Assembly (NCBI RefSeq): GCF_014203735.1
Contig: NZ_JACHJQ010000005.1
Span: 718,869 to 782,868, forward strand
Direction of reading: 5' to 3'
Source of the DNA: Actinophytocola algeriensis
GTDB taxonomy: Bacteria; Actinomycetota; Actinomycetes; Mycobacteriales; Pseudonocardiaceae
Length of the DNA stretch: 64,000 bases
Shown here: in pieces, positions 1 to 64,000 of the stretch
Numbering within the stretch: the first letter of the stretch is position 1
How the letters are laid out: the number at the start of each line of letters is the position of its first letter
Notes under the pieces: generated by a model
Seen by the model: only the letters and a program-made list of their open reading frames with translations
What the model was told of the DNA's origin: nothing
Databases searched by the model: none
Translations under genes and position numbers: made by a program

Positions 1-54
1 GCGACGGAGACGCACAGGTCACAGATCACCCAGGCGTTCGACCTGTACCGGTAG
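1..54 (+). CDS. C-terminal end of an upstream gene, unidentified
   Basis: Frame 1 is open from the window edge to a TAG at 52-54, followed almost directly by a second in-frame-independent TAG at 58-60. It gives 17 residues ending in FDLYR. In M. tuberculosis the gene before rpe is the rRNA methyltransferase rsmB (fmu), but this tail does not look like a typical RsmB end, so no product is named. The reading frame itself could be chance. Confidence 0.3.
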
Positions 55-70
55 TAATAGGCTCCCATGC

Positions 71-763
71 GTGCCACGAACGCCGATGATCGCGCCCAGC
101 ATCCTGTCCGCCGACTTCGCCCGGCTCGCCGACGCGACCCAGGCCGTGAAGGGTGCGGACTGGCTGCACGTCGACGTCATGGACGGGCACTTCGTGCCGA
201 ACCTGACCATCGGGCTGCCGGTGGTCAAAGCGGTCCTGGCCAGCACCGACATCCCCGTCGACTGCCACCTCATGATCGACGACCCCGACCGGTGGGCGGT
301 CGGTTACGCGGAGGCGGGCGCGCACAACGTGACCGTCCACGTCGAGGCGGCGGCCGACCCGGTGAAACTGGCCCACGACATCCGCGCGGCGGGCGCCATG
401 GCCGGGCTGTCGATCAAGCCCAGGACCCCGTTCGAGCCCTATGTGGAATTGCTGACCCACTACGACACGTTGCTGGTGATGTCCGTCGAACCCGGGTTCG
501 GCGGGCAGGAGTTCATCGCCGACGTGCTCGACAAGGTCCGCAAGGCCAGAGCCAAGGTCGACGCCGGGGAGCTGCGGGTGCTGGTCGAGATCGACGGCGG
601 GATCAACGCCGACACGATCGAGCAGGCCGCGGAGGCCGGTGTGGACTGTTTCGTGGCCGGCTCCGCGGTGTACGGCGCGGCCGACCCCGCCAAGGCGGTC
701 GGCGCGTTGCGGGAACGAGCACGGACGGCGATGCGGCAGGCACGAGAGACAAGGACGATGTAG
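71..763 (+). CDS. rpe: Ribulose-phosphate 3-epimerase
   Basis: Interconverts ribulose-5-phosphate and xylulose-5-phosphate in the cytosolic pentose-phosphate pathway. The 230-residue TIM barrel has the family landmarks: the APSILSADF opening, the metal-binding HVDVMDGHF, the C-terminal-half [10 protein letters not shown] signature and the EIDGGI phosphate-binding strand with its catalytic aspartate. Length is normal. The GTG start at 71 has only a weak ribosome site; an in-frame ATG at 86 would remove five residues that are not conserved. The stop lies 2 nt before the riboflavin synthase GTG, so the two genes should be co-transcribed. It supplies pentose-phosphate chemistry near the riboflavin genes, which consume ribulose-5-phosphate. 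Confidence 0.95.
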
Positions 764-765
764 TC

Positions 766-1428
766 GTGTTCACGGGGATCGTTGAAGAGCGCGGCGAGGT
801 CGTCGCCGTCCAGGACCTGCCGGATGCCGCCCGCATCACGGTCGCGGGACCGCTCGTCACCAGTGATGCGCACCAGGGCGACTCGATCGCGGTCAACGGC
901 GTGTGCCTGACCGTCGTCGAGACCGCGGACGGGGCGTTCACCGCCGACGTCATGCGCGAGACGCTCGTGCGCAGCAGCCTGGACAAGATCAGCGCCGGTG
1001 AGCCGGTCAACCTGGAGCGGGCCGCCGAGGTCGGCAAACGATTCGGCGGGCACATCGTGCAGGGCCATGTCGACGGGACCGGGGTGATCCTGTCCCGCGA
1101 CCCGTCGCCGCACTGGGACCTCGTCCGCATCGGCATGCCGCCCGGCCTGGCGCGCTACCTCGTCGAGAAGGGCTCCATCACCGTCGACGGCGTGTCGCTC
1201 ACCGTGGTCGAGGTGACCGACGACTGGTTCTCCGTGAGCCTCATCCCCGAGACGCTGCGGGCGACCACACTGGGGATGCGCACCCCCGGCGACCGGGTCA
1301 ACCTGGAGGTCGACGTCGTCGCCAAGTACGTCGAGCGGTTGGCCCTGCCACACTTGCGCGGTACCAGTGCCGTGGCGGAGCACAATGACGTCACCGCGGG
1401 CGTCGCGGCAGAGGAGGCTCGTTCATGA
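766..1428 (+). CDS. ribE: Riboflavin synthase, alpha chain
   Basis: Dismutates two 6,7-dimethyl-8-ribityllumazines to riboflavin and a pyrimidinedione. The 220-residue product shows the two tandem lumazine-binding repeats: the first opens with FTGIVEERG and contains the NGVCLTV motif, and the second contains [10 protein letters not shown] with the [11 protein letters not shown] linker region. The GTG at 766 is chosen because the family begins MFTGIV and an AAGGA lies about 10 nt upstream inside the rpe 3' end. The TGA overlaps the ribBA ATG as ATGA, so translation is coupled. Also called ribC in mycobacteria. The frame stays open upstream to 67, but that part is antiframe to rpe and not protein-like. 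Confidence 0.95.
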
Positions 1429-2666
1429 GCGACATCGAGGGCATCGAGAGGGCGATCTCGGACATCGCCGCGGGACGTCCGGTCATCGTGGTCGACGACG
1501 AGGACCGCGAGAACGAGGGCGACCTGATCTTCGCTGCCGAGAAGGCGACGCCCGAGCTGCTGGCGTTCATGGTCCGGTACACGTCCGGGTACATCTGCGT
1601 GCCGCTGACCGAGTCCGACTGCGACCGGTTGGACCTGCCGCCCATGTTCCACACGAACCAGGACGTGCGCGGCACCGCCTACACCGTCACCGTCGACGCC
1701 AAGGAAGGCGTGAGCACCGGCATCTCCGCGGCCGACCGCGCGCACACGATCCGGTTGCTGGCGAACCGGAAGTCGGAGGCGGGTGACTTCACGCGTCCCG
1801 GCCACGTGGTGCCGCTGCGCGCCAAGGAGGGTGGCGTGCTCCGCCGCCCTGGGCACACCGAGGCCGCCGTCGACCTCGCCGTGCTCGCCGGGCTGCGGCC
1901 CGCCGGCGTGCTGTGCGAGATCGTGTCGCAGAAGGACGAAGGCGACATGGCCCGCCGCGAGGAGCTCGAGGTGTTCGCGGCAGAACACGACCTCGCGATC
2001 ATCTCGATCGCCGACCTCATCGACTACCGCCGCCGCAAGGAGGTCCAGGTCGTCCGCGTCGCCGAGGCGCGGATCCCCACCGCGCACGGCGCGTTCCGGG
2101 CGGTCGGCTACGACTCCAAACTGGACGGCATCGAGCACATCGCGCTGGTGTACGGCGACATCGAGGACGGCGAGAACGTCCTGGTCCGCGTGCACTCCGA
2201 GTGCCTGACCGGCGACGTGTTCGGGTCGCTGCGCTGTGACTGCGGGCCGCAGCTGGACGCGGCGCTCGCCGCAGTCGCCGCCGAGGGCCGCGGCGTGGTG
2301 CTGTACATGCGCGGGCACGAGGGCCGCGGCATCGGCCTCATGCACAAGCTGCAGGCCTACCAGCTGCAGGACAGCGGCGCCGACACCGTCGACGCGAACC
2401 TCGCGCTCGGTGTGCCCGCCGACGCCCGCGACTACGGCCAGGGCGCGCAGATCCTCGTCGACCTGGGCATCAAGTCGATGCGGCTGCTGACGAACAACCC
2501 GGCCAAGCGGGTCGGCCTGGACGGCTACGGGCTCACGATCGTGGACCGCGTGCCGCTGCCGATCCGCCCGAACGCGGAGAACCTGCGGTACCTGCGCACC
2601 AAGCGCGACCGCATGGGCCACGAGCTGGGTGACCTCGACATCTTCGAGGGCACGACCCAGACGTAG
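1425..2666 (+). CDS. ribBA: Bifunctional 3,4-DHBP synthase / GTP cyclohydrolase II
   Basis: Supplies both substrates of the riboflavin pathway. Residues about 1-200 are 3,4-dihydroxy-2-butanone-4-phosphate synthase, with the acidic DRENEGDL loop and the GHTEAA motif that bind ribulose-5-phosphate and Mg. Residues about 205-413 are GTP cyclohydrolase II, with the zinc cysteines in [14 protein letters not shown] and the catalytic [10 protein letters not shown] segment. The 413 residues match the usual fused protein. A GAGGAGG site at 1411-1417 precedes the ATG, which overlaps the ribE stop. The rest of the pathway (ribH) follows after two unrelated genes; ribD is not in the window. Confidence 0.96.
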
Positions 2667-2740
2667 CGGCGACGGAGTGACCGGCCGGGCCACAGCCACC
2701 GCACAGGCGGCTCACAGACTCCAGTCCTAACGTCGTCGGC

Positions 2741-3652
2741 ATGACTGAGAGTTACGAGGGCCGTCCGCTGCCCCGACCGTACGACGAGGTCGTCGACCAG
2801 GGCCTGGGTTTCGACCTCGGCACGCTGCACAGCCGTCGCCGGGCGCTGCGGTTCCTCGGCCTCGGTGCCGCGGCGGCCGGGCTGGCCGCGTGCGGCACCG
2901 GGACGTCCGGGTCGTCGAGCCCGACCTCGTCGTCGAGTTCGCCGAGTGCGCCGGGGCAGTCGGGCGCGTCGGGCGAGATCCCCGAGGAGACCGCCGGGCC
3001 GTACCCCGGCGACGGGTCCAACGGGCCGGACGTGCTGGCGCAGAGCGGCATCGTGCGCGGCGACATCCGGTCGAGCTTCGGCGAGTTCAGCGGCACCGCG
3101 CAGGGCGTGCCGATGACGCTCGAGCTCACCATCGCCGACCTCGCGAACGGAGGATCGCCCTTCGCCGGAGTCGCCGTGTACGTGTGGCACTGCACGCGCG
3201 AGGGCGGCTACTCGCTGTACTCAGAAGGCGTCGAGGACCAGAACTTCCTGCGCGGCGTCCAGATCGCGGACGACGCCGGGAAGGTCACGTTCACCAGCGT
3301 GTTCCCGGCCTGCTACGACGGCCGCTGGCCGCACGTCCACTTCGAGGTCCACCCGGACCAGGCGAGCATCACCGACGCCGCCAACGCCGTCGCCACGTCG
3401 CAGGTCGCGCTGCCGCGGGACGTGTGCGAGACGGTGTACGCCGAGAGCGGCTACGAGCAGTCCGTGGCGAACCTGTCGCGCGTCAGCCTGGACGGCGACA
3501 ACGTCTTCGGCGACGACGGCGGCGCGCTGCAGCTCGCGACCGTCACCGGTGACGTCGCGAGCGGCTACACGGTCACGCTGGCGGTCGGCGTGGACACCAC
3601 GACCGAGCCGAGCGGTGGTGGCGGTCCCGGCGGGCCACCGCCGTCTCGCTGA
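2741..3652 (+). CDS. Intradiol ring-cleavage dioxygenase-like lipoprotein
   Basis: A 303-residue predicted exported protein. Residues about 31-51 form a twin-arginine-type signal (SRRRALRFLG) ending in the lipobox LAAC with Cys51, then a Ser-rich spacer. The C-terminal domain resembles the beta subunit of protocatechuate 3,4-dioxygenase. The first iron tyrosine lies in the GGYSLY segment, and the second tyrosine and two histidines lie in ACYDGRWPHVHFEV, so all four Fe(III) ligands appear present. The tail is Gly/Pro-rich. Such extracytoplasmic dioxygenase-fold proteins are common in actinomycetes but their substrates are mostly unknown. It sits between ribBA and ribH with no link to riboflavin synthesis. 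Confidence 0.8.
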   Translation: MTESYEGRPLPRPYDEVVDQGLGFDLGTLHSRRRALRFLGLGAAAAGLAACGTGTSGSSSPTSSSSSPSAPGQSGASGEIPEETAGPYPGDGSNGPDVLAQSGIVRGDIRSSFGEFSGTAQGVPMTLELTIADLANGGSPFAGVAVYVWHCTREGGYSLYSEGVEDQNFLRGVQIADDAGKVTFTSVFPACYDGRWPHVHFEVHPDQASITDAANAVATSQVALPRDVCETVYAESGYEQSVANLSRVSLDGDNVFGDDGGALQLATVTGDVASGYTVTLAVGVDTTTEPSGGGGPGGPPPSR

Positions 3653-3730
3653 CCACACCTGTTCGAGCGGCGGTGGCCGGAAACGGTCATCCCCGCCCTC
3701 GACGACGGGTGTGCCGGGCTCAATGGTCAG

Positions 3731-4944
<1,214 letters not shown>

Positions 4945-4952
4945 GCGGCACC

Positions 4953-4964
4953 TGCGGAGCGAAC
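4953..4964. repeat. Half copy of the GTTCGCTCCGCA dispersed motif
   Basis: Read on the minus strand these 12 bases are GTTCGCTCCGCA, identical to the first half of the repeat in the sufR 3' end (50887-50944) and near 47502. It lies in the 67-nt gap between ribH and the next gene. A 12-base match could be chance in GC-rich DNA, so it is only weakly supported as a member of that family. Confidence 0.3.
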
Positions 4965-5011
4965 AGCCAGGCACCCGACCGGCGCCTGCGCGGAGAGGGC
5001 GAGGTGCGGTC

Positions 5012-5467
5012 GTGATGTTCCAGGCGCGGCCCCGCAAGGTCCGGCTGCTGTCGATCATCGGCGCGGTGCTCCTCGTCGCCGTGTTCACGGTGGTCGCGAT
5101 CCTGCTCCGCAACACCCCGACCGGCGTGTACTTCTACCTGTCCGACCAGGTCGCGATGGCCGGCATCGGTGTGCTCATCGCGTGCGGCGCGCTGATGTTC
5201 GGCCGGCCCCGCGTGCGGGCGGACCTCGAGGGCGTCGAGGTCCGCAACATGCTCGGCAGCCGCCGCTACGCGTGGCAGGACATCGAGTCGGTGAGCTTCC
5301 CCGACGGCTCGGCGTGGGCCCGCCTCGAGTTCCCGGACGACGAGTACGTGCCCGTGATGGCGGTGCAGGCCATCGACGGCGAGCACGCCGTCGCCGCCAT
5401 GCGGGAGTTGCGCCGCCTGCGCCGCGAGGCGGAGACCAAGACCGAGGCCACCGCCGAAACGCGCTGA
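5012..5467 (+). CDS. Small membrane protein with bacterial PH-like domain
   Basis: A 151-residue protein with two hydrophobic helices at about residues 12-33 and 44-62. A cytoplasmic segment of about 50 residues (GVEVRNMLGSRRYAWQDIESV) matches the bacterial PH-like domain often found beside ribH in actinobacteria. The C-terminus is a charged Arg/Glu-rich helix. GTG at 5012 followed by ATG at 5015 are both possible starts. No catalytic residues are seen; a role in membrane or protein binding is typical of the fold but unproven. It follows ribH by 67 nt on the same strand. Confidence 0.75.
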   Translation: MMFQARPRKVRLLSIIGAVLLVAVFTVVAILLRNTPTGVYFYLSDQVAMAGIGVLIACGALMFGRPRVRADLEGVEVRNMLGSRRYAWQDIESVSFPDGSAWARLEFPDDEYVPVMAVQAIDGEHAVAAMRELRRLRREAETKTEATAETR

Positions 5468-5685
5468 GTTCGCTCTGCGTCGCCGGGTGGCGTGCCCGCG
5501 GCCGGGGACCCTACTTTCGTCGTCATCCGGATGTATGCGTTTCCACCGGGACAACCACGTTCCGCACGACCGCGCCGCCGGAGAAGTAACCGGCTGGTCG
5601 CTGGTTCCTTCCGGCGTCCCTTCCTACCGTTTTGGACGTGAGGTGAGAACTTTCCTCACATTCGGTAGAAAGGGAATCCCTGCTC

Positions 5686-6771
5686 ATGAAACTTCCCATG
5701 AAGGCATTGGGTGTCCTTGCCGCCGCAGCGGCGCTGGTGCCCTTCGGACTCACCAACGCACAGGCGTTACCGGTCGGCTACGGCGAGGCGGTGGCGTCGG
5801 AGGCCATCGCGTCGCTGACGGCCGACGGCCTCACCACGACCGAGGCCACCGACCTCCTCTCCGCTCAGCCCGCTCTCATCGCCACGGGTGAGCGGCTCGT
5901 CGACCGCGTCGGCCAGGACGCGGGCATGTTCATCGACCCGGCCACCGCCGACGTCGTGGTCACCGTCGTCGACCAGGCCGATGTCGCCGTCGTCGAGTCG
6001 GCAGGCGCGACGGCGAAGGTCGTCGACCACGGCATGGCCGAGCTGACCGCCGCGCGGGACGCGGTCGCGGAGGTGCTGCCCCCGGGCACGGCAGCGGGTA
6101 TCGACGTCCGGGCCAACCAGGTCGTGGTCCGGATCGACGACACCGCCACCGGGCTCGGCGAGCTCACCTCGGTCAGCGAGCGCTACGGCGACCTCGTCCG
6201 CACCGTGCGCGTCACCGGCGCGTTCGACACGGCGATCTCCGGCGGCGACGCGATCACCGGCAGCGGCGGCCGCTGCTCGCTCGGGTTCAACACCACCGGC
6301 AACACCGGGATCACCGCGGGCCACTGCACCGGTGGCATCTCGTCGTGGAACGACGCGGCGGGCAACTACTACGGTCCGTCCATCGCGGCGAACTTCCCGG
6401 GGCAGGACTACGGCCTGATCCGCAACGACGGTGGCCTGGCCCAGCCGGGTGACGTGAACCTGTACAACGGCGGCTACCAGGACATCACCGGTGCGGCCGA
6501 CCCGTACGTCGGGCTCTCGGTGTGCAAGAGCGGCAGCACCACGGGCCTGACCTGTGGGCAGGTCACGCAGGTCGGCATGACCATCTGCTACGCGCAGGGC
6601 TGCGTGTACAACATGGCCGAGTCGACGGCGTACGTGCAGCCGGGCGACAGCGGCGGCGCCTGGTTCGCCGGCGGCACCGCCATCGGCATCACGTCCGGCA
6701 TGGGCGGCGGCTACAGCTACTTCCAGCCGGTCGTCCCTGGCCTGAACCTGTACGGGGTCTCCGTGTTCTGA
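5686..6771 (+). CDS. Secreted alpha-lytic/streptogrisin-type serine protease (S1 family) with pro-region
   Basis: A 361-residue preproenzyme. Residues 1-28 are a Sec signal peptide, about 29-185 a pro-region of the alpha-lytic type needed for folding, and about 186-361 the chymotrypsin-fold mature protease. The catalytic triad is visible as His213 (TAGHC), Asp241 (GQDYGL) and Ser322 (PGDSGG). Six cysteines in the mature part can pair in disulfides. A GAAAGGGA site precedes the ATG by about 10 nt. A 6-bp inverted repeat (GTGAGG/CCTCAC, 5638-5659) lies in the leader and may be regulatory. The gene ends at a strong convergent terminator. It presumably degrades external protein. Confidence 0.93.
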   Translation: MKLPMKALGVLAAAAALVPFGLTNAQALPVGYGEAVASEAIASLTADGLTTTEATDLLSAQPALIATGERLVDRVGQDAGMFIDPATADVVVTVVDQADVAVVESAGATAKVVDHGMAELTAARDAVAEVLPPGTAAGIDVRANQVVVRIDDTATGLGELTSVSERYGDLVRTVRVTGAFDTAISGGDAITGSGGRCSLGFNTTGNTGITAGHCTGGISSWNDAAGNYYGPSIAANFPGQDYGLIRNDGGLAQPGDVNLYNGGYQDITGAADPYVGLSVCKSGSTTGLTCGQVTQVGMTICYAQGCVYNMAESTAYVQPGDSGGAWFAGGTAIGITSGMGGGYSYFQPVVPGLNLYGVSVF

Positions 6772-6786
6772 CCCCTTCTCACGACA

Positions 6787-6817
6787 GGTGGCCCGCCGGT
6801 CCTGCCGGCGGGCCACC
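6787..6817. terminator. Convergent hairpin terminator
   Basis: A perfect 13-bp inverted repeat, GGTGGCCCGCCGG (6787-6799) and its complement (6805-6817), with a 5-nt loop. It lies in the 52-nt space between the protease gene and an oppositely directed gene ending at 6824, so it can serve both. No T-run follows. Confidence 0.8.
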
Positions 6818-6823
6818 CGCGTG

Positions 6824-7339
6824 TCAGCCCCTGGGCCCGAAGTCGGGGTACTGCTGCTGTTGCTGTTGCGGCGGGTACTGCGGCGGGTGCGGCGGGTACT
6901 GCTGCGGATGCGGGGGCCGGTACTGCTGCTGCGGAGGCGGCGGCCAGTGCGGCAGCGGTGCGTCCGGCCACGGGTGCTGCTCGCGGACCTGCTGCCGCAG
7001 GTGCAGGTCCGCGGACGTCGGCGGCTGCCGCGCGCGCCGACGCTTGGTGAGGACGATGCCCGCGACCGCGATGAGGACCAGCCCGGCGCCGAGGCCCAGC
7101 TGCACCCACCGGCCGGTCCGCGCGAACGCCTCCGCGTCCGCCTTCTCGTCGCGGACCTTCTCCCCGTACGTGTAGGTGTCCGTGACCACGCCGCGCTGGG
7201 TCTCCTCGCACACGTCGCCGGGTCTCATGACGTCGCCGCCGCACGTGATCTCGCCGGGACTGCCGTCGCTCCTGCCGATGCCGGTCCCCGATGCCGTGAG
7301 CAACACACCGAGCACCAGCACGACGATCCACCACTTCAC
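6824..7339 (-). CDS. Two-helix membrane protein with Pro/Gln-rich tail
   Basis: A 171-residue protein of unknown function. An N-terminal helix (about 1-18) is followed by an exported segment of about 60 residues with two cysteines, then a second helix at about 80-96 closed by basic residues (TKRRRAR). The last 45 residues are cytoplasmic and low-complexity: repeats of Pro, Gln and Tyr such as HPQQYPPHPPQY ending in a run of six Gln. The layout recalls small actinobacterial DUF3592-like membrane proteins, but no motif confirms it. It is convergent with the protease gene and divergent from the Rieske gene. Confidence 0.65.
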   Translation of the reverse strand: MKWWIVVLVLGVLLTASGTGIGRSDGSPGEITCGGDVMRPGDVCEETQRGVVTDTYTYGEKVRDEKADAEAFARTGRWVQLGLGAGLVLIAVAGIVLTKRRRARQPPTSADLHLRQQVREQHPWPDAPLPHWPPPPQQQYRPPHPQQYPPHPPQYPPQQQQQQYPDFGPRG

Positions 7340-7502
7340 GCGAACAGGCTGCCACGGCTCGTGCCCTGTTCAGGCCGCGTTGTGCACGGCCTGTGCGCGG
7401 CCGGGCGCACCCATCCGGTGCAACCGCCGCTGAACCATTCGGCACGCGGGCGCGTAGGGCTTTCCAGATCGTTGTTCCCGAGACACCGTTGGAGGTCCGG
7501 TT

Positions 7503-7994
7503 TTGACTGCTGTCGAATCCACCACGCCCACGAACACCCCCACGACCGGCACCCGGTCGCGCCGCGATGTCCTGTGTGGCCTGATGGTCGCGCTCGTCGC
7601 GCCAGGTGCCCTGGTCGCCGCCTGCTCGGACAGCGGTTCGTCGACCGGTGGCGCCACCACCACCGGCGGCGGTTCCACCCCCGCCGCGGGCGGCGGGTCC
7701 GCCAAGGGGCTGGCCGCGCTCGCCGACGTGCCGGACGGCAGCGGGCTCATCGTCGACAACCCGGGCGGTGGCAAGCTCCTCATCGCCCGCACCGGTGACG
7801 AGGTCAAGGCCTACAACGCCGCGTGCACGCACATGGGCACCATCGTCGACCCGCCGCAGGACGGCGTCGCGGTCTGCCAGAACCACGGCAGCGAGTTCGC
7901 CACCGAGGACGGCTCGGTGAAGAAGGGCCCGGCGACGCAGCCGCTGCCCACCGTGGCGGTGAAGGTCGAAGGCGACCAGGTCGTACTCGCCTGA
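7503..7994 (+). CDS. Rieske [2Fe-2S] lipoprotein exported by Tat
   Basis: A 163-residue electron-transfer protein. A twin-arginine signal (SRRDVLCGL) leads to a lipobox (LVAAC) near residue 41, then a Gly/Ser/Thr linker of about 25 residues. The C-terminal Rieske domain has box 1 CTHMG and box 2 CQNHGS, giving the two Cys and two His ligands. Tat export of an already assembled cluster fits. The start is a TTG at 7503, chosen because GGAGG at 7491-7495 lies 7 nt upstream. No partner oxidase is adjacent, so its redox partner is unknown. Confidence 0.88.
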   Translation: MTAVESTTPTNTPTTGTRSRRDVLCGLMVALVAPGALVAACSDSGSSTGGATTTGGGSTPAAGGGSAKGLAALADVPDGSGLIVDNPGGGKLLIARTGDEVKAYNAACTHMGTIVDPPQDGVAVCQNHGSEFATEDGSVKKGPATQPLPTVAVKVEGDQVVLA

Positions 7995-8123
7995 CCGACG
8001 GACTCCCCGAGCGAACGTGAGGTCCGTTCGGGTTATAGCCACGCACACTACCGCGCCGTAGGGTGATTTCTCCGTAACCATATGTGCGCGGTCGACCGCC
8101 GCGTGTGCTCGGGGAGTCAGGTC

Positions 8124-9152
8124 ATGCGATCAACGAAGATCACCGCGCTCGCACTGGGAGCGTTACTCGCAGGCGGCCTCGTCGTCGCCAGCCCGGCGGC
8201 GAGCGTCGCCGACGACCGTCCGACCGCCATCGTGTCGCTGGGTGACAGCGCCATCTCCGGAGAGGGCGCCGGGGACTACGAGGCGGGAACCAGAGGCGAG
8301 AACGGCAACTGGTGCCACCGCTCCGCCAACGCCCTCGTCCACAGGACCGCGGTCGCCGACCACACGATCAACCTCGCGTGCAGCGGTGCCGAGGCGGCGA
8401 ACGTGTCGCTCGCCGACACCACCCACTACACCGAGGGGTCGCAGGCCCGCCGCCTGATCGGCATCGCCCAGCAGTACCGCGTCACGACCGTCGTGGTGCA
8501 GGTCGGCGCGAACGACGAGCCCGCGTTCGCGGACACGATCCTCGACTGCATCGCCGAGTGGTTCAACCCGTTCGGCGCCGGCTGCCGCAAGAAGCTGCGC
8601 ACCGAGTGGCCGCAGCGGGTCGCGGCCATGGCACCACGCGTCGAGGTGGCGCTGGCCGACGTCCGCTCCGCCATGTCGCAGGCCGGCTACGCGGACGGCT
8701 CCTACAACCTGATCCTGACCTCCTACGCGTCCCCGCTCACCGAGAACATGGACGCCACGCTGCACGGTCCGCAGGGTTGCCCGTTCAAGCTGGCCGACGC
8801 CGGTTACGGCCGCACGGAAGCCGTGCCGCAGCTCTCCGAGGCGCTGCGCGGCGCGGCGACCCGCTCCGGTGCGAAGTTCCTGGACTTCTCCCGCGCGACC
8901 GAGGGCCACGAGGCCTGCAGCGGCGGCGGCGACTCGTCCACCGAGTGGCAGAACCGGGTCAAGGTCGACCCGTGGGCGTGGGTGACCGGCGGCCTGGACG
9001 CCATCGGCATCCACATGGCCCAGGAGTCCTTCCACCCCAACGCGAGGGGCCACGCGCAGCTGGGCAGGTGCGTCACCGAGTTCGTGGGCTCGGGGGCGAA
9101 CTCCGCGAGGTGCCTGGTCGGTTCGGACGGCAACGTCCACGCCGTCCAGTAG
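8124..9152 (+). CDS. Secreted SGNH/GDSL hydrolase
   Basis: A 342-residue predicted extracellular esterase or lipase. Residues 1-31 are a Sec signal peptide. The SGNH blocks are visible: the nucleophile serine in SLGDSAISG, the oxyanion glycine/asparagine region ending in GAND, and the catalytic histidine in SFHPNARGH near the C-terminus. Eight or so cysteines suggest disulfides, as in the Streptomyces scabies esterase and similar enzymes. The ATG at 8124 is preferred to the upstream in-frame ATG at 8082, because GGGGAG at 8111-8116 precedes it and the signal peptide begins there. The natural substrate cannot be read from the sequence. Confidence 0.88.
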   Translation: MRSTKITALALGALLAGGLVVASPAASVADDRPTAIVSLGDSAISGEGAGDYEAGTRGENGNWCHRSANALVHRTAVADHTINLACSGAEAANVSLADTTHYTEGSQARRLIGIAQQYRVTTVVVQVGANDEPAFADTILDCIAEWFNPFGAGCRKKLRTEWPQRVAAMAPRVEVALADVRSAMSQAGYADGSYNLILTSYASPLTENMDATLHGPQGCPFKLADAGYGRTEAVPQLSEALRGAATRSGAKFLDFSRATEGHEACSGGGDSSTEWQNRVKVDPWAWVTGGLDAIGIHMAQESFHPNARGHAQLGRCVTEFVGSGANSARCLVGSDGNVHAVQ

Positions 9153-9159
9153 GCCGGAC

Positions 9160-9190
9160 GGGTTCCCCGGCCACACCGGCCGGGGAACCC
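9160..9190. terminator. Convergent hairpin terminator
   Basis: A perfect 13-bp stem, GGGTTCCCCGGCC (9160-9172) pairing with 9178-9190, loop of 5 nt. It fills the gap between the SGNH hydrolase gene and the oppositely oriented aldo/keto reductase gene ending at 9198. Confidence 0.85.
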
Positions 9191-9197
9191 CGCCGGG

Positions 9198-10263
<1,066 letters not shown>

Positions 10264-10287
10264 TGATCCTCTCACCACGGAGCGCCC

Positions 10288-11169
10288 ATGCTCGACGAAC
10301 TCGCCGCCGTCGTGGCCCGCCACTGCCACGGCCTCTGGCGGGACACCGAGGTGCCGCGCCAGAACATCGTCGCGATCGACGAGCCACTCACGAACATCGA
10401 TCTGCGGTACGAGACCATGGCCTGCTTCGTCGTCGACGGGGCGAAGCTCGCCATGGCGGGTGACCGCGGCTGGCTGACCGGGCGCGGCGACATGTTCCTC
10501 AGCACGGTCGGCATGCCGGTCACGGCGACCTTCGAACGCACCCCGTACCGCGCGGTGTCCCTGCGCCTCGACGGCGGCCCGCTCGCCGACCTGCTGCTGG
10601 AACTGGACGGCACCGGCAGCACGGCGGCCCCCGAAACGGACCGCCTGCTCACCGTGCCGATGACCCCCGAACTGGTCGACGCCGTCACCCGCTGGGTCCG
10701 GCTGCTCGACACCCCCGCCGACATCGCGCCGCTCGCACCCCGCGTGGAGGCCGAGATCCTGTACCGGCTGCTGGCAGGCCCGCTCGGTCCGACGCTGCAA
10801 CAGCTCGCCATGACCGACTCGCCGGTGTCGCGGGTGCGCCGCGCCGCCGGCTGGATCACCGCGCACTACACCGAGCGCATCACCGTCGAGGACATCGCCG
10901 CGGAGGCGCACATGAGCACCGCGACGCTGCACCGGCACTTCAAGGCCGCCACGGGCATGAGCCCGCTGCGCTTCCAGAAACACCTGCGGTTGCAGGAGGC
11001 GCGGCGACGGCTCGTCGCCGGTGACGTCACGGCGGCCATGGTCGCGGAGGCGGTCGGCTACGTCAGCGCATCCCAGTTCAACCGCGAGTACCGCCGCGCG
11101 TACGGCCTGCCGCCCCTGCAGGACGCGGCCCGCCTGCGTGGCAACCTGGTGCGCTGGCCAATACCGTGA
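10288..11169 (+). CDS. AraC-family transcriptional regulator
   Basis: A 293-residue protein with an N-terminal cupin-like sensing domain of the AraC_N type (about 20-155) and a C-terminal double helix-turn-helix (about 190-285). The first helix pair covers ITVEDIAAEAHMSTATLHRHF and the second covers VAEAVGYVSASQFNREYRRAYG. ATG at 10288 with CGGAG 6 nt upstream. The shared 85-nt promoter region with the aldo/keto reductase gene suggests it activates that gene in response to a small molecule or aldehyde. That is inferred from position. Confidence 0.88.
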   Translation: MLDELAAVVARHCHGLWRDTEVPRQNIVAIDEPLTNIDLRYETMACFVVDGAKLAMAGDRGWLTGRGDMFLSTVGMPVTATFERTPYRAVSLRLDGGPLADLLLELDGTGSTAAPETDRLLTVPMTPELVDAVTRWVRLLDTPADIAPLAPRVEAEILYRLLAGPLGPTLQQLAMTDSPVSRVRRAAGWITAHYTERITVEDIAAEAHMSTATLHRHFKAATGMSPLRFQKHLRLQEARRRLVAGDVTAAMVAEAVGYVSASQFNREYRRAYGLPPLQDAARLRGNLVRWPIP

Positions 11170-11234
11170 CCGTGTTCGGGCATTTCACAGCGGGTGTGTC
11201 CGGCTTTGTCGGTGGTCGGCCGTAGGCTGGCCGG

Positions 11235-13205
11235 GTGGCAGATCCGTCGACATATCGGCCGTCGCCGGGCACGATCCCGGACGCGCCCGGGGTCTACAAG
11301 TTCCGTGAACCCGGCGGCCGGGTCATCTACGTCGGCAAGGCGAAGTCCCTGCGCAGCAGGCTCAACTCGTACTTCGCCGACGTCGCGGTGCTGCACCCGC
11401 GCACCCGGCAGATGGTGACGACCGCGGGCAGCGTCGAGTGGACCGTCGTCGCCACCGAGGTCGAGGCGCTCCAGCTCGAGTACAACTGGATCAAGGAGTT
11501 CGACCCGAGGTTCAACGTCCGCTACCGGGACGACAAGAGCTACCCCGTCCTCGCGGTGACGCTGCCCGACGAGTACCCGCGCCTGCACGTCTACCGGGGG
11601 CCGCGGCGCAAGGGCGTCCGGTACTTCGGTCCCTACGCCCACGCGTGGGCCATCCGCGAGACGCTCGACCTGCTGCTGCGCGTCTTCCCGGCCCGCACCT
11701 GCTCGAGCGGCGTCTTCAAGCGCCACGGGCAGATCGGCCGTCCCTGCCTGCTCGGCTACATCGGCAAGTGCTCCGCGCCGTGCGTCGGCCGGGTGTCCGC
11801 CGACGAGCACCGCGACATCGTCGAGGACTTCTGCGACTTCCTCGCAGGCAAGACCGACCACATGATGAAGCGGCTCGAGAAGGAGATGATCGCCGCCTCC
11901 GCCGACCTCGAGTTCGAGCGCGCCGCGCGCCTGCGCGACGACCTGGCCGCGCTGCGCCGTGCGATGGAGAAGCAGGCCGTGGTCCTCGGCGACGGCACCG
12001 ACGCCGACGTCGTCGCGTTCGCGCACGACGAGCTGGAGGCCTCGGTCCAGGTGTTCCACGTCCGCGGCGGCCGGGTACGCGGGCAGCGTGGCTGGGTCAT
12101 CGAAAAGATCTCGGACAAGATCGGCCAGGACGACACAGCGGGACTGGTCGACCAGTTCCTCATCCAGTTCTACGGCGACCAGGCCGAGCTCGCCGACGAC
12201 AAGACGAGCGGGGACGACAGCCCCGTGCCGCGTGAGGTGCTGGTGCCCGCGCTGCCCGACGACGCCGACGCCATGGCCGACCTGCTGTCGGAGCTGCGCG
12301 GCTCGCGCGTCGCGCTCCGCGTGCCCCAGCGCGGCGACAAGCGCGCGCTCATGGAGACACTGGAGCGCAACGCGAAAGAGGCCTTCCAGCTGCACAAGCT
12401 GCGCCGCGCCGGTGACCTCACCGCCCGCTCGGCGGCGCTGCAGGAGCTGCAGGACGCGCTCGGCCTGGACACCGCGCCGCTGCGCATCGAGTGCATTGAC
12501 ATCAGCCACATCCAGGGCAGCGACGTGGTCGCGTCGCTCGTCGTGTTCGAGGACGGGCTGGCGCGCAAGTCCGAGTACCGCCGCTTCGCGATCAAGGAGG
12601 CGGCCACCGAGGGCGACGTCGCGTCGATCGCCGAGGTGGTCCGCCGCCGCTTCCACCGCTACCTCCAGGAGACCCGCGAGGAGCCGAGGGCGGGCATCGA
12701 CCCGGAGACCGGGCGGCCGAGGAAGTTCGCGTACCCGCCGAACCTGCTGGTCGTCGACGGCGCGGGCCCGCAGGCGAACGCGGCCGCGGACGTGCTCGCC
12801 GAGATGGGCATCCAGGACGTCGCCGTCATCGGGCTCGCGAAACGCCTCGAGGAGGTGTGGCTGCCCGCCGACCCGGAGCCGACCATCCTCTCCCGCACCA
12901 GCGAGGGCCTGTACCTGCTGCAACGGGTCCGTGACGAAGCGCACCGGTTCGCGATCGCCTACCACCGGCAGAAGCGGTCGAAGCGGATGACGACCTCCGC
13001 GCTCGACGGCATCCCCGGCCTCGGCCAGAGCAGGAAAGCGGCCTTGCTGAAGCACTTTGGTTCGCTCAAACGGTTACGCCAGGCCACTGTGGACGACATC
13101 AGCGGTGTACCGGGTATCGGCGCGCACACGGCGGCTTTGGTACACAGTGCGCTGGCAGCGCAAACAGACAACGCGACGGGAGACTCTCATGACCGAGGCG
13201 CCTGA
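11235..13205 (+). CDS. uvrC: Excinuclease ABC subunit C
   Basis: Makes both incisions in nucleotide excision repair with UvrA and UvrB. The 656-residue protein has all domains in order: the GIY-YIG nuclease near the N-terminus (GVYKF...VIYVGKAK), the UVR helix pair that binds UvrB (about 205-240), the RNase H-like nuclease core starting near [12 protein letters not shown], and a C-terminal double helix-hairpin-helix ([25 protein letters not shown]). GTG start. It overlaps rapZ by 17 nt and heads the conserved uvrC-rapZ-yvcK-whiA run of Gram-positive bacteria. Confidence 0.97.
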
Positions 13206-14079
13206 GGACCACGCGCAGGGCGTGGAGGTCGCGGTGGTGACCGGCCTGTCCGGCGCGGGCCGCAGCACCGCGGCCAAGTGCCTTGAGGACCTGGGCTGGT
13301 TCGTCGTCGACAACCTGCCGCCCGAGCTGATCTCCACGATGGTCGAGCTGGGCGCCAAGGCGCAGGGCGCGGTCACGAAGGTGGCCGTGGTGATGGACGT
13401 GCGCAGCCGCGCGTTCACCGAGGACCTCGCGTCGATCATCCGGGACCTGGACGCGAGCGGGTACAAGCCGCGCGTGGTGTTCCTCGAGGCCACCGACGAC
13501 GTGCTGGTCCGCCGGTTCGAGCAGGTCCGCCGCGGTCACCCCATGCAGGGCGACGGCCGCCTGATCGACGGCATCAAGGCCGAGCGCGACCTCCTGGGCC
13601 CGCTGCGCGAGGACGCCGACCTGGTGCTCGACACCTCGACCCTGTCGGTGCACCAGCTGCGCGCCAAGATCGAGGACGCGTTCGGCAGCGACGCCGCCAG
13701 CACCACCAAGGTCACGGTGCTGTCGTTCGGCTACAAGTACGGCATCCCGATGGACGCCGACCTGGTCATGGACGTGCGGTTCCTGCCAAACCCGTTCTGG
13801 ATCCCGGAGCTGAAGGACCTCACCGGCAGGGACGCCGACGTGCGGAACTACGTGCTCACGCAGGAGGGCGCGGAGGAGTTCCTGGACCGCTACCACGAGC
13901 TGCTGCGCCTGATCGGTGCCGGCTACCGGCGCGAGGGCAAGCGGTACCTGACGCTCGCGATCGGCTGCACCGGCGGCAAGCACCGCAGCGTGGCGATCTC
14001 GGAGGAGCTGTCCCGTCGCCTCGCCGACGAGGACCGGATGGCGGTGAAGGTGGTCCACCGTGACCTGGGGCGAGAGTGA
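13189..14079 (+). CDS. rapZ: RNase adapter / nucleotide-binding protein RapZ (YvcJ)
   Basis: A 296-residue P-loop protein with Walker A GLSGAGRS near residue 19 and a C-terminal domain ending in [17 protein letters not shown], the site that binds UDP-GlcNAc-like ligands or RNA in relatives. In E. coli RapZ guides RNase E to the GlmZ small RNA; the role in actinobacteria is less clear. The ATG at 13189 is preceded by GGGAG and lies inside the uvrC 3' end. The last 4 nt (GTGA) overlap yvcK, so translation of the two is coupled. Confidence 0.93.
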
Positions 14080-15044
14080 AAGCCGTCGCTCTGGGCGGAG
14101 GGCGGGGTCTGCACGCGACGCTCTCGGCGCTGCGCAGGCTGACACCGGACGTGACCGCGGTGGTCACGGTCGCGGACGACGGCGGGTCGTCCGGGCGGCT
14201 GCGGCGTGAGCTGGGCCTGTTGCCGCCCGGCGACCTGCGCAAGGCACTGGCCGCGCTCGCCGGGGACGACGACGGGAACTCGTTGTGGGCCACGGTGTTC
14301 CAGCACCGCTTCGGCGGCACGGGTGCGCTGGCCGGGCACGCGGTCGGCAACCTGGTGCTCGCCGCGCTGCTGGAGCTCCTCGACGACCCGGTCACGGCGC
14401 TCGACGAGGCCGCGCGGCTGCTGGGCCTGAAGGGCCGCGTGCTGCCGATGTGCACCGAGCCGCTCGACATCGAGGCGGACGTGGTCGGTCTCGACGAGGA
14501 CCCGGCCGCGGTCCGGCGGATCCGCGGGCAGGTCGCCGTGGCCACCACGCCGGGGCAGGTCCGGCGGATCCGGCTGCACACGGCGGGCGAACCCGATGAC
14601 GTGCCGAAGGCGTGCCCGGCCGCGGTGACGGCCGTGCGAGAGGCGGACGTGGTACTGCTCGGACCGGGTTCGTGGTTCACGAGCGTGCTGCCGCACCTGC
14701 TGGTGCCTGAGCTGCACGAGGCGCTGATCGACACGGCCGCGTCCCGCATCGTGGTACTGAACCTGGTCCCCCAGCCGGGGGAGACCGCGGGCTTCTCCCC
14801 GGAGCGGCACCTGGACGTACTCTGCGAGCACGCACCGCGCCTTCGGGTGGACGCGGTGATCGCCGACGCCGACTCCGTGCCGACGCCGGACCGCCTGCGC
14901 ACGGCGGCCGAGTCGCTCGGCGCACGGCTGCGGCTGGACGCGATCGCGGCCGCGGGAACGCGGGAGCGACACGACCCGGCGGCCCTGGCCGAGAGCCTGC
15001 GCGGTGCGTTCGACGAGGTCACCTCGGCGCGCCGCGACGGTTGA
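14076..15044 (+). CDS. yvcK: Gluconeogenesis factor family protein YvcK (CofD-like)
   Basis: A 322-residue UDP-sugar-binding protein related to CofD. It opens with the dinucleotide-type loop LGGGRGL and contains VADDGGSSGRLR and the GNL segment typical of the group. In Bacillus and Mycobacterium (CuvA) it supports peptidoglycan synthesis and growth on gluconeogenic carbon sources. The GTG start overlaps the rapZ stop, and whiA follows 75 nt downstream, preserving the standard order. No catalytic function has been shown for this family. Confidence 0.92.
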   Translation: MKAVALGGGRGLHATLSALRRLTPDVTAVVTVADDGGSSGRLRRELGLLPPGDLRKALAALAGDDDGNSLWATVFQHRFGGTGALAGHAVGNLVLAALLELLDDPVTALDEAARLLGLKGRVLPMCTEPLDIEADVVGLDEDPAAVRRIRGQVAVATTPGQVRRIRLHTAGEPDDVPKACPAAVTAVREADVVLLGPGSWFTSVLPHLLVPELHEALIDTAASRIVVLNLVPQPGETAGFSPERHLDVLCEHAPRLRVDAVIADADSVPTPDRLRTAAESLGARLRLDAIAAAGTRERHDPAALAESLRGAFDEVTSARRDG

Positions 15045-15119
15045 TGGTGGGATGTACGCCTGCGTGGGAGGCGCGGTCCTGTGGGAGGGGGCGCGCGTGG
15101 CGGGAGAGGAGCAACCATC

Positions 15120-16106
15120 GTGGCGATGACCGCGGCGGTCAAGGACGAGCTGAGCAGGCTCGCGGTGTCCAAGACGTGTTGCAGGCGGTCCGAGGTGTCG
15201 TCGCTGCTGCGGTTCGCGGGCGGACTGCACATCGTGGGCGGGCGTGTGGTCGTCGAGGCGGAGCTGGACACCGGTGCGGCCGCGAGGCGGCTGCGCAAGG
15301 AGATCCACGACCTGTACGGGCACAACGCGGACATCCACGTGCTGGCGTCCGGCGGGCTGCGCAAGGGCACCAGGTACGTCGTGCGGGTGGTGAAGGACGG
15401 TGAGGGCCTCGCCCGCCAGACCGGCCTGCTCGACCAGCGCGGCCGCCCGGTGCGCGGACTGCCCGCGGCGGTCGTGTCCGGGGGAGTGTGCGACGCGGAG
15501 GCGGCGTGGCGTGGCGCGTTCCTGGCACACGGGTCGCTGACGGAGCCGGGTCGCTCGTCCGCGCTGGAGATCACCTGCCCCGGCCCGGAGGCCGCGCTGG
15601 CGCTCGTGGGTGCCGCGCGGCGGATGGGCATCCAGGCGAAGTCGCGTGAGGTCCGCGGCGCCGACCGCGTGGTGGTCCGCGACGGCGACGCGATCGGCGC
15701 GATGCTGACCCGGCTCGGTGCGCACACGTCGGTGCTCGCGTGGGAGGAACGGCGGATGCGCCGCGAGGTCCGCGCGACGGCCAACCGCCTGGCGAACTTC
15801 GACGACGCGAACCTGCGCCGGTCCGCGCGCGCGGCGGTCGCCGCGGCCGCACGGGTGCAGCGGGCGATGGAGATCCTGGGCTCGTCGGCGCCGGACCACC
15901 TCTCGGCGGCAGGCAGGCTGCGGCTGTCGAACCGGCAGGCGTCGCTGGAGGAGCTGGGCCAGCTGTCCGACCCGCCGATGACCAAGGACGCGGTCGCGGG
16001 CCGCATCCGCCGCCTGCTGGCGATGGCCGACAAGCGCGCGAAGGAGCTTGGCCTGCCCGACACCGAGTCGGCGGTGACCCCGGAGATGCTCGAGGCCGAG
16101 GTCTGA
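15120..16106 (+). CDS. whiA: Sporulation/division transcription factor WhiA
   Basis: A 328-residue DNA-binding protein with an N-terminal LAGLIDADG-homing-endonuclease-like scaffold and a C-terminal helix-turn-helix that begins near the segment [14 protein letters not shown]. In Streptomyces it acts with WhiB to switch aerial hyphae to sporulation septation; it is also conserved in non-sporulating Gram-positives. The GTG at 15120 is fixed by AGAGGAG at 15105-15111; an ATG two codons later and an upstream in-frame start at 15081 are alternatives. It closes the uvrC-rapZ-yvcK-whiA run. Confidence 0.95.
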
Positions 16107-16288
16107 CGGGGTCGTCAGGAGGAACCCGTCGTGGTGCCGATGGCCCAACCAGGCTGCTCGGTTCGGTCGGCGCGCCCGGAGTGAACGCTCGCTAACGTCG
16201 GGACTCAGGTGATCATGGGGGTGCGGTCCCTGCCTGTGCCCCGCGTCGCTTCGACACGTGATCGCCGCTGTCCTGACAGAGGAGCGAC

Positions 16289-17236
16289 ATGTGTGAACAG
16301 TGCGGCGCGCCGGCGCCGGACACGAAGATCAGCCGCCGCGTGCTCATCGCCGGGCTCGGTCTCGGCGCGGCCGCGGCCGGGATGACCACCTTCGCGGCGC
16401 CCGCGTCGGCGGCGACGCTGATGAACGGCAGCTGGTGCAACCCCGCGCTCGGATACTTCCCCTCCGGTGGCCACTACGGCGCGTCGCGGCCGGGCGGTGC
16501 GCACGCGGGCCAGGACGTCACGAACTCGACCGGCACCGCCGTCTACGCGGCCGCGGCGGGCACCGTCGTGCGCCGCCAGTGGGGCGGTGGGCTCGGCGGT
16601 CGCACCGGCAACGCCATCGTCATCGCCCACGGCAGCGGTGTGTACACCTACTACGGCCACCTCAGCGTCTACCGGGTCGCGCTCGACCAGCGCGTCTCGG
16701 CGGGCCAGCGCATCGCCGACATGGGTGCGACCGGCAACGTGACCGGTCCGCACCTGCACTTCGAGACCCACACCGGCGGCCTCGGCTCGACGGTCAACCC
16801 GGTCACCTACCTGGCCGCGCGCGGTGCCGACCTGGGTGGCGGCTGGTCGCGGCTCGACCCCGGCGCGGGCGGGGTCACGGTCCGGGTGATCCAGTACCTG
16901 ATGAACCGGCGCGGGTACGACCTCGTGGTCGACGGCGCCTACGGCTCGGTGTCGGTGGCGGCCGTCAAGAAGTTCCAGTCCGCCTCGGGGCTGGTCGCCG
17001 ACGGCCAGGTGGGCCCGGCGACGTGGCCGAAGCTGGTCTACTCGCTGACCGCGGGCGCGAACGGCGACCACGTCCGCGCGCTGCAGACCGCGCTGAACAA
17101 GCACAGCGCGGGGCTGGTGGTGGACGGCGACTTCGGGTCGGTCACCGGCTCGGCGGTGCGTGCGTACCAGAGCGCGAACCGGCTGGTGGTCGACGGCAAC
17201 GCGGGTGCGATCACCTGGCGCGCGCTGGTCGGCTGA
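16289..17236 (+). CDS. M23 (LytM-type) peptidase with two peptidoglycan-binding repeats
   Basis: A 315-residue predicted cell-wall endopeptidase. The N-terminus has an unusual MCEQCG ahead of a Tat-type signal (SRRVLIAG) with cleavage near residue 42. The LytM domain (about 55-165) has zinc ligands His72 and Asp76 in HAGQD and the HLH motif at 155-157. Two PG_binding_1 repeats follow (about 185-245 and 250-315), each with a DG-x-(F/Y)GS core. AGAGGAG at 16278-16284 supports the ATG. It probably trims peptidoglycan during growth. It precedes gap but a perfect terminator separates them. Confidence 0.9.
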   Translation: MCEQCGAPAPDTKISRRVLIAGLGLGAAAAGMTTFAAPASAATLMNGSWCNPALGYFPSGGHYGASRPGGAHAGQDVTNSTGTAVYAAAAGTVVRRQWGGGLGGRTGNAIVIAHGSGVYTYYGHLSVYRVALDQRVSAGQRIADMGATGNVTGPHLHFETHTGGLGSTVNPVTYLAARGADLGGGWSRLDPGAGGVTVRVIQYLMNRRGYDLVVDGAYGSVSVAAVKKFQSASGLVADGQVGPATWPKLVYSLTAGANGDHVRALQTALNKHSAGLVVDGDFGSVTGSAVRAYQSANRLVVDGNAGAITWRALVG

Positions 17237-17249
17237 CCCCGGACACGGC

Positions 17250-17294
17250 GCGAGGCCTGCCTGATTGACCCCCACGCAATCAGGCAGGCCTCGC
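17250..17294 (+). terminator. Strong hairpin terminator after the M23 peptidase gene
   Basis: A perfect 18-bp stem: 17250-17267 (starting GCGAGGCCTGCC) pairs with 17277-17294 around a 9-nt loop. A short CTTTCC follows. It isolates the peptidase gene from the glycolytic operon. Confidence 0.88.
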
Positions 17295-18568
<1,274 letters not shown>

Positions 18569-18575
18569 GGTGTCG

Positions 18576-19771
18576 ATGAAGACGCTCGACGACCTGCTCG
18601 CCGAGGGTGTGGCCGGTCGGCGCGTGCTGGTGCGCGCCGACCTGAACGTGCCGCTCGACGGCGAGACGATCACCGATGACGGCCGCATCCGCGCGTCGCT
18701 GCCCACGATCAGCAAGCTGGTCTCGGGCGGCGCGCGGGTGGTCGTCACCGCCCACCTCGGCCGCCCCAAGGGCGCGCCGGACCCGAAGTTCTCGCTGCGG
18801 CCCGTCGCCACCCGGCTGAACGAGCTGCTCGACGCGACCGTCACCCTCGCTCATGACGTCGTCGGCGACTCCGCGAAGGCAGGCGTGGACGGTCTCGCGG
18901 ACGGCGAGGTGGCGCTGCTGGAGAACATCCGCTTCGACGCGCGCGAGACCAGCAAGGACGAGGCCGAGCGCGGCGCGTTCGCCCGTGAGCTGGCCGCACT
19001 CGTCGGCGACGGCGGTGTGTTCGTGTCGGACGGTTTCGGTGTGGTGCACCGCAAGCAGGCCTCGGTGTACGACGTCGCCAAGCTCCTGCCCGCCTACGCG
19101 GGTGGTCTGGTGCTGGCTGAGGTCGAGGTGCTGCGCAGGCTCACCGGCACGCCGGACCGCCCGTACGTGGTGGTGCTCGGCGGCTCCAAGGTGTCCGACA
19201 AGCTCGCGGTCATCGAATCCTTGCTGCCCAAGGTGGACAAGCTCCTCGTCGGCGGCGGCATGTGCTTCACGTTCATGGCCGCAGAGGGCCTCGGGGTCGG
19301 CTCGTCGCTGCTCGAGGGCGAGATGATCGACACCTGCAAGAAGCTGCTCGCGGAGGCGGGGGACAAGATCCTGCTGCCCGCGGACGTCGTGATCGCCGAC
19401 AGGTTCGCCGCCGACGCCGCGACCGAGACGGTGCTCGTGGCGGAGATGCGCGAGGACTGGATGGGCCTCGACATCGGCCCGATCACCGCCGAGCGGTACG
19501 CAGCGGCGCTCGCCGACGCGGGCACCGTGTTCTGGAACGGCCCGATGGGCGTGTTCGAGATGGCGCCGTTCGCCGAGGGCACCCGCGCGGTCGCACAGGC
19601 CATTGTGGACGGGAACTCCTACAGCGTGGTCGGCGGCGGCGACTCGGCCGCGGCCGTGCGCGCGCTCGGCCTGCCCGAGGACGGCTTCTCGCACATCTCC
19701 ACCGGCGGCGGCGCGTCGCTGGAGTTCCTGGAGGGCAAGGAACTTCCGGGCGTCGCGGTTCTGGAGGAGTC

Positions 19772-19775
<4 letters not shown>
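18576..19775 (+). CDS. pgk: Phosphoglycerate kinase
   Basis: Transfers phosphate from 1,3-bisphosphoglycerate to ADP. The 399-residue two-domain protein carries the VRADLNVPL signature, the HLGRP substrate loop and the C-terminal nucleotide loop GGGDSAAAV. The ATG at 18576 matches the usual MKTLDDLL start and has GAGG 5 nt upstream; a GTG two codons earlier (18570) is possible. The stop overlaps the tpiA ATG as ATGA, so the two are translationally coupled. Confidence 0.97.
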
Positions 19776-20557
<782 letters not shown>

Positions 20558-20578
20558 CCCCACTGCCGTGACGGTGGG

Positions 20579-20618
20579 AAAGGCGCGTTCGGGACGACAC
20601 CGTCCCGAACGCGCCTTT
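20579..20618. terminator. Bidirectional hairpin terminator after tpiA
   Basis: A perfect 18-bp stem: AAAGGCGCGTTCGGGACG (20579-20596) pairs with 20601-20618, loop ACAC. The A-rich left and T-rich right ends give a T-tract on both strands. It separates tpiA from the convergent glucanase gene ending at 20626. Confidence 0.9.
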
Positions 20619-20625
20619 CGTGTCA

Positions 20626-21750
20626 TCAGAACGGTGTGACGGTCACCGTCATCGACGTCGGGGCCGGGTCCTCGATGTAGGACGCGTGCTCGCACACGTC
20701 GTCGAAGGCGAAGCCGTACGCCTTACCGTCCACCGTGTTCTCGTGCATGATCCGCGAGTAGTGGTTGGTGACGGACGGCTTGTAGTACGTGCCCGCGTCG
20801 GCGACCGGCTGGTTGCCGGTGCTGGTCAGCACGCCCCGGTTGAAGCCCGCGCCCAGCGTCGCCGCCACCGGGCCCGTCACACCGTCGTTCGGTGCGGCGA
20901 GCGCGCCGTCGCAGAACAGGACGTCCCGCGTCGACGGCTTGGTGAACGCCCGCACGCCGCCGTCGAAGACGAACTGGCCGCCCTGCACCGAACCCGAGAA
21001 CGTCCGCGCGCCCGCGGTGACGATCATCGTGTTCGAGCTGTAGTGGTTCCACACCTCGTCGATCAGGCCCGCGAAGTAGTCGCTCGCGAACCGGCCGGCG
21101 TCCAGCCCGTGGCCGGGTGCGATCACGCGCAGGTCGTCGATCACCAGGTTCTCGAATCCGGGCGTGCCCGCGAGCGCGGAGAACACCGCACCGCGGCCGC
21201 CGTCCTTGAGCCTGCCCGTCTTCTGCTGCGCCGCGCCCGACAGCGAGATCTCCATCGGCACCGACAGCATGTCGACCATGGTGATGTTGCAGTGCATCCC
21301 GGCACCGTCGTAGGTGAACTCGGCGCAGTCGTGCAGGACCGGGTAGTTCGGGTCGGCCTCGACCCAGCCCGCCGGGTAGGCGAGCGCGTTGCCCGGGTTG
21401 CACTTGAACTTCAGCTTGTCGCCGAGCGCGACGTAGATGCGGCCGGACATGCCCTGTGGCAGGGACAGTGTCCGCGATCCGCTGACCTCGATCGCGTAGT
21501 CGGTGTAGCCGTCCGGGCCGTTGTCGGCCTCGGACACCGGCACGAGCGCCCCGTCGGCCGACAGCCTGCACTGCCGTCCGGAGGCGAGATCGGTGCCGAC
21601 GACGTAGGTCCAGAGCGGACCGCGGCCGGACTCGTTGGCGATGGTGAGTGACAGAGGTGCGAGTGGTGCCGCACTGGCGAGCCTGACCGCCAGTGGAGCT
21701 CCCACGGTCGCCGCCGCGAGCCCCCCGAGGAACGAGCGACGAGAGATCAT
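20626..21750 (-). CDS. Secreted GH64 endo-1,3-beta-glucanase
   Basis: A 374-residue glycoside hydrolase family 64 (thaumatin-like, laminaripentaose-producing type) enzyme. Tat signal MISRRSFLGG with cleavage near AAPLA. The two catalytic acids of the family, 16 residues apart in the Streptomyces matensis enzyme, correspond to Glu144 (CAEFTYD) and Asp160 (TMVDML), also 16 apart. It should hydrolyse fungal cell-wall beta-1,3-glucan. The ATG at 21750 has GAGGAG upstream on the minus strand; the frame is open farther up but unconserved. The gene sits between tpiA and secG, where M. tuberculosis has no glucanase. Confidence 0.92.
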   Translation of the reverse strand: MISRRSFLGGLAAATVGAPLAVRLASAAPLAPLSLTIANESGRGPLWTYVVGTDLASGRQCRLSADGALVPVSEADNGPDGYTDYAIEVSGSRTLSLPQGMSGRIYVALGDKLKFKCNPGNALAYPAGWVEADPNYPVLHDCAEFTYDGAGMHCNITMVDMLSVPMEISLSGAAQQKTGRLKDGGRGAVFSALAGTPGFENLVIDDLRVIAPGHGLDAGRFASDYFAGLIDEVWNHYSSNTMIVTAGARTFSGSVQGGQFVFDGGVRAFTKPSTRDVLFCDGALAAPNDGVTGPVAATLGAGFNRGVLTSTGNQPVADAGTYYKPSVTNHYSRIMHENTVDGKAYGFAFDDVCEHASYIEDPAPTSMTVTVTPF

Positions 21751-21770
21751 GCGTGTACTCCTCACTGTCA

Positions 21771-21790
21771 GGTGCCCAGCACTGGGCACC
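21771..21790 (-). promoter_or_regulatory. Candidate operator of the glucanase gene
   Basis: A perfect inverted repeat GGTGCCCAG-CA-CTGGGCACC lies 20 nt upstream of the glucanase ATG. It is too short a loop for a typical terminator and sits in the leader, where a repressor of the glucanase gene could bind. It could equally act as an mRNA hairpin. No regulator gene is adjacent. Confidence 0.5.
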
Positions 21791-21838
21791 GCGGAGGCCA
21801 CGCGGAGCAACAAAGGTCGAACGGTCCCGCAAGGAGTA

Positions 21839-21867
21839 TTGACCAGTTTGTTCTCGTGCGCAACAAT
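21839..21867 (+). promoter_or_regulatory. Candidate secG promoter
   Basis: TTGACC (21839-21844), a 17-nt spacer and AACAAT (21862-21867) resemble a housekeeping -35/-10 pair (5 of 6 and 4 of 6 to consensus). It lies about 100 nt upstream of secG. Confidence 0.45.
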
Positions 21868-21969
21868 CCCGTCCACAGCGCCCTGGGGCGCTGCGTAACG
21901 ATCAGCGGGCACCAGGTAACCTGTTGCTTCGACCGTAAGACGCGGTCCCGTGCCGACAGCGAGGATGAA

Positions 21970-22203
21970 ATGGAACTGGCTCTGCAGATTGGTCTGATCG
22001 CCACCAGCCTGCTGCTTATCCTTCTGGTCCTGCTGCATCGCGGCCGAGGTGGCGGTCTGTCGTCACTGTTCGGTGGCGGTATGCAGTCGAGCCTCTCCGG
22101 TTCCAGCGTCGCGGAGAAGAACCTGGACCGCGCGACGCTGTTCATCGGCGCGATCTGGCTCATTTGCGTGATCGGGCTCGGCCTGCTCATCAAGGTCGCC
22201 TGA
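21970..22203 (+). CDS. secG: Preprotein translocase subunit SecG
   Basis: A 77-residue membrane subunit of the SecYEG channel. Two hydrophobic helices (about 5-22 and 57-76) flank a Gly/Ser-rich loop with the HRGRGGGLSSLFGGG signature typical of actinobacterial SecG. GAGGATG precedes the ATG. Its position after tpiA is conserved in actinobacteria. Confidence 0.93.
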   Translation: MELALQIGLIATSLLLILLVLLHRGRGGGLSSLFGGGMQSSLSGSSVAEKNLDRATLFIGAIWLICVIGLGLLIKVA

Positions 22204-22208
22204 ACCCT

Positions 22209-22230
22209 CCCCGTTCGGCGGCGGACGGGG
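22209..22230 (+). terminator. Weak hairpin after secG
   Basis: CCCCGT (22209-22214) pairs with ACGGGG (22225-22230) around a 10-nt loop, followed by CGTTCTCCTTTTCCC. A modest stem, but the pyrimidine run after it fits an attenuator or terminator between secG and rbpA. Confidence 0.5.
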
Positions 22231-22278
22231 CGTTCTCCTTTTCCCGTGTGAACCACCTTTGTGGGGGTGTGAGAGTCG

Positions 22279-22623
22279 ATGGCTGGTGGTAGTGCGATTC
22301 GGGGTACTCGAGTCGGCGCTGGGCCAATGGGCGAGTCGGAGCGGGGTGAGTCGGCACCACGCCGGCGGGTCTCCTACTGGTGCGCCAACGGGCACGAGTC
22401 GCGGCCGTCGTTCGCGCTCGACGCCGAGTACCCGGAGTCGTGGGACTGCCCGCGGTGCGGGCTTCCCGGCGGCCGGGACGAGCAGGAGCCCCCGAAGGCC
22501 CCGCGCAACGAGCCCTACAAGACCCACCTCGCGTACGTGAAGGAGCGTCGCTCGGACGCCGACGGCGAGGCCATCCTCGCCGAGGCCCTCGCGAAGCTCC
22601 GCAAGCAGCGCGAAGGAATCTGA
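22279..22623 (+). CDS. rbpA: RNA polymerase-binding protein RbpA
   Basis: A 114-residue actinobacterial transcription factor that binds the principal sigma factor and the RNA polymerase beta subunit and stabilises open promoter complexes. Seen here: the basic N-terminal tail, the RbpA core (YWCANGHESRPSFA to DCPRCGLPGG, with the zinc-type cysteines) and the C-terminal sigma-interaction helix rich in charged residues (AYVKERR to KLRKQREG). Length fits. ATG at 22279. It is monocistronic between secG and a perfect terminator. Confidence 0.93.
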   Translation: MAGGSAIRGTRVGAGPMGESERGESAPRRRVSYWCANGHESRPSFALDAEYPESWDCPRCGLPGGRDEQEPPKAPRNEPYKTHLAYVKERRSDADGEAILAEALAKLRKQREGI

Positions 22624-22642
22624 CGAAGCAGTAGCAACACGA

Positions 22643-22682
22643 AAGGCCGCCGGATCGGACCTGAGTCCGATCCGGCGGCCTT
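22643..22682. terminator. Hairpin terminator between rbpA and the histidine kinase gene
   Basis: A perfect 18-bp stem: AAGGCCGCCGGATCGGAC (22643-22660) pairs with 22665-22682, loop CTGA. A-rich on the left and TTC on the right, so it can act on both convergent genes. Confidence 0.9.
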
Positions 22683-22690
22683 CGTGGTTC

Positions 22691-24037
22691 TCAGCCAGCC
22701 AGGGGGTAGGTGGCTGAGACCCGGAAGCCGCCCTCGGCGGTCGGTCCTGCCGAGAACGTGCCCCCGAGCAGTCCGGCACGTTCCTTGAGACCGATCAATC
22801 CGTGACCACCGGACGGCAGTACCGGCTTGCGTGCGTTCGCCCGCCCGTTGCGGACCTCGACGACGAGCGTGTCCTGCTGCGTGCGCACCCGCACCGAGGC
22901 ACGCGAGCCCGCCGCGTGCTTGCGCACGTTCGTCAGCGCCTCCTGCACCGTGCGGTACACGGCGTGCGACACCGACCGCGGCAGCCGAGACGGTTCCGTC
23001 TCCACGTCCAGCGCCACCGGCACCTGGTCGCTGCGGAAGTTCCGCACGAGGTCGTCGAGCTCGTCGAGTCCCGGCTGGCCCTGCTCGGCCTCGTCGCCCG
23101 ACCGCAGCACGCCGACCAGGTTCCGCAGCTCCTCGAGCGTCCGGGTGGACAGCTCGCGGATCGTGCGTGCCGCCTGCTCGGTGTTCTCGCCGGTGGACAC
23201 CTGCAGCGCGCCCGCCTGCATGGCGATGAGGGTGACCTGGTGGCTCACGACGTCGTGCATCTCGCGGGCGAGCCGCGCCCGCTCCGCCGCGCGGATCGTC
23301 TCCGCCAGCAGCTTCTTCTCCCGTTCCCGGCTCGACGCCAGCTCACGGATGCGGGCCGACAGCTCCTGCCGCGCCGAGATCAACAGGCCGATGGCGACGG
23401 GCATCCCGGCGATGATCACCGCCCAGATCACGTTGAGCGCGTGCTCCTGCCAGCTCAGCGCCACGAACTCGGACAGCGGCCACCGCACGTAGCCGCAGAG
23501 GAAGACCAGGATCGAGCCGACCACCATCCGCCAGGACAGGAGCCGGTGCTTCTTCGCCAGCGAGCCGAGGGCGATCATCGCGGCCAGCTGCGACCAGCCC
23601 GTCATGAACCCGGGCACGGTGACCAGCACGGCGAGGAACGGCACGTGCCTGCGCATGACCATGGCGGCCACGGCGACGGCCGACAGCCAGATCGAGTAGG
23701 CGGGGGCGTCCTCCGGGATGACCAGCCACACGTCGAGCACCGCGAGCAGCAAGGCGCCGACGTCCGAAACGATCCCGCGGGCACGTGGACTGGCGCGCAA
23801 CGCCTGCAACCACCCGGGCAGCCTGCGGGTCGCCGCGAGGCTCGGCCGCGGCAGGATCCGGACGTCGTCGATCGCCTTGGGTGGGAACATTGACGCGACC
23901 AGGACGGGACCTCCAGTCTCGGTGCGACCAGGGCGCAAGGATGGCTCGCTCCTGCCCGCGCGTTGCCGCGGCAGCTCCGCACCGGCGGGCACGCGGTCGC
24001 GTGTCTCGGCCGCGTGATGCTGTCGTCGGTGTGACAT
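22691..24037 (-). CDS. Orphan NarL-type sensor histidine kinase
   Basis: A 448-residue membrane histidine kinase. After a basic N-terminal region, about six hydrophobic helices lie between residues 90 and 235. The HisKA_3 dimerisation helix carries the phosphorylated histidine in LAREMHDVVSHQ. The HATPase domain has the N-box EALTNVRKHA and the G-box GGHGLIGLKERAG. The ATG at 24037 has GGAGGGAGG 8 nt upstream, much better than other starts. No response regulator is adjacent, so its partner must be elsewhere. It is convergent with rbpA. Confidence 0.88.
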   Translation of the reverse strand: MSHRRQHHAAETRDRVPAGAELPRQRAGRSEPSLRPGRTETGGPVLVASMFPPKAIDDVRILPRPSLAATRRLPGWLQALRASPRARGIVSDVGALLLAVLDVWLVIPEDAPAYSIWLSAVAVAAMVMRRHVPFLAVLVTVPGFMTGWSQLAAMIALGSLAKKHRLLSWRMVVGSILVFLCGYVRWPLSEFVALSWQEHALNVIWAVIIAGMPVAIGLLISARQELSARIRELASSREREKKLLAETIRAAERARLAREMHDVVSHQVTLIAMQAGALQVSTGENTEQAARTIRELSTRTLEELRNLVGVLRSGDEAEQGQPGLDELDDLVRNFRSDQVPVALDVETEPSRLPRSVSHAVYRTVQEALTNVRKHAAGSRASVRVRTQQDTLVVEVRNGRANARKPVLPSGGHGLIGLKERAGLLGGTFSAGPTAEGGFRVSATYPLAG

Positions 24038-24390
24038 AGGCTCGGCCTCCCTCCGGAGTTGTGCTCCGCGCCAATGAAGACATAACAATCGTCCGGACGG
24101 GACGAAATGTTTCAGATGAATGTGCTGGAGCAAATCACCAGTTGCCGGACGACCTTCAACTTGGGCCGAACAGTCCAGCGGCTTGGTCGCGTCGGCGGTA
24201 AACCTCTCCTGCCGGTGACGAGACGGGTTCCGAGCGTGTTTGTGACGTACCGCTCCGGGGAATCAATCGAGCACGGGCCCTAACGGCCTGTCTTCGATCT
24301 TCGATGAACAACCGGCGAGTCGCCACGCGTGTCCCTGTCATGGGAGGCATGGTGGTGGAAGAGCCACCGGACTAGGGAGGGTGCGGGGAC
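24038..24390. other. 353-nt divergent intergenic region
   Basis: Non-coding space between the divergent kinase and DUF4383-like genes. It is clearly less GC-rich than the genes and must hold both promoters. A 10-bp palindrome CGTCCGGACG lies at 24090-24099. No confident -35/-10 pair, RNA gene or terminator was found. Confidence 0.5.
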
Positions 24391-24909
24391 TTGGCGGAGT
24401 ACGGGGTGGAGCGGGACCGGCAGCGGAGGCTCGAGCCCGCTCAGTTCGTAGCGGTGGTGGTCGCGGCACTGTTCGTGGTCGCGGCGGTGCTGGACCTGGC
24501 GCCTGGGTTGCTGGACAACGTGGTGCAGCTCGGGTTCGGGGTGGTGGGCCTGACCATGAGCCGGGCACCGCGCGGTGCGCGGGCGTTCCTGATCGCGGGC
24601 GGGGTCGTCTACTTCCTGCTGTGGCAGTTCGGCAGCGTCATCGACCCGTCGCTCGTGCCGTTCGACACCGGCAACGTCGGCGTGCACGTGTCGCTCGTGG
24701 CCAGCATGATCGGCCTGGCCGTGCTGAGCGGCGGCCGGTCGGCCGCACCCGTGACCGTGGTCCAGGAGGCCGCGTTCCACGACGTGCCTGCCCGGTTCGG
24801 CCGCAGGCGCAAGGCTCCGAACCGCCCACCGGGCCGCGACGACCACAACTGCACCCCGAGGATGGCGACCGGCTACCGGCGGCTGCGTGTCCTCGCGTCC
24901 CGGGTCTGA
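24391..24909 (+). CDS. DUF4383-like membrane protein
   Basis: A 172-residue protein with four predicted membrane helices in the first 115 residues, ending at LAVLSGG. The segment LLDNVVQLGFGVVGL in the second helix matches the pattern of the actinobacterial DUF4383 family. The C-terminal 55 residues are soluble and basic (FGRRRKAPNRPPGRDD). TTG start at 24391; GGGAGG lies about 10 nt upstream. The function of the family is unknown; relatives are often near stress or general sigma-factor genes. Confidence 0.65.
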   Translation: MAEYGVERDRQRRLEPAQFVAVVVAALFVVAAVLDLAPGLLDNVVQLGFGVVGLTMSRAPRGARAFLIAGGVVYFLLWQFGSVIDPSLVPFDTGNVGVHVSLVASMIGLAVLSGGRSAAPVTVVQEAAFHDVPARFGRRRKAPNRPPGRDDHNCTPRMATGYRRLRVLASRV

Positions 24910-25005
24910 CGAGTACCGCGCCACAGGTTCGTCGCGGCCAGCGTGTGCATGGTCTTGTGCGGCGCGCACAAGACCGGGTGCTGAACCGCATCGACGGCTG
25001 AGCCG

Positions 25006-25464
25006 TCAGCTCGTCAGTGCCACCATGGCCTCGGACAGGCTCGCGTAGTTCTCGATGCCCTCGGTCGTTTCGGTCGCGCGCAGGACCCTGGCCACCGTGA
25101 GGCTCGCGATCACCACGGCGAGCCGCTGGCCTGCCCAGCGGGCGCGGGCGGTCGCGTCGAGGAGTATCCGGACGCCGGCGGCCGCGCAGTAGGTGACGTC
25201 GGTGAGGTCGACGATGACGGCGGCCACGCGTCGCTTGTTGAGGTCGTCGAGGACCCTCGCGAGGGTGGAGACCGTCAGCAGGTCGATCTCGCCCGCGACG
25301 CGGCACACGTGCAGGTCCTCGTTGTGGTTGACCACGCGCACCTGGAGGCTGCGGTCGATGATCCGCTGCACGTCGGACGCCGGTTTCCGCGGATGCGCCG
25401 GCGGAAGACGGTCTGGGCCTGTCCCCATTCGTCGCTTCCCTCGGCTGTCGGCTGGCAGGATCAT
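25006..25464 (-). CDS. STAS-domain protein, anti-sigma-factor-antagonist type
   Basis: A 152-residue protein whose last 110 residues form a STAS domain (AGEIDLLTVSTLARVL, then VIVDLTDVTYCAAAGVRILL). In SpoIIAA-type antagonists the kinase phosphorylates a serine in D-S-S-G; here the aligned residues are Ala94-Ala95-Ala96-Gly97, so no phosphoacceptor is present. Many actinobacterial STAS proteins share this substitution. No anti-sigma kinase or sigma factor is adjacent. ATG at 25464, weak ribosome site; the first 35 residues may not be translated. A palindrome GACGGCT-G-AGCCGTC spans the stop codon. Confidence 0.75.
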   Translation of the reverse strand: MILPADSRGKRRMGTGPDRLPPAHPRKPASDVQRIIDRSLQVRVVNHNEDLHVCRVAGEIDLLTVSTLARVLDDLNKRRVAAVIVDLTDVTYCAAAGVRILLDATARARWAGQRLAVVIASLTVARVLRATETTEGIENYASLSEAMVALTS

Positions 25465-25465
25465 G

Positions 25466-25750
25466 TTACCGGCTGCGCCGTTCGTGGCGGTGACCGGCCC
25501 CGAAGCCCTTGGCGGGTCCGGAAACCGGGGCGTACCGGTGGGCGAGCCGCCGCCGGTCGGCCGCGGCGCCGGTGGCGCGGACGGTGTCGGCCACGTCGTC
25601 GCAGTCGGCGTACAGGCGAGCGGGGAGGCGGTGGAACCGCCTCCTGGTCACCATGTCGGTGCCGTACAGCTCCGCCTGCGCGATCACTTCCCAGCGGTAG
25701 GCCGGGAATCGCAGCCCGTCCAGCACGGCCGCCACATCCGACCGGTCCAT
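25466..25750 (-). CDS. DUF2795-like protein, copy 1
   Basis: A 94-residue protein. Its first 60 residues match the small DUF2795 fold: an N-terminal LDGLRFPAYRWEVIAQA helix, then LPARLYADCDDVADTV. It is clearly paralogous to the product at 26447-26737, sharing the FPAYRW, YG, (F/L)HRLP and YADC(D/E)DVA blocks. The C-terminal 30 residues are basic and differ. GAGGAGG lies upstream on the minus strand. The gene ends 1 nt before the STAS start codon, so the pair is likely co-transcribed. The family's function is unknown. Confidence 0.7.
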   Translation of the reverse strand: MDRSDVAAVLDGLRFPAYRWEVIAQAELYGTDMVTRRRFHRLPARLYADCDDVADTVRATGAAADRRRLAHRYAPVSGPAKGFGAGHRHERRSR

Positions 25751-25813
25751 GGCTTCAGCGTCCTCCTCGTGGGTTACAGAGGCGGCCCGATGTGGTCAAC
25801 CACACCCGGGACG

Positions 25814-25853
25814 GAAAGAGGGCCGGTGAGGCCGCGCCGCCCCACCGGCCCTC
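25814..25853 (-). terminator. Terminator after the F420-type oxidoreductase gene
   Basis: On the minus strand GAGGGCCGGTG (25853-25843) pairs over 11 bp with CACCGGCCCTC (25828-25818), followed directly by TTT. It lies between the oxidoreductase gene and the first DUF2795 gene, marking them as separate transcripts. Confidence 0.75.
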
Positions 25854-25862
25854 GGGCAGGTG

Positions 25863-26438
25863 TCAGGTCGTGAGGTGCAGCCGCGTGCGGAGGTCGTCCG
25901 CCGTCAGGTCCGCACCGAACACGTCGGTGCCTGGCTGGTACTTGCGGCCGCCGACGGACAGGCCGCCGACGTCGACCGGCGCGAAGCCGATCTCCGAAAC
26001 CAGAGCCATCGCGGTCTTCTTGGCCCGCAGGTCGTCACCCGCCACGGGGATGGCGCGGCGGGGGTCGCGGTGCGCGTGGTCACGCAGGTGCTCACACGCG
26101 ATCGCGTTGAACGCCTTCACCACGTACGCGGTGATGAGGTGGCTCTGGATCAGGTCGCTCGAGGTCAGGCAGTCGTCGTCGAGGTCCGGGGCGGGACCGT
26201 CGAGGACGGGGTCGTAGTTGGTGGCGTCGATGACGGATTTGCCCGTCAGCTCCGCGACCGGCAACTCCCGGTGGCGGTTGAACGGCACCGCGACGATCGC
26301 GACATCCGCGAACGCCGCCACACCGCGCATCGTGCGCGCCACCAGCAGTCCGCACAGCGACACCTCGTGCCCGGTGAGGGCGAGCTGCCTGCTGAGCGTG
26401 GTGCCGAGGTGCCCCGCGCCGATGATGCCGATACGCAT
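25863..26438 (-). CDS. F420-dependent NADP oxidoreductase family protein
   Basis: A 191-residue Rossmann protein beginning MRIGIIGAGHLGTTL, the dinucleotide loop of the NADP/F420 oxidoreductase family. The central AFADVAIVAVPF and GKSVIDATNYDP segments and the VKAFNAI motif are typical. The loop after the second strand (CGLLVARTM) does not show the usual NADP-phosphate-binding SNSR pattern, so cofactor choice is uncertain. Many such proteins are predicted dinucleotide-binding proteins with unknown substrates. The upstream DUF2795 gene ends 8 nt before it, suggesting a two-gene unit. Confidence 0.8.
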   Translation of the reverse strand: MRIGIIGAGHLGTTLSRQLALTGHEVSLCGLLVARTMRGVAAFADVAIVAVPFNRHRELPVAELTGKSVIDATNYDPVLDGPAPDLDDDCLTSSDLIQSHLITAYVVKAFNAIACEHLRDHAHRDPRRAIPVAGDDLRAKKTAMALVSEIGFAPVDVGGLSVGGRKYQPGTDVFGADLTADDLRTRLHLTT

Positions 26439-26446
26439 GGCCGCGC

Positions 26447-26737
26447 CTAGTCGACGTGGACCGAGACGATGAGCGACCGATGTGGGACGTTCATGGGGAT
26501 CGTCATCGGCCGGTAGCGACGTGGGCGCGGATGTGCGTTCTGGATGGCGACAATTGTCGCCGCGACATCCTCACAGTCGGCGTAGCGGCGCGGTGGCAGG
26601 CGGTGCAGCTTCGACATGGTCACGGCATCGGCGCCGTACACCGCGGCGTGTGCGATGAGTTGCCAGCGATAGGCAGGGAAAGGCAGGTCCCAGAAGACCT
26701 GCTGGACTACTGTTTCGTTACCTGGGTCCGGGGTCAC
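26447..26737 (-). CDS. DUF2795-like protein, copy 2
   Basis: A 96-residue paralogue of the product at 25466-25750. It has the same blocks: LPFPAYRWQLIAHA, YGADAVTM, LHRLPPRRYADCEDVAATI. Its C-terminus (RPMTIPMNVPHRSLIVSVHVD) is unrelated and hydrophobic rather than basic. First gene of a unit with the oxidoreductase. The upstream region has two nested inverted repeats. Function unknown; the two copies with different tails suggest the shared part binds a common partner. Confidence 0.7.
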   Translation of the reverse strand: MTPDPGNETVVQQVFWDLPFPAYRWQLIAHAAVYGADAVTMSKLHRLPPRRYADCEDVAATIVAIQNAHPRPRRYRPMTIPMNVPHRSLIVSVHVD

Positions 26738-26738
26738 C

Positions 26739-26787
26739 CGAGAATCTTGTTCTCGTCACTTGCCGGAGACATCCGTCAAGTGACGGA
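26739..26787 (-). promoter_or_regulatory. Cluster of inverted repeats upstream of the DUF2795-oxidoreductase unit
   Basis: Three inverted repeats occupy 49 nt just upstream of the ATG at 26737: CGAGAA/TTCTCG (26739-26755), GTCACTTG/CAAGTGAC (26755-26784) and TCCGTCA-AG-TGACGGA (26772-26787). The 7-bp-arm palindrome is the best operator candidate. The region also lies just after the pgl stop on the same strand, so one hairpin could end the incoming transcript or the outgoing one. Confidence 0.5.
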
Positions 26788-26797
26788 GGTATGAGTG

Positions 26798-27514
26798 TCA
26801 ATCTTCCCCCGCTGCCGCTGTGTCCAGCAGCCACAGCGTCTCTTGCCGCCCGCGCGCGCCCGCTGCCGGCAGTTCTGCCTCCGCCGCACCCGCGACCGCC
26901 GCGGCCACGGCCTCCGCCTTCGCCGCACCCGCGGTCATCAGCCACACCCGCTGCGAGTTGCGGATCGTGGGCAGCGTCAGTGACACCCGCGTAGGCGGCG
27001 GCTTCGGGCAGTCCCGCACCGCCACCACCGCACGCGCCGTCTCCTCGACGGCGGGGGAGTGCGGGAAGACCGACGCCGTGTGGCCCTCCTCGCCGACCCC
27101 GAGCAGGCACACGTCGAAGGGCGGGACGTCCTTGAGCAGCACCGCGTACGCCTCGGCGGCCGCGTCCGGGTCGTCGCCGAACTCGCCGTCCGACGGGGCC
27201 ATCGGGTGCACCCGCTCCGGCGACACCGGCACGTGGTCGAGCAGCTCCTGACGGGCCAGGGTCTCGTTGCGCTCCGGGTCGCCACCGGGCAGGAACCGCT
27301 CGTCGCCCCAGTAGATGTCGATCGTCGACCAGTCCAGGCTCGCCTCGCGCAGCGCCGCGAGCACGGCACCGCCGGTGCGGCCGCCCGTCAGCACGACAGA
27401 AGCCGTGCCACGGGCGGCCTGCGCCTCGGCGAGTACCGCGGCGAGCCGGGTCGCCGTCTGCGCGGCCAGCTCGTCCTGCGACGCGAAGACGACGGTCCTC
27501 GGCTCCGCCGTCAC
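26798..27514 (-). CDS. pgl: 6-phosphogluconolactonase
   Basis: Hydrolyses 6-phosphogluconolactone to 6-phosphogluconate, the second oxidative pentose-phosphate step. The 238-residue protein has the SugarP-isomerase-type loop TGGRTGG, the WGDERF segment and the GVGEEGHTASVFPHS motif with the catalytic histidine. The GTG at 27514 overlaps the opcA stop (GTGA). Last gene of the tkt-tal-pgi-zwf-opcA-pgl operon. The frame continues upstream without protein character. Confidence 0.95.
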   Translation of the reverse strand: MTAEPRTVVFASQDELAAQTATRLAAVLAEAQAARGTASVVLTGGRTGGAVLAALREASLDWSTIDIYWGDERFLPGGDPERNETLARQELLDHVPVSPERVHPMAPSDGEFGDDPDAAAEAYAVLLKDVPPFDVCLLGVGEEGHTASVFPHSPAVEETARAVVAVRDCPKPPPTRVSLTLPTIRNSQRVWLMTAGAAKAEAVAAAVAGAAEAELPAAGARGRQETLWLLDTAAAGED

Positions 27515-28491
27515 GATGCGGTCGCCCCCGCCTTGACCTTCTTGGCGGCCGGTTTGCGGGACGCCGTGCCGCGACCGCGGTCGACCTTGTTCAGCGCCTT
27601 CAACGCGGACTCGTAGATCTCGTCCGGGTCCAGCCTGCGCAGCTCCTCGGCGATGCAGTCGCGGACCGCGCGGCGCTGCAGTGCGACCCGCCGGTCGGGC
27701 TGGCCCGGCTGCGACAGCATGCCGACCGCGCCGTCCGGACGGTGGATCTCGATGGCGCCGGAGCGGCGTTCCATCACCACCGACACGATTCCCTGACCGG
27801 ACTTGGCCTTCGTGCGCTTCACCGGCAGCCGCAGCTTCGCCGACAGCCACGCGGCGAGCAGGTCGGCCGACGGCGAGTCGCTCTCCCCGGACACCGACGC
27901 GGCCGTCACCTTCTCGTGCGGCGGCAGGTCCAGCGCGGCCGCGAGCAGCGCGCGCCACAGCGTCAGGCGCGTCCACGCCAGGTCCGTGTCACCGTCCGCA
28001 TAGGACTTCGCACGGGTCTCGAGCACCTTGCCCGGATTGCGTTCCGCCGCCGCGTCGGTGATGCGGCGCGTGGCGAGCGCACCGATCGGGTCCTTCGCGG
28101 GTGCCACGGGCGACTCGAACGGCCACCACGCCACGACCGGTGCGTCCGGCAGCAGCAGCGGTACCACCACCGAAGCGCCCTCGTTCGCGAGCGGCCCGTA
28201 GAGCCGGAGCACGATGACCTCGCTCGCGCCGGCGTCGCCGCCGACGCGGATCTGCGCGTCGAGCCGCGCCGAGGCCTTCTTCGCGCCGCGGGCCACGACG
28301 ATCACGCGGCACGGGTGTTCCCGGCTCGCGTGGTTGGCCGCGTCGATGACGTCCTCGGTGCGCTCGCTGTCGTCGGCGACGACCACCAGCGTCAGCACCC
28401 GCCCGATGGTGTTCGCGCCACCCTGCTCGCGCAGGTGGACCAGCTTGCTGTTCACCTGCGACGTCGTGGTGGCAGGCAAGTCGATGATCAT
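27511..28491 (-). CDS. opcA: Glucose-6-phosphate dehydrogenase assembly protein OpcA
   Basis: A 326-residue protein required for activity or assembly of glucose-6-phosphate dehydrogenase in cyanobacteria and actinobacteria. Seen here: the start MIIDLPATTTSQVNSKL, the central LLLPDAPVVAWWPF block and ARSLTLWRALL-like helix typical of the family, and a Lys-rich tail (RKPAAKKVKA). Its ATG overlaps the stop of a 72-codon repeat ORF instead of directly following zwf. Its stop overlaps pgl. Confidence 0.94.
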   Translation of the reverse strand: MIIDLPATTTSQVNSKLVHLREQGGANTIGRVLTLVVVADDSERTEDVIDAANHASREHPCRVIVVARGAKKASARLDAQIRVGGDAGASEVIVLRLYGPLANEGASVVVPLLLPDAPVVAWWPFESPVAPAKDPIGALATRRITDAAAERNPGKVLETRAKSYADGDTDLAWTRLTLWRALLAAALDLPPHEKVTAASVSGESDSPSADLLAAWLSAKLRLPVKRTKAKSGQGIVSVVMERRSGAIEIHRPDGAVGMLSQPGQPDRRVALQRRAVRDCIAEELRRLDPDEIYESALKALNKVDRGRGTASRKPAAKKVKAGATAS

Positions 28492-28706
28492 GACGCCCCC
28501 TCGCTGGCGCTCCGTGACGTCAGCTGTGTCAATGGTTCGCTAGCAAGCTCGTTCTGCGTCAATGGTTCGCTAGCAAGCTCGTTCTGCGTCAATGGTTCGC
28601 TAGCAAGCTCGCTCTGTATCAATGGTTCGCTAGCAAGCTCGCTCTGTATCAATGGTTCGCTAGCAAGCTCGCTCTGTATCAATGGTTCGCTAGCAAGCTC
28701 GCTCAC
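28488..28706 (-). CDS. 72-codon repeat ORF linking zwf to opcA
   Basis: An open frame made of six copies of a decapeptide, (S/N)ELASEPL(I/T)Q, plus an 11-residue tail. Its GTG at 28706 overlaps the zwf TGA (GTGA) and its TGA overlaps the opcA ATG (ATGA). Ribosomes leaving zwf can therefore traverse it and reinitiate at opcA. The DNA is a 30-bp tandem repeat, so copy-number change preserves the frame. The peptide has no recognisable domain. Either it is a real short protein or a passive coupling bridge across an inserted repeat; I favour the second. Normal zwf-opcA pairs in relatives are directly adjacent. Confidence 0.5.
   Translation of the reverse strand: MSELASEPLIQSELASEPLIQSELASEPLIQSELASEPLTQNELASEPLTQNELASEPLTQLTSRSASEGAS
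28531..28701. repeat. Six tandem 30-bp repeats between zwf and opcA
   Basis: The 21-bp core AATGGTTCGCTAGCAAGCTCG occurs identically at 28531, 28561, 28591, 28621, 28651 and 28681. Nine-base spacers come in two versions, TTCTGCGTC (first two) and CTCTGTATC (next three). The core contains the near-palindrome TTCGCTAGCAA. Near-perfect identity indicates recent amplification. Confidence 0.95.
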
Positions 28707-30232
28707 GGACGCCTCCAGTGCCTGCCGGTGCGCGTAAGCATGCGCTCCGCCGAGGCCGGCCCCCAGGTACCCGCCTGGTAGGGCTCCGGCTTCCCGCTCG
28801 CCCGCCAGGCCTTCATGATCGGGTCGAGGATCTGCCAGGACAGCTCGACCTCGTCGTTCTTCGGGAACAGCGACGGCTCGCCGAGCAGCACGTCGAGGAT
28901 CAGCCGCTCGTAGGCCTCCGGCGACGACTCGGTGAACGAGTGGCCGTAGCTGAAGTCCATGTTGACGTCCCGGACCTCCATGGTGGAGCCGGGCACCTTC
29001 GAGCCGAACCGCATCGTCACGCCCTCGTCGGGCTGCACGCGGAACACGATCGCGTTCTGGCCGAGCTCCTCGGTGGACGTCGCGTCGAACGGCAGGTGCG
29101 GTGCCCGCTTGAACACCACGGCGATCTCGGTGACGCGGCGGCCGAGCCGCTTGCCGGTGCGCAGGTAGAACGGCACCCCGGCCCAGCGGCGCGTGTCCAC
29201 GGCCAGCTCGATGGCCGCGAACGTCTCGGTGATCGAGTCCTTCGCGAACCCGCCCTCCTGCAACAGACCGGGCACCTTCTGCCCGCCCTGCCAGCCACCG
29301 GTGTACTGGCCGCGCGCGGTGGTCTCGGAGAACGGCCCGACCGGCTTGGTGGCGGCCAGGATCTTCGCCTTCTCCGCACGCACCGCCTGCGGGTCGAAGG
29401 AGACCGGCTCCTCCATCGCGGTCAGCGCGAGCAGCTGCAGCAGGTGGTTCTGGATCACGTCACGGGCGGCGCCGATGCCGTCGTAGTACCCGGCACGACC
29501 ACCGAGACCGATGTCCTCTGCCATCGTGATCTGCACGTGGTCGACGTAGTTGCCGTTCCAGATCGGCTCGAACAGCTGGTTCGCGAACCGGAACGCCATG
29601 ATGTTCTGGACGGTCTCCTTGCCGAGGTAGTGGTCGATGCGGAACACCGACTCCTCGGGGAAGATCTCGTTGACCATCTTGTTGAGCTGCTTGGCGCTCG
29701 TGAGGTCGTGGCCGAACGGCTTCTCGATGACCACCCGGCGCCACTCGTGGTTCTTCGGCTCCGCGAGACCCGTGCGCGCCAGCTGCTGGATCACCTTGGG
29801 GAACGCGGCGGGCGGGATCGACAGGTAGAACGCGTGGTTGCCCGACGTGCCGCGGACCTGGTCGAGGTCCTGGATGGTCTGCACCAGGTTGTCGAAGGCC
29901 GCGTCGTCGTCGAAGGAGCCCTGCACGAAGCGGCAGCCCTCGACGAGCTGGTCCCAGACCTCCTGCCGGAACGGCGTGCGGGCGTGTTCCTTGACCGCGT
30001 CGTGCACGACCTGACTGAAGTCCTCGTCCGCCCAGTCGCGCCGCGCGAACCCGACCAACGAGAAACCGGGTGGCAGCAGCCCCCGGTTCGCGAGGTCGTA
30101 GATCGCCGGCATGAGCTTCTTCCTGGACAGGTCGCCGGTCACCCCGAAGATCACCAGGCCGCACGGCCCCGCGATCGTGGGGAGCCGCTTGTCCCGCTCG
30201 TCGCGCAGCGGGTTCTGCCAGCTGCGTGTCAC
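28703..30232 (-). CDS. zwf: Glucose-6-phosphate 1-dehydrogenase
   Basis: Oxidises glucose-6-phosphate to 6-phosphogluconolactone with NADP, the entry step of the pentose-phosphate pathway. The 509-residue protein has the dinucleotide loop FGVTGDLSRKKL and the active-site signature RIDHYLGKETVQN with the catalytic His and Lys. Length is normal. GTG at 30232 overlaps the pgi stop (GTGA). Its own stop overlaps the repeat ORF rather than opcA. Confidence 0.97.
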   Translation of the reverse strand: MTRSWQNPLRDERDKRLPTIAGPCGLVIFGVTGDLSRKKLMPAIYDLANRGLLPPGFSLVGFARRDWADEDFSQVVHDAVKEHARTPFRQEVWDQLVEGCRFVQGSFDDDAAFDNLVQTIQDLDQVRGTSGNHAFYLSIPPAAFPKVIQQLARTGLAEPKNHEWRRVVIEKPFGHDLTSAKQLNKMVNEIFPEESVFRIDHYLGKETVQNIMAFRFANQLFEPIWNGNYVDHVQITMAEDIGLGGRAGYYDGIGAARDVIQNHLLQLLALTAMEEPVSFDPQAVRAEKAKILAATKPVGPFSETTARGQYTGGWQGGQKVPGLLQEGGFAKDSITETFAAIELAVDTRRWAGVPFYLRTGKRLGRRVTEIAVVFKRAPHLPFDATSTEELGQNAIVFRVQPDEGVTMRFGSKVPGSTMEVRDVNMDFSYGHSFTESSPEAYERLILDVLLGEPSLFPKNDEVELSWQILDPIMKAWRASGKPEPYQAGTWGPASAERMLTRTGRHWRRP

Positions 30233-31893
30233 CTGCTGACCTCCTGAAGAGCTTTCACCAGGTGCGCCAGTCCGGCGGCCCGGTCTACGAAGTGCAACCG
30301 CAGCACCGGCCGCCCGTTTCGGGTGAGCACCTGACCGTCACCGAGTGCCTGCGCGAGCTGCAGCGTGCCGAGTGTGTACGGGCGGTCGGGGACCTGGATG
30401 TCCTCCTCGACCGCGCCGGTCAGCTGCAGGAACACGCCGTTCTGGTGGCCGCCCTTGTGGTACTGACCGGTGGAGTGCAGGAACCTCGGACCCCAGCCGA
30501 ACGTGGTCTGCAACCCGGTGCGGCGCGCGATCTCCGGGCGCAGCACGACCGCCGACGCGTCGGCCAGCCGGTCGAGGTAGGCCTGCACGGCGAAGTAGCC
30601 GAACTCCGGCGCGGAGGCGAGGAACGCGCGCAGCACACCGGCGAGCGTCGTCTCGCCGGACAGCGCCTCCGGTGCGTGGACCTCGACCGGACCGTCCACA
30701 AAGGTCGGTGTGGCCGGCTCGGACTTCGGTGCGTCCAGCAGCGATCGCGCCGCCTTCTTCGCGGCTTCGACGTCCGGCTGGTCGAACGGGTTGATGCCCA
30801 GCAACCTGCCGACCACCGCGGTCGCGTACTCCCACAACAGGAACTGGCCGCCGAGGCCGCCCTCGCTACCCATCAGCGCGCCGTTCGTGGCCTCCCCGAT
30901 CGCGATCGGCGTCGAGTCGGCGTACGCGTCCGAGAAGTCCGGCGAGTCCGGGCGCTCGACCACCACCGGCAGCAGGCCGGTGCCGTTCTTGCCGGTGGAC
31001 TCGGCGATCAGCTGCTCCGCCCAGTCACCGAAACCCTTGATGCCGGAACCGGTGTCGGCGATGACCACCTTCTCCGCGCCCCTGGCGTGTGCCCCGCCGA
31101 GCGCGGCGGCCAGCACCAGCGCCGGGTTGTCCTTGCTGTCGACGGACAGGTACTCGGCGGCCGCGGCGGCCTCGTCGAGCAGCCTGCCGATGTCGGCACC
31201 CGCGAGACCGGACGGCACGAGCCCGAACGCGGTGAGCGCCGAGTAGCGCCCGCCCACGTGCGGGTCCGCGGCGAACACGCGCCGGTAGCCCGCCTCCTTC
31301 GAGGCGGCCTCCAGCGGTGAGCCGGGGTCGGTCACCACGACGATCCGCGACGCGGCGTCGATGCCCTCCTCGGCGAACGCCTTCTCGAAGATCCGCCGGT
31401 GGCTGTCGGTCTCCACAGTGGACCCCGACTTCGAGGACACCACGAGCACCGTGCGGGACAGGTCACCGTCGAGCGCGTCGGCGACCTGGCCCGGGTCGGT
31501 GGTGTCCAGCACGACCAGCGGCACGTTCGCGGTGCGGGTGATCACCTCCGGCGCGAGCGAGGACCCGCCCATGCCCGCCAGGACCACCCGGTCGATGCCC
31601 TCGGCGTGCAGTTCCGCCCGCAGCGCCTCGATCTCGGCGACGAGCGGGCGGGACGTCTCGTGCAACGTCGTCCAGGACAGCCGGATGGCCGCCTCGGACT
31701 CGGCGTCCGGACCCCACAGCGTGGGGTCCTGCGCCGTGAGCTTCGACGCGACCTGCTCGTTCGCCAGTTGCTCCGCCAGCGGGCCCGCGTCCTCGATGAG
31801 CTGCTTGCGGCCCTCGAACTTGCCCTTGATCAGATCCTCGAAATGCTTGACGATCCGTGCCACGTCGGGTGGCAGGTCGTTCGGTTCGGTCAT
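30229..31893 (-). CDS. pgi: Glucose-6-phosphate isomerase
   Basis: Interconverts glucose-6-phosphate and fructose-6-phosphate. The 554-residue SIS-fold protein has the sugar-phosphate motifs GMGGSSLAPEV, SSKSGSTVET and GGRYSALTAFG, and the C-terminal GQYHKGGHQNG with the catalytic region. It belongs to the actinobacterial type found next to tal rather than the type of M. tuberculosis Pgi, whose gene lies elsewhere. ATG at 31893, 8 nt after the tal stop. Placing pgi inside the operon lets fructose-6-phosphate from transaldolase and transketolase return to glucose-6-phosphate, allowing a cyclic pathway for NADPH. Confidence 0.95.
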   Translation of the reverse strand: MTEPNDLPPDVARIVKHFEDLIKGKFEGRKQLIEDAGPLAEQLANEQVASKLTAQDPTLWGPDAESEAAIRLSWTTLHETSRPLVAEIEALRAELHAEGIDRVVLAGMGGSSLAPEVITRTANVPLVVLDTTDPGQVADALDGDLSRTVLVVSSKSGSTVETDSHRRIFEKAFAEEGIDAASRIVVVTDPGSPLEAASKEAGYRRVFAADPHVGGRYSALTAFGLVPSGLAGADIGRLLDEAAAAAEYLSVDSKDNPALVLAAALGGAHARGAEKVVIADTGSGIKGFGDWAEQLIAESTGKNGTGLLPVVVERPDSPDFSDAYADSTPIAIGEATNGALMGSEGGLGGQFLLWEYATAVVGRLLGINPFDQPDVEAAKKAARSLLDAPKSEPATPTFVDGPVEVHAPEALSGETTLAGVLRAFLASAPEFGYFAVQAYLDRLADASAVVLRPEIARRTGLQTTFGWGPRFLHSTGQYHKGGHQNGVFLQLTGAVEEDIQVPDRPYTLGTLQLAQALGDGQVLTRNGRPVLRLHFVDRAAGLAHLVKALQEVSR

Positions 31894-31901
31894 GTGGTCG
31901 T

Positions 31902-33011
31902 TCAGCTCCCCGCCGCGGACAGCTGGTCCTTGACCGAGTCGAGCAGCTCTTCCCAGGACTTCTCGAACTTCTCCACGCCTTCGTTCTCCAAGGTGATGAA
32001 CACGTCGTCGATGTCGATGCCCACCGCGGTGAGGTCGTCGAACACCTGCTGCGCCTGCCCCGCGGTGCCGGTCACCGTATCGCCGCGGAGGTCGCTGTGC
32101 TCGGCAACCGCGTCCAGCGTGTTCTCCGGCATCGTGTTCACGGTGTCGGCGACGACGAGCTCGTCGACGTACAGCGTGGGGGAGTAGTCCGGGTTCTTGA
32201 CCCCGGTCGACGCCCACAGCGGACGCTGCGCGTGCGCGCCCGCCTCGGCGAGCTTGGCCCAGCGCTCACCGGAGAACGTCTCCTGGAAGGCCGCGTACGC
32301 GAGCCGCGCGTTGGCCACGGCCGCCTTGCCGCGCAAGGCCTTCGCCTCGTCGGTGCCGATCTTCTCGAGCCGCTTGTCGACCTCGGAGTCCACCCGGGAC
32401 ACGAAGAACGACGCGACCGAGTGGATGCCGGCGAGGTCGTGCCCGTTCGCCTTGGCCTGCTCCAGACCGTCGAGGTAGGCGCCCATGACGGCCCGGTACC
32501 GCTCGACCGAGAAGATCAGCGTCACGTTCACGCTGACGCCCTCGGCGAGAGTGCGGGTGATCGCCGGGATGCCCGCCTCGGTGGCGGGGATCTTCACGAG
32601 CAGGTTCGGGCGGTCGACCGTCTTCCACAGGTCGAGCGCCTCGGCGACCGTCTTGTCGGTCTCGTGCGCCAGGCGCGGGTCGACCTCGATCGACACGCGG
32701 CCGTCGACGCCGCCGGTGCTGGAGTAGAGGTCCCGGAACAGGTCGCACGCGTTCCGGATGTCGGTGGTGGTGATCTCCTTGACGGCCGCGTCGAGCGACG
32801 CGTCGCGAGCCGCGAGCTCGCGGACCTGCTCGTCGTAGTCCGACGCGTCGGACAGCGCCTTCGCGAAGATCGTCGGGTTGCTGGTGACGCCGACGACGTG
32901 CTTGTCACGTACCAGTTCCGCGAGGTTGCCCGAGTTCAGGCGCTTGCGGGACACGTCGTCGAGCCAGATGGACACGCCCAGGTCGGATAGCTGGGCCAGC
33001 TTGTCGGTCAT
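31902..33011 (-). CDS. tal: Transaldolase
   Basis: Transfers dihydroxyacetone units between sugar phosphates in the non-oxidative pentose-phosphate pathway. The 369-residue barrel has the GVTSNPTIF signature near the N-terminus and the Schiff-base lysine in [12 protein letters not shown]. Long actinobacterial type. ATG at 33011 overlaps the tkt stop (ATGA). Confidence 0.96.
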
Positions 33012-35113
33012 GCGAGCCTCTCAGTCTTCTCAAGCGAGCGGCGGGCCGAGGACACGACCGCGTCCGCGGTGAAGCCGAACTCCTTGAACAGCGTCTGGTA
33101 GTCGGCGGAGGCGCCGTAGTGCTCGATGGAGACGATCTCGCCCGCGTCACCGACGTAGCGGTACCACGGTGCCGCGATGCCCGCCTCCACGGCGACCCGC
33201 GCCTTCACAGTCGGGGGGAGCACGCTGTCGCGGTAGGACTGGTCCTGGGCCTCGAACAGTTCCTGCGACGGCATGGACACCACTCTCGTGGCAACGCCGT
33301 CGGCCTCGAGAACCTTCCTGGCCTCGACCGCGATCTGCAGCTCGGAGCCGGTGGCGACGAGCACCACCTTGGGCACGCCCGCCGAGCTGTCCTCGAGCAC
33401 GTAGCCACCCTTGGCGACACCCTCGGCGGCCTTCTCCTTGGTGCCCTCGAGCACCGGCAGGTTCTGCCGGGTCAGCGCGATGCCGACCGGCGCGTCGTGC
33501 TGCTCGAGGATCGCCTTCCACGCCGCGGCGGTCTCGTTCGCGTCACCTGGCCGCATCACGACCAGGCCCGGGATGGCGCGCAACACCGCGAGGTGCTCGA
33601 TCGGCTGGTGGGTCGGGCCGTCCTCGCCGAGGCCGATCGAGTCGTGCGTCCACACGTAGGTCGTCGGCAGCTTCTGCAGCGCGGCGAGCCGGACGGGCGG
33701 GCGCATGTAGTCGGAGAACACGAGGAACGTCGCGCCGTACGGGCGGGTCGGGCCGTGCAGCACGATGCCGTTGAGGATCGACCCCATCGCGTGCTCGCGG
33801 ACACCGAAGTGGAGCGTGCGGCCGTACGGGTTGGCGTCCCACTCCTTCGTCTTCGCCGACTCCGGGCCGAACGAGTCGGCACCCTTCATCGTGGTGTTGT
33901 TGCTCTCCGCGAGGTCCGCGGAGCCGCCCCACAGCTCGGGCAGCACGTCGGCGAGCGCGTTCAGCACCTCACCGGACGCCTTGCGGGTCGCGACGCCCTT
34001 CGGGTCCGGGTCCCACGACGGCAGCGCGTCGGCCCAGCCGTCGGGCAGGCGGTAGGCGCTCGCCCGGTCCAGCAGCTCCTTGCGCTCCGGGTTGGCCGAG
34101 GCCCACGCGTCGAAGCTCTTCTGCCACTCCTCGTGGGCCTGCTTGCCCCGGTCCGCGGCGAGCCGGGCGTGCTTGAGAACTTCCGGCTCGATCGCGAAGT
34201 TCTGCTCCGGGTCGAAGCCGAGGATCTTCTTCACCTCGGCGACCTCGTCGGCGCCCAGCGCGGCGCCGTGCGCCTTGCCGGTGTTCATCTTGTTCGGCGC
34301 CGGGTAGCCGATCACGGTCTTCAGGAGGATGAACGAGGGGCGGGACGTCTCGGCCTTCGCCGCCTCCAGCGCCGCGAGGATCGCGACGACGTCCTCGCCG
34401 CCCTCGACGACCTGGACGTGCCAGCCGTAGGCCTCGTAGCGCTTCGCGGTGTCCTCGGACAGCGCGATGTTCGTGTCGTCCTCGATCGAGATCTTGTTGT
34501 CGTCGTAGATGACCGTGAGGTTGCCGAGCTCCTGGCGGCCCGCGAGCGAGGACGCCTCGGAGGTGACGCCCTCCTCGATGTCACCGTCGGAGGCGATCAC
34601 GTAGATCTGGTGGTCGAACACGCTCGTGCCGGGCGCGGCGTCCGGGTCGAACAGACCGCGCTCGCGACGGGCCGCCATCGCCATGCCGACCGCGGAGGCC
34701 AGGCCCTGGCCGAGCGGGCCGGTGGTGATCTCGACACCCGCGGTGTGCCCGTGCTCCGGGTGGCCGGGGGTCTTCGAACCCCACGTGCGCAGCGAGGCGA
34801 TGTCCTCGATCTCCAGGCCGTAGCCGGAGAGGAACAGCTGCAGGTACAGCGTGAGGCTCGAGTGGCCGGCGGACAGCACGAACCGGTCGCGGCCGATCCA
34901 GTCCGGTGCGCTGGGGTCGTGGCGCATCACACGCTGGTAGAGGGCGTAGGCGACGGGCGCGAGGCTCATCGCCGTGCCCGGGTGACCGTTCCCGACGTGC
35001 TGGACGGCGTCCGCGGCGAGGACCCGGATGGTGTCCACGGCACGTTTGTCGAGGTCCGTCCAGTCGTCAGGCAGGTTCTGTGTGGTCAAACGGGCCAGTT
35101 CGTCGGCGCTCAT
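33008..35113 (-). CDS. tkt: Transketolase
   Basis: Thiamine-diphosphate enzyme that transfers two-carbon units between sugar phosphates. The 701-residue protein has the N-terminal [11 protein letters not shown], the ThDP/Mg motif starting at [13 protein letters not shown], and the pyrimidine-domain segment [14 protein letters not shown]. First gene of the operon. The ATG at 35113 gives MSADELARL; a GTG two codons upstream and a start at 35182 are possible, and a GGGAG on the minus strand suits the GTG slightly better. Divergent from ctaB. Confidence 0.96.
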
Positions 35114-35307
35114 GGACACGGACTCAAGCTCCCACCTAATCGTGTTGCCGATCATGCTCCGCGGCATGACCGCGCTGGTCATCCTCGGGTTCCCCGCTCA
35201 ATTACCCAGCCTAACGAAACCACCCGACGGCGGCCGTCCATGGTCACGCGGCTACCATTCCAGCCGTTACCCGAACAGCCGCCACTTACACCAGTCAGGA
35301 GCCGCCG

Positions 35308-36243
35308 GTGAGCGCAGCGCTGGGGGCGACCACCGAGACCCCCCGCCGCACCCGCAGGGATGTCGTCCGGGCGTACGTCGCGCTGACCAAGCCGAGGATC
35401 ATCGAACTCCTGCTGGTCACGACGGTGCCGGCGATGATGCTGGCCGAGCGGGGGATCCCGTCGCCGTGGCTGGTGTTCGCCACGCTGTTCGGCGGCACCA
35501 TGGCCGCGGGCTCCGCCAACGCGCTCAACTGCGTGGCCGACGCGGACATCGACGCGGTGATGAAGCGCACTGCGTCACGTCCGCTGCCCAAGCACCAGGT
35601 GCCCACCCGCAACGCGCTCGTGTTCGGTGTCACGCTCGGCGTGCTGTCGTTCGCGTGGCTGTGGCCCACGACCAACCTCCTGGCGGCGTTGCTGGCGGTC
35701 GCCGCCATCCTGTTCTACGTATTGATCTACACGATGGTTCTGAAGCGCCGGACCGCGCAGAACATCGTGTGGGGCGGTGCCGCGGGCTGCATGCCAGTCG
35801 TCATCGGCTGGTCCGCCGTCACGGGGTCGGTCGAGTGGCCCGCCCTGGTCATGTTCGGCGTGATCTTCTTCTGGACCCCGCCGCACTTCTGGGCCCTGGC
35901 CATGAAGTTCAAAGACGACTACGCCCGCGCGGGCGTACCGATGCTCCCCGTCGTGACGACCGCCGACCGCGTCGCGCGCCAGATCGTCACCTACTCGTGG
36001 GTGATGGTCGTCTGGACGCTGCTGCTGGTCCCCGCCACCGGCTGGGTGTACACGGCGTTCGCGGTGGTCACGGGCGCCTGGTTCCTGATCGTCGCGCACC
36101 GCCTGTACGCCGCGATCCGCCGCGGCGAGCCGGGCAAGCCGATGAAGCTCTTCCACATGTCGAACACCTACCTGACGCTGGTGTTCGTGGCGCTGGCCGT
36201 GGACTCGGCCCTGAGCCTCCCGGTCCTCGGCTTCCCCTTCTAG
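35308..36243 (+). CDS. ctaB: Protoheme IX farnesyltransferase (heme O synthase)
   Basis: Adds a farnesyl group to heme B to make heme O for cytochrome oxidase. The 311-residue UbiA-type protein has eight or nine hydrophobic helices and the prenyl-diphosphate motif [18 protein letters not shown] with its aspartates, plus the second acidic loop around [11 protein letters not shown] start with AGGAG upstream. Divergent from tkt, the same arrangement as in mycobacteria. The next enzyme, ctaA, lies 9 kb downstream. Confidence 0.95.
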
Positions 36244-36277
36244 CAGGGGTTTGCCGTCGGCCGCAACGGGCCACCCG

Positions 36278-37135
36278 ATGATCGTGTTCGACTCCTTCAC
36301 CCTCGACCGGGTCCCCGTCGGCGACGTCACCCTTCGCGTGCGCTACGGCGGCGACGGCCCGGCGGTCGTCCTCCTCCACGGCCACCCGCGCACGCACACC
36401 ACCTGGCACCGAGTGGCCCCGCTCCTCGCCGAACGCCACACGGTCGTATGCCCCGACCTGCGCGGCTACGGCGAGTCGACGCCCGTGCCGCCCTACTCGA
36501 AACGCGCGATGGCCGCCGACATCGCCGGGCTGATGCGGACCCTCGGCCACGAGGAATTCGCGGTGGTCGGGCACGACCGCGGCAGCTACGTCGCGTTCCG
36601 GCTGGCGATGGACCACCCGGAGCGCGTCACCAGACTGACCGTCGTCGACTCCGTCCCCATCGGCGAAGCGCTCGCCAGGTGCGGCGCCGAGTTCGCCCGC
36701 AAGTGGTACCACTGGTTCTTCTTCGCGCAGCCGGACATCCCGGAACGGGTGATCACCGCCGACCCGGACGCCTGGTACGGCGTCGGGGTCCGCAGCACCC
36801 CGGAAAGCATGGGCGAGGAGAACTTCGCCGACTTCCGCCGCGCGATCCACGACCCGGCGACGGTCCACGCGATGCTCGAGGACTACCGCGCCGGGCTCGA
36901 CGCCGACCGGGCGAACGACGACGCCGACCGCGCGGCCGGGCGCCGCGTCACCTGCCCGGTGCAGGTGCTGTGGAGCACCAGGGACGACATGGAAGAGCTG
37001 TACGGCGACCTGCTGGCCGTCTGGCGGCCGTGGGCCACCGACCTGCGCGGCGGTCCGGTCGAGTCCGGCCACCACGTCGCGGAAGAGTCTCCGGAGGAGC
37101 TGGCGGCGGCGGTCGCGGAGTTCCTGCGCTCTTGA
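36278..37135 (+). CDS. Alpha/beta hydrolase of the haloacetate dehalogenase/epoxide hydrolase group
   Basis: A 285-residue cytosolic hydrolase. Features: oxyanion loop HGHPRTH, nucleophile Asp100 in GHDRGS, DLRGYGES, the cap-domain YHWFFFAQPDIPER, DYRAG, and a catalytic His near ESGHHVAEE. It resembles fluoroacetate dehalogenase (RPA1163): the halide-binding His-Trp pair and Tyr are present. However, only one of the two carboxylate-binding arginines next to the nucleophile is kept; the second is Tyr104. The substrate is therefore uncertain. ATG at 36278 preferred; a TTG at 36251 is in frame. The stop codon lies in the -35 box of the next promoter. Confidence 0.8.
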   Translation: MIVFDSFTLDRVPVGDVTLRVRYGGDGPAVVLLHGHPRTHTTWHRVAPLLAERHTVVCPDLRGYGESTPVPPYSKRAMAADIAGLMRTLGHEEFAVVGHDRGSYVAFRLAMDHPERVTRLTVVDSVPIGEALARCGAEFARKWYHWFFFAQPDIPERVITADPDAWYGVGVRSTPESMGEENFADFRRAIHDPATVHAMLEDYRAGLDADRANDDADRAAGRRVTCPVQVLWSTRDDMEELYGDLLAVWRPWATDLRGGPVESGHHVAEESPEELAAAVAEFLRS

Positions 37136-37162
37136 CACGGCCGATAACCTCTCGGTTATGAA
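37132..37162 (+). promoter_or_regulatory. arsR-type promoter with embedded operator
   Basis: TTGACA (37132-37137) and TTATGA (37156-37161) form a -35/-10 pair with an 18-nt spacer. Between and into the -10 lies the perfect inverted repeat ATAACC-TCTC-GGTTAT (37144-37159), the size and place expected for autorepression by the ArsR protein encoded just downstream. Confidence 0.7.
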
Positions 37163-37180
37163 ACCGAAGGGTGATGGACG

Positions 37181-37495
37181 GTGACGGCCGTGCTCGACGC
37201 GACCTTCGCCGCCCTGGCCGACCCCACGCGGCGGGCCATCCTCGCGCGGCTCGCCGAGGGGGACGCGTCGGTCAAGGAGCTGGCCGAGCCGTTCGCCATG
37301 ACGCAGCCCGCGATCTCCAAGCACCTCAAGGTCCTGGAACGCGCAGGCCTGATCGAGCGCGGCCGGGACGCGCAACGTCGGCCGTGCCGCCTGGTGGCCG
37401 AGCCCATGCGGGCCGCGACCCAGTGGCTCGGCGACTACCGGCGGTTCTGGGCGGAGAGCTACGACCGGCTCGACGGGATGCTCGCCGATGAGTGA
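37181..37495 (+). CDS. ArsR-family regulator (SRPBCC-associated type)
   Basis: A 104-residue winged-helix repressor. The helix-turn-helix covers SVKELAEPFAMTQPAISKHLKVLERAGLI, typical of the group that pairs with AHSA1/SRPBCC proteins. No cysteine metal site is present, so it is not a metal sensor of the classical kind. GTG start at 37181. It overlaps the next gene by 8 nt (ATGAGTGA), so the two are coupled. The upstream inverted repeat is its likely operator. Confidence 0.88.
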   Translation: MTAVLDATFAALADPTRRAILARLAEGDASVKELAEPFAMTQPAISKHLKVLERAGLIERGRDAQRRPCRLVAEPMRAATQWLGDYRRFWAESYDRLDGMLADE

Positions 37496-38342
37496 CCGCG
37501 ACGGTGACCGGGAGATCGTCATCACCCGCGAGTTCGCCGCGTCCCGGCAGCGGGTGTTCGACGCGCACACGAAACCGGACCTGCTGCGCCGCTGGTTCGG
37601 CCCGCACGGCTGGCGGCTCGTCGTCTGCGAGGTCGACCTGCGACCGGGCGGCACGTGGCACTACGTGCTGCACGGCCCGGACGGCGAACGGATGGCGCTG
37701 CACGGCACCTACCTCGAGATCGACCCACCCCGCAGGCTGGTCATGGCCGAACGCAACCCCGACTGCCACGCTCGCGCCGACCACGAGTCGGTGATCACCA
37801 TCGAGCTGACCGGCCACACCCGCCTCACCCACACGGCCACCTTCCCGACGCCGGAGATCCGCGACGCCGTGCGCGAGTCCGGCATGGCCCTCGGCGTCGG
37901 CCAGGGATTCGACCGCCTCACCACCGAACTGGAGCAGACCATGGATTTCACGATCGAGATGATCCCCGTGCCCGTCACGGACGTGGACCGGGCGAAGGAG
38001 TTCTACGCCGACCGACTCGGCTTCCCCGTCGACGTCGACCACGAGGCAGGCGACTTCCGCTTCGTCCAGCTGACCCCGCCGGGCTCCGGCTGTTCGATCG
38101 GCTTCGGCCGCGGCGTGAGCGCCATGAAACCCGGTGAGCTGAAAGGGATCCAGTTCGTCGTCGAGGACGTCCAGAAGGCCCGCGAGGAGCTGGTCGGCCG
38201 TGGCGTCGACGCCACACCGGTGTACCACTTCGAGGAGGGCAAGCAGGTCGACGGCCCCGGTGACACGTGGAACTCGTTCGTCAGCTTCGACGACCCGGAC
38301 GGCAACCACTGGGTGCTCCAGGAACGCCCGAAACAGTCCTGA
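37488..38342 (+). CDS. SRPBCC (AHSA1-like) - VOC fusion protein
   Basis: A 284-residue fusion. Residues 1-150 are an AHSA1-type lipid/small-molecule-binding SRPBCC domain (REFAASRQRVFDAHT, LRRWFGPHGW, TRLTHTATF). From Met152 a complete glyoxalase/VOC domain begins (PVPVTDVDRAKEFYADRLGF to DPDGNHWVLQE). The junction has an in-frame ATG at 37941 with GGAG upstream, so the VOC half might also be made separately. Usually the two are separate genes downstream of the same ArsR type. The VOC half has few metal-binding His/Glu, so enzymatic activity is unsure. Confidence 0.85.
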   Translation: MSDRDGDREIVITREFAASRQRVFDAHTKPDLLRRWFGPHGWRLVVCEVDLRPGGTWHYVLHGPDGERMALHGTYLEIDPPRRLVMAERNPDCHARADHESVITIELTGHTRLTHTATFPTPEIRDAVRESGMALGVGQGFDRLTTELEQTMDFTIEMIPVPVTDVDRAKEFYADRLGFPVDVDHEAGDFRFVQLTPPGSGCSIGFGRGVSAMKPGELKGIQFVVEDVQKAREELVGRGVDATPVYHFEEGKQVDGPGDTWNSFVSFDDPDGNHWVLQERPKQS

Positions 38343-38393
38343 CCGGCCTCTCGCCGATGGACTCGTCCGAGCCGGTCGTGGTCAACTGGCGGC

Positions 38394-38822
38394 ATGAGCA
38401 CCGACGCCAGTCCGCTGACCGACCAGGACCTCGAGTTCCTCCGCCGTCCGCTGCTCGGGTTCGTGTCCGTGGCCGCGGGCCCGGTCCCGGCGCAGCCGAG
38501 GCCGGTGTGGTTCGAGGTCACCGCCGAGGGGACGATCCAGCTGTTCACCGGTCCGGACACGTTCAAGGTGCGGCGCCTGGCCCGCGATCCCCGCGCCTCG
38601 ATCGTCGTCGCCGCCCCGGTGGGTGAACCGGAGCGCTGGGTGTCGATCGCAGGCCGCACCACGGTGGAACCCGACGGCGCGCACGAGCTGGCGTCCCGCC
38701 TGGCCGCCCGCTACTGGGACCTCGGCGACCCGGCGCGTGCGGGCGACCTGGCCGAGATGCTGGCCGAGGACCAGGTTCGTGTCGTCATCCACCCGGAGAC
38801 CGTGCGCCGCAACGTGTACTGA
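38394..38822 (+). CDS. PPOX-class (pyridoxamine 5'-phosphate oxidase-like) flavin-binding protein
   Basis: A 142-residue split-barrel protein. It shows the family pattern: an N-terminal helix DLEFLRRPLLGFVSVA, the strand pair PRPVWFEVTAEGTIQLF, the FKVRRLARDPRASIVVA cofactor region and the VSIAGRTTVEPDG strand. Such small proteins bind FMN or F420 and reduce diverse substrates. ATG at 38394. It follows the fusion gene by 51 nt and is convergent with the HD-domain gene. The substrate is unknown. Confidence 0.82.
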   Translation: MSTDASPLTDQDLEFLRRPLLGFVSVAAGPVPAQPRPVWFEVTAEGTIQLFTGPDTFKVRRLARDPRASIVVAAPVGEPERWVSIAGRTTVEPDGAHELASRLAARYWDLGDPARAGDLAEMLAEDQVRVVIHPETVRRNVY

Positions 38823-38833
38823 CCGGGACGGGC

Positions 38834-39529
38834 TCAGGAAACGGCGGCGTGGTTGCGGTCCACGGCCTCCAGCAGCTGGGAGACGTCCGCGTCGTCGAGC
38901 GACTCGCGGATGCACTGCCACAGCTGGAGGTTCGCCGCCGCCCAGCGGGTGTACATGGCGGCGGCCTCCGGGTTGTAGAAGTAGAAGCCCTCGTCGTGCA
39001 CGCTCTGCTGTTCGCCGCAGATCTTGTTCGCCAGCTCGCGGAGACCGATGCCGTTCTCCTCGAGGTACTTGTGCGCCAGCACCACCGGTGTCACCGGCAG
39101 CGCCTTGAACAGCGTGTCGGCGTCCGACAGCGCCTGCGCCTCCAGGGAGATGTCGCGGCCGCGGGTGGCCATCTCCGCCTCGACCACGATCCGGTCGATC
39201 CAACCCGCCACGTGCGGCGGGATGCCGGCGCGCTTCAGGATCGCGAGGCGCAGCCGTCCGCCCGTGGCGGCGGACGAGTTCCTGCGCACCAGGTAGTTGA
39301 CGTCGTGGACGAGCGCGGCCGTCTCCACCACGCTCACCTCGGCGCCGTTGAGCACCGCGAACCTGGCCGCCTTCGTGCGGACGAAGGTCACGTGGTGCCA
39401 GCCGTGGAATTGCAGGCGGGCCGCGTGGCGTATGCAGATCCGGTGGACGTCCGCCTCGACGGCGTCGACCACTTCCGGTGCGATGACCGGCACTGATGCG
39501 CCAACGGGCGCTGTTTTCTCGACAGACAT
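38834..39529 (-). CDS. HD-domain phosphohydrolase-like protein
   Basis: A 231-residue protein with the HD metal set: His at 45/46 (FHGWHHV), His75-Asp76 (ALVHDV) and Asp136/Asp138 (LSDADTL). These fit a metal-dependent phosphohydrolase of the YedJ/metal-dependent HD type. The C-terminal 90 residues are helical and Trp/Tyr-rich (YFYNPEAAAMYTRWA, LQLWQC) and unassigned. GGAGGGG precedes the ATG at 39529. Last gene of a three-gene cassette with the cupin-like and two-helix membrane proteins. An HD enzyme beside a membrane protein could hydrolyse a nucleotide signal or phospho-substrate; this is inference. Confidence 0.75.
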   Translation of the reverse strand: MSVEKTAPVGASVPVIAPEVVDAVEADVHRICIRHAARLQFHGWHHVTFVRTKAARFAVLNGAEVSVVETAALVHDVNYLVRRNSSAATGGRLRLAILKRAGIPPHVAGWIDRIVVEAEMATRGRDISLEAQALSDADTLFKALPVTPVVLAHKYLEENGIGLRELANKICGEQQSVHDEGFYFYNPEAAAMYTRWAAANLQLWQCIRESLDDADVSQLLEAVDRNHAAVS

Positions 39530-39665
39530 CGACCCCTCCGAACCGTGCCGTCGCCCGCGCCGGTGCGGTCGGCGCGGAAGGCAGGGCCCGTGGAGGTCGA
39601 TGGTAAACGCCGAAATTGGAATTGTCTGCGTGCCTTTGGTCCCTAGCTGCTGCTCTCCATTCTGT

Positions 39666-40304
39666 TCACAGGCGTTCCGCGAGGTGCGACAAGCGGGATT
39701 CCACCGGGACGTGACGGTGGCTTTCCTGGGTCACGGGGTCGTAGGACAGGCTCCACGGCGTCACCTCCCTGGACTTCACGAGGAAGGTCATGGTCCCGTT
39801 CATCGCCCGCGGGATGCGGTGGAAGTCGGACGCGAGCAGGCTGCCCGCCGCGCCCTCCGGGCACTCGGTGGCGCCGAGCAACGTCGTCGACGCGATCAGG
39901 CCGTTGTCCGGCTTGATCGCCGCGGCGTAGCGTTCGTGCACGTAGGCGCCCTTCAGGATGGTCGTGCAGAAGTGGTATCGGTGGTTGTGCACGGAGTCCG
40001 CGTAGCCCGCGCGCCAGTCGCGCTGCTCCTTGTACTCGTGCAACCAGAACGTGAACGGCTCAATCGGCCGGTCGCGCAGGCACCACGCGAAATGTGTCGT
40101 CGTCTCCCTTGATCGCTTGATGACCGCGTTCGCCTGCTCGGTGGGAAGTGCCAGCAGGTGAGCGCGCAGATCGGCGCGCAGGCTCGGCCGTGACGTCCAC
40201 GTCTCGAACCAGTCGTCCACCTGGCCCCAGCGGGACAGGAGGTCGAAGTCGGCGCACCGCAACTGCTCGGCCAGCTCCCCGAGCGCGGAGCCGTTGATGG
40301 CCAC
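39666..40304 (-). CDS. Cupin-like protein with HNHRY motif, unknown function
   Basis: A 212-residue cytosolic protein. The N-terminal 100 residues are helical. At 106-110 lies HNHRY followed by HFCTTILKGAY and HERY, a pattern like the first metal motif of cupins and cysteine-dioxygenase-like proteins. A later FHRIP (161-165) could supply the second motif. It may therefore bind Fe or another metal, but no known family is certain. GTG start at 40304, 6 nt after the stop of the membrane-protein gene; the two are surely co-transcribed. The DNA is less GC-rich than neighbours. Confidence 0.65.
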   Translation of the reverse strand: MAINGSALGELAEQLRCADFDLLSRWGQVDDWFETWTSRPSLRADLRAHLLALPTEQANAVIKRSRETTTHFAWCLRDRPIEPFTFWLHEYKEQRDWRAGYADSVHNHRYHFCTTILKGAYVHERYAAAIKPDNGLIASTTLLGATECPEGAAGSLLASDFHRIPRAMNGTMTFLVKSREVTPWSLSYDPVTQESHRHVPVESRLSHLAERL

Positions 40305-40310
40305 GGGATA

Positions 40311-41315
40311 TCAGCTCCCCAACTCAGCTGTGGCGGCGAACTCGCGGAGGAAGTTGTAGAACTCCGCGTTGAGATCGAGGAACTGTTCCTCGGTCAGTGT
40401 CGAATTGGTGATCTTCTCGAATCTCGAGATGAACTCCTGCCGTGTCATGTCCGGTGTGATCACCAGATGGTGGGCGTGGTGGGACGCGCTGATGCGACCG
40501 AACTCCGCGCGTTCCATGTTGTAGATGAACGAGCCGTCCGAGAACCGCAGCGTGCGCGGATACCGGGCGGGCGCGTGCGCGTCGCTGTAGAGCGTCACCC
40601 ACACGCTGTCGTCGAAGATCTCCAGCCGGTCCAGCGGCGGATCGGAAATGATTGTCACCTCCATCCGCGAGCACCTGCTGCGGGCCAGGTACAGCCCGAC
40701 CAGGCCCATTCGGATCTCTTCGTGCAGCCGGGCCTGGATCGTGTCCGCGTCCACGTCCGCCGCCGAGTGGCGGATCAGGTAACGGGCACGTCCGCTGATC
40801 CCCGAGAGGTTGTCCGGGTCGGCGACCACCGCGCGAAGCTCCCATTCGGCATTCGACAACAGCAGCCGCGCGGCTGCGTGCCGGCCGGAGAAACCTCGGA
40901 ACAGGTACTGCCTCGTGTTCTGCAGGTCCTGCATCATCAGCCGGTTGAGCGCGGGGTTGGGCTCCGCGGTCGGTTCGAAGACGTGGGTGGGGAAGAACTC
41001 ACGGTTCATCGACCGGTACTCGGCGGACAGGTCACGCAGCGCTTGCCGGCTTTCGTCGACGAGCGGTGTGAGCATCGCCCGCTGGGTGGCGGTCGCGGTG
41101 ATGAGGGTCTGGCCGAAGCCGACGATGGCCGAGACCAGAGTGCCGGTGGCCACCGACGTGACCAGGTTCTTGCCGACGCCGGGGTCGAGATTCGCCGACA
41201 GGACCATGGTCAGTCCGGAGACCACGACCAAAATCAGGAGTAGGAGGCCGGTTCTTGTCCAGAAGATCTCTTGAACGGGGTTCTTGCGGAGGCCTTTGTC
41301 GGCTTCCGCGGGCAA
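40311..41315 (-). CDS. Two-helix membrane protein with large cytoplasmic domain
   Basis: A 334-residue protein. Two membrane helices (about 22-40 and 50-72) are followed by a coil (about 80-105) and a 220-residue cytoplasmic domain. That domain contains YLFRGFSGRHAAARLL, ELRAVVADP, a long Arg-rich helix ending LYLARSRCSRMEVTII, and DRLEIFDDSVWVTLY, a strand order that recalls PLD-like sensor domains without a clear HKD motif. TTG start at 41315 with the near-perfect ribosome site AAGGAGGTG. The topology resembles SLATT/2TM effectors of nucleotide-signalling systems. First gene of the cassette; third-position A/T is more frequent than around it. Confidence 0.65.
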   Translation of the reverse strand: MPAEADKGLRKNPVQEIFWTRTGLLLLILVVVSGLTMVLSANLDPGVGKNLVTSVATGTLVSAIVGFGQTLITATATQRAMLTPLVDESRQALRDLSAEYRSMNREFFPTHVFEPTAEPNPALNRLMMQDLQNTRQYLFRGFSGRHAAARLLLSNAEWELRAVVADPDNLSGISGRARYLIRHSAADVDADTIQARLHEEIRMGLVGLYLARSRCSRMEVTIISDPPLDRLEIFDDSVWVTLYSDAHAPARYPRTLRFSDGSFIYNMERAEFGRISASHHAHHLVITPDMTRQEFISRFEKITNSTLTEEQFLDLNAEFYNFLREFAATAELGS

Positions 41316-41490
41316 GGCCTTTCACCTCCTTCGGACACGCCTGAACGGCGTTTGCTCTCTGTGGTTGATCGAGCGCGGAGAGCAACTGTACCTCTACCCG
41401 CTCATGGGATAAATAGGAAGAACGAGTGACCGTGCGTATCAATTCGGCCACTGGTTGGCGAGGAAGACGGCCGATTAGGCTGGTGTCATC

Positions 41491-42024
41491 ATGCGTATCG
41501 TGTGCAGGTTCGCCCTAGCGGCGCTGGTCCTGGCGTTGCTCGCCTCATGTGTCAGCCGCGCTGGTCCGGACGTGTTGGGCGCGTCGGAGCAGCCGCCGAC
41601 GAGTAGCCCGGTAGCCGGTGAATGTGACTCATCAGACATCACTGTGACCGCGGAACTGGACCACACACCCAAAGTGACGGTGCCGGGCGACTGCACAGCG
41701 CCGACGATCCTGCTCGCCCGCGACGTGGTCCGCGGCGACGGACCGCAGGCGGTCGTCGGCACGCGGCTCGAGGTCAGCTACCTGCTGGTGCTGTGGTCGT
41801 CGGGGACGGTGCTGGACAGCACCTGGTACGCGGGGGAGAGCCTGCCGACGCAGGTGCGCGACCTCGGTCGCGGCAAGCTGATCCGCGGCTGGGACGAGGG
41901 CCTGCCGGGCCTCCGCGAAGGCGGCCGCAGGCTGATCGTGGTCCCCCCGGCGCAGGACGGCGGCGAACCGGAGGGCGACACGTTGATCTACGTGGTGGAC
42001 GCGCTGTCGGTCACGCCCGGCTGA
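41491..42024 (+). CDS. FKBP-type peptidyl-prolyl isomerase lipoprotein
   Basis: A 177-residue exported lipoprotein with lipobox LLASC (Cys20). The C-terminal 100 residues are an FKBP domain: GTRLEVSYLLVLWSSGTVLDSTW, then IRGWDEGLPGLREGGRRLIVVPP and DTLIYVVDALSV. It probably assists folding of exported proteins. The GD-rich stretch before the PPIase core (about 45-80) is unassigned. ATG at 41491. Convergent with qor, 9 nt apart. Confidence 0.87.
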   Translation: MRIVCRFALAALVLALLASCVSRAGPDVLGASEQPPTSSPVAGECDSSDITVTAELDHTPKVTVPGDCTAPTILLARDVVRGDGPQAVVGTRLEVSYLLVLWSSGTVLDSTWYAGESLPTQVRDLGRGKLIRGWDEGLPGLREGGRRLIVVPPAQDGGEPEGDTLIYVVDALSVTPG

Positions 42025-42033
42025 CCGCCCGGA

Positions 42034-43014
42034 TCACGGGATCAGCAGCAGCTTCCCCGTCGTGCGGCGGCCTTCCAGGTCCGTGTGCGCCTTCGCCGCG
42101 TCCGCGAGGGGGTAGCGGCCGCCGACCCGGATCGAGACCCGGCCGCCCGTGATGGCCTGGAACAGCTCGTCGCAGCGCCAGCGGTACTCCTCGGGCGTCG
42201 CGATGTGGTGGGCGAGCGCCGGCCTGGTCAGGAACACCGAGCCCGCCGCGTTGAGGCGCTGCGGGTCGACCGGCGGCACGGCGCCACTGGACGCGCCGAA
42301 CAGCGCCAGCACGCCCCGGCGCGCGAGGCTCGCCAGGCTGCCGTCGAACGTGGTCCTGCCGACGCCGTCGTAGACGACCGCGACTCCGGCCCCGCCGGTG
42401 AGGTCCTTGACGCCCTGCACGAAGTCGGTCTCGGTGTACCGGATGACCTCGTCGGCGCCTGCCTCGCGGGCGAGGGTCTCCTTCTCCCGCGTCGACACGG
42501 TGCCGATCACCTTGCCGCCACGGGCCTTCACCAGCTGCGTCAGCAACAGGCCCATGCCGCCCGCCGCGGCGTGCACGAGCACCGTGTCGCCGGGCTTCAC
42601 CGCGTACGTCGACGTCACGAGGTAGTGCGCGGTCAGGCCCTGCAGCATCGCGGCGGCGGCCGTGTCGTCCTCGACGCCGCCGGGCACCGGGAACGCGGCC
42701 TTGGCAGGCACGACCACCTGCTGCGCGTACGACCCCGGCGCGTCGGCCCACGCGACGTGGTCGCCCTCGGCGAACCCGGTGACGTCCGCGCCGACCGCCA
42801 GCACCGTGCCCGCGCCCTCGGCGCCGGGCACGAACGGCAGGTCCCTCGGGTAGACCCCGCGCCGGTGGTAGGTGTCGATGTAGTTGACCCCGGCCGCGCC
42901 CACCGCCACCAGCAGCTCACCGGCGGCCGGGGCGGGAGCGTCGACCTTGCCGAGCTCCAGCACCTCCGGCCCGCCGGTGGCGCGCACGAGAATGGCATCG
43001 ATGGGGTTGGCCAC
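42034..43014 (-). CDS. qor: NADPH:quinone oxidoreductase, zeta-crystallin type
   Basis: A 326-residue medium-chain dehydrogenase/reductase without catalytic zinc. Seen here: the GVNYIDTYHRRGVY substrate loop, the NADPH Rossmann motif AAAGGMGLLLTQL and the YDGVGRTTFDGSL strand. It reduces quinones or enones. GGAGG lies 7 nt before the ATG. The gene occupies the place of Rv1454c (qor) in the M. tuberculosis order, between ctaB and ctaA. Confidence 0.92.
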   Translation of the reverse strand: MANPIDAILVRATGGPEVLELGKVDAPAPAAGELLVAVGAAGVNYIDTYHRRGVYPRDLPFVPGAEGAGTVLAVGADVTGFAEGDHVAWADAPGSYAQQVVVPAKAAFPVPGGVEDDTAAAAMLQGLTAHYLVTSTYAVKPGDTVLVHAAAGGMGLLLTQLVKARGGKVIGTVSTREKETLAREAGADEVIRYTETDFVQGVKDLTGGAGVAVVYDGVGRTTFDGSLASLARRGVLALFGASSGAVPPVDPQRLNAAGSVFLTRPALAHHIATPEEYRWRCDELFQAITGGRVSIRVGGRYPLADAAKAHTDLEGRRTTGKLLLIP

Positions 43015-43069
43015 GGTTGTCCTCCACGGTCACGGGAACGTGCAACGACCGGGAGACCCTAAACCCGCC

Positions 43070-44026
43070 TTATGCGGCGAGCTTGGCGGCGAGTCGCTCC
43101 GGCCGGGGCCAGCGTACGGCCCACGCCCAGCCGAGCTTCTCGAAGATCCAGATCACCCGCGCGGAGATGTCCAGCTGGCCGCGCATCACGCCGTGGCGCG
43201 CGCCCGTCGGGTCCGCGTGGTGCGAGTTGTGCCAGGACTCGCCCATGGACAGGATCGCGAGCGGCCAGAAGTTGGCCGCCTTGTCCCTGCTCACGAACGG
43301 CCGCGAGCCGATCATGTGGCAGATCGAGTTCACCGACCACGTGATGTGGTGCAGGAACGCGACCCGCACGAAACCGGCCCAGAAGATGCCGGTCACGACA
43401 CCCCACCACGACATGGTGATCAGCCCGCCGAGCAGTCCTGGCAGGCCCAGCGTCAGCACGGTCATCGGGACGAACAGCTTGTCGACGAGCTGGATGTCCT
43501 TGTCGGACAACAGGTCCGGGGCGAACCGCTCCGCGTTGGTCTTGTCCCGCTGGAACAGCCAGCCCATGTGCGAGTGCCAGAAGCCCTTGGCGATCGCGAG
43601 CGGTGAGGTGCCGAACAGCCACGGCGAGTGCGGGTCGCCCTCGCGGTCGGAGAAGGCGTGGTGGCGGCGGTGGTCGGCGACCCAGGCGACGACCGAGCCC
43701 TGCGACGCGAGGCTGCCTGCCAGCGCGAGCGCGATCCGGAGGGGTCTCTTGGCCTTGAACGCGCCGTGGGTGAAGTAGCGGTGGTACCCGACGGTCACGC
43801 CGAGTGAGCTCACCAGGTAGAAGCCGGCGGCGAGGCCGACGTCGACCCAGCCGAGTCCCCAGCCCCATGCGAAGGGGATGGCCGCGGCGAGCGCGAGGAG
43901 GGGGAGGAGCAGGAAGACCTTGACGGTCAGGTGCTCGGCGCCGGAGCGCTGACCGGAGATGATGGGCTTGGGGGTCCGAGGTTCACGCGTTGGCGTCAGT
44001 GTCGCGGAGATGGTGGAGGACCTCAT
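43070..44026 (-). CDS. Membrane fatty-acyl-CoA desaturase (delta-9 type)
   Basis: A 318-residue di-iron membrane desaturase. The three histidine boxes are present: HRYFTH, HRRHH and HNSHH, with four or more hydrophobic helices between them. It introduces a double bond into saturated acyl chains and adjusts membrane fluidity. The start at 44026 gives a 30-residue N-terminal extension of low conservation; an internal start is possible. It lies between qor and ctaA on the minus strand. Confidence 0.92.
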   Translation of the reverse strand: MRSSTISATLTPTREPRTPKPIISGQRSGAEHLTVKVFLLLPLLALAAAIPFAWGWGLGWVDVGLAAGFYLVSSLGVTVGYHRYFTHGAFKAKRPLRIALALAGSLASQGSVVAWVADHRRHHAFSDREGDPHSPWLFGTSPLAIAKGFWHSHMGWLFQRDKTNAERFAPDLLSDKDIQLVDKLFVPMTVLTLGLPGLLGGLITMSWWGVVTGIFWAGFVRVAFLHHITWSVNSICHMIGSRPFVSRDKAANFWPLAILSMGESWHNSHHADPTGARHGVMRGQLDISARVIWIFEKLGWAWAVRWPRPERLAAKLAA

Positions 44027-44094
44027 ATCTCGGCCGGGACGCGGCCTGGTGACGTCGACCTACGGTTACGTATCCGTAGGTTTCCAGCTCCAGG

Positions 44095-45099
44095 TTAGGC
44101 GGTCTCGGTCGCGTTGGCCACTGTCAGGTCCCCGGCGGGGTCCGTCGCGGTGGCCCTGCCCCGCACTCCGCACCACAGCGAACCGGTGGCGATGATCACG
44201 CACATCGCACCGAGAACGTGCAGGCAGACCAGCAGTTCCGGCACGCCGGTCCAGAACTGGGCGAACCCGATCGTGCCCTGCGCGAGCACCACCGCCACCA
44301 GCACCTGGTAGCGCCGCCACGGCGGCGGGAACGCGTGCTGTCGTCCGAGCCAGATCCCCAGCAGCACCAGCGAGCCGAGGAACGCGTACAGGAACGCGGC
44401 GTGCACGTGCGCCATGGTCTCGACGGGGACGTCGAAGCGCGGCGTCTCCGGGTCACCGCCGTGCGGGCCCGCGCCGGTGACCATGGTGCCGGTGACCAGC
44501 AGGCCCGCGAGGAGCCCGGTCTGGACGTACAGCCAGGTCGACAGCGTGCCGGGCACAGTTCCGGCGGGCACGGTTCCGGCGGGCACAGGTCGATCGGGCA
44601 CGGTCTCGCGGGGCACGGCGTGCACGAGCAGTGTGGCGAGCCACACCATGATCGTCGACGCGAGCAGGTGCACCGCGACGCTCCACCACACCAGGTCCAG
44701 CCGGACGGTGAGGCCGCCGATGACCGCCTGGATCACCACGCCGATCGGCATGGCCGCCGCGAGCCGCAGGTAGCGGCGGTCGGTGCGCGGGCGGTGCAGG
44801 TACGCGAGCACGAAGCAGACACCCGCGATGATGCCGACGACACCGGTGAACAGGCGGTTGCCGTACTCGATCCACTGGTTGAGCGTGTCGTACTCGGGGT
44901 GCTCGACGGGCACCATGCTGCCGGGGAAGCACTGCGGCCAGGTGGGGCAGCCGAGGCCGGAGCCGGTGACCCGGACGACCGCGCCGGTCATCGCGATCAG
45001 CGCCTGCGTGGCGAGGACGGCGATGGCGAAGCCGAGCTGCAGCCGTCGGCTCGGGTCGGGCAGGCGGTCGATGCGGGCCTTCAGCGTTTCCAGCGGCAC
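44095..45099 (-). CDS. ctaA: Heme A synthase
   Basis: Oxidises heme O to heme A for aa3-type cytochrome oxidase. The 334-residue protein has eight helices in two homologous halves. The exported Cys pair follows in GSGLGCPTWPQCFPG, and heme-ligand histidines appear in VAVHLLAS, AHVHAAF and CLHVLGA. The linker between helices 4 and 5 contains five degenerate VPxxT pentapeptides (VPRET VPDRP VPAGT VPAGT VPGT) from a 15-bp DNA repeat, which is not usual for the family. Together with ctaB it completes heme A synthesis. Confidence 0.93.
   Translation of the reverse strand: MPLETLKARIDRLPDPSRRLQLGFAIAVLATQALIAMTGAVVRVTGSGLGCPTWPQCFPGSMVPVEHPEYDTLNQWIEYGNRLFTGVVGIIAGVCFVLAYLHRPRTDRRYLRLAAAMPIGVVIQAVIGGLTVRLDLVWWSVAVHLLASTIMVWLATLLVHAVPRETVPDRPVPAGTVPAGTVPGTLSTWLYVQTGLLAGLLVTGTMVTGAGPHGGDPETPRFDVPVETMAHVHAAFLYAFLGSLVLLGIWLGRQHAFPPPWRRYQVLVAVVLAQGTIGFAQFWTGVPELLVCLHVLGAMCVIIATGSLWCGVRGRATATDPAGDLTVANATETA
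44546..44620. repeat. 15-bp tandem repeat inside ctaA
   Basis: Five degenerate 15-bp units related to CCGGCGGGCACGGTT run from about 44546 to 44620; the two central units are nearly identical. They encode the VPxxT repeats in the inter-half linker and keep the reading frame. Confidence 0.8.
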
Positions 45100-45181
45100 C
45101 GCCCGATCGTAAGGAGTGGTCGGGCCGCGTCGTCGCGCGGGTTTGCCCTGCCCCCGGCGGCAACGTCTAGCGTCCCGCGTC

Positions 45182-46033
45182 GTGCGATTCGCGATCAGCT
45201 ACCAGCCGGCCCACCACGGCGCCGACCCCGCCCGGCTCGTCGCGTACGCGCGGCACGCGGAGGAGTGCGGGTTCGAGGGCCTGTACCTGCCGGAGCACGT
45301 CGTGCTGCACCCCGGCATGTCCCTCGGCACGTTCACGCTGCCGCCGGCGACGCCCTTCCTGGACCCCCTCGACGCGCTGGCGTTCGTCGCGGCGGCCACG
45401 TCCCGGCTGCTGCTCGGTACAGCTGTGTTGCTCCTGCCGTACCACCACCCGGTGACGCTGGCGAAGCGCCTCGCGACCGTGGACGTGCTGTCGAACGGCA
45501 GGCTGCGGCTGCTCACGGTCGGCGTCGGGGCGCTGCCGGGGGAGGCGCGGGCGGTGGGCGTGGACTTCGCGAGCCGCGGCCGCCGCGCCGACGAGGCGAT
45601 CGACGTGCTGCGCCTGCTGTGGTCCGGCGGCGCGGACGGGGTGAGCCACGACGGCGAGTTCTTCCCGTTCGACGACCTGTGCAGCTTCCCCCAGCCGGTC
45701 GGCGGCCCGCTGCCGGTCCACGTCGGCGGCTCGAGCGCGGCGGCCGCCCGGCGGGCCGGGGCACGCGGCGACGGCTGGTTCCCCGGCGGCGCGCTGACCC
45801 CGGACGAACGGGCCCGGCAGCTCGACGTGGCACGGGCCGCGGCGACGGCGGCCGGCCGCGACCCGGCCGCGCTCGAGTACACGCGGTGGGCGTCGATGGA
45901 CCTGCGGGTGGCGTCGGTCGAGGCGTACGCCGAGCAGGGCGTGACCAGGCTGGTGGTGAGCGCCACCGCAGACGACCCCGCGGCGCAGCGCGCAGAGATG
46001 TCGGCGTTCGCGTCCCGGTTCGGCCTCGGGTGA
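45182..46033 (+). CDS. LLM-class (luciferase-like) flavin or F420 oxidoreductase
   Basis: A 283-residue TIM barrel of the bacterial luciferase superfamily. It opens VRFAISYQPAHHGADPARLVAYARHAEECGFEGLYLPEH and has the typical TSRLLLGTAVLLLPYHHPV and TVDVLSNGRLRLLTVGVG strands. The subgroup with TIGR-type F420 annotation in actinobacteria usually uses F420H2, but the cofactor is not proven. GTG at 45182 matches the family start; the frame opens earlier at 45116 without conservation. Divergent from ctaA. Substrate unknown. Confidence 0.87.
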   Translation: MRFAISYQPAHHGADPARLVAYARHAEECGFEGLYLPEHVVLHPGMSLGTFTLPPATPFLDPLDALAFVAAATSRLLLGTAVLLLPYHHPVTLAKRLATVDVLSNGRLRLLTVGVGALPGEARAVGVDFASRGRRADEAIDVLRLLWSGGADGVSHDGEFFPFDDLCSFPQPVGGPLPVHVGGSSAAAARRAGARGDGWFPGGALTPDERARQLDVARAAATAAGRDPAALEYTRWASMDLRVASVEAYAEQGVTRLVVSATADDPAAQRAEMSAFASRFGLG

Positions 46034-46042
46034 GACCTGTGG

Positions 46043-46618
46043 TTGGGTCTGCCCGTGCACTGGGGGTTCGTCGGGCAGGCGGTCGGCATGTTCGCCGTCA
46101 CCAACGTCGACGACCTCGTGCTGCTCGCCCTGTTCTTCGCGCGCGGGGTCGCGTTGCGGGTGGTCGTCGGCCAGTACCTGGGGTTCGGGGTGCTGCTCGC
46201 GGTCTCGGTCGTGGGTGCGCTCGGCGCGAGCCTGCTGCCGGAGTCGCTGCTGCCGTGGCTCGGGCTGGTCCCGTTGCTCCTGGGGCTGCGCGCCGCGTGG
46301 CAGGTCTGGCGCGCCCGCCGGGACGGTGACGAACCGGACCCGGTGCCCGGTCCGTCCGTGCTCGCGGTCGCGACCGTGACGATCGCCAACGGCGGCGACA
46401 ACATCGGTGTCTACGTGCCGGTGTTCGCGGTCGCGGGCACGGCCGGTCTCGTCGCGTACGTCGTGGTGTTCCTGGTGCTGGTCGGCGTGTGGTGCGCCGT
46501 CGGCCGGTTCCTCGCGACCAGGCCCGTGGTGGCGCGCACGCTGGCGCGCCGGGGCCACGTGGTGCTGCCGGTGGTGCTGGTGGCCGTTGGCCTGCTGATC
46601 CTGTTCGGCGTCTGGTGA
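46043..46618 (+). CDS. CadD-family cadmium resistance/exporter-like membrane protein
   Basis: A 191-residue protein with five to six membrane helices. Two motif repeats mark the CadD family: TNVDDLVLLALFF in the first helix pair and ANGGDNIGVYVPVFA later. Relatives transport cadmium or other cations, but many actinobacterial members are uncharacterised. TTG at 46043 or GTG at 46055 may start the protein. It follows the LLM gene by 9 nt, so the two are probably co-transcribed, and it is convergent with the ABC permease gene. Confidence 0.82.
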   Translation: MGLPVHWGFVGQAVGMFAVTNVDDLVLLALFFARGVALRVVVGQYLGFGVLLAVSVVGALGASLLPESLLPWLGLVPLLLGLRAAWQVWRARRDGDEPDPVPGPSVLAVATVTIANGGDNIGVYVPVFAVAGTAGLVAYVVVFLVLVGVWCAVGRFLATRPVVARTLARRGHVVLPVVLVAVGLLILFGVW

Positions 46619-46625
46619 CGAGGGC

Positions 46626-47405
46626 CTAGGAGAGCTTCGTCGTGCGGGTCGCCACGAGGGCCGCGACCGCGCCCCAGCCGACGAGGACCGCGAACACCGG
46701 CCAGCCGGGGACCGCGCCGTCGACGAGCGCGGTGTGCATGCCGTCGGTGAGTGCGCCGGACGGGAGCAGCATGACGACGTCGCCGAGCGCGCCGGGCATC
46801 GAGTCCGGCGGTACGACGATGCCGCCACCCAGCAGCAGCACGAACCACACGATGTTGGCGAGCGCCAGCACGACCTCGGCTTTCAGCGCGCCGCCGAGCA
46901 GCACACCCAGGGCGCCGAACGACAGGGTGCCGACGAGCACCAGCAGCACGGTCCACGCGAGCCCCACAGGGTCCGGTGACCAGCCCATGACCGCCGCGAC
47001 CACGCCCAGGACCAGGAGCTGCACCGCGACCACCACGAGCCCGGCGACCGTGCGGCCGGACACCAGCAGCCACCGGGGCAGCGCCGTCGCGGCGAGCCGC
47101 TTGAGCACGCCGTAGCGGCGGTCGAACCCGAGCGCGATCGCCTGCCCGGTGAACGCGGACGACATCACCGCCAGCGCGAACACCCTCGGCACCACCGAGT
47201 CCACGCGGGGCTCGGGCAGGGGGAAGAAGCCGAGGACCGTGAGGCCGACGAGCAGCAGTACGGGGATCAGCAGCGTGAGGAGGATCTGCTCGCTGTTGCG
47301 CAGGGTGAGCATCGCCTCGGTGCGCGCGTGGACGACCAGCATCCGGCCCACCCGGCCGCGGCCGGGCGCCGGCGTGAACGTGCCCGCGGGGAAGGTCGTC
47401 GTCAT
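46626..47405 (-). CDS. ABC-2-type transporter permease
   Basis: A 259-residue permease with six predicted helices; the first follows EAMLTLRNSEQILLTLLIPV, the typical ABC-2 start. It pairs with the ATPase encoded upstream at 47530-48453. The two correspond to Rv1457c/Rv1458c next to mptB and the suf operon in M. tuberculosis. ATG at 47405 preceded by GAGGGG. The substrate is not known; a role in exporting a lipid or an antibiotic-like molecule is only a family possibility. Confidence 0.88.
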   Translation of the reverse strand: MTTTFPAGTFTPAPGRGRVGRMLVVHARTEAMLTLRNSEQILLTLLIPVLLLVGLTVLGFFPLPEPRVDSVVPRVFALAVMSSAFTGQAIALGFDRRYGVLKRLAATALPRWLLVSGRTVAGLVVVAVQLLVLGVVAAVMGWSPDPVGLAWTVLLVLVGTLSFGALGVLLGGALKAEVVLALANIVWFVLLLGGGIVVPPDSMPGALGDVVMLLPSGALTDGMHTALVDGAVPGWPVFAVLVGWGAVAALVATRTTKLS

Positions 47406-47501
47406 GCCGGCCCCTCGCCCGCTCCGCTGCGCCGGAACGCTCCGCGGGCTCCGCGCCACCGGCGCACTCCGCAGGCGAGCCGCCGGCATGTGGGTCGACG
47501 A

Positions 47502-47530
47502 TTCGCTCCGCAAGCTCCGCAAGCTCCGCT
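47502..47530. repeat. TTCGCTCCGCAAGCTCC repeat in the ABC gene junction
   Basis: TTCGCTCCGCAAGCTCC (47502-47518) is followed by a second CGCAAGCTCC and ends at the ATPase stop codon. The 17-base motif is identical to the core of the tandem repeat in sufR (50887-50944). The whole 124-nt gap 47406-47529 is unusually rich in CGCTCCGC-type words and carries no gene. Confidence 0.65.
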
Positions 47531-48453
47531 CAACGAAGTTCCTTCCCGGTCAGCTCCAGGAACACGTCCTCGAGGCTGCGCCTGCCGACGTGCAGCTCCT
47601 CGGCCAGCACTCCCTGCTGCGCGCACCACGCGGTCACCGCGGAGACGACCTGCGGATCGACGCGGCCGGTCAGCAGGTACGCGCCGGGTGTCGGCTCCTG
47701 GAGCCTGCAGTCCGCAGGCAGCGCGGTGCACAGCCCGGACAGGTCCAGGCCCGGCCGCGCGCGGAAGCGCAGCTGCGCCGCCTCCGGCTGCTCGGCGGTC
47801 AGCTGGCTGGGGCTGCCGTCCGCGACGACCCGGCCGCGGTCGACGATCACGACGTGGTCGGCCAGCTCCTCGGCCTCCTCCATGACGTGCGTGGTCAGCA
47901 GCACGCTGACCCCGTCGGTGCGCAGCGCCCGCACGAGCTCCCACACCAGCCGCCGCGCCTGCGGGTCCAGCCCGGCCGTCGGCTCGTCGAGGAACACCAG
48001 CTCGGGCCTGCCGACGAGCGCGCACGCGAGCGACAGCCGCTGCTGCTGCCCACCGGAGAGCCGCTTGTACGGGGTGCGCCGCGCCGAGCCGAGCCCGAGC
48101 ACGTCGATCAGCCAGGCCGGGTCGATCGGGTCGGCCGCGCACGCCGCGACGAGCGCGAGCATCTCCTCCGCCCGCACACCCGGGTACGCCCCACCGCCCT
48201 GCGGCATCACGCCGATGCGCGGCCGCAGCCGTTCGTGGTCGGTCGCCGGGTCGAGGCCCAGCACTCGGACCGCACCACCGTCGCGGCGCTGGAAACCCTC
48301 ACAGATCTCGACGGTCGTGGTCTTGCCGGCACCGTTGGGGCCCAGCAGCGCGAGCACCTGCCCACGGGCCAACCGCAGGCTCAGCCCGTCGACGGCGGTC
48401 GTCGCGCCGAAGCGCTTGACCAGCCCCGACACCTCGACCGCTGACTCACTCAC
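47530..48453 (-). CDS. ABC transporter ATP-binding protein
   Basis: A 307-residue ATPase with Walker A GPNGAGKTT, signature RLSGGQQQRL, Walker B LVFLDEPTAGLD and the H-loop TTHVMEEAEEL. The C-terminal 85 residues form the extra domain common in drug- and lipid-exporter ATPases (DrrA-like). It energises the permease encoded downstream on the same strand; the two are separated by a 124-nt repeat-rich gap. Start ATG at 48453. Confidence 0.92.
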   Translation of the reverse strand: MSESAVEVSGLVKRFGATTAVDGLSLRLARGQVLALLGPNGAGKTTTVEICEGFQRRDGGAVRVLGLDPATDHERLRPRIGVMPQGGGAYPGVRAEEMLALVAACAADPIDPAWLIDVLGLGSARRTPYKRLSGGQQQRLSLACALVGRPELVFLDEPTAGLDPQARRLVWELVRALRTDGVSVLLTTHVMEEAEELADHVVIVDRGRVVADGSPSQLTAEQPEAAQLRFRARPGLDLSGLCTALPADCRLQEPTPGAYLLTGRVDPQVVSAVTAWCAQQGVLAEELHVGRRSLEDVFLELTGKELR

Positions 48454-48463
48454 GCCGGTAAGG

Positions 48464-50107
48464 CTATTGCGTGCGTCCGGCGGGGGTCTCGACCGGGGCT
48501 GGCGCCTTCCGTCGTGGCCGGGTCGGGATGTGCTTGCGCACGACGAACAGCGCCACCGCCACGACGATCGCCGCCGCCAGGTAGGCGTAGGGCAGCTGGT
48601 AGGTGCGGCCGTCGAACGTGTTGCCGGTCGGCGGCAGCGCCACCGCGAACGCCGCGCTGATGGCCGTGGCCGCGGTACGGAACCGGGTGTTGCCCGCCGC
48701 GGAGGCCAGCGGGATCGCCGCCCACAGCAGGTACCACGGCTGGACGGTCGCGCCGAGGACGAGGACCGCGCCCATCGCGGCGCCGAGGCCGATCATCGGC
48801 CGCAGCCGCCAGCGGAAGCTGTCCAGCAGCAGCTTCGCCGCCAGCAATGGGCCGAGCAGCGTGCCGACCATGCGGCTCACGGTGATCGCCGCGTCGATGT
48901 GGTTGCCCAGTCCGAGGATGATCCCGAGCCCGCCCGCGCCGAAGCCCAGCGCGGTCATGGGCGCCATCCAGCTCTTGATCGTGTTGGCGGTGTTCAGCGT
49001 CGTGGCCCAGCCGAAGCCAAGGCCGCTGCCGATCGACGTGAGCGCCACGACGGCCAGGAAGATCACCAGGAGTGCGCCAGCCGTGATGAACAGGTGTTTC
49101 CACCGGCCACCCCACCGCCGCGCGATCATCACCCCGAGGAACCCCAGCGCCAGCGCGGCCGGGATCTTCACGACCGCGCCCAGCGTGATGACGACGGCGC
49201 CGATGCCGTACCAGAGCAGCTCGCCCGGCTGCCACGGCGGATACGGCCCGCCCGGCCCGCAGCGCGGCATGCGCCGCAGGCCCAGCTCGATGCCGACCAG
49301 CATGAGCCCGATGGCGAGTGCCTCGTTGTGCACGCCGACGACCAGGTGGAACAGGACCAGCGGGTTCGCCGCGCCGAGCCACAGGGCGCTCACCGGGTTG
49401 ATGCCGAACCGCCGCGCGAGGCGGGGGAGCGCCCACACGATCATCGCGAACCCGAACAGCGCGAGCAGCCGGTGGAACGCGACGCCCATGACCACGTGGT
49501 CACCGGTGAGCCAGGTGATCCCGCGGCCGATGACCAGGAACAACGGGCCGTACGGGGACGGCGTCTCCCGCCACATGGTCGGCACGTTCTTGGTGAGGAT
49601 GTCGTCGTAGCCGAGCGCGTCGGCAGGGCCGACGGTGTACGGGTCCTCGCCGCGCGCGGCGATCTCGCTCTGCGCGAGGTAGCTGTAGACGTCCTTGCTG
49701 AACATCGGGACGGTGAGCACCAGCGGCGCGGTCCACATGACCAGCGTGCGGGCCATCTGCGGCAGCGACACCATCCGCGCGCGGCCGGGCAGCGCCAGCC
49801 GTCCGAGCCCCAGCCACGCGAGCACGATCATGAACACGCCCGCGAACGCGATCGCGAGCGACACCGTCGTCATGCGGCTGAAGAGGCCGAACACCGGCAG
49901 GCCCCAGACGGGGTTGTTCACCGGCGCGGCACCCGCGCCCAGCGAGCCGACGGCCAGCAGCAGCGCGCCGACCGTGCCGAACCGGCGGATGACGTCGAGC
50001 TGCCTTCGCTCGCGCGAGTCCAGAGGCGCGGTGGAGGACGCGGACGAAACAACAGACGTGGACGGCTGCCCGTCCACGTCTGCCTGCGTCACGTCACCCA
50101 CCGCCAC
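48464..50107 (-). CDS. mptB: Polyprenol-phosphate-mannose alpha-1,6-mannosyltransferase MptB
   Basis: A 547-residue GT-C-type glycosyltransferase with at least 12 hydrophobic helices. The first exported loop has the acidic SKDVYSYLAQ motif (catalytic Asp of GT-C enzymes) and the following RGEDPYTVGP segment. In mycobacteria and corynebacteria it starts the mannan backbone of lipomannan. Rv1459c holds the same place beside sufR, so orthology is well supported. GTG start at 50107. Divergent from sufR. Confidence 0.9.
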   Translation of the reverse strand: MAVGDVTQADVDGQPSTSVVSSASSTAPLDSRERRQLDVIRRFGTVGALLLAVGSLGAGAAPVNNPVWGLPVFGLFSRMTTVSLAIAFAGVFMIVLAWLGLGRLALPGRARMVSLPQMARTLVMWTAPLVLTVPMFSKDVYSYLAQSEIAARGEDPYTVGPADALGYDDILTKNVPTMWRETPSPYGPLFLVIGRGITWLTGDHVVMGVAFHRLLALFGFAMIVWALPRLARRFGINPVSALWLGAANPLVLFHLVVGVHNEALAIGLMLVGIELGLRRMPRCGPGGPYPPWQPGELLWYGIGAVVITLGAVVKIPAALALGFLGVMIARRWGGRWKHLFITAGALLVIFLAVVALTSIGSGLGFGWATTLNTANTIKSWMAPMTALGFGAGGLGIILGLGNHIDAAITVSRMVGTLLGPLLAAKLLLDSFRWRLRPMIGLGAAMGAVLVLGATVQPWYLLWAAIPLASAAGNTRFRTAATAISAAFAVALPPTGNTFDGRTYQLPYAYLAAAIVVAVALFVVRKHIPTRPRRKAPAPVETPAGRTQ

Positions 50108-50185
50108 GTGCGGAAGCGTATCGGTCGGGGTGTCCCGTGACTCCGATCACCTCACGGCGGGCCCGCTTTGCCCACGTCCGGGAAA

Positions 50186-50206
50186 TAAGACACACTGGTG
50201 TTGTGA
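50186..50206 (+). promoter_or_regulatory. Candidate SufR operator overlapping the sufR start
   Basis: ACACT-N5-TGTGA (50192-50206) fits the SufR site I recall from M. tuberculosis. Its 3' half covers the sufR GTG start codon at 50203. A possible -10 (TAAGAC at 50186) lies just upstream. No ribosome site precedes the GTG, consistent with a leaderless transcript. Binding by the operon's own [4Fe-4S] repressor at this site would block the promoter. Confidence 0.6.
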
Positions 50207-50982
50207 AAAACGACCAGCAGCTCTCCGAGGGCCGCACCAGGCATGGTGTGGCGCGGTTGCTGCTGGAACGGGGACCGATCACCGCGGCGGCCGTCGCGGA
50301 GACGCTCGGGCTGAGCCCGGCCGCGGTCCGCAGGCACCTCGACTGCCTGGTCGCCGACGGTGAGGCGGGCATGCGTGATGCTCCCACCATCGGCAGGCGC
50401 GGTCGTGGGCGGCCCGCGAAGCTGTGGCTCCTGACCGAGGCCGGGCGTGCCCGGTTCGGGCACGCGTACGACGACCTCGCCATCGCCGCCATCCGCTTCG
50501 TCGCGGAGTCGGCAGGGGAGGACGCGGTGCGCGAGTTCGCGGAGCGCCGGGTGGCCGCCATGGTCGGCAGGCACCGGGACGAGGTGCTCGGCGAGCAGGG
50601 CCCCGCCGACCGCGCGAAGGCCCTCGCGGATGCCCTCACCAGGGAGGGTTACGCTGCGTCGACACGGCGCGTCGGGGCAGGGGAGCAGCTGTGCCAGCAC
50701 CACTGCCCGGTCGCGCACGTCGCGGCGGAGTTCCCTGAGCTGTGCGAGGTCGAGACGGCGGCGTTCGCCGAACTCCTCGGCACCCACGTGCAGCGGCTCT
50801 CCACCATCGCGCGCGGTGACGCCGCGTGCACCACACACGTACCGCTCGGTGGCGCCGAACCACCTGGGCCGGGCGCGGCTGTACCCGATGTTCGCTCCGC
50901 AAGCTCCACGACTGTGTCTGATGTTCGCTCCGCAAGCTCCACGAACAACGCTCCCACCACAACCGAAGGGACGCCTTCATGA
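50203..50982 (+). CDS. sufR: Iron-sulfur-responsive repressor SufR
   Basis: An ArsR/DeoR-like winged-helix repressor of 259 residues that carries a [4Fe-4S] cluster and controls the suf operon. The DNA-binding part covers [26 protein letters not shown]. The cluster cysteines lie in [20 protein letters not shown] and ACTTHVP. The C-terminal tail after THVP is not conserved and contains an 11-residue repeat, DVRSASST-type, made by a 33-bp DNA repeat. GTG at 50203. The stop overlaps the sufB ATG (ATGA). Confidence 0.93.
50887..50944. repeat. 33-bp-period tandem repeat in the sufR 3' end
   Basis: Two identical 25-base copies beginning GATGTTCGCTCCGCAAGC start at 50887 and 50920. They share TTCGCTCCGCAAGCTCC with the junction repeat at 47502. 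The period is a multiple of three, so sufR stays in frame up to the sufB overlap. Confidence 0.9.
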
Positions 50983-52412
50983 CCACCGCTGCCGAGCAGC
51001 GCCTACAGGCCCAGGGCGAAACCCTGGCGGCTATGGGCAACTACGAGTTCGGCTGGGCCGACTCCGACGTCGCTGGTGCCAGCGCCCAGCGTGGCCTCTC
51101 CGAGGCCGTCGTCCGGGACATCTCGGCCAAGAAGGGCGAGCCCGAGTGGATGCTGGAGTCCCGGCTCAAGGGACTGCACCTCTTCGACCGCAAGCCCATG
51201 CCGAACTGGGGCGCGGACCTGTCGGGCATCGACTTCGACAACATCAAGTACTTCGTGCGCTCCACCGAGAAGCAGGCCGCCAGCTGGGAGGACCTGCCAG
51301 AGGACATCAAGAACACCTACGACAAGCTGGGCATCCCGGAGGCCGAGAAGGCCCGCCTGGTGTCCGGTGTCGCCGCCCAGTACGAGTCCGAGGTGGTCTA
51401 TCACAAGATCAACGAGGAGCTCGAGAAGCAGGGCGTGATCTTCCTCGACACGGACACCGCGCTCAAGGAGCACCCGGAGCTGTTCGAGGAGTACTACGGC
51501 TCGGTCATCCCGCACGGTGACAACAAGTTCTCCGCGCTCAACGGCGCGGTGTGGTCGGGTGGCTCGTTCATCTACGTGCCGAAGGGTGTGCACGTCGAGA
51601 TCCCGCTGCAGGCCTACTTCCGGATCAACACCGAGAACATGGGCCAGTTCGAGCGCACGCTGATCATCGTCGACGAGGGTGCCTACGTGCACTACGTCGA
51701 GGGCTGCACCGCGCCGATCTACTCGTCGGACTCGCTGCACTCGGCCGTGGTCGAGATCATCGTGAAGAAGGGTGGCCGGTGCCGCTACACGACCATCCAG
51801 AACTGGTCGAACAACGTCTACAACCTGGTCACCAAGCGCGCCAAGGCAGAAGAGGGCGCGACCATGGAGTGGATCGACGGCAACATCGGCTCCAAGGTCA
51901 CCATGAAGTACCCGTCGGTGTTCCTCATGGGCGAGCACGCCAAGGGTGAGGTCCTCTCGATCGCGTTCGCGGGCGAGGGCCAGCACCAGGACGCGGGCGC
52001 CAAGATGGAGCACCTCGCGCCGCACACCTCCTCGACGATCGTGTCGAAGTCGGTGGCGCGCGGCGGCGGCCGGACCTCCTACCGAGGCCTGGTCAAGGTG
52101 GCCAAGCGGGCCCACCACTCGAAGTCCACGGTGAAGTGCGACGCGCTGCTGGTCGACCAGATCAGCCGGTCCGACACCTACCCGTACGTGGACATCCGCA
52201 ACGACGACGTGTCCATGGGCCACGAGGCGACCGTCTCGAAGGTCAGCGAGGACCAGCTGTTCTACCTGATGTCCCGCGGCCTCACCGAGGACGAGGCGAT
52301 GGCGATGGTCGTGCGTGGCTTCGTCGAGCCGATCGCCCGTGAGCTGCCCATGGAGTACGCACTGGAACTGAACCGGCTCATCGAGCTGCAGATGGAAGGG
52401 GCCGTCGGATAG
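50979..52412 (+). CDS. sufB: Fe-S cluster assembly protein SufB
   Basis: Scaffold subunit of the SufBCD complex on which [Fe-S] clusters are built. The 477-residue protein has the family core ([30 protein letters not shown] with the scaffold cysteine, and [11 protein letters not shown]). No intein is present, unlike Rv1461 of M. tuberculosis, whose SufB is interrupted by one. ATG at 50979 overlaps the sufR stop. sufD follows with no gap. Confidence 0.97.
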
Positions 52413-53570
52413 ATGAGCCAGGCAACACAGACACCGCACTCGCACGGGGCGGTGGTCCCCGCCTCGTCCCGGGCCGAGCAGTTCGCGTCCTTCGACGTGG
52501 CCGCGTTCGAGGTCCCGAGTGGGCGCGAGGAGATCTGGCGCTTCACGCCGACGAAGCGGCTTCGCGGCCTGCACGACGGTTCCGCGGTCGCGAACGGTGA
52601 GCTTTCTGTCGAGGTCGACGGTCTGGACGTGCGGGTCGAGACCGTCGGCCGCGACGACTCCCGGCTCGGCCAGGGCGGTACCCCGGCCGACCGGATCGCG
52701 GCGCAGGCCTACAGCTCCTTCGAGCAGGCCACGGTCATCACCGTGCCGAAGGAGACCCAGGCCGCCGTCACCACCGTGACCGTCACCGGGCCCGGCGAGG
52801 GCCAGGTGGCCTACGGGCACCTGCAGATCCGCGCCGAGCAGTTCGCCGAGGCCGTCGTGGTGATCGACCACCGCGGCAGCGGCACGGTCGCCGACAACGT
52901 GGAGATCGTCGTCGGTGACGGCGCCAAGCTCACCGTGGTCAGCGTGCACGACTGGGCCGACGACGCGGTGCAGGTCTCGGCGCACCACGCGAAGCTCGGC
53001 CGCGACGCGACGCTGCGGCACCACCTGATCGCACTCGGCGGCGACCTGGTGCGCGTCAGCCCGACCGTGGTCTACGCGGGCCCCGGCGGCGACGCCGAGC
53101 TGAACGGTCTCTACTTCGCCGACAGCGGGCAGCACATCGAGCTGCGGACCTTCGCCGACCACGCGCAGCCCAACTGCAAGTCCAACGTGGTCTACAAGGG
53201 CGCGTTGCAGGGCAAGGACGCACGCACCGTCTGGATCGGCGACGTGCTGATCCGCGCGGCGGCCGAGGGCACCGAGACCTTCGAGCTGAACCGGAACCTG
53301 GTGCTCACCGAGGGTGCGCGCGCCGACTCGGTGCCGAACCTGGAGATCGAGACCGGCGAGATCGCCGGTGCCGGCCACGCCAGCGCCACCGGCCGGTTCG
53401 ACGACGAGCAGCTGTTCTACCTGCAGGCCCGCGGCATCCCCGAGGGCGTCGCGCGCAGGCTCGTCGTCCGCGGGTTCTTCCACGAGCTGCTGATGAAGAT
53501 CGCCGTGCCGGAGATCCGGGAGCGCCTGGAAGCCGCGATCGAGGCGGAGCTCGAGGCGGTCGGGGTATGA
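52413..53570 (+). CDS. sufD: Fe-S cluster assembly protein SufD
   Basis: Partner of SufB in the SufBCD scaffold complex. The 385-residue protein has the beta-helix core and the C-terminal VRGFFHELLMKI segment that matches SufB's [15 protein letters not shown] starts directly after the sufB TAG. Its stop overlaps the next gene (ATGA). Iron acquisition for cluster synthesis depends on SufD in other species. Confidence 0.96.
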   Translation: MSQATQTPHSHGAVVPASSRAEQFASFDVAAFEVPSGREEIWRFTPTKRLRGLHDGSAVANGELSVEVDGLDVRVETVGRDDSRLGQGGTPADRIAAQAYSSFEQATVITVPKETQAAVTTVTVTGPGEGQVAYGHLQIRAEQFAEAVVVIDHRGSGTVADNVEIVVGDGAKLTVVSVHDWADDAVQVSAHHAKLGRDATLRHHLIALGGDLVRVSPTVVYAGPGGDAELNGLYFADSGQHIELRTFADHAQPNCKSNVVYKGALQGKDARTVWIGDVLIRAAAEGTETFELNRNLVLTEGARADSVPNLEIETGEIAGAGHASATGRFDDEQLFYLQARGIPEGVARRLVVRGFFHELLMKIAVPEIRERLEAAIEAELEAVGV

Positions 53571-53881
53571 CCCGCGCGTGTTCGCTGTCCGAACTGGATG
53601 ACGGGAAGCCATTCGGCGTCGAGATCGACGACGTCGAGGTGGTGCTCGTCCGCCAGGGGGACATCGTGCACGCGCTGCGGGACGAGTGCAGCCACGCCAC
53701 GCTCTCATTGTCCGAGGGCGAGGTGACCCGCAAGGGCATCGAGTGCTGGCTGCACGGCTCCTGCTTCGACCTGCGCACCGGACAACCGTCGTCACTGCCC
53801 GCCACCGAGCCGGTCGACGTGTTCGGCGTCGAGATCCGTGACGGTGACGTGTACGTCGACGTCACCACCACCACGAACTGA
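53567..53881 (+). CDS. Rieske-type [2Fe-2S] ferredoxin of the suf operon
   Basis: A 104-residue non-heme iron oxygenase-type ferredoxin. The Rieske ligands appear as ECSHATLSL and [11 protein letters not shown] (C-x-H and C-x2-H). It could supply electrons for cluster assembly; this gene sits between sufD and sufC in many actinobacteria. ATG overlaps the sufD stop. Confidence 0.9.
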
Positions 53882-53910
53882 CTTGTAACACCAAGGAGAA
53901 AGCACAAGAG

Positions 53911-54684
53911 ATGGCCACGCTGGAGATCAAGGATCTGCACGTCTCGGTCAACACCGACGAGACCGCCAAGGAGATCCTGTCCGGGGTCAACCTGACGATC
54001 AACTCGGGCGAGACGCACGCGATCATGGGCCCGAACGGGTCCGGCAAGTCCACCCTGTCCTACGCCATCGCCGGGCACCCCAAGTACGAGGTGACGGGCG
54101 GCGAGGTGCTGCTGGACGGCGAGGACGTGCTGGCGCTGTCCGTCGACGAGCGCGCCCGCGCGGGCCTGTTCCTCGCCATGCAGTACCCGGTCGAGGTCCC
54201 CGGCGTGTCCATGTCGAACTTCCTGCGCACCGCGGCGACCGCGGTCCGTGGCGAGGCCCCCAAGCTGCGCCACTGGGTCAAGGAGGTCAAGGAGGCCATG
54301 GCCGACCTGGACATCGACCCGGCCTTCGCCGAGCGCTCGGTGAACGAGGGCTTCTCCGGCGGTGAGAAGAAGCGCCACGAGATCCTGCAGCTCGCGCTGC
54401 TCGCGCCGAAGATCGCGATCCTCGACGAGACCGACTCCGGCCTGGACGTCGACGCGCTGCGTGTCGTGTCCGAGGGCATCAACCGCGTCAAGGCCGGTGG
54501 CGAGGTCGGCATCATGCTGATCACCCACTACACCCGCATCCTGCGCCACATCACGCCGGACTTCGTCCACGTGTTCAGCGGCGGGCGGATCGTCGAGTCG
54601 GGCGGCGCGGAACTGGCCGACCAGCTCGAGGAGCACGGCTACGTCCGGTTCACCGGCAAGCAGGAGCCGGCCGCGATCGGCTGA
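53911..54684 (+). CDS. sufC: Fe-S cluster assembly ATPase SufC
   Basis: ABC-type ATPase of the SufBCD complex; its ATP hydrolysis changes the SufB-SufD interface. The 257-residue protein has Walker [10 protein letters not shown], the Q-loop in [10 protein letters not shown], the signature FSGGEKKR and Walker [21 protein letters not shown] lies upstream of the ATG. It is soluble despite its ABC fold. Confidence 0.97.
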
Positions 54685-54710
54685 CCTGCCCCACGAGACG
54701 AGGTTCCCGG

Positions 54711-55967
54711 ATGACCACCACAGCCGCATCCCTCGACGTCGAGACGATCCGCAAGGACTTCCCGATCCTGTCCAGGCTGGTGCACGGCGACAAGCCGCTG
54801 GTGTACCTGGACAACGCGGCGACGTCGCAGAAGCCGCGCCAGGTGCTCGACGCGATCGTCGACTACTACGAGAAGCACAACGCCAACGTGCACCGCGGCA
54901 TCCACACGCTTGCCGAGGAGGCCACCGCGCTGTACGAGGGCGCGCGTGACAAGGTCGCCGAGTTCATCGGCGCGCCGAGCCGCGACGAGGTCATCTTCAC
55001 CAAGAACTCGTCCGAGGCGATGAACCTGATCGCCCGCGTGCTCGGCGAGGCGGGCCCCGGCTACCGCATCGGTCCCGGTGACGAGATCGTCATCACCGAG
55101 ATGGAGCACCACAGCAACATCGTGCCGTGGCACATGCTCGCCGAACGGACCGGCGCGACGGTCAAGTGGTTCCAGATCACCGACGACGGCCGCCTCGACC
55201 TGTCCACACTGGACTCGGTGATCACCGAGCGGACGAAGATCGTGTCGATGGTGCACGTGTCGAACCTGCTCGGCACCATCAACCCGGTCGAGAAGGTCGT
55301 CAAGCGGGCCCGTGAGGTCGGCGCGCTGGTGCTGGTGGACGCGTCGCAGTCGGCGCCGCACATGCCGCTCGACGTGGCCGCGCTCGGCGCCGACTTCGTG
55401 GCCTTCACCGGTCACAAGATGCTCGGCCCGACCGGCATCGGTGTCCTGTGGGGACGGTTGCCGCTGCTCCAGGAGCTGCCGCCGTTCCTCGGTGGCGGCG
55501 AGATGATCGAGGTCGTCACCATGGAGCGGTCGACCTTCGCGCAGCCGCCGCACAAGTTCGAGGCCGGCACCCCGCCGATCGCCGAGGCGGTCGGGCTCGG
55601 TGCGGCCGTGGACTACCTGACGGCCGTCGGCATGGACCGCATCGCCGCACACGAGCACGAGCTGACCACCTACGTGCTCGACGCGCTGTCCGCCGTGGAC
55701 GGTGTGCGGATCATCGGTCCGGCGACCGCCGAGGACCGGGTCGCGGAGGTGTCGTTCACGTACGCCGGGATCCACCCGCACGACGTGGGCCAGGTGCTGG
55801 ACGAGCAGGGCATCGCCGTGCGCGTCGGACACCACTGCGCGCGGCCCGCCGTGGTGCGGTACGGAATTCCGGCGACCACCAGAGCGTCGTTCTACCTGTA
55901 CAACACGACCGCTGAGGCGGACGCGTTGGTCAAGGGTCTGGCGCAGGTGAAGAAGGTCTTCGGATGA
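54711..55967 (+). CDS. sufS: Cysteine desulfurase SufS
   Basis: Pyridoxal-phosphate enzyme that takes sulfur from cysteine for cluster assembly. The 418-residue protein has the NAATSQKP start region, the PLP lysine in FTGHKMLGPTGIG and the persulfide cysteine in RVGHHCARP. The ATG lies 26 nt after sufC with GAGGTTC upstream. Stop overlaps sufU (ATGA). Confidence 0.97.
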   Translation: MTTTAASLDVETIRKDFPILSRLVHGDKPLVYLDNAATSQKPRQVLDAIVDYYEKHNANVHRGIHTLAEEATALYEGARDKVAEFIGAPSRDEVIFTKNSSEAMNLIARVLGEAGPGYRIGPGDEIVITEMEHHSNIVPWHMLAERTGATVKWFQITDDGRLDLSTLDSVITERTKIVSMVHVSNLLGTINPVEKVVKRAREVGALVLVDASQSAPHMPLDVAALGADFVAFTGHKMLGPTGIGVLWGRLPLLQELPPFLGGGEMIEVVTMERSTFAQPPHKFEAGTPPIAEAVGLGAAVDYLTAVGMDRIAAHEHELTTYVLDALSAVDGVRIIGPATAEDRVAEVSFTYAGIHPHDVGQVLDEQGIAVRVGHHCARPAVVRYGIPATTRASFYLYNTTAEADALVKGLAQVKKVFG

Positions 55968-56419
55968 ACCTCGAGTCCATGTACCAGGAGATCATCCTGG
56001 ACCACTACAAGAACCCGCACGGCCGCGGCCTGCGCGAGCCGTACGACGCCGAGTCGTTCCAGGTCAACCCGACCTGCGGCGACGAGGTGACGCTGCGCGT
56101 GGCGGTCACGGGCAGCAACGGCGAGGCCAAGGTTACCGACGTGTCCTACGAGGGCCAGGGCTGCTCGATCAGCCAGGCGTCCACGTCGGTGCTGACCGAC
56201 CTGGTCACCGGCCGCACCGTCGACGAGGCCATGACGACCATGGACGCGTTCGTCGAGATGGTGCAGAGCCGGGGCAAGATCGAACCGGACGAGGACGTGC
56301 TCGAGGACGGCGTCGCGTTCGCGGGCGTCGCGAAGTACCCGGCACGCGTGAAGTGCGCGCTGCTCGGGTGGATGGCGTTCAAGGACGCGGTGGCCAGGGC
56401 GAACGGAGGAACAGCATGA
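55964..56419 (+). CDS. sufU: Zinc-dependent sulfurtransferase SufU
   Basis: Receives the persulfide from SufS and passes it to SufBCD. The 151-residue IscU-like protein keeps the zinc and sulfur-relay cysteines in NPTCGDEV, GQGCSISQAS and VKCALLGW, and the longer spacing between the second and third Cys typical of SufU. ATG overlaps sufS, stop overlaps sufT. Confidence 0.95.
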   Translation: MNLESMYQEIILDHYKNPHGRGLREPYDAESFQVNPTCGDEVTLRVAVTGSNGEAKVTDVSYEGQGCSISQASTSVLTDLVTGRTVDEAMTTMDAFVEMVQSRGKIEPDEDVLEDGVAFAGVAKYPARVKCALLGWMAFKDAVARANGGTA

Positions 56420-56814
56420 GCAACACCGAAGAAGCCGAGGTCGAGCGCGGCGTCGGGTCGTTGCCCGAACCGCCGGCGCCGACCGCGGACGTGGCCGCGA
56501 TCGAGGACCTCGAGGAGGCCATGCGCGACGTCGTCGACCCCGAGCTGGGCATCAACGTCGTCGACCTCGGCCTCGTGTACGACATCCGCGTCGAGGACGA
56601 CAACACCGCGACGATCGACATGACGCTGACGTCCGCGGCGTGCCCGCTGACCGACGTGATCGAGGACCAGACCCGGGCCGCGTTGACCGCGGGCCCCGGC
56701 GGCGGCCTCGTCGGCGACTTCCGGATCAACTGGGTCTGGATGCCGCCGTGGGGCCCGGAGAAGATCACCGACGACGGCCGCGAGCAGCTGCGGGCACTCG
56801 GCTTCACCATCTAG
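56416..56814 (+). CDS. sufT: DUF59 / SufT-family Fe-S maturation factor
   Basis: A 132-residue MIP18-like protein. Core motifs are DPELGINVVDLGLVYDI and TSAACPLTD with the conserved cysteine. It aids Fe-S cluster delivery in M. tuberculosis (Rv1466) and Staphylococcus. GGAGGA precedes the ATG at 56416. Last gene of the suf operon, followed by a hairpin terminator. Confidence 0.94.
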   Translation: MSNTEEAEVERGVGSLPEPPAPTADVAAIEDLEEAMRDVVDPELGINVVDLGLVYDIRVEDDNTATIDMTLTSAACPLTDVIEDQTRAALTAGPGGGLVGDFRINWVWMPPWGPEKITDDGREQLRALGFTI

Positions 56815-56835
56815 TTCTGTCATCTGGTTCCGCGA

Positions 56836-56872
56836 CGAAAGCCGCGCTGGACGTTGTCCGGCGCGGCTTTCG
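56836..56872 (+). terminator. Hairpin terminator of the suf operon
   Basis: A 17-bp stem with one T-G wobble: CGAAAGCCGCGCTGGAC (56836-56852) pairs with 56856-56872, loop GTT. It lies 22 nt after sufT. Confidence 0.88.
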
Positions 56873-56873
56873 C

Positions 56874-57196
56874 ATGTCACGAAACGGTCACCGGACGTAC
56901 CGCGACGCGTTCATCGATCTCGCCAGCCTCGCGGTCACGATCGGCTCGCTGGTGCCGGATGCCGTGCGGATACTGGAGATCGGCTGCGGTGACGGCGCGA
57001 TGGCGGCGGCGTTGCGCCGCGTCCTGCCCGGTGCTGCGCGGACCGGTGGGTGTCGGGCGACGCCACGGTCCGGTTCATGCCGAGACCGGACATCGACGGG
57101 CTCCTCGACCGTGCGTTCCCCGGTTGGCCGCGCACGTGCGAGGCCAGGATCCCACCCCGGCGCGCGAACGTGCTGGTGCCGCCGCGGCGGCCGTGA
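56874..57196 (+). pseudogene. Remnant of a class I SAM-dependent methyltransferase
   Basis: From an ATG at 56874 the frame gives RTYRDAFIDLASLAVTIGSLV and the SAM-binding motif ILEIGCGDGAMAAALRR, then loses protein character near 57030. Another frame then gives DRWVSGDATVRF to a stop near 57196, similar to the methyltransferase C-terminal half. The middle of the domain is missing and the frame has shifted, so this is a decayed gene with an internal deletion. Only about 105 codons' worth remains against the usual 200 or more. Confidence 0.65.
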
Positions 57197-57199
57197 CGC

Positions 57200-58726
57200 T
57201 CACCAGGTGTCGCAGGACTTGAGTGTCCGTTCCTGAAAACCCTTGTCCAGCATGGCTTTCGCGTCCGGTGGCGCGTCCACAGAGGTCAGCCGGTCGCTGA
57301 TCTCACCGGTGATGTTCGCGTCGACCGCGCCCCGGTTCGCCATCGCACCACTCGCGATGCCCGCCATGCAGGTGGCCTGTTGCGCGAGCTTGGCCTCGGC
57401 GTCGTCGGTGGTGGCGGCCAGTTCGGACAGCCCGGTCGCGAACTGGAGCGCGCGGGCGTACTCGCGGAGGAGCACCCCGAAGTAGCGGCCGGGGTAGCGG
57501 CCGTTCTGCTCGGTGTCGCGCAGGTGCGCGGGTGTCATGTAGACGGTCCCGTCGCACTGGGTCGATGGGCGGTCCGGCGTGATCTCCCCGCACGACCGGG
57601 TCTGCACGGGACCGGTGACGGTGACGACCTCGATGGTGGCTCGCAGCCCGGCCTCGTCGAGCACCCCGCGCCAGGCGCTGTCGGCACAGGTCTTGGCGGC
57701 GGCGTAGAAGGCGGCCTGCCGGTCGTCGGCCAGGTCGAACCGGGGGAGGGCGCAGGTCGCGTCGGCCATCCGGGCGGTGGACGTCGAGAGCGGGTGGTCG
57801 GCCGGGCTTTCCTGTGGCTGCTCGGTCGGCGCGGAGGTCGGTGGCGCGCTACCGGTGATGTCGGGGATGGCCTGGGTGGGTTTGGCCGTACCCGCGACCT
57901 CCCGGGTCGGCCGCACGACGGTGGCGAGCGCCGCGGCCGCGATCAACGCGACGACGAGGACCACGGCCGCGCCGAGCGCGATGTAGTAGGCCGGGCGGCG
58001 GGCCGGTGGCGGGGGCTCGGGGGTGTCGGGACGCCAGACGAGGTCGGTGGGCGGGGGTGGGAGCAGCTCGTCGAGGGGCCAGCTCGCCACCGTGGGCCCG
58101 GTGGTGGTGGGCGACTCGTCGACGACGGCCATGGTCGGGCCGTCGGGGGCGGCCTCGGGGAGGGTGGTCTCGTCGACCGGGGTGGCGACCGACTGGTCGT
58201 CGGGCCAGACCGGGCGCGACACGGCGAGAGTGACGTCGTCCGCCGAGGCGTCGGACCGGTTCGCGACCGGTGCGGGCTCGGCGACCGTGACTTCGGCGAC
58301 TGTGGCATCGGCGACTGTGAGGTCGGCGGGCGGGGGTTGGTCGGGCCAGGGCACGGTCGGCCCGGGCTCGTCGCGCGGAGCGGCGGGCGGGTCGCTCGAC
58401 CACGTCGAGGGCGGTGGAGTGGGAGCGGCGGCAGCCACCGGAGTGGCGCCATCTTGGGCGCTGGGCCAGGGCCTGGGGTCGGCGATGGTGGCCTCGTCTC
58501 GCGGAGCGGGCTCCGCGAGCGTGGCGTCATCCGCCGGGGTGGTCGCCTGACCGTCGGGCCGGGACGGGGGTGGAGCCGGGTCGGCAAGCGTGGGTTCGTC
58601 CGGCGGGGTGGCGGGGAGAGTGGGCTCTTCCGGGGCGGGGCCGTGGAGGTGGCCGGTCGACGGGCCCATCACCGTGGGGCCGTCGATGGGTGGCCGGTGT
58701 GGCTGCCCGTCCTGTTCGTCAGTCAT
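57200..58726 (-). CDS. Membrane-anchored YpfJ-like protein with degenerate metallopeptidase motif
   Basis: A 508-residue protein. Residues 1-245 are disordered and acidic, with many short repeats of the type D(E/D)xT(L/I/V)A(D/E)P. One membrane helix (about 247-270) follows, then a Pro/Thr linker and a C-terminal domain (about 315-508). That domain resembles neutral zinc metallopeptidases of the YpfJ group, including CDGTVYMTPAHL and paired cysteines. The zinc motif HExxH is replaced by REYAR (421-425), so catalysis is not expected. ATG at 58726 with GAGGCGAGG upstream. The repeated threonines may be kinase or FHA-related sites; this is inference. Confidence 0.75.
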   Translation of the reverse strand: MTDEQDGQPHRPPIDGPTVMGPSTGHLHGPAPEEPTLPATPPDEPTLADPAPPPSRPDGQATTPADDATLAEPAPRDEATIADPRPWPSAQDGATPVAAAAPTPPPSTWSSDPPAAPRDEPGPTVPWPDQPPPADLTVADATVAEVTVAEPAPVANRSDASADDVTLAVSRPVWPDDQSVATPVDETTLPEAAPDGPTMAVVDESPTTTGPTVASWPLDELLPPPPTDLVWRPDTPEPPPPARRPAYYIALGAAVVLVVALIAAAALATVVRPTREVAGTAKPTQAIPDITGSAPPTSAPTEQPQESPADHPLSTSTARMADATCALPRFDLADDRQAAFYAAAKTCADSAWRGVLDEAGLRATIEVVTVTGPVQTRSCGEITPDRPSTQCDGTVYMTPAHLRDTEQNGRYPGRYFGVLLREYARALQFATGLSELAATTDDAEAKLAQQATCMAGIASGAMANRGAVDANITGEISDRLTSVDAPPDAKAMLDKGFQERTLKSCDTW

Positions 58727-58843
58727 CCTCGCCTCGTTCTGCGGACCGTAGTGCAGCGTAGCGTCCTGGCTCCCTCCTGCGAGTGATCTCCGCCGGTCGT
58801 GTGGGGGAGGGCCGGCGCGGGCCGGTCTGCCAGGATCGTCACC

Positions 58844-60097
58844 GTGACGGCTGTTCTCGACGTGGTGCTTGGCCCGGTGGTCCGCCCGTCGACCTACCGG
58901 CGATGGGTGTTCCTGATCCTGGGCGGTGCCGTGCTGGTGCCGTTCATGCTGATCGTGGGCATGGTGTTGCCCTCGCTGATGCCGGCCGCCTTCCAGGACC
59001 AGACCCTGCTGGTCGTCGCGTTGTCGCTGGTGCTGGTCGTCGGGGTCATGGTGCTCATGTCGCTCATCCCCGCCGTGCGGGTCATCGAGGGGACCGCCGC
59101 CCTGGAGCTGCTCGGTGACGGCGTGCCCGAGCAGGCCACCCGGGTCTCCCTGTCGTGGACGTCGCGAGCGCGGTTCGCGGGCTGGTTCGTCATCCACCTG
59201 CTGGTCGGCGGGGTGCTCTCGGTCCTCACCCTCACCGTGCCGCCGGCCGTGGTCCTCACGTTCTTCGCGCCGTTCCTCGGGCAGGTCGACATCCTCGGCC
59301 TGGCCATCGGGACACCGCGCGGGTGGGCGGGGGTCTGGGTGCCGCTCGCCGGGCTGGCCGCGTTGCTCGTGCTCGTCCACCTCGTCGTCGGGGCGGCCGT
59401 GCTCGCCACCCGTGCCGCGCCCTTCCTGCTCGGGCCCACCGCCGCCGAGCGGCTCGCCGAGCTGGAGCAGCGCACCGAGCAGCTGGCCGAACGCAACCGG
59501 CTCGCGCGCGAGCTGCACGACTCGGTCGGGCACGCGCTGTCCGTCGTCACCATCCAGGCCAGCGCCGCGGGCCGGGTCCTCGACAGCGACCCCGAGTTCG
59601 CGCGCACCGCCCTGTCGGCCATCGAGGAGTCGGCCCGCGCGGCGCTCGCCGACCTCGACCACGTGCTCGGGCTGCTGCGCGAGGGCCAGTCCGCCGCGCG
59701 TCCGCAGTGGACGCTCGCGAACCTGCCGAACCTCCTGGAACAGACCAGGATCGCCGGTGTCACCGTCGAGTCCACCGTGGAGGGATCACTCGACGGGGTG
59801 CCGCCCGCGGTGTCCCGCGAGGCGTACCGGATCGTCCAGGAGGGACTCACGAACGTCCTGCGGCACGCGGGCAAGGTGCCCGTCGAGCTGCGGCTCTCCG
59901 CCGCCGACGACCGGCTCGAGCTCGACCTCTCCAACCCCATCCACGAACACGGGACCAAGCCGAGGGCGGGTGGCGGGCACGGCCTGTCCGGCATGCGCGA
60001 CCGCGTGCGGGTCCTGCGTGGACAGATGACCGCCGGGCCCGATCAGGGGCGCTGGCTCGTGCAGGTAAGAATTCCACTGAGGACGGTGCGCGAATGA
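58844..60097 (+). CDS. Sensor histidine kinase, NarL-type two-component system
   Basis: A 417-residue membrane kinase with about six helices in the first 185 residues and no large sensor domain. The HisKA_3 helix has the phosphoacceptor in LARELHDSVGHALSV. The HATPase domain has N-box EGLTNVLRHAG and G-box GGGHGLSGMRDRV. GTG at 58844 preferred. The TGA overlaps the response-regulator ATG, so the pair is coupled. Confidence 0.93.
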   Translation: MTAVLDVVLGPVVRPSTYRRWVFLILGGAVLVPFMLIVGMVLPSLMPAAFQDQTLLVVALSLVLVVGVMVLMSLIPAVRVIEGTAALELLGDGVPEQATRVSLSWTSRARFAGWFVIHLLVGGVLSVLTLTVPPAVVLTFFAPFLGQVDILGLAIGTPRGWAGVWVPLAGLAALLVLVHLVVGAAVLATRAAPFLLGPTAAERLAELEQRTEQLAERNRLARELHDSVGHALSVVTIQASAAGRVLDSDPEFARTALSAIEESARAALADLDHVLGLLREGQSAARPQWTLANLPNLLEQTRIAGVTVESTVEGSLDGVPPAVSREAYRIVQEGLTNVLRHAGKVPVELRLSAADDRLELDLSNPIHEHGTKPRAGGGHGLSGMRDRVRVLRGQMTAGPDQGRWLVQVRIPLRTVRE

Positions 60098-60750
60098 CGG
60101 ACGGCAAGACGACGGTGATGCTCGTCGACGACGAGGAGCTCATCCGGGCCGGACTGCGGGCGATCATCAACGCGGAACCCGACCTGACCGTCGTCGGCGA
60201 GGCGGGGGACGGTGCCGAGGTCCTGCCGCTGGTGGTGAAGCTGCGCCCGGACGTCGTGCTGATGGACGTGCGCATGCCCGCCGTCGACGGCATCCAGGCC
60301 AGCAAGCACATCCTCGAGACCGTGACCGAACCGCCGAAGATCCTCGTCGTCACGACGTTCGAGAACGACGACTACGTCTACGACGCGCTCCGCGCCGGTG
60401 CCAGCGGGTTCCTGCTCAAGCGGACCCGGCCCGAGGACATCGTGCGTGCCATCCGGATGGTCGTCAGCGGGGAGTCGCTGCTGTTCCCGTCCGCGATCCG
60501 GGCGCTCGCCGCGGCGCACGGCGGCGGGCGGGCGAAAGGGCTGTCGCACACCGGGCTCACCGACCGCGAGGCCGAGGTGCTGCGCCTGATGGCGACCGGG
60601 CTGTCCAACGTGGAGATCTCGGAGCGGCTGTTCGTCAGCGTGCAGACCGTGAAGACGCACGTGGGGAACGTGCTCGCGAAACTGGGTGCGCGCGACCGCA
60701 CCCAGGCGGTGATCCTCGCCTACGAGACCGGGTTCGTCACGCCTGGCTGA
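60094..60750 (+). CDS. NarL/FixJ-family response regulator
   Basis: A 218-residue regulator. The receiver domain has the acidic pair VDDEE, the phosphorylated Asp58 in LMDVRMP and the Lys in LLKRTRP. The C-terminal LuxR-type helix-turn-helix covers LTDREAEVLRLMATGLSNVEISERLFVS. Partner of the kinase directly upstream. Its 3' end overlaps the convergent MerR gene by 14 nt. Target genes are unknown. Confidence 0.94.
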   Translation: MTDGKTTVMLVDDEELIRAGLRAIINAEPDLTVVGEAGDGAEVLPLVVKLRPDVVLMDVRMPAVDGIQASKHILETVTEPPKILVVTTFENDDYVYDALRAGASGFLLKRTRPEDIVRAIRMVVSGESLLFPSAIRALAAAHGGGRAKGLSHTGLTDREAEVLRLMATGLSNVEISERLFVSVQTVKTHVGNVLAKLGARDRTQAVILAYETGFVTPG

Positions 60751-61126
60751 CGGTTTCCGTCCGCGCGTCCAGCTCCCGCTGGTAGTAGCCGATCTTCGCG
60801 CGGATGTGTTCCTGCTCCACCCGCAGGTGCGCGATCTTCTCGTCGATGTCCCGGTCGTGCTCGCGCAGCACCTCGAGCCGCTCCGCGACGGTCTCGTCCC
60901 CGCCGCGCGCCAGCTCGGCGTACCGCACCATCCGCTGGATCGGCATGCCCGTGTCGCGCAGGCAGCGCAGGATCCGCAGCCACGCCACGTCCCCCTCGGT
61001 GAACACCCGCTGTCCGCCCGAGTTGCGCGCGATGTCGTCGAGCAGGCCGATCCGCTCGTAGTAGCGCAGGGTGTCAAGGCTGAACCCGGTCTGCTCGGCG
61101 ACCTGACCCGGTGAGTAGCGCTGCAT
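60737..61126 (-). CDS. MerR-family transcriptional regulator
   Basis: A 129-residue protein with the MerR winged helix (YSPGQVAEQTGFSLDTLRYYERIGLL and RVFTEGDVAWL) and a C-terminal dimerisation coil. No metal-binding cysteines are present, so the inducer is not a metal of the classical type; the subgroup resembles regulators of small-molecule or redox responses. It overlaps the response-regulator gene end and lies 10 nt downstream of the EAL-CBS-GGDEF gene start region on the same strand. Confidence 0.88.
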   Translation of the reverse strand: MQRYSPGQVAEQTGFSLDTLRYYERIGLLDDIARNSGGQRVFTEGDVAWLRILRCLRDTGMPIQRMVRYAELARGGDETVAERLEVLREHDRDIDEKIAHLRVEQEHIRAKIGYYQRELDARTETVSQA

Positions 61127-61136
61127 GGGGTCGATC

Positions 61137-62795
61137 CTAGGCGCCGACGGCGTGATCGCGACCGCGAAGCACGTCGACGCGGTCGGAGCCGGGCCGTCCG
61201 AGCACCCAGCTCGACCTCGGCACCGCCTTCGCCCGCTGCTTGAGCGGCGCCAGCAGCCGCGACGCGTCCCGGTGGGACCCGACCGAGCCGACCGCGCACA
61301 CCAGCGACGCGAGCGACACGGTCACCGTCGTGTCGTCCACCCGCCACGCGCGGTCCACGACCTCGGTGGCGAGCGTGCCGACCTCGTCGACGTCGGTGAC
61401 CACGAGGAAGTCGTCGCCGCCGACGTGCGCGACCCGGGTGCCAGCCAGCCTCGCGGCCAGGTCCGACAGCGCGCGGCCCAGCGCGCGGATCAGGTCGTCG
61501 CCCGCCGCGAACCCCTTCGTGTCGTTGACGGTCTTGAACCTGTCCACGTCGAGCCAGCTCACGACGAACATCTCCGCGCGTTCGATGCGCCGGTCGAGCT
61601 CGCGGGTCACCTCGCCGGTGCCGGGCAGTCGCGTGAGCGGGTTGAGGGCGACCGCCTGCTCGACCTTCGCCTCCGCGACCCCGCGCATCACCTCGGTGAG
61701 CCGGACGATCCCGGCGCACCGCCCGACCGGGTCGACCACGACCACGTCGTCGCCGGCGCGGGAACCCTCGGTCTCGCCTGCCGCCTCCAGCAGCTGGATG
61801 CTCGAGGCGTCCGCGCGGATGGTGCGCGGCGCGTCCGCGTGCCGGGCCGCGGGCCTGCTCGCGTGCAGCGCGTGTCCGTACGGTCCGGTGACGGCGAGCA
61901 GGAACCGGTTGCGGGACAGCGTCCACCTCGGCCGGCCCCCGGAGTCGATCAGCACCACACCGCTGACCTCGGGCGAGTCGACGAACACCTGCCGGACCTC
62001 CTCGGAGGTCGCCGACTCGGGCAGCGTCACCGCCGGGTGGACCAGGTCGGCGACCAGCGGTCCGCCGGGACCGACCGGCAGCCCGTCCAGCCGGGTGACC
62101 TCCGGGGTCACGTAGGCCGGTGTGCCGTGCTGTGCCGCCGCCATCAGGTTCCCCTGCGCCACCGGCACACCCAGCCTGCTGAGCACGGCGAGCTGGTCCT
62201 CCGACTCGACCCCGACCGCGGCGAGCCGGATGCCGGTGCGGCTCGCGAGGTGGCCGAGCGCCTCGATCAGCGCCACCACGGCCGGGTTGTCCGGTACGCC
62301 CGCCAGGAGGTACGCGTCGAGCTTCACCATGTCCGGCAGCGCGTCCGCGACGATCGACAGCGGCAGGTCGCCGTCGCCCGCGCCGTCGAACGCGACGCGA
62401 AAACCCTGCTGCCGCAACGCCTTCAGCCCGTCGAGCAGCGCATCGCGGGACAGGCCGCCGAACGGCGGGGTGACCTCGACGGTCACGTCGGCCGGCTGGC
62501 GCCCGGTGGCGCGCAGCGCGGGGAGCAGCGGGTCGAGCAGCTCGTCCGGCCGGGTCGCGGTCTTCGCGAGGACGTTCACGTGCAGCGGCACCTCGGCCGT
62601 GGTCGCCGCCCGGACCGCCCCGGCCGCGAGTGCGGCGTCGACCTCGACGAGCCGGTCCGCACGGGCGGCGTCGCGCAGCACGTCGTGCACGGTGCCGTGC
62701 TCCGGGCGGGCCAGGGCTTCGAGTGCGAGCAACCGTCCCGTGCGTGTCGACAGCATGGGCTGGAAGGCGTAGGAAACTCCCGGCACGGGGGCCAC
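61137..62795 (-). CDS. EAL-CBS-GGDEF cyclic-di-GMP-type protein with degenerate motifs
   Basis: A 552-residue cytosolic protein. Residues 1-235 are an EAL domain: the EAL triplet is kept at 26-28, but the usual DDFGTG loop reads DGAGDG (137-142) and the loop-6 acidic residues are partly lost. Residues about 245-375 form two CBS-like ligand-binding units. Residues about 383-540 are a GGDEF domain with the NPLTRLPG and WLDVDRFK motifs kept but the signature as GGDDF (459-463). One or both enzyme halves may be inactive and act as a sensor. MerR follows on the same strand. Confidence 0.85.
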   Translation of the reverse strand: MAPVPGVSYAFQPMLSTRTGRLLALEALARPEHGTVHDVLRDAARADRLVEVDAALAAGAVRAATTAEVPLHVNVLAKTATRPDELLDPLLPALRATGRQPADVTVEVTPPFGGLSRDALLDGLKALRQQGFRVAFDGAGDGDLPLSIVADALPDMVKLDAYLLAGVPDNPAVVALIEALGHLASRTGIRLAAVGVESEDQLAVLSRLGVPVAQGNLMAAAQHGTPAYVTPEVTRLDGLPVGPGGPLVADLVHPAVTLPESATSEEVRQVFVDSPEVSGVVLIDSGGRPRWTLSRNRFLLAVTGPYGHALHASRPAARHADAPRTIRADASSIQLLEAAGETEGSRAGDDVVVVDPVGRCAGIVRLTEVMRGVAEAKVEQAVALNPLTRLPGTGEVTRELDRRIERAEMFVVSWLDVDRFKTVNDTKGFAAGDDLIRALGRALSDLAARLAGTRVAHVGGDDFLVVTDVDEVGTLATEVVDRAWRVDDTTVTVSLASLVCAVGSVGSHRDASRLLAPLKQRAKAVPRSSWVLGRPGSDRVDVLRGRDHAVGA

Positions 62796-62906
62796 GGCCC
62801 CATCCTCGTCATCCGGCCCGGCTTGGTCAGCTCATGTCACCCAGTGTTCATGTCGGTGGGTGCCACATCACCGGATCGGTGGAACCGGAGGCGATCCGAG
62901 TGCCCG

Positions 62907-63227
62907 CTACCTCGCCAACCAGCGCGCGTACTGCTGCCGGTCCGCTTTCACCACCTTCGCACGGTCGGTCACCGAGAGTGAGAACCAGTCCGGTCTCAGC
63001 TGCTGCGGCGACTCGGCCCACATGAGCACGTCGCGGTGGTCCTGGCACGCGGTATCGACGTAGTGCAGGGGTGAGTCGCGGCGGTCCTCGTCGCAGAGCT
63101 TCAGGATCGCGAGGTGGACCCGCAACCGCTCCGGCCCGGCGTAGCCGTCGAGCTGGCGCTGGATGTCGGCGGGGTCCGCGTCGGGGAAGACTTGCCCGAT
63201 CTTGGTCAGGAGCTTGGCAGGTGTCAT
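62907..63227 (-). CDS. Small protein of unknown function
   Basis: A 106-residue charged, mostly helical protein with no recognised family. Segments such as HYVDTACQDHRDVLMWAE and VTDRAKVVKADRQQYARWLAR are seen. ATG at 63227 overlaps the stop of the lycopene cyclase gene (ATGA), so it is translated after it. The pairing may mean a role near carotenoid synthesis, but this is only positional. Confidence 0.6.
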   Translation of the reverse strand: MTPAKLLTKIGQVFPDADPADIQRQLDGYAGPERLRVHLAILKLCDEDRRDSPLHYVDTACQDHRDVLMWAESPQQLRPDWFSLSVTDRAKVVKADRQQYARWLAR

Positions 63228-64000
63228 GGCTTGATCATCTTCCGGCGGAGGTGAGCTGGGGCGACGCGGAACAGCGCGGCCATGGCGGCGGCCGTCCCAG
63301 CCGGATCCGTGCGCCCGGACAGGTAGGCGCGCTGGTGGCGGGTGGGCAGCGCGAAGAACAGGTCGAAGAACTCCTCGTGCTCGGCGGGGGAGAGGCTCAG
63401 CAGGGTCGCCAGGCCACGCAGCCGCAACCGGTACACGAGGCGCGCCCGCCACGGCCAGATGACACGCCGCACCGCCCGCTGACCTCGCTCGATCGTGTCG
63501 GCGACCGCGGGCGCGAGCAGGAACGTGTCCGCGACCGAGAACCCGGTGGCCGGGTGGACGAGCCCGGCGGCGGCACCGAACGGGATCGCGCCCCGCGCCC
63601 ACACGGACGGCGGTGGGACGTCGACGGGGAACCGGACCCGCTCGACCGGCCCGCTCACCGCGCCCACCCGCGCGTGGAGGCGGTCCCGCAGCTCCGCGAA
63701 CCCGAGACCGGGGTCGCGGGCCAGGCTCGTCTCCTCCAGCAGCACCTGCCCGTCGGGCAGCGGGATCGCGTAGAGGAACGTGGCCGGGCCGTCGGCGGGC
63801 TGCCGCCAGTCCATGAAGACGGCGTCGTGCGGTCCGGGGACGACCACCCCGTACGCGGTCTGCTCCACACCCCCGCGCCGCGCACCGGTCGCGTCGAACA
63901 CCACGCCGTGGCGCACCTCGCCGGTGGTGAGGGTCGCCGACGTGGCGGTCAGCGCGGTCGCGCGGGCCCGCACCACCTCGATGCCGGGATGCGCGCACGC
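63224..64000 (-). CDS. Lycopene cyclase (flavoprotein CrtL/CrtY type), 5' part beyond the window
   Basis: About 259 residues of the C-terminal part of a FAD-dependent lycopene cyclase-family protein. Typical segments: the AYGVVVPGPHDAVFMDWR and PTFLYAIPLPDG-like strand pair, LLEETSLARDPG, and the PFGAAAGLVHPATGFSVADT loop near the flavin. The frame is open to the window edge, so the N-terminal FAD-binding loop lies outside. It would convert lycopene ends to beta-ionone rings. Coupled to the small gene at 62907-63227. Confidence 0.88.
   Translation of the reverse strand, partial: ACAHPGIEVVRARATALTATSATLTTGEVRHGVVFDATGARRGGVEQTAYGVVVPGPHDAVFMDWRQPADGPATFLYAIPLPDGQVLLEETSLARDPGLGFAELRDRLHARVGAVSGPVERVRFPVDVPPPSVWARGAIPFGAAAGLVHPATGFSVADTFLLAPAVADTIERGQRAVRRVIWPWRARLVYRLRLRGLATLLSLSPAEHEEFFDLFFALPTRHQRAYLSGRTDPAGTAAAMAALFRVAPAHLRRKMIKP

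Follow-up and report, generated by a model that had tools for sequence, protein, structure and literature searches.

What a repeat-built open reading frame is doing between zwf and opcA, and how it came to be joined to both genes by four-nucleotide overlaps, is the question raised by this locus of Actinophytocola algeriensis. The window, i.e., the whole stretch of 64,000 nucleotides that was analyzed, belongs to a genome of 9.73 Mb, and the named zwf loci matching it best are those of Actinophytocola oryzae (90%) and A. gossypii (88%). The first-pass annotation had described six 30-bp units forming a 72-codon frame that shares GTGA with zwf and ATGA with opcA, which is confirmed by Tandem Repeats Finder (period 30 at 28524–28704, 6.0 copies, 97% matches) and by the list of open reading frames. 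The features concerned are collected in Table 1; pgl, the partner of opcA at the next junction, is confirmed by the Pfam family Glucosamine_iso. Elsewhere in the window, a perfect 14-bp tandem duplication (CCCACTGCCGTGAC) is present at 20545–20572.

Table 1. Features of the zwf–opcA junction and of its operon neighbors in the window.
Feature	Coordinates	Strand	Basis or remark
zwf, glucose-6-phosphate dehydrogenase, upstream partner	28703..30232	minus	Pfam G6PD_N + G6PD_C
opcA, G6PDH assembly/effector subunit, downstream partner	27511..28491	minus	Pfam OpcA_G6PD_assem + OpcA_G6PD_C
Bridging mini-ORF	28488..28706	minus	GTG start, 72 aa/codons; SELASE element with expanded 5' part
Six in-frame 30-bp units	28524..28703	minus	SELASEPLIQ x3, SELASEPLTQ x1, NELASEPLTQ x2
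Element 3' tail, 36 nt	28488..28523	minus	terminus as in other copies: GCGAGGGG..GTC[AG]TGA
GTGA, mini-ORF start overlapping zwf stop	28703..28706	minus	sequence and ORF list
ATGA, opcA start overlapping mini-ORF stop	28488..28491	minus	sequence and ORF list
GGAGG within zwf 3' end	28712..28716	minus	5 nt ahead of mini-ORF GTG
GAGGGGG, Shine-Dalgarno-like, element-borne, ahead of opcA ATG	28496..28502	minus	sequence; SD-like motif common in the family
opcA–pgl bare GTGA overlap	27511..27514	minus	same operon, element-free; gap 0 in the window; comparison junction
pgi–zwf bare GTGA overlap	30229..30232	minus	same operon, element-free; upstream ORF end 30229, zwf start 30232

The open bridging frame is not a product of chance, because only 5.7% of 300 dinucleotide shuffles, in which the interior was shuffled and the length fixed, keep the zwf-to-opcA bridge (locus L244). 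Across the repeat stretch, two of the six reading frames are open (minus frame 0 and plus frame 1), the other four containing stops, and the array has a G+C content of 51.9% versus 70.6% for the window. An Rfam search of 27400–30300 returned no match at the gathering score. The tail behind the units reads GCGAGGGGGCGTCATGA, and since it carries the conserved 3' end of an element that is dispersed among related genomes, the array is an expansion inside the element rather than the whole element. Judged by sequence, the 30-bp repeat arose by in-frame expansion from the 5' part of this element, and the invader of the junction is the dispersed element itself. We refer to the family as SELASE and define a copy by a start codon in [AGT]TGA with the core GCGAGCTTGC[GT]AGCGAA behind it and, for the 25-codon class, by the 3' end GAGGGG..GTC[AG]TGA; the window copy has both core and 3' end.

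In the genus, the commonest form of the element is [AG]TGAGCGAGCTTGCGAGCGAA.CA..G.CACAGGGCGACCGCGAGCGG...ACCGAGCCTGCGAGGGG..GTC[AG]TGA, which is a 25-codon mini-ORF with the translation MSELASE[SP]..QGDRERR.RACEG.S. Among 99 complete mini-ORFs of 18–31 codons, 53 have 25 codons and 24 have 26; the 26-codon class has the same 5' core as the 25-codon class and a different 3' part, so that between the two classes the 3' part varies by genus. According to a test for any of seven pentamers, 86 of the 99 mini-ORFs have a Shine-Dalgarno (SD)-like motif no more than 18 nt from the next start, versus 8.9% for random 18-mers drawn from the same loci and 26.1% after shuffling of the same 18-mers; in 80 mini-ORFs the spacing is 4–6 nt, versus 1.9% for random 18-mers from these loci. 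Ahead of the mini-ORF's own start, the same test finds such a motif in 53 of 99. As for tandem copies, the 35 spacings below 200 bp include 30 bp 15 times and 74 bp 11 times, with remainders modulo 3 of 0, 2, and 1 in 16, 16, and 3 cases, respectively. A spacing of 30 bp stays in frame, and one of 74 bp (3n+2) gives a new mini-ORF joined through [AGT]TGA. Expansions of the 30-bp unit to five and six copies are also found at two unrelated places (L060 and L037); the array at L060, the second one in the window genome (C8:361667 onward), leads in frame directly into the next ORF.

Regarding the spread of the family, a 25-base piece of the unit is found at two further places of the window genome with three mismatches, the core AGCGAGCTTGCKAGCGAA is present at additional places, and reading of the loci yields about ten separate ones, zwf–opcA included, with a convincing element. 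Several core matches in the same genome (e.g., L021, L029, and L031) were discarded as apparent chance or ordinary coding sequence. The exact core occurs in five of six genus genomes, with 13 copies in the window genome (G000) and 43 in G003, and in 50 of the 249 genomes examined from the family (15 of 46 genera, up to 43 copies per genome), and the reversed pattern gives 0 hits in the same 249 genomes. A class-wide draw, which held one family genome besides the window's own, has the core in 4 of 345 genomes including the latter. Outside Pseudonocardiaceae, the core is found in G312 (4 copies) and G344 (12 copies), both from one genus of another family, with TGA ahead of it in all six loci read, which suggests horizontal transfer or an old origin; the single core hit in G547 has no TGA ahead. 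Within the genus, the numbers of exact cores in G003 and G004 (43 and 0) would point to recent bursts or losses.

The gene context was read at 124 SELASE sites, a chosen set and no census, which comprises the window, 23 loci of its own genome and genus (L018, L019, and L020 with a loose core only), and 100 others among the matches listed, 25 of them from G003 and 75 from other family genomes; the own sites C2:760102 and C5:688134 were read as well and stand outside the 124. A start codon within [AGT]TGA is found directly ahead of the core at 120 sites (80 ATGA, 38 GTGA, and 2 TTGA), the other four having CTGA (3) or CAGG (1). At 95 of the 120 starts, the upstream frame that ends there has at least 60 codons, and at 25 it is shorter. 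Downstream, 109 of the 124 sites lead to an ORF of at least 90 codons, 91 via [AGT]TGA links and 18 straight in frame, and 11 of the 120 [AGT]TGA-started sites fail to reach one. Both the upstream frame and the downstream ORF are present at 88 SELASE sites, related by descent and counted here as equals, versus 261 of 1799 (14.5%) other [AGT]TGA of the same loci. Since the genomes are G+C-rich, long chance frames are common, and shifted frames of the 120 sites are open for 60 codons in 68 (+1) and 38 (+2) cases.

The zwf–opcA junction itself was compared in 150 loci (80 named ones and 70 from 70 family genomes), with zwf stops and opcA starts placed by tblastn, and collapsing identical sequences left 127 distinct junctions. 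These are 78 bare [AGT]TGA overlaps, 3 gaps of 3–4 nt, and 46 inserts, which leaves 81 of 127 with no insert longer than 5 nt. Five inserts with a zwf stop other than [AGT]TGA (L103, L106, L112, L119, and L142) were left out of the register count. An exact bridge from zwf to opcA is formed by 38 of the remaining 41 inserts, through one (34), two (3), or three (1) mini-ORFs, versus a chance expectation of 9.75 when the length is left free and the interior is shuffled (at most 22 in 200,000 simulations), the rows not being independent by descent. Shuffles of fixed length alone bridge 27.3 of the 46 inserts versus 38 observed, so a large part of the register signal comes from the length modulo 3. 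Relatives with random frames and stops, which the first-pass annotation had named as the finding that would speak against it, are absent as a rule, and three inserts (L113, L137, and L270) break the bridge.

Within the genus, the junction is bare in G001, G003, G004, and G005 and filled in G000 and G002, and the junction of G002 is identical to the one in A. oryzae (L064). The L064 insert resembles both the SELASE consensus (none of 2000 shuffles as good) and the window insert (none of 400), and G000 and G002 are sisters in the zwf+opcA tree with support 100/99. The simplest history is probably one insertion before the split of G000 and G002, followed by expansion of the 30-bp unit in the line of the window. 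The earlier suggestion of a tandem repeat invading a coupled junction, where it is tolerated for staying open, agrees well with four bare junctions among six genus genomes and with the 38 inserts in register, and has to be amended in that the invader would be the dispersed element. A second junction, between a gene that we take to be rex and one recognized by motif as hemA, looks bare by eye in G000, G002, and G004 and filled in G001, G003, and G005; this reading covers 20 of 22 loci, with L339 and L340 outside the pattern. From the dispersed copies and the empty sites we infer that the element is mobile.

The neighboring opcA–pgl junction provides a comparison within the operon. Inserts longer than 15 nt are found at 44 of 116 zwf–opcA versus 10 of 116 opcA–pgl junctions (same loci, distinct junction sets), and at 13 of 48 versus 3 of 48 for the family-search loci alone; at opcA–pgl, bare overlaps are fewer (76 of 116) and some pgl starts may be misplaced, and the rows are related by descent. 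The excess suggests a preference for, or a tolerance of, inserts at zwf–opcA.

The first-pass annotation had also proposed a search for the same repeat at the zwf–opcA junctions of relatives. By motif, SELASE accounts for 2 of the 46 inserts, and the others are of other types: GACCGGGTGCGGG (10), MIRU-type GAGGAGCGGCG (6), GCGAAGAAC-type (5), and the rest (23), with L082 and L306 as two more GACCGGGTGCGGG inserts by eye. On this classification at least four motif types are present, one of them matching mycobacterial MIRUs. Sampled inserts of the same type resemble one another, none of 400 shuffles scoring as well for any pair. Between types, 4 of 53 pairs have p <0.05, all involving SELASE, versus about 2.7 expected by chance; the types appear to be distinct, and a remote kinship between SELASE and the mycobacterial types may exist. 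When whole inserts are compared, 2 of 6 pairs of SELASE and MIRU-type have p values of 0.015 and 0.0225, the other four having p ≥0.09. Several candidate relatives of the SELASE consensus were rejected: the MIRU-type inserts L117, L129, and L131 show no significant similarity (p 0.13, 0.052, and 0.127, respectively), the GACC-type L250 and L078 are not similar (p 0.34 and 0.60), and of five short mycobacterial inserts L089 is weakly similar (p 0.021) and L102, L110, L115, and L118 are not. In ten genomes searched with the MIRU-type 20-mer (at most 2 mismatches), it occurs at 12–36 places in five, at one place in two, and in none of the other three, with tandem copies mostly 50–58 bp apart, a pattern that fits MIRUs, for which forms of 53 and 77 bp are mentioned in PMC4213456.

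The GACCGGGTGCGGGTGTCCCGC family, a second dispersed family in Pseudonocardiaceae, resembles SELASE in having a scattered core and differs in sequence (p ≥0.11 in six pairs with SELASE). At zwf–opcA it forms units of 71–89 bp ending with GGAGG and [AGT]TGA, and 6 of 12 sampled loci bridge. Its core CCGACCGGGTGCGGGTGTCCCGC (L314–L325; zwf–opcA examples L250, L253, L260, L272, and L313), at no more than 1 mismatch, is carried by 43 of the 120 Pseudonocardiaceae genomes searched, which represent 25 of 46 genera; some of its copies are in tandem at about 70–90 bp, and many have an SD and [AGT]TGA behind. By eye, L260, L274, and L324 repeat at the 3' end the segment that runs from GGAGG up to the first [AGT]TGA, like a short target duplication, and in L316 and L322 the core apparently lies inside polyketide-synthase-like frames, not between genes. 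A further array was seen at G611:C86:3050-3930, in the Mycolicibacterium genome of L115, where 27 tandem 33-bp units TGAGCGCTTGCGCGAAGAACSGA.. occur; this unit is mini-ORF-like, and its length is a multiple of three.

MIRUs were reportedly described by Supply et al. in 1997 as small ORFs that run in gene direction and share DTGA at each end with the adjoining gene. They are not known to have dyad symmetry, and we know of no in-frame 30-bp expansion inside a MIRU mini-ORF. SELASE is like a MIRU in being a short repeat with many dispersed copies, some in tandem, in forming a small ORF with [AGT]TGA ends that leads into a downstream gene-sized ORF (120 and 109 of 124 sites, respectively), and in its insertion into an existing overlap, with empty sites at zwf–opcA and, by eye, rex–hemA. 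It is unlike MIRUs in sequence, where the consensus shows no significant similarity, in its host family, and in the in-frame 30-bp expansion. By architecture, then, the SELASE family works like MIRUs, whereas MIRU identity by sequence is not supported. A 2025 review (PMC12548453) presents MIRUs as apparently mobile elements that enter at start codons, keep a −4 nt coupling, and affect the gene only minimally. The view of the first-pass annotation that no such case had been described can be kept for zwf–opcA and for this taxon, as among the matches listed (title and start of abstract) no paper deals with such elements in Pseudonocardiaceae or at zwf–opcA, and has to be given up for the kind of element, which the same review describes. 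The SELASE family, the in-frame minisatellite, and the repeated invasion of zwf–opcA appear to be new. As for the mechanism, translational coupling at ATGA overlaps via termination-reinitiation is reported in PMC6728339, and the same mechanism is proposed here for each overlap; in that system two genes overlap directly, whereas at zwf–opcA a mini-ORF would relay the coupling.

We assign a probability of roughly 0.8 to the reading that the window frame is a MIRU-like portable translational coupler, i.e., a dispersed SELASE copy inserted in a bare zwf–opcA GTGA overlap. Ribosomes terminating on zwf would restart at the overlapping GTG, aided by the GGAGG in the end of zwf; in bare relatives (e.g., L065, L245, and L247), GGAGG at the same place sits a few bases ahead of the opcA GTG. 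They would then translate the mini-ORF, terminate at its TGA, and begin again at the opcA ATG that overlaps this stop, beside the GAGGGGG of the element. The insertion would split one coupling step into two and leave coupling unbroken, with a presumably near-neutral effect on OpcA. The first 30 nt of the element were duplicated in frame up to six copies, and since 30 is divisible by three, both ends stay in register. Selection would act on the open frame and the DNA motif, and probably not on the peptide.

A functional product of the mini-ORF, in the form of a small repeat protein that acts on G6PDH, is scarcely plausible, even though the frame is open and the SELASE start is common to the copies. 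Divergence at the three codon positions is 0.275/0.182/0.180 in 51 distinct 25-codon copies and 0.319/0.362/0.280 in 23 distinct 26-codon copies, the proportion of rare codons is 36/72 in the window mini-ORF versus 86/1635 in four operon genes, and the 72-aa product has no Pfam family match at E 0.001. The peptide looks unselected because the third position shows no excess, half of the codons are rare, and a Pfam family is lacking; copies, moreover, precede many different genes. A protein-coding role of the repeat was rejected on the codon-position and rare-codon analysis, and the peptide is probably irrelevant. A peptide not conserved as protein would also suit an untranslated minisatellite, passive junk with its open frame and overlaps due to chance, and opcA, having the SD-like GAGGGGG, would then use its own signals. 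However, with 38 of 41 inserts in register versus 9.75 expected, and an [AGT]TGA start at 120 of 124 sites, this explanation is very improbable. Nor is there much to be said for an opcA promoter carried by the element: its model is the MIRUs between senX3 and regX3, which according to PMC4213456 can drive senX3-independent regX3 expression, but prediction across 28400–28900, covering promoters of the sigma-70-like type only, gave no terminator and no sigma-70-like promoter.

The portable coupler is compatible with a tunable spacer, an added claim by which the number of 30-bp units sets OpcA:Zwf through slow rare codons or pairing of units in the mRNA and is selected at this locus. The best starting point for a tuning role is pairing between units, by which ribosomes could be slowed, and a 132-nt four-unit stretch is indeed more strongly folded than its shuffles (z −2.93, matched by 2 of 200), versus z 0.12 for the single consensus element; the opcA-side piece of the array, however, folds no better than shuffles (z −0.42). 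Although rare codons make up half of the frame and long inserts are more frequent at zwf–opcA than at opcA–pgl (44 versus 10 of 116), unrelated genes also carry 30-bp expansions (L060 and L037), 81 of 127 junctions have no insert above 5 nt, and the species is represented by one genome, and we regard such tuning as unlikely. A broader picture is put forward tentatively, as a possibility that we rather doubt: Actinobacteria may hold several unrelated families of mobile coupling cassettes, mini-ORFs that enter start-stop overlaps, each with its own restart signal, zwf–opcA may be a convergent hotspot for at least four of them, and in-frame growth of an array may tune OpcA after Zwf.

With SELASE read as a portable coupler, the MIRU idea would extend beyond mycobacteria, to families with other sequence. 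The zwf–opcA junctions form a natural set of filled and empty sites whose coupling register persists across lineages, which suggests selection for zwf–opcA coupling. SELASE elements may serve as ready-made relays for tests of termination-reinitiation, and they would give an example of a genome that accepts insertions within its operons and keeps those operons unbroken.
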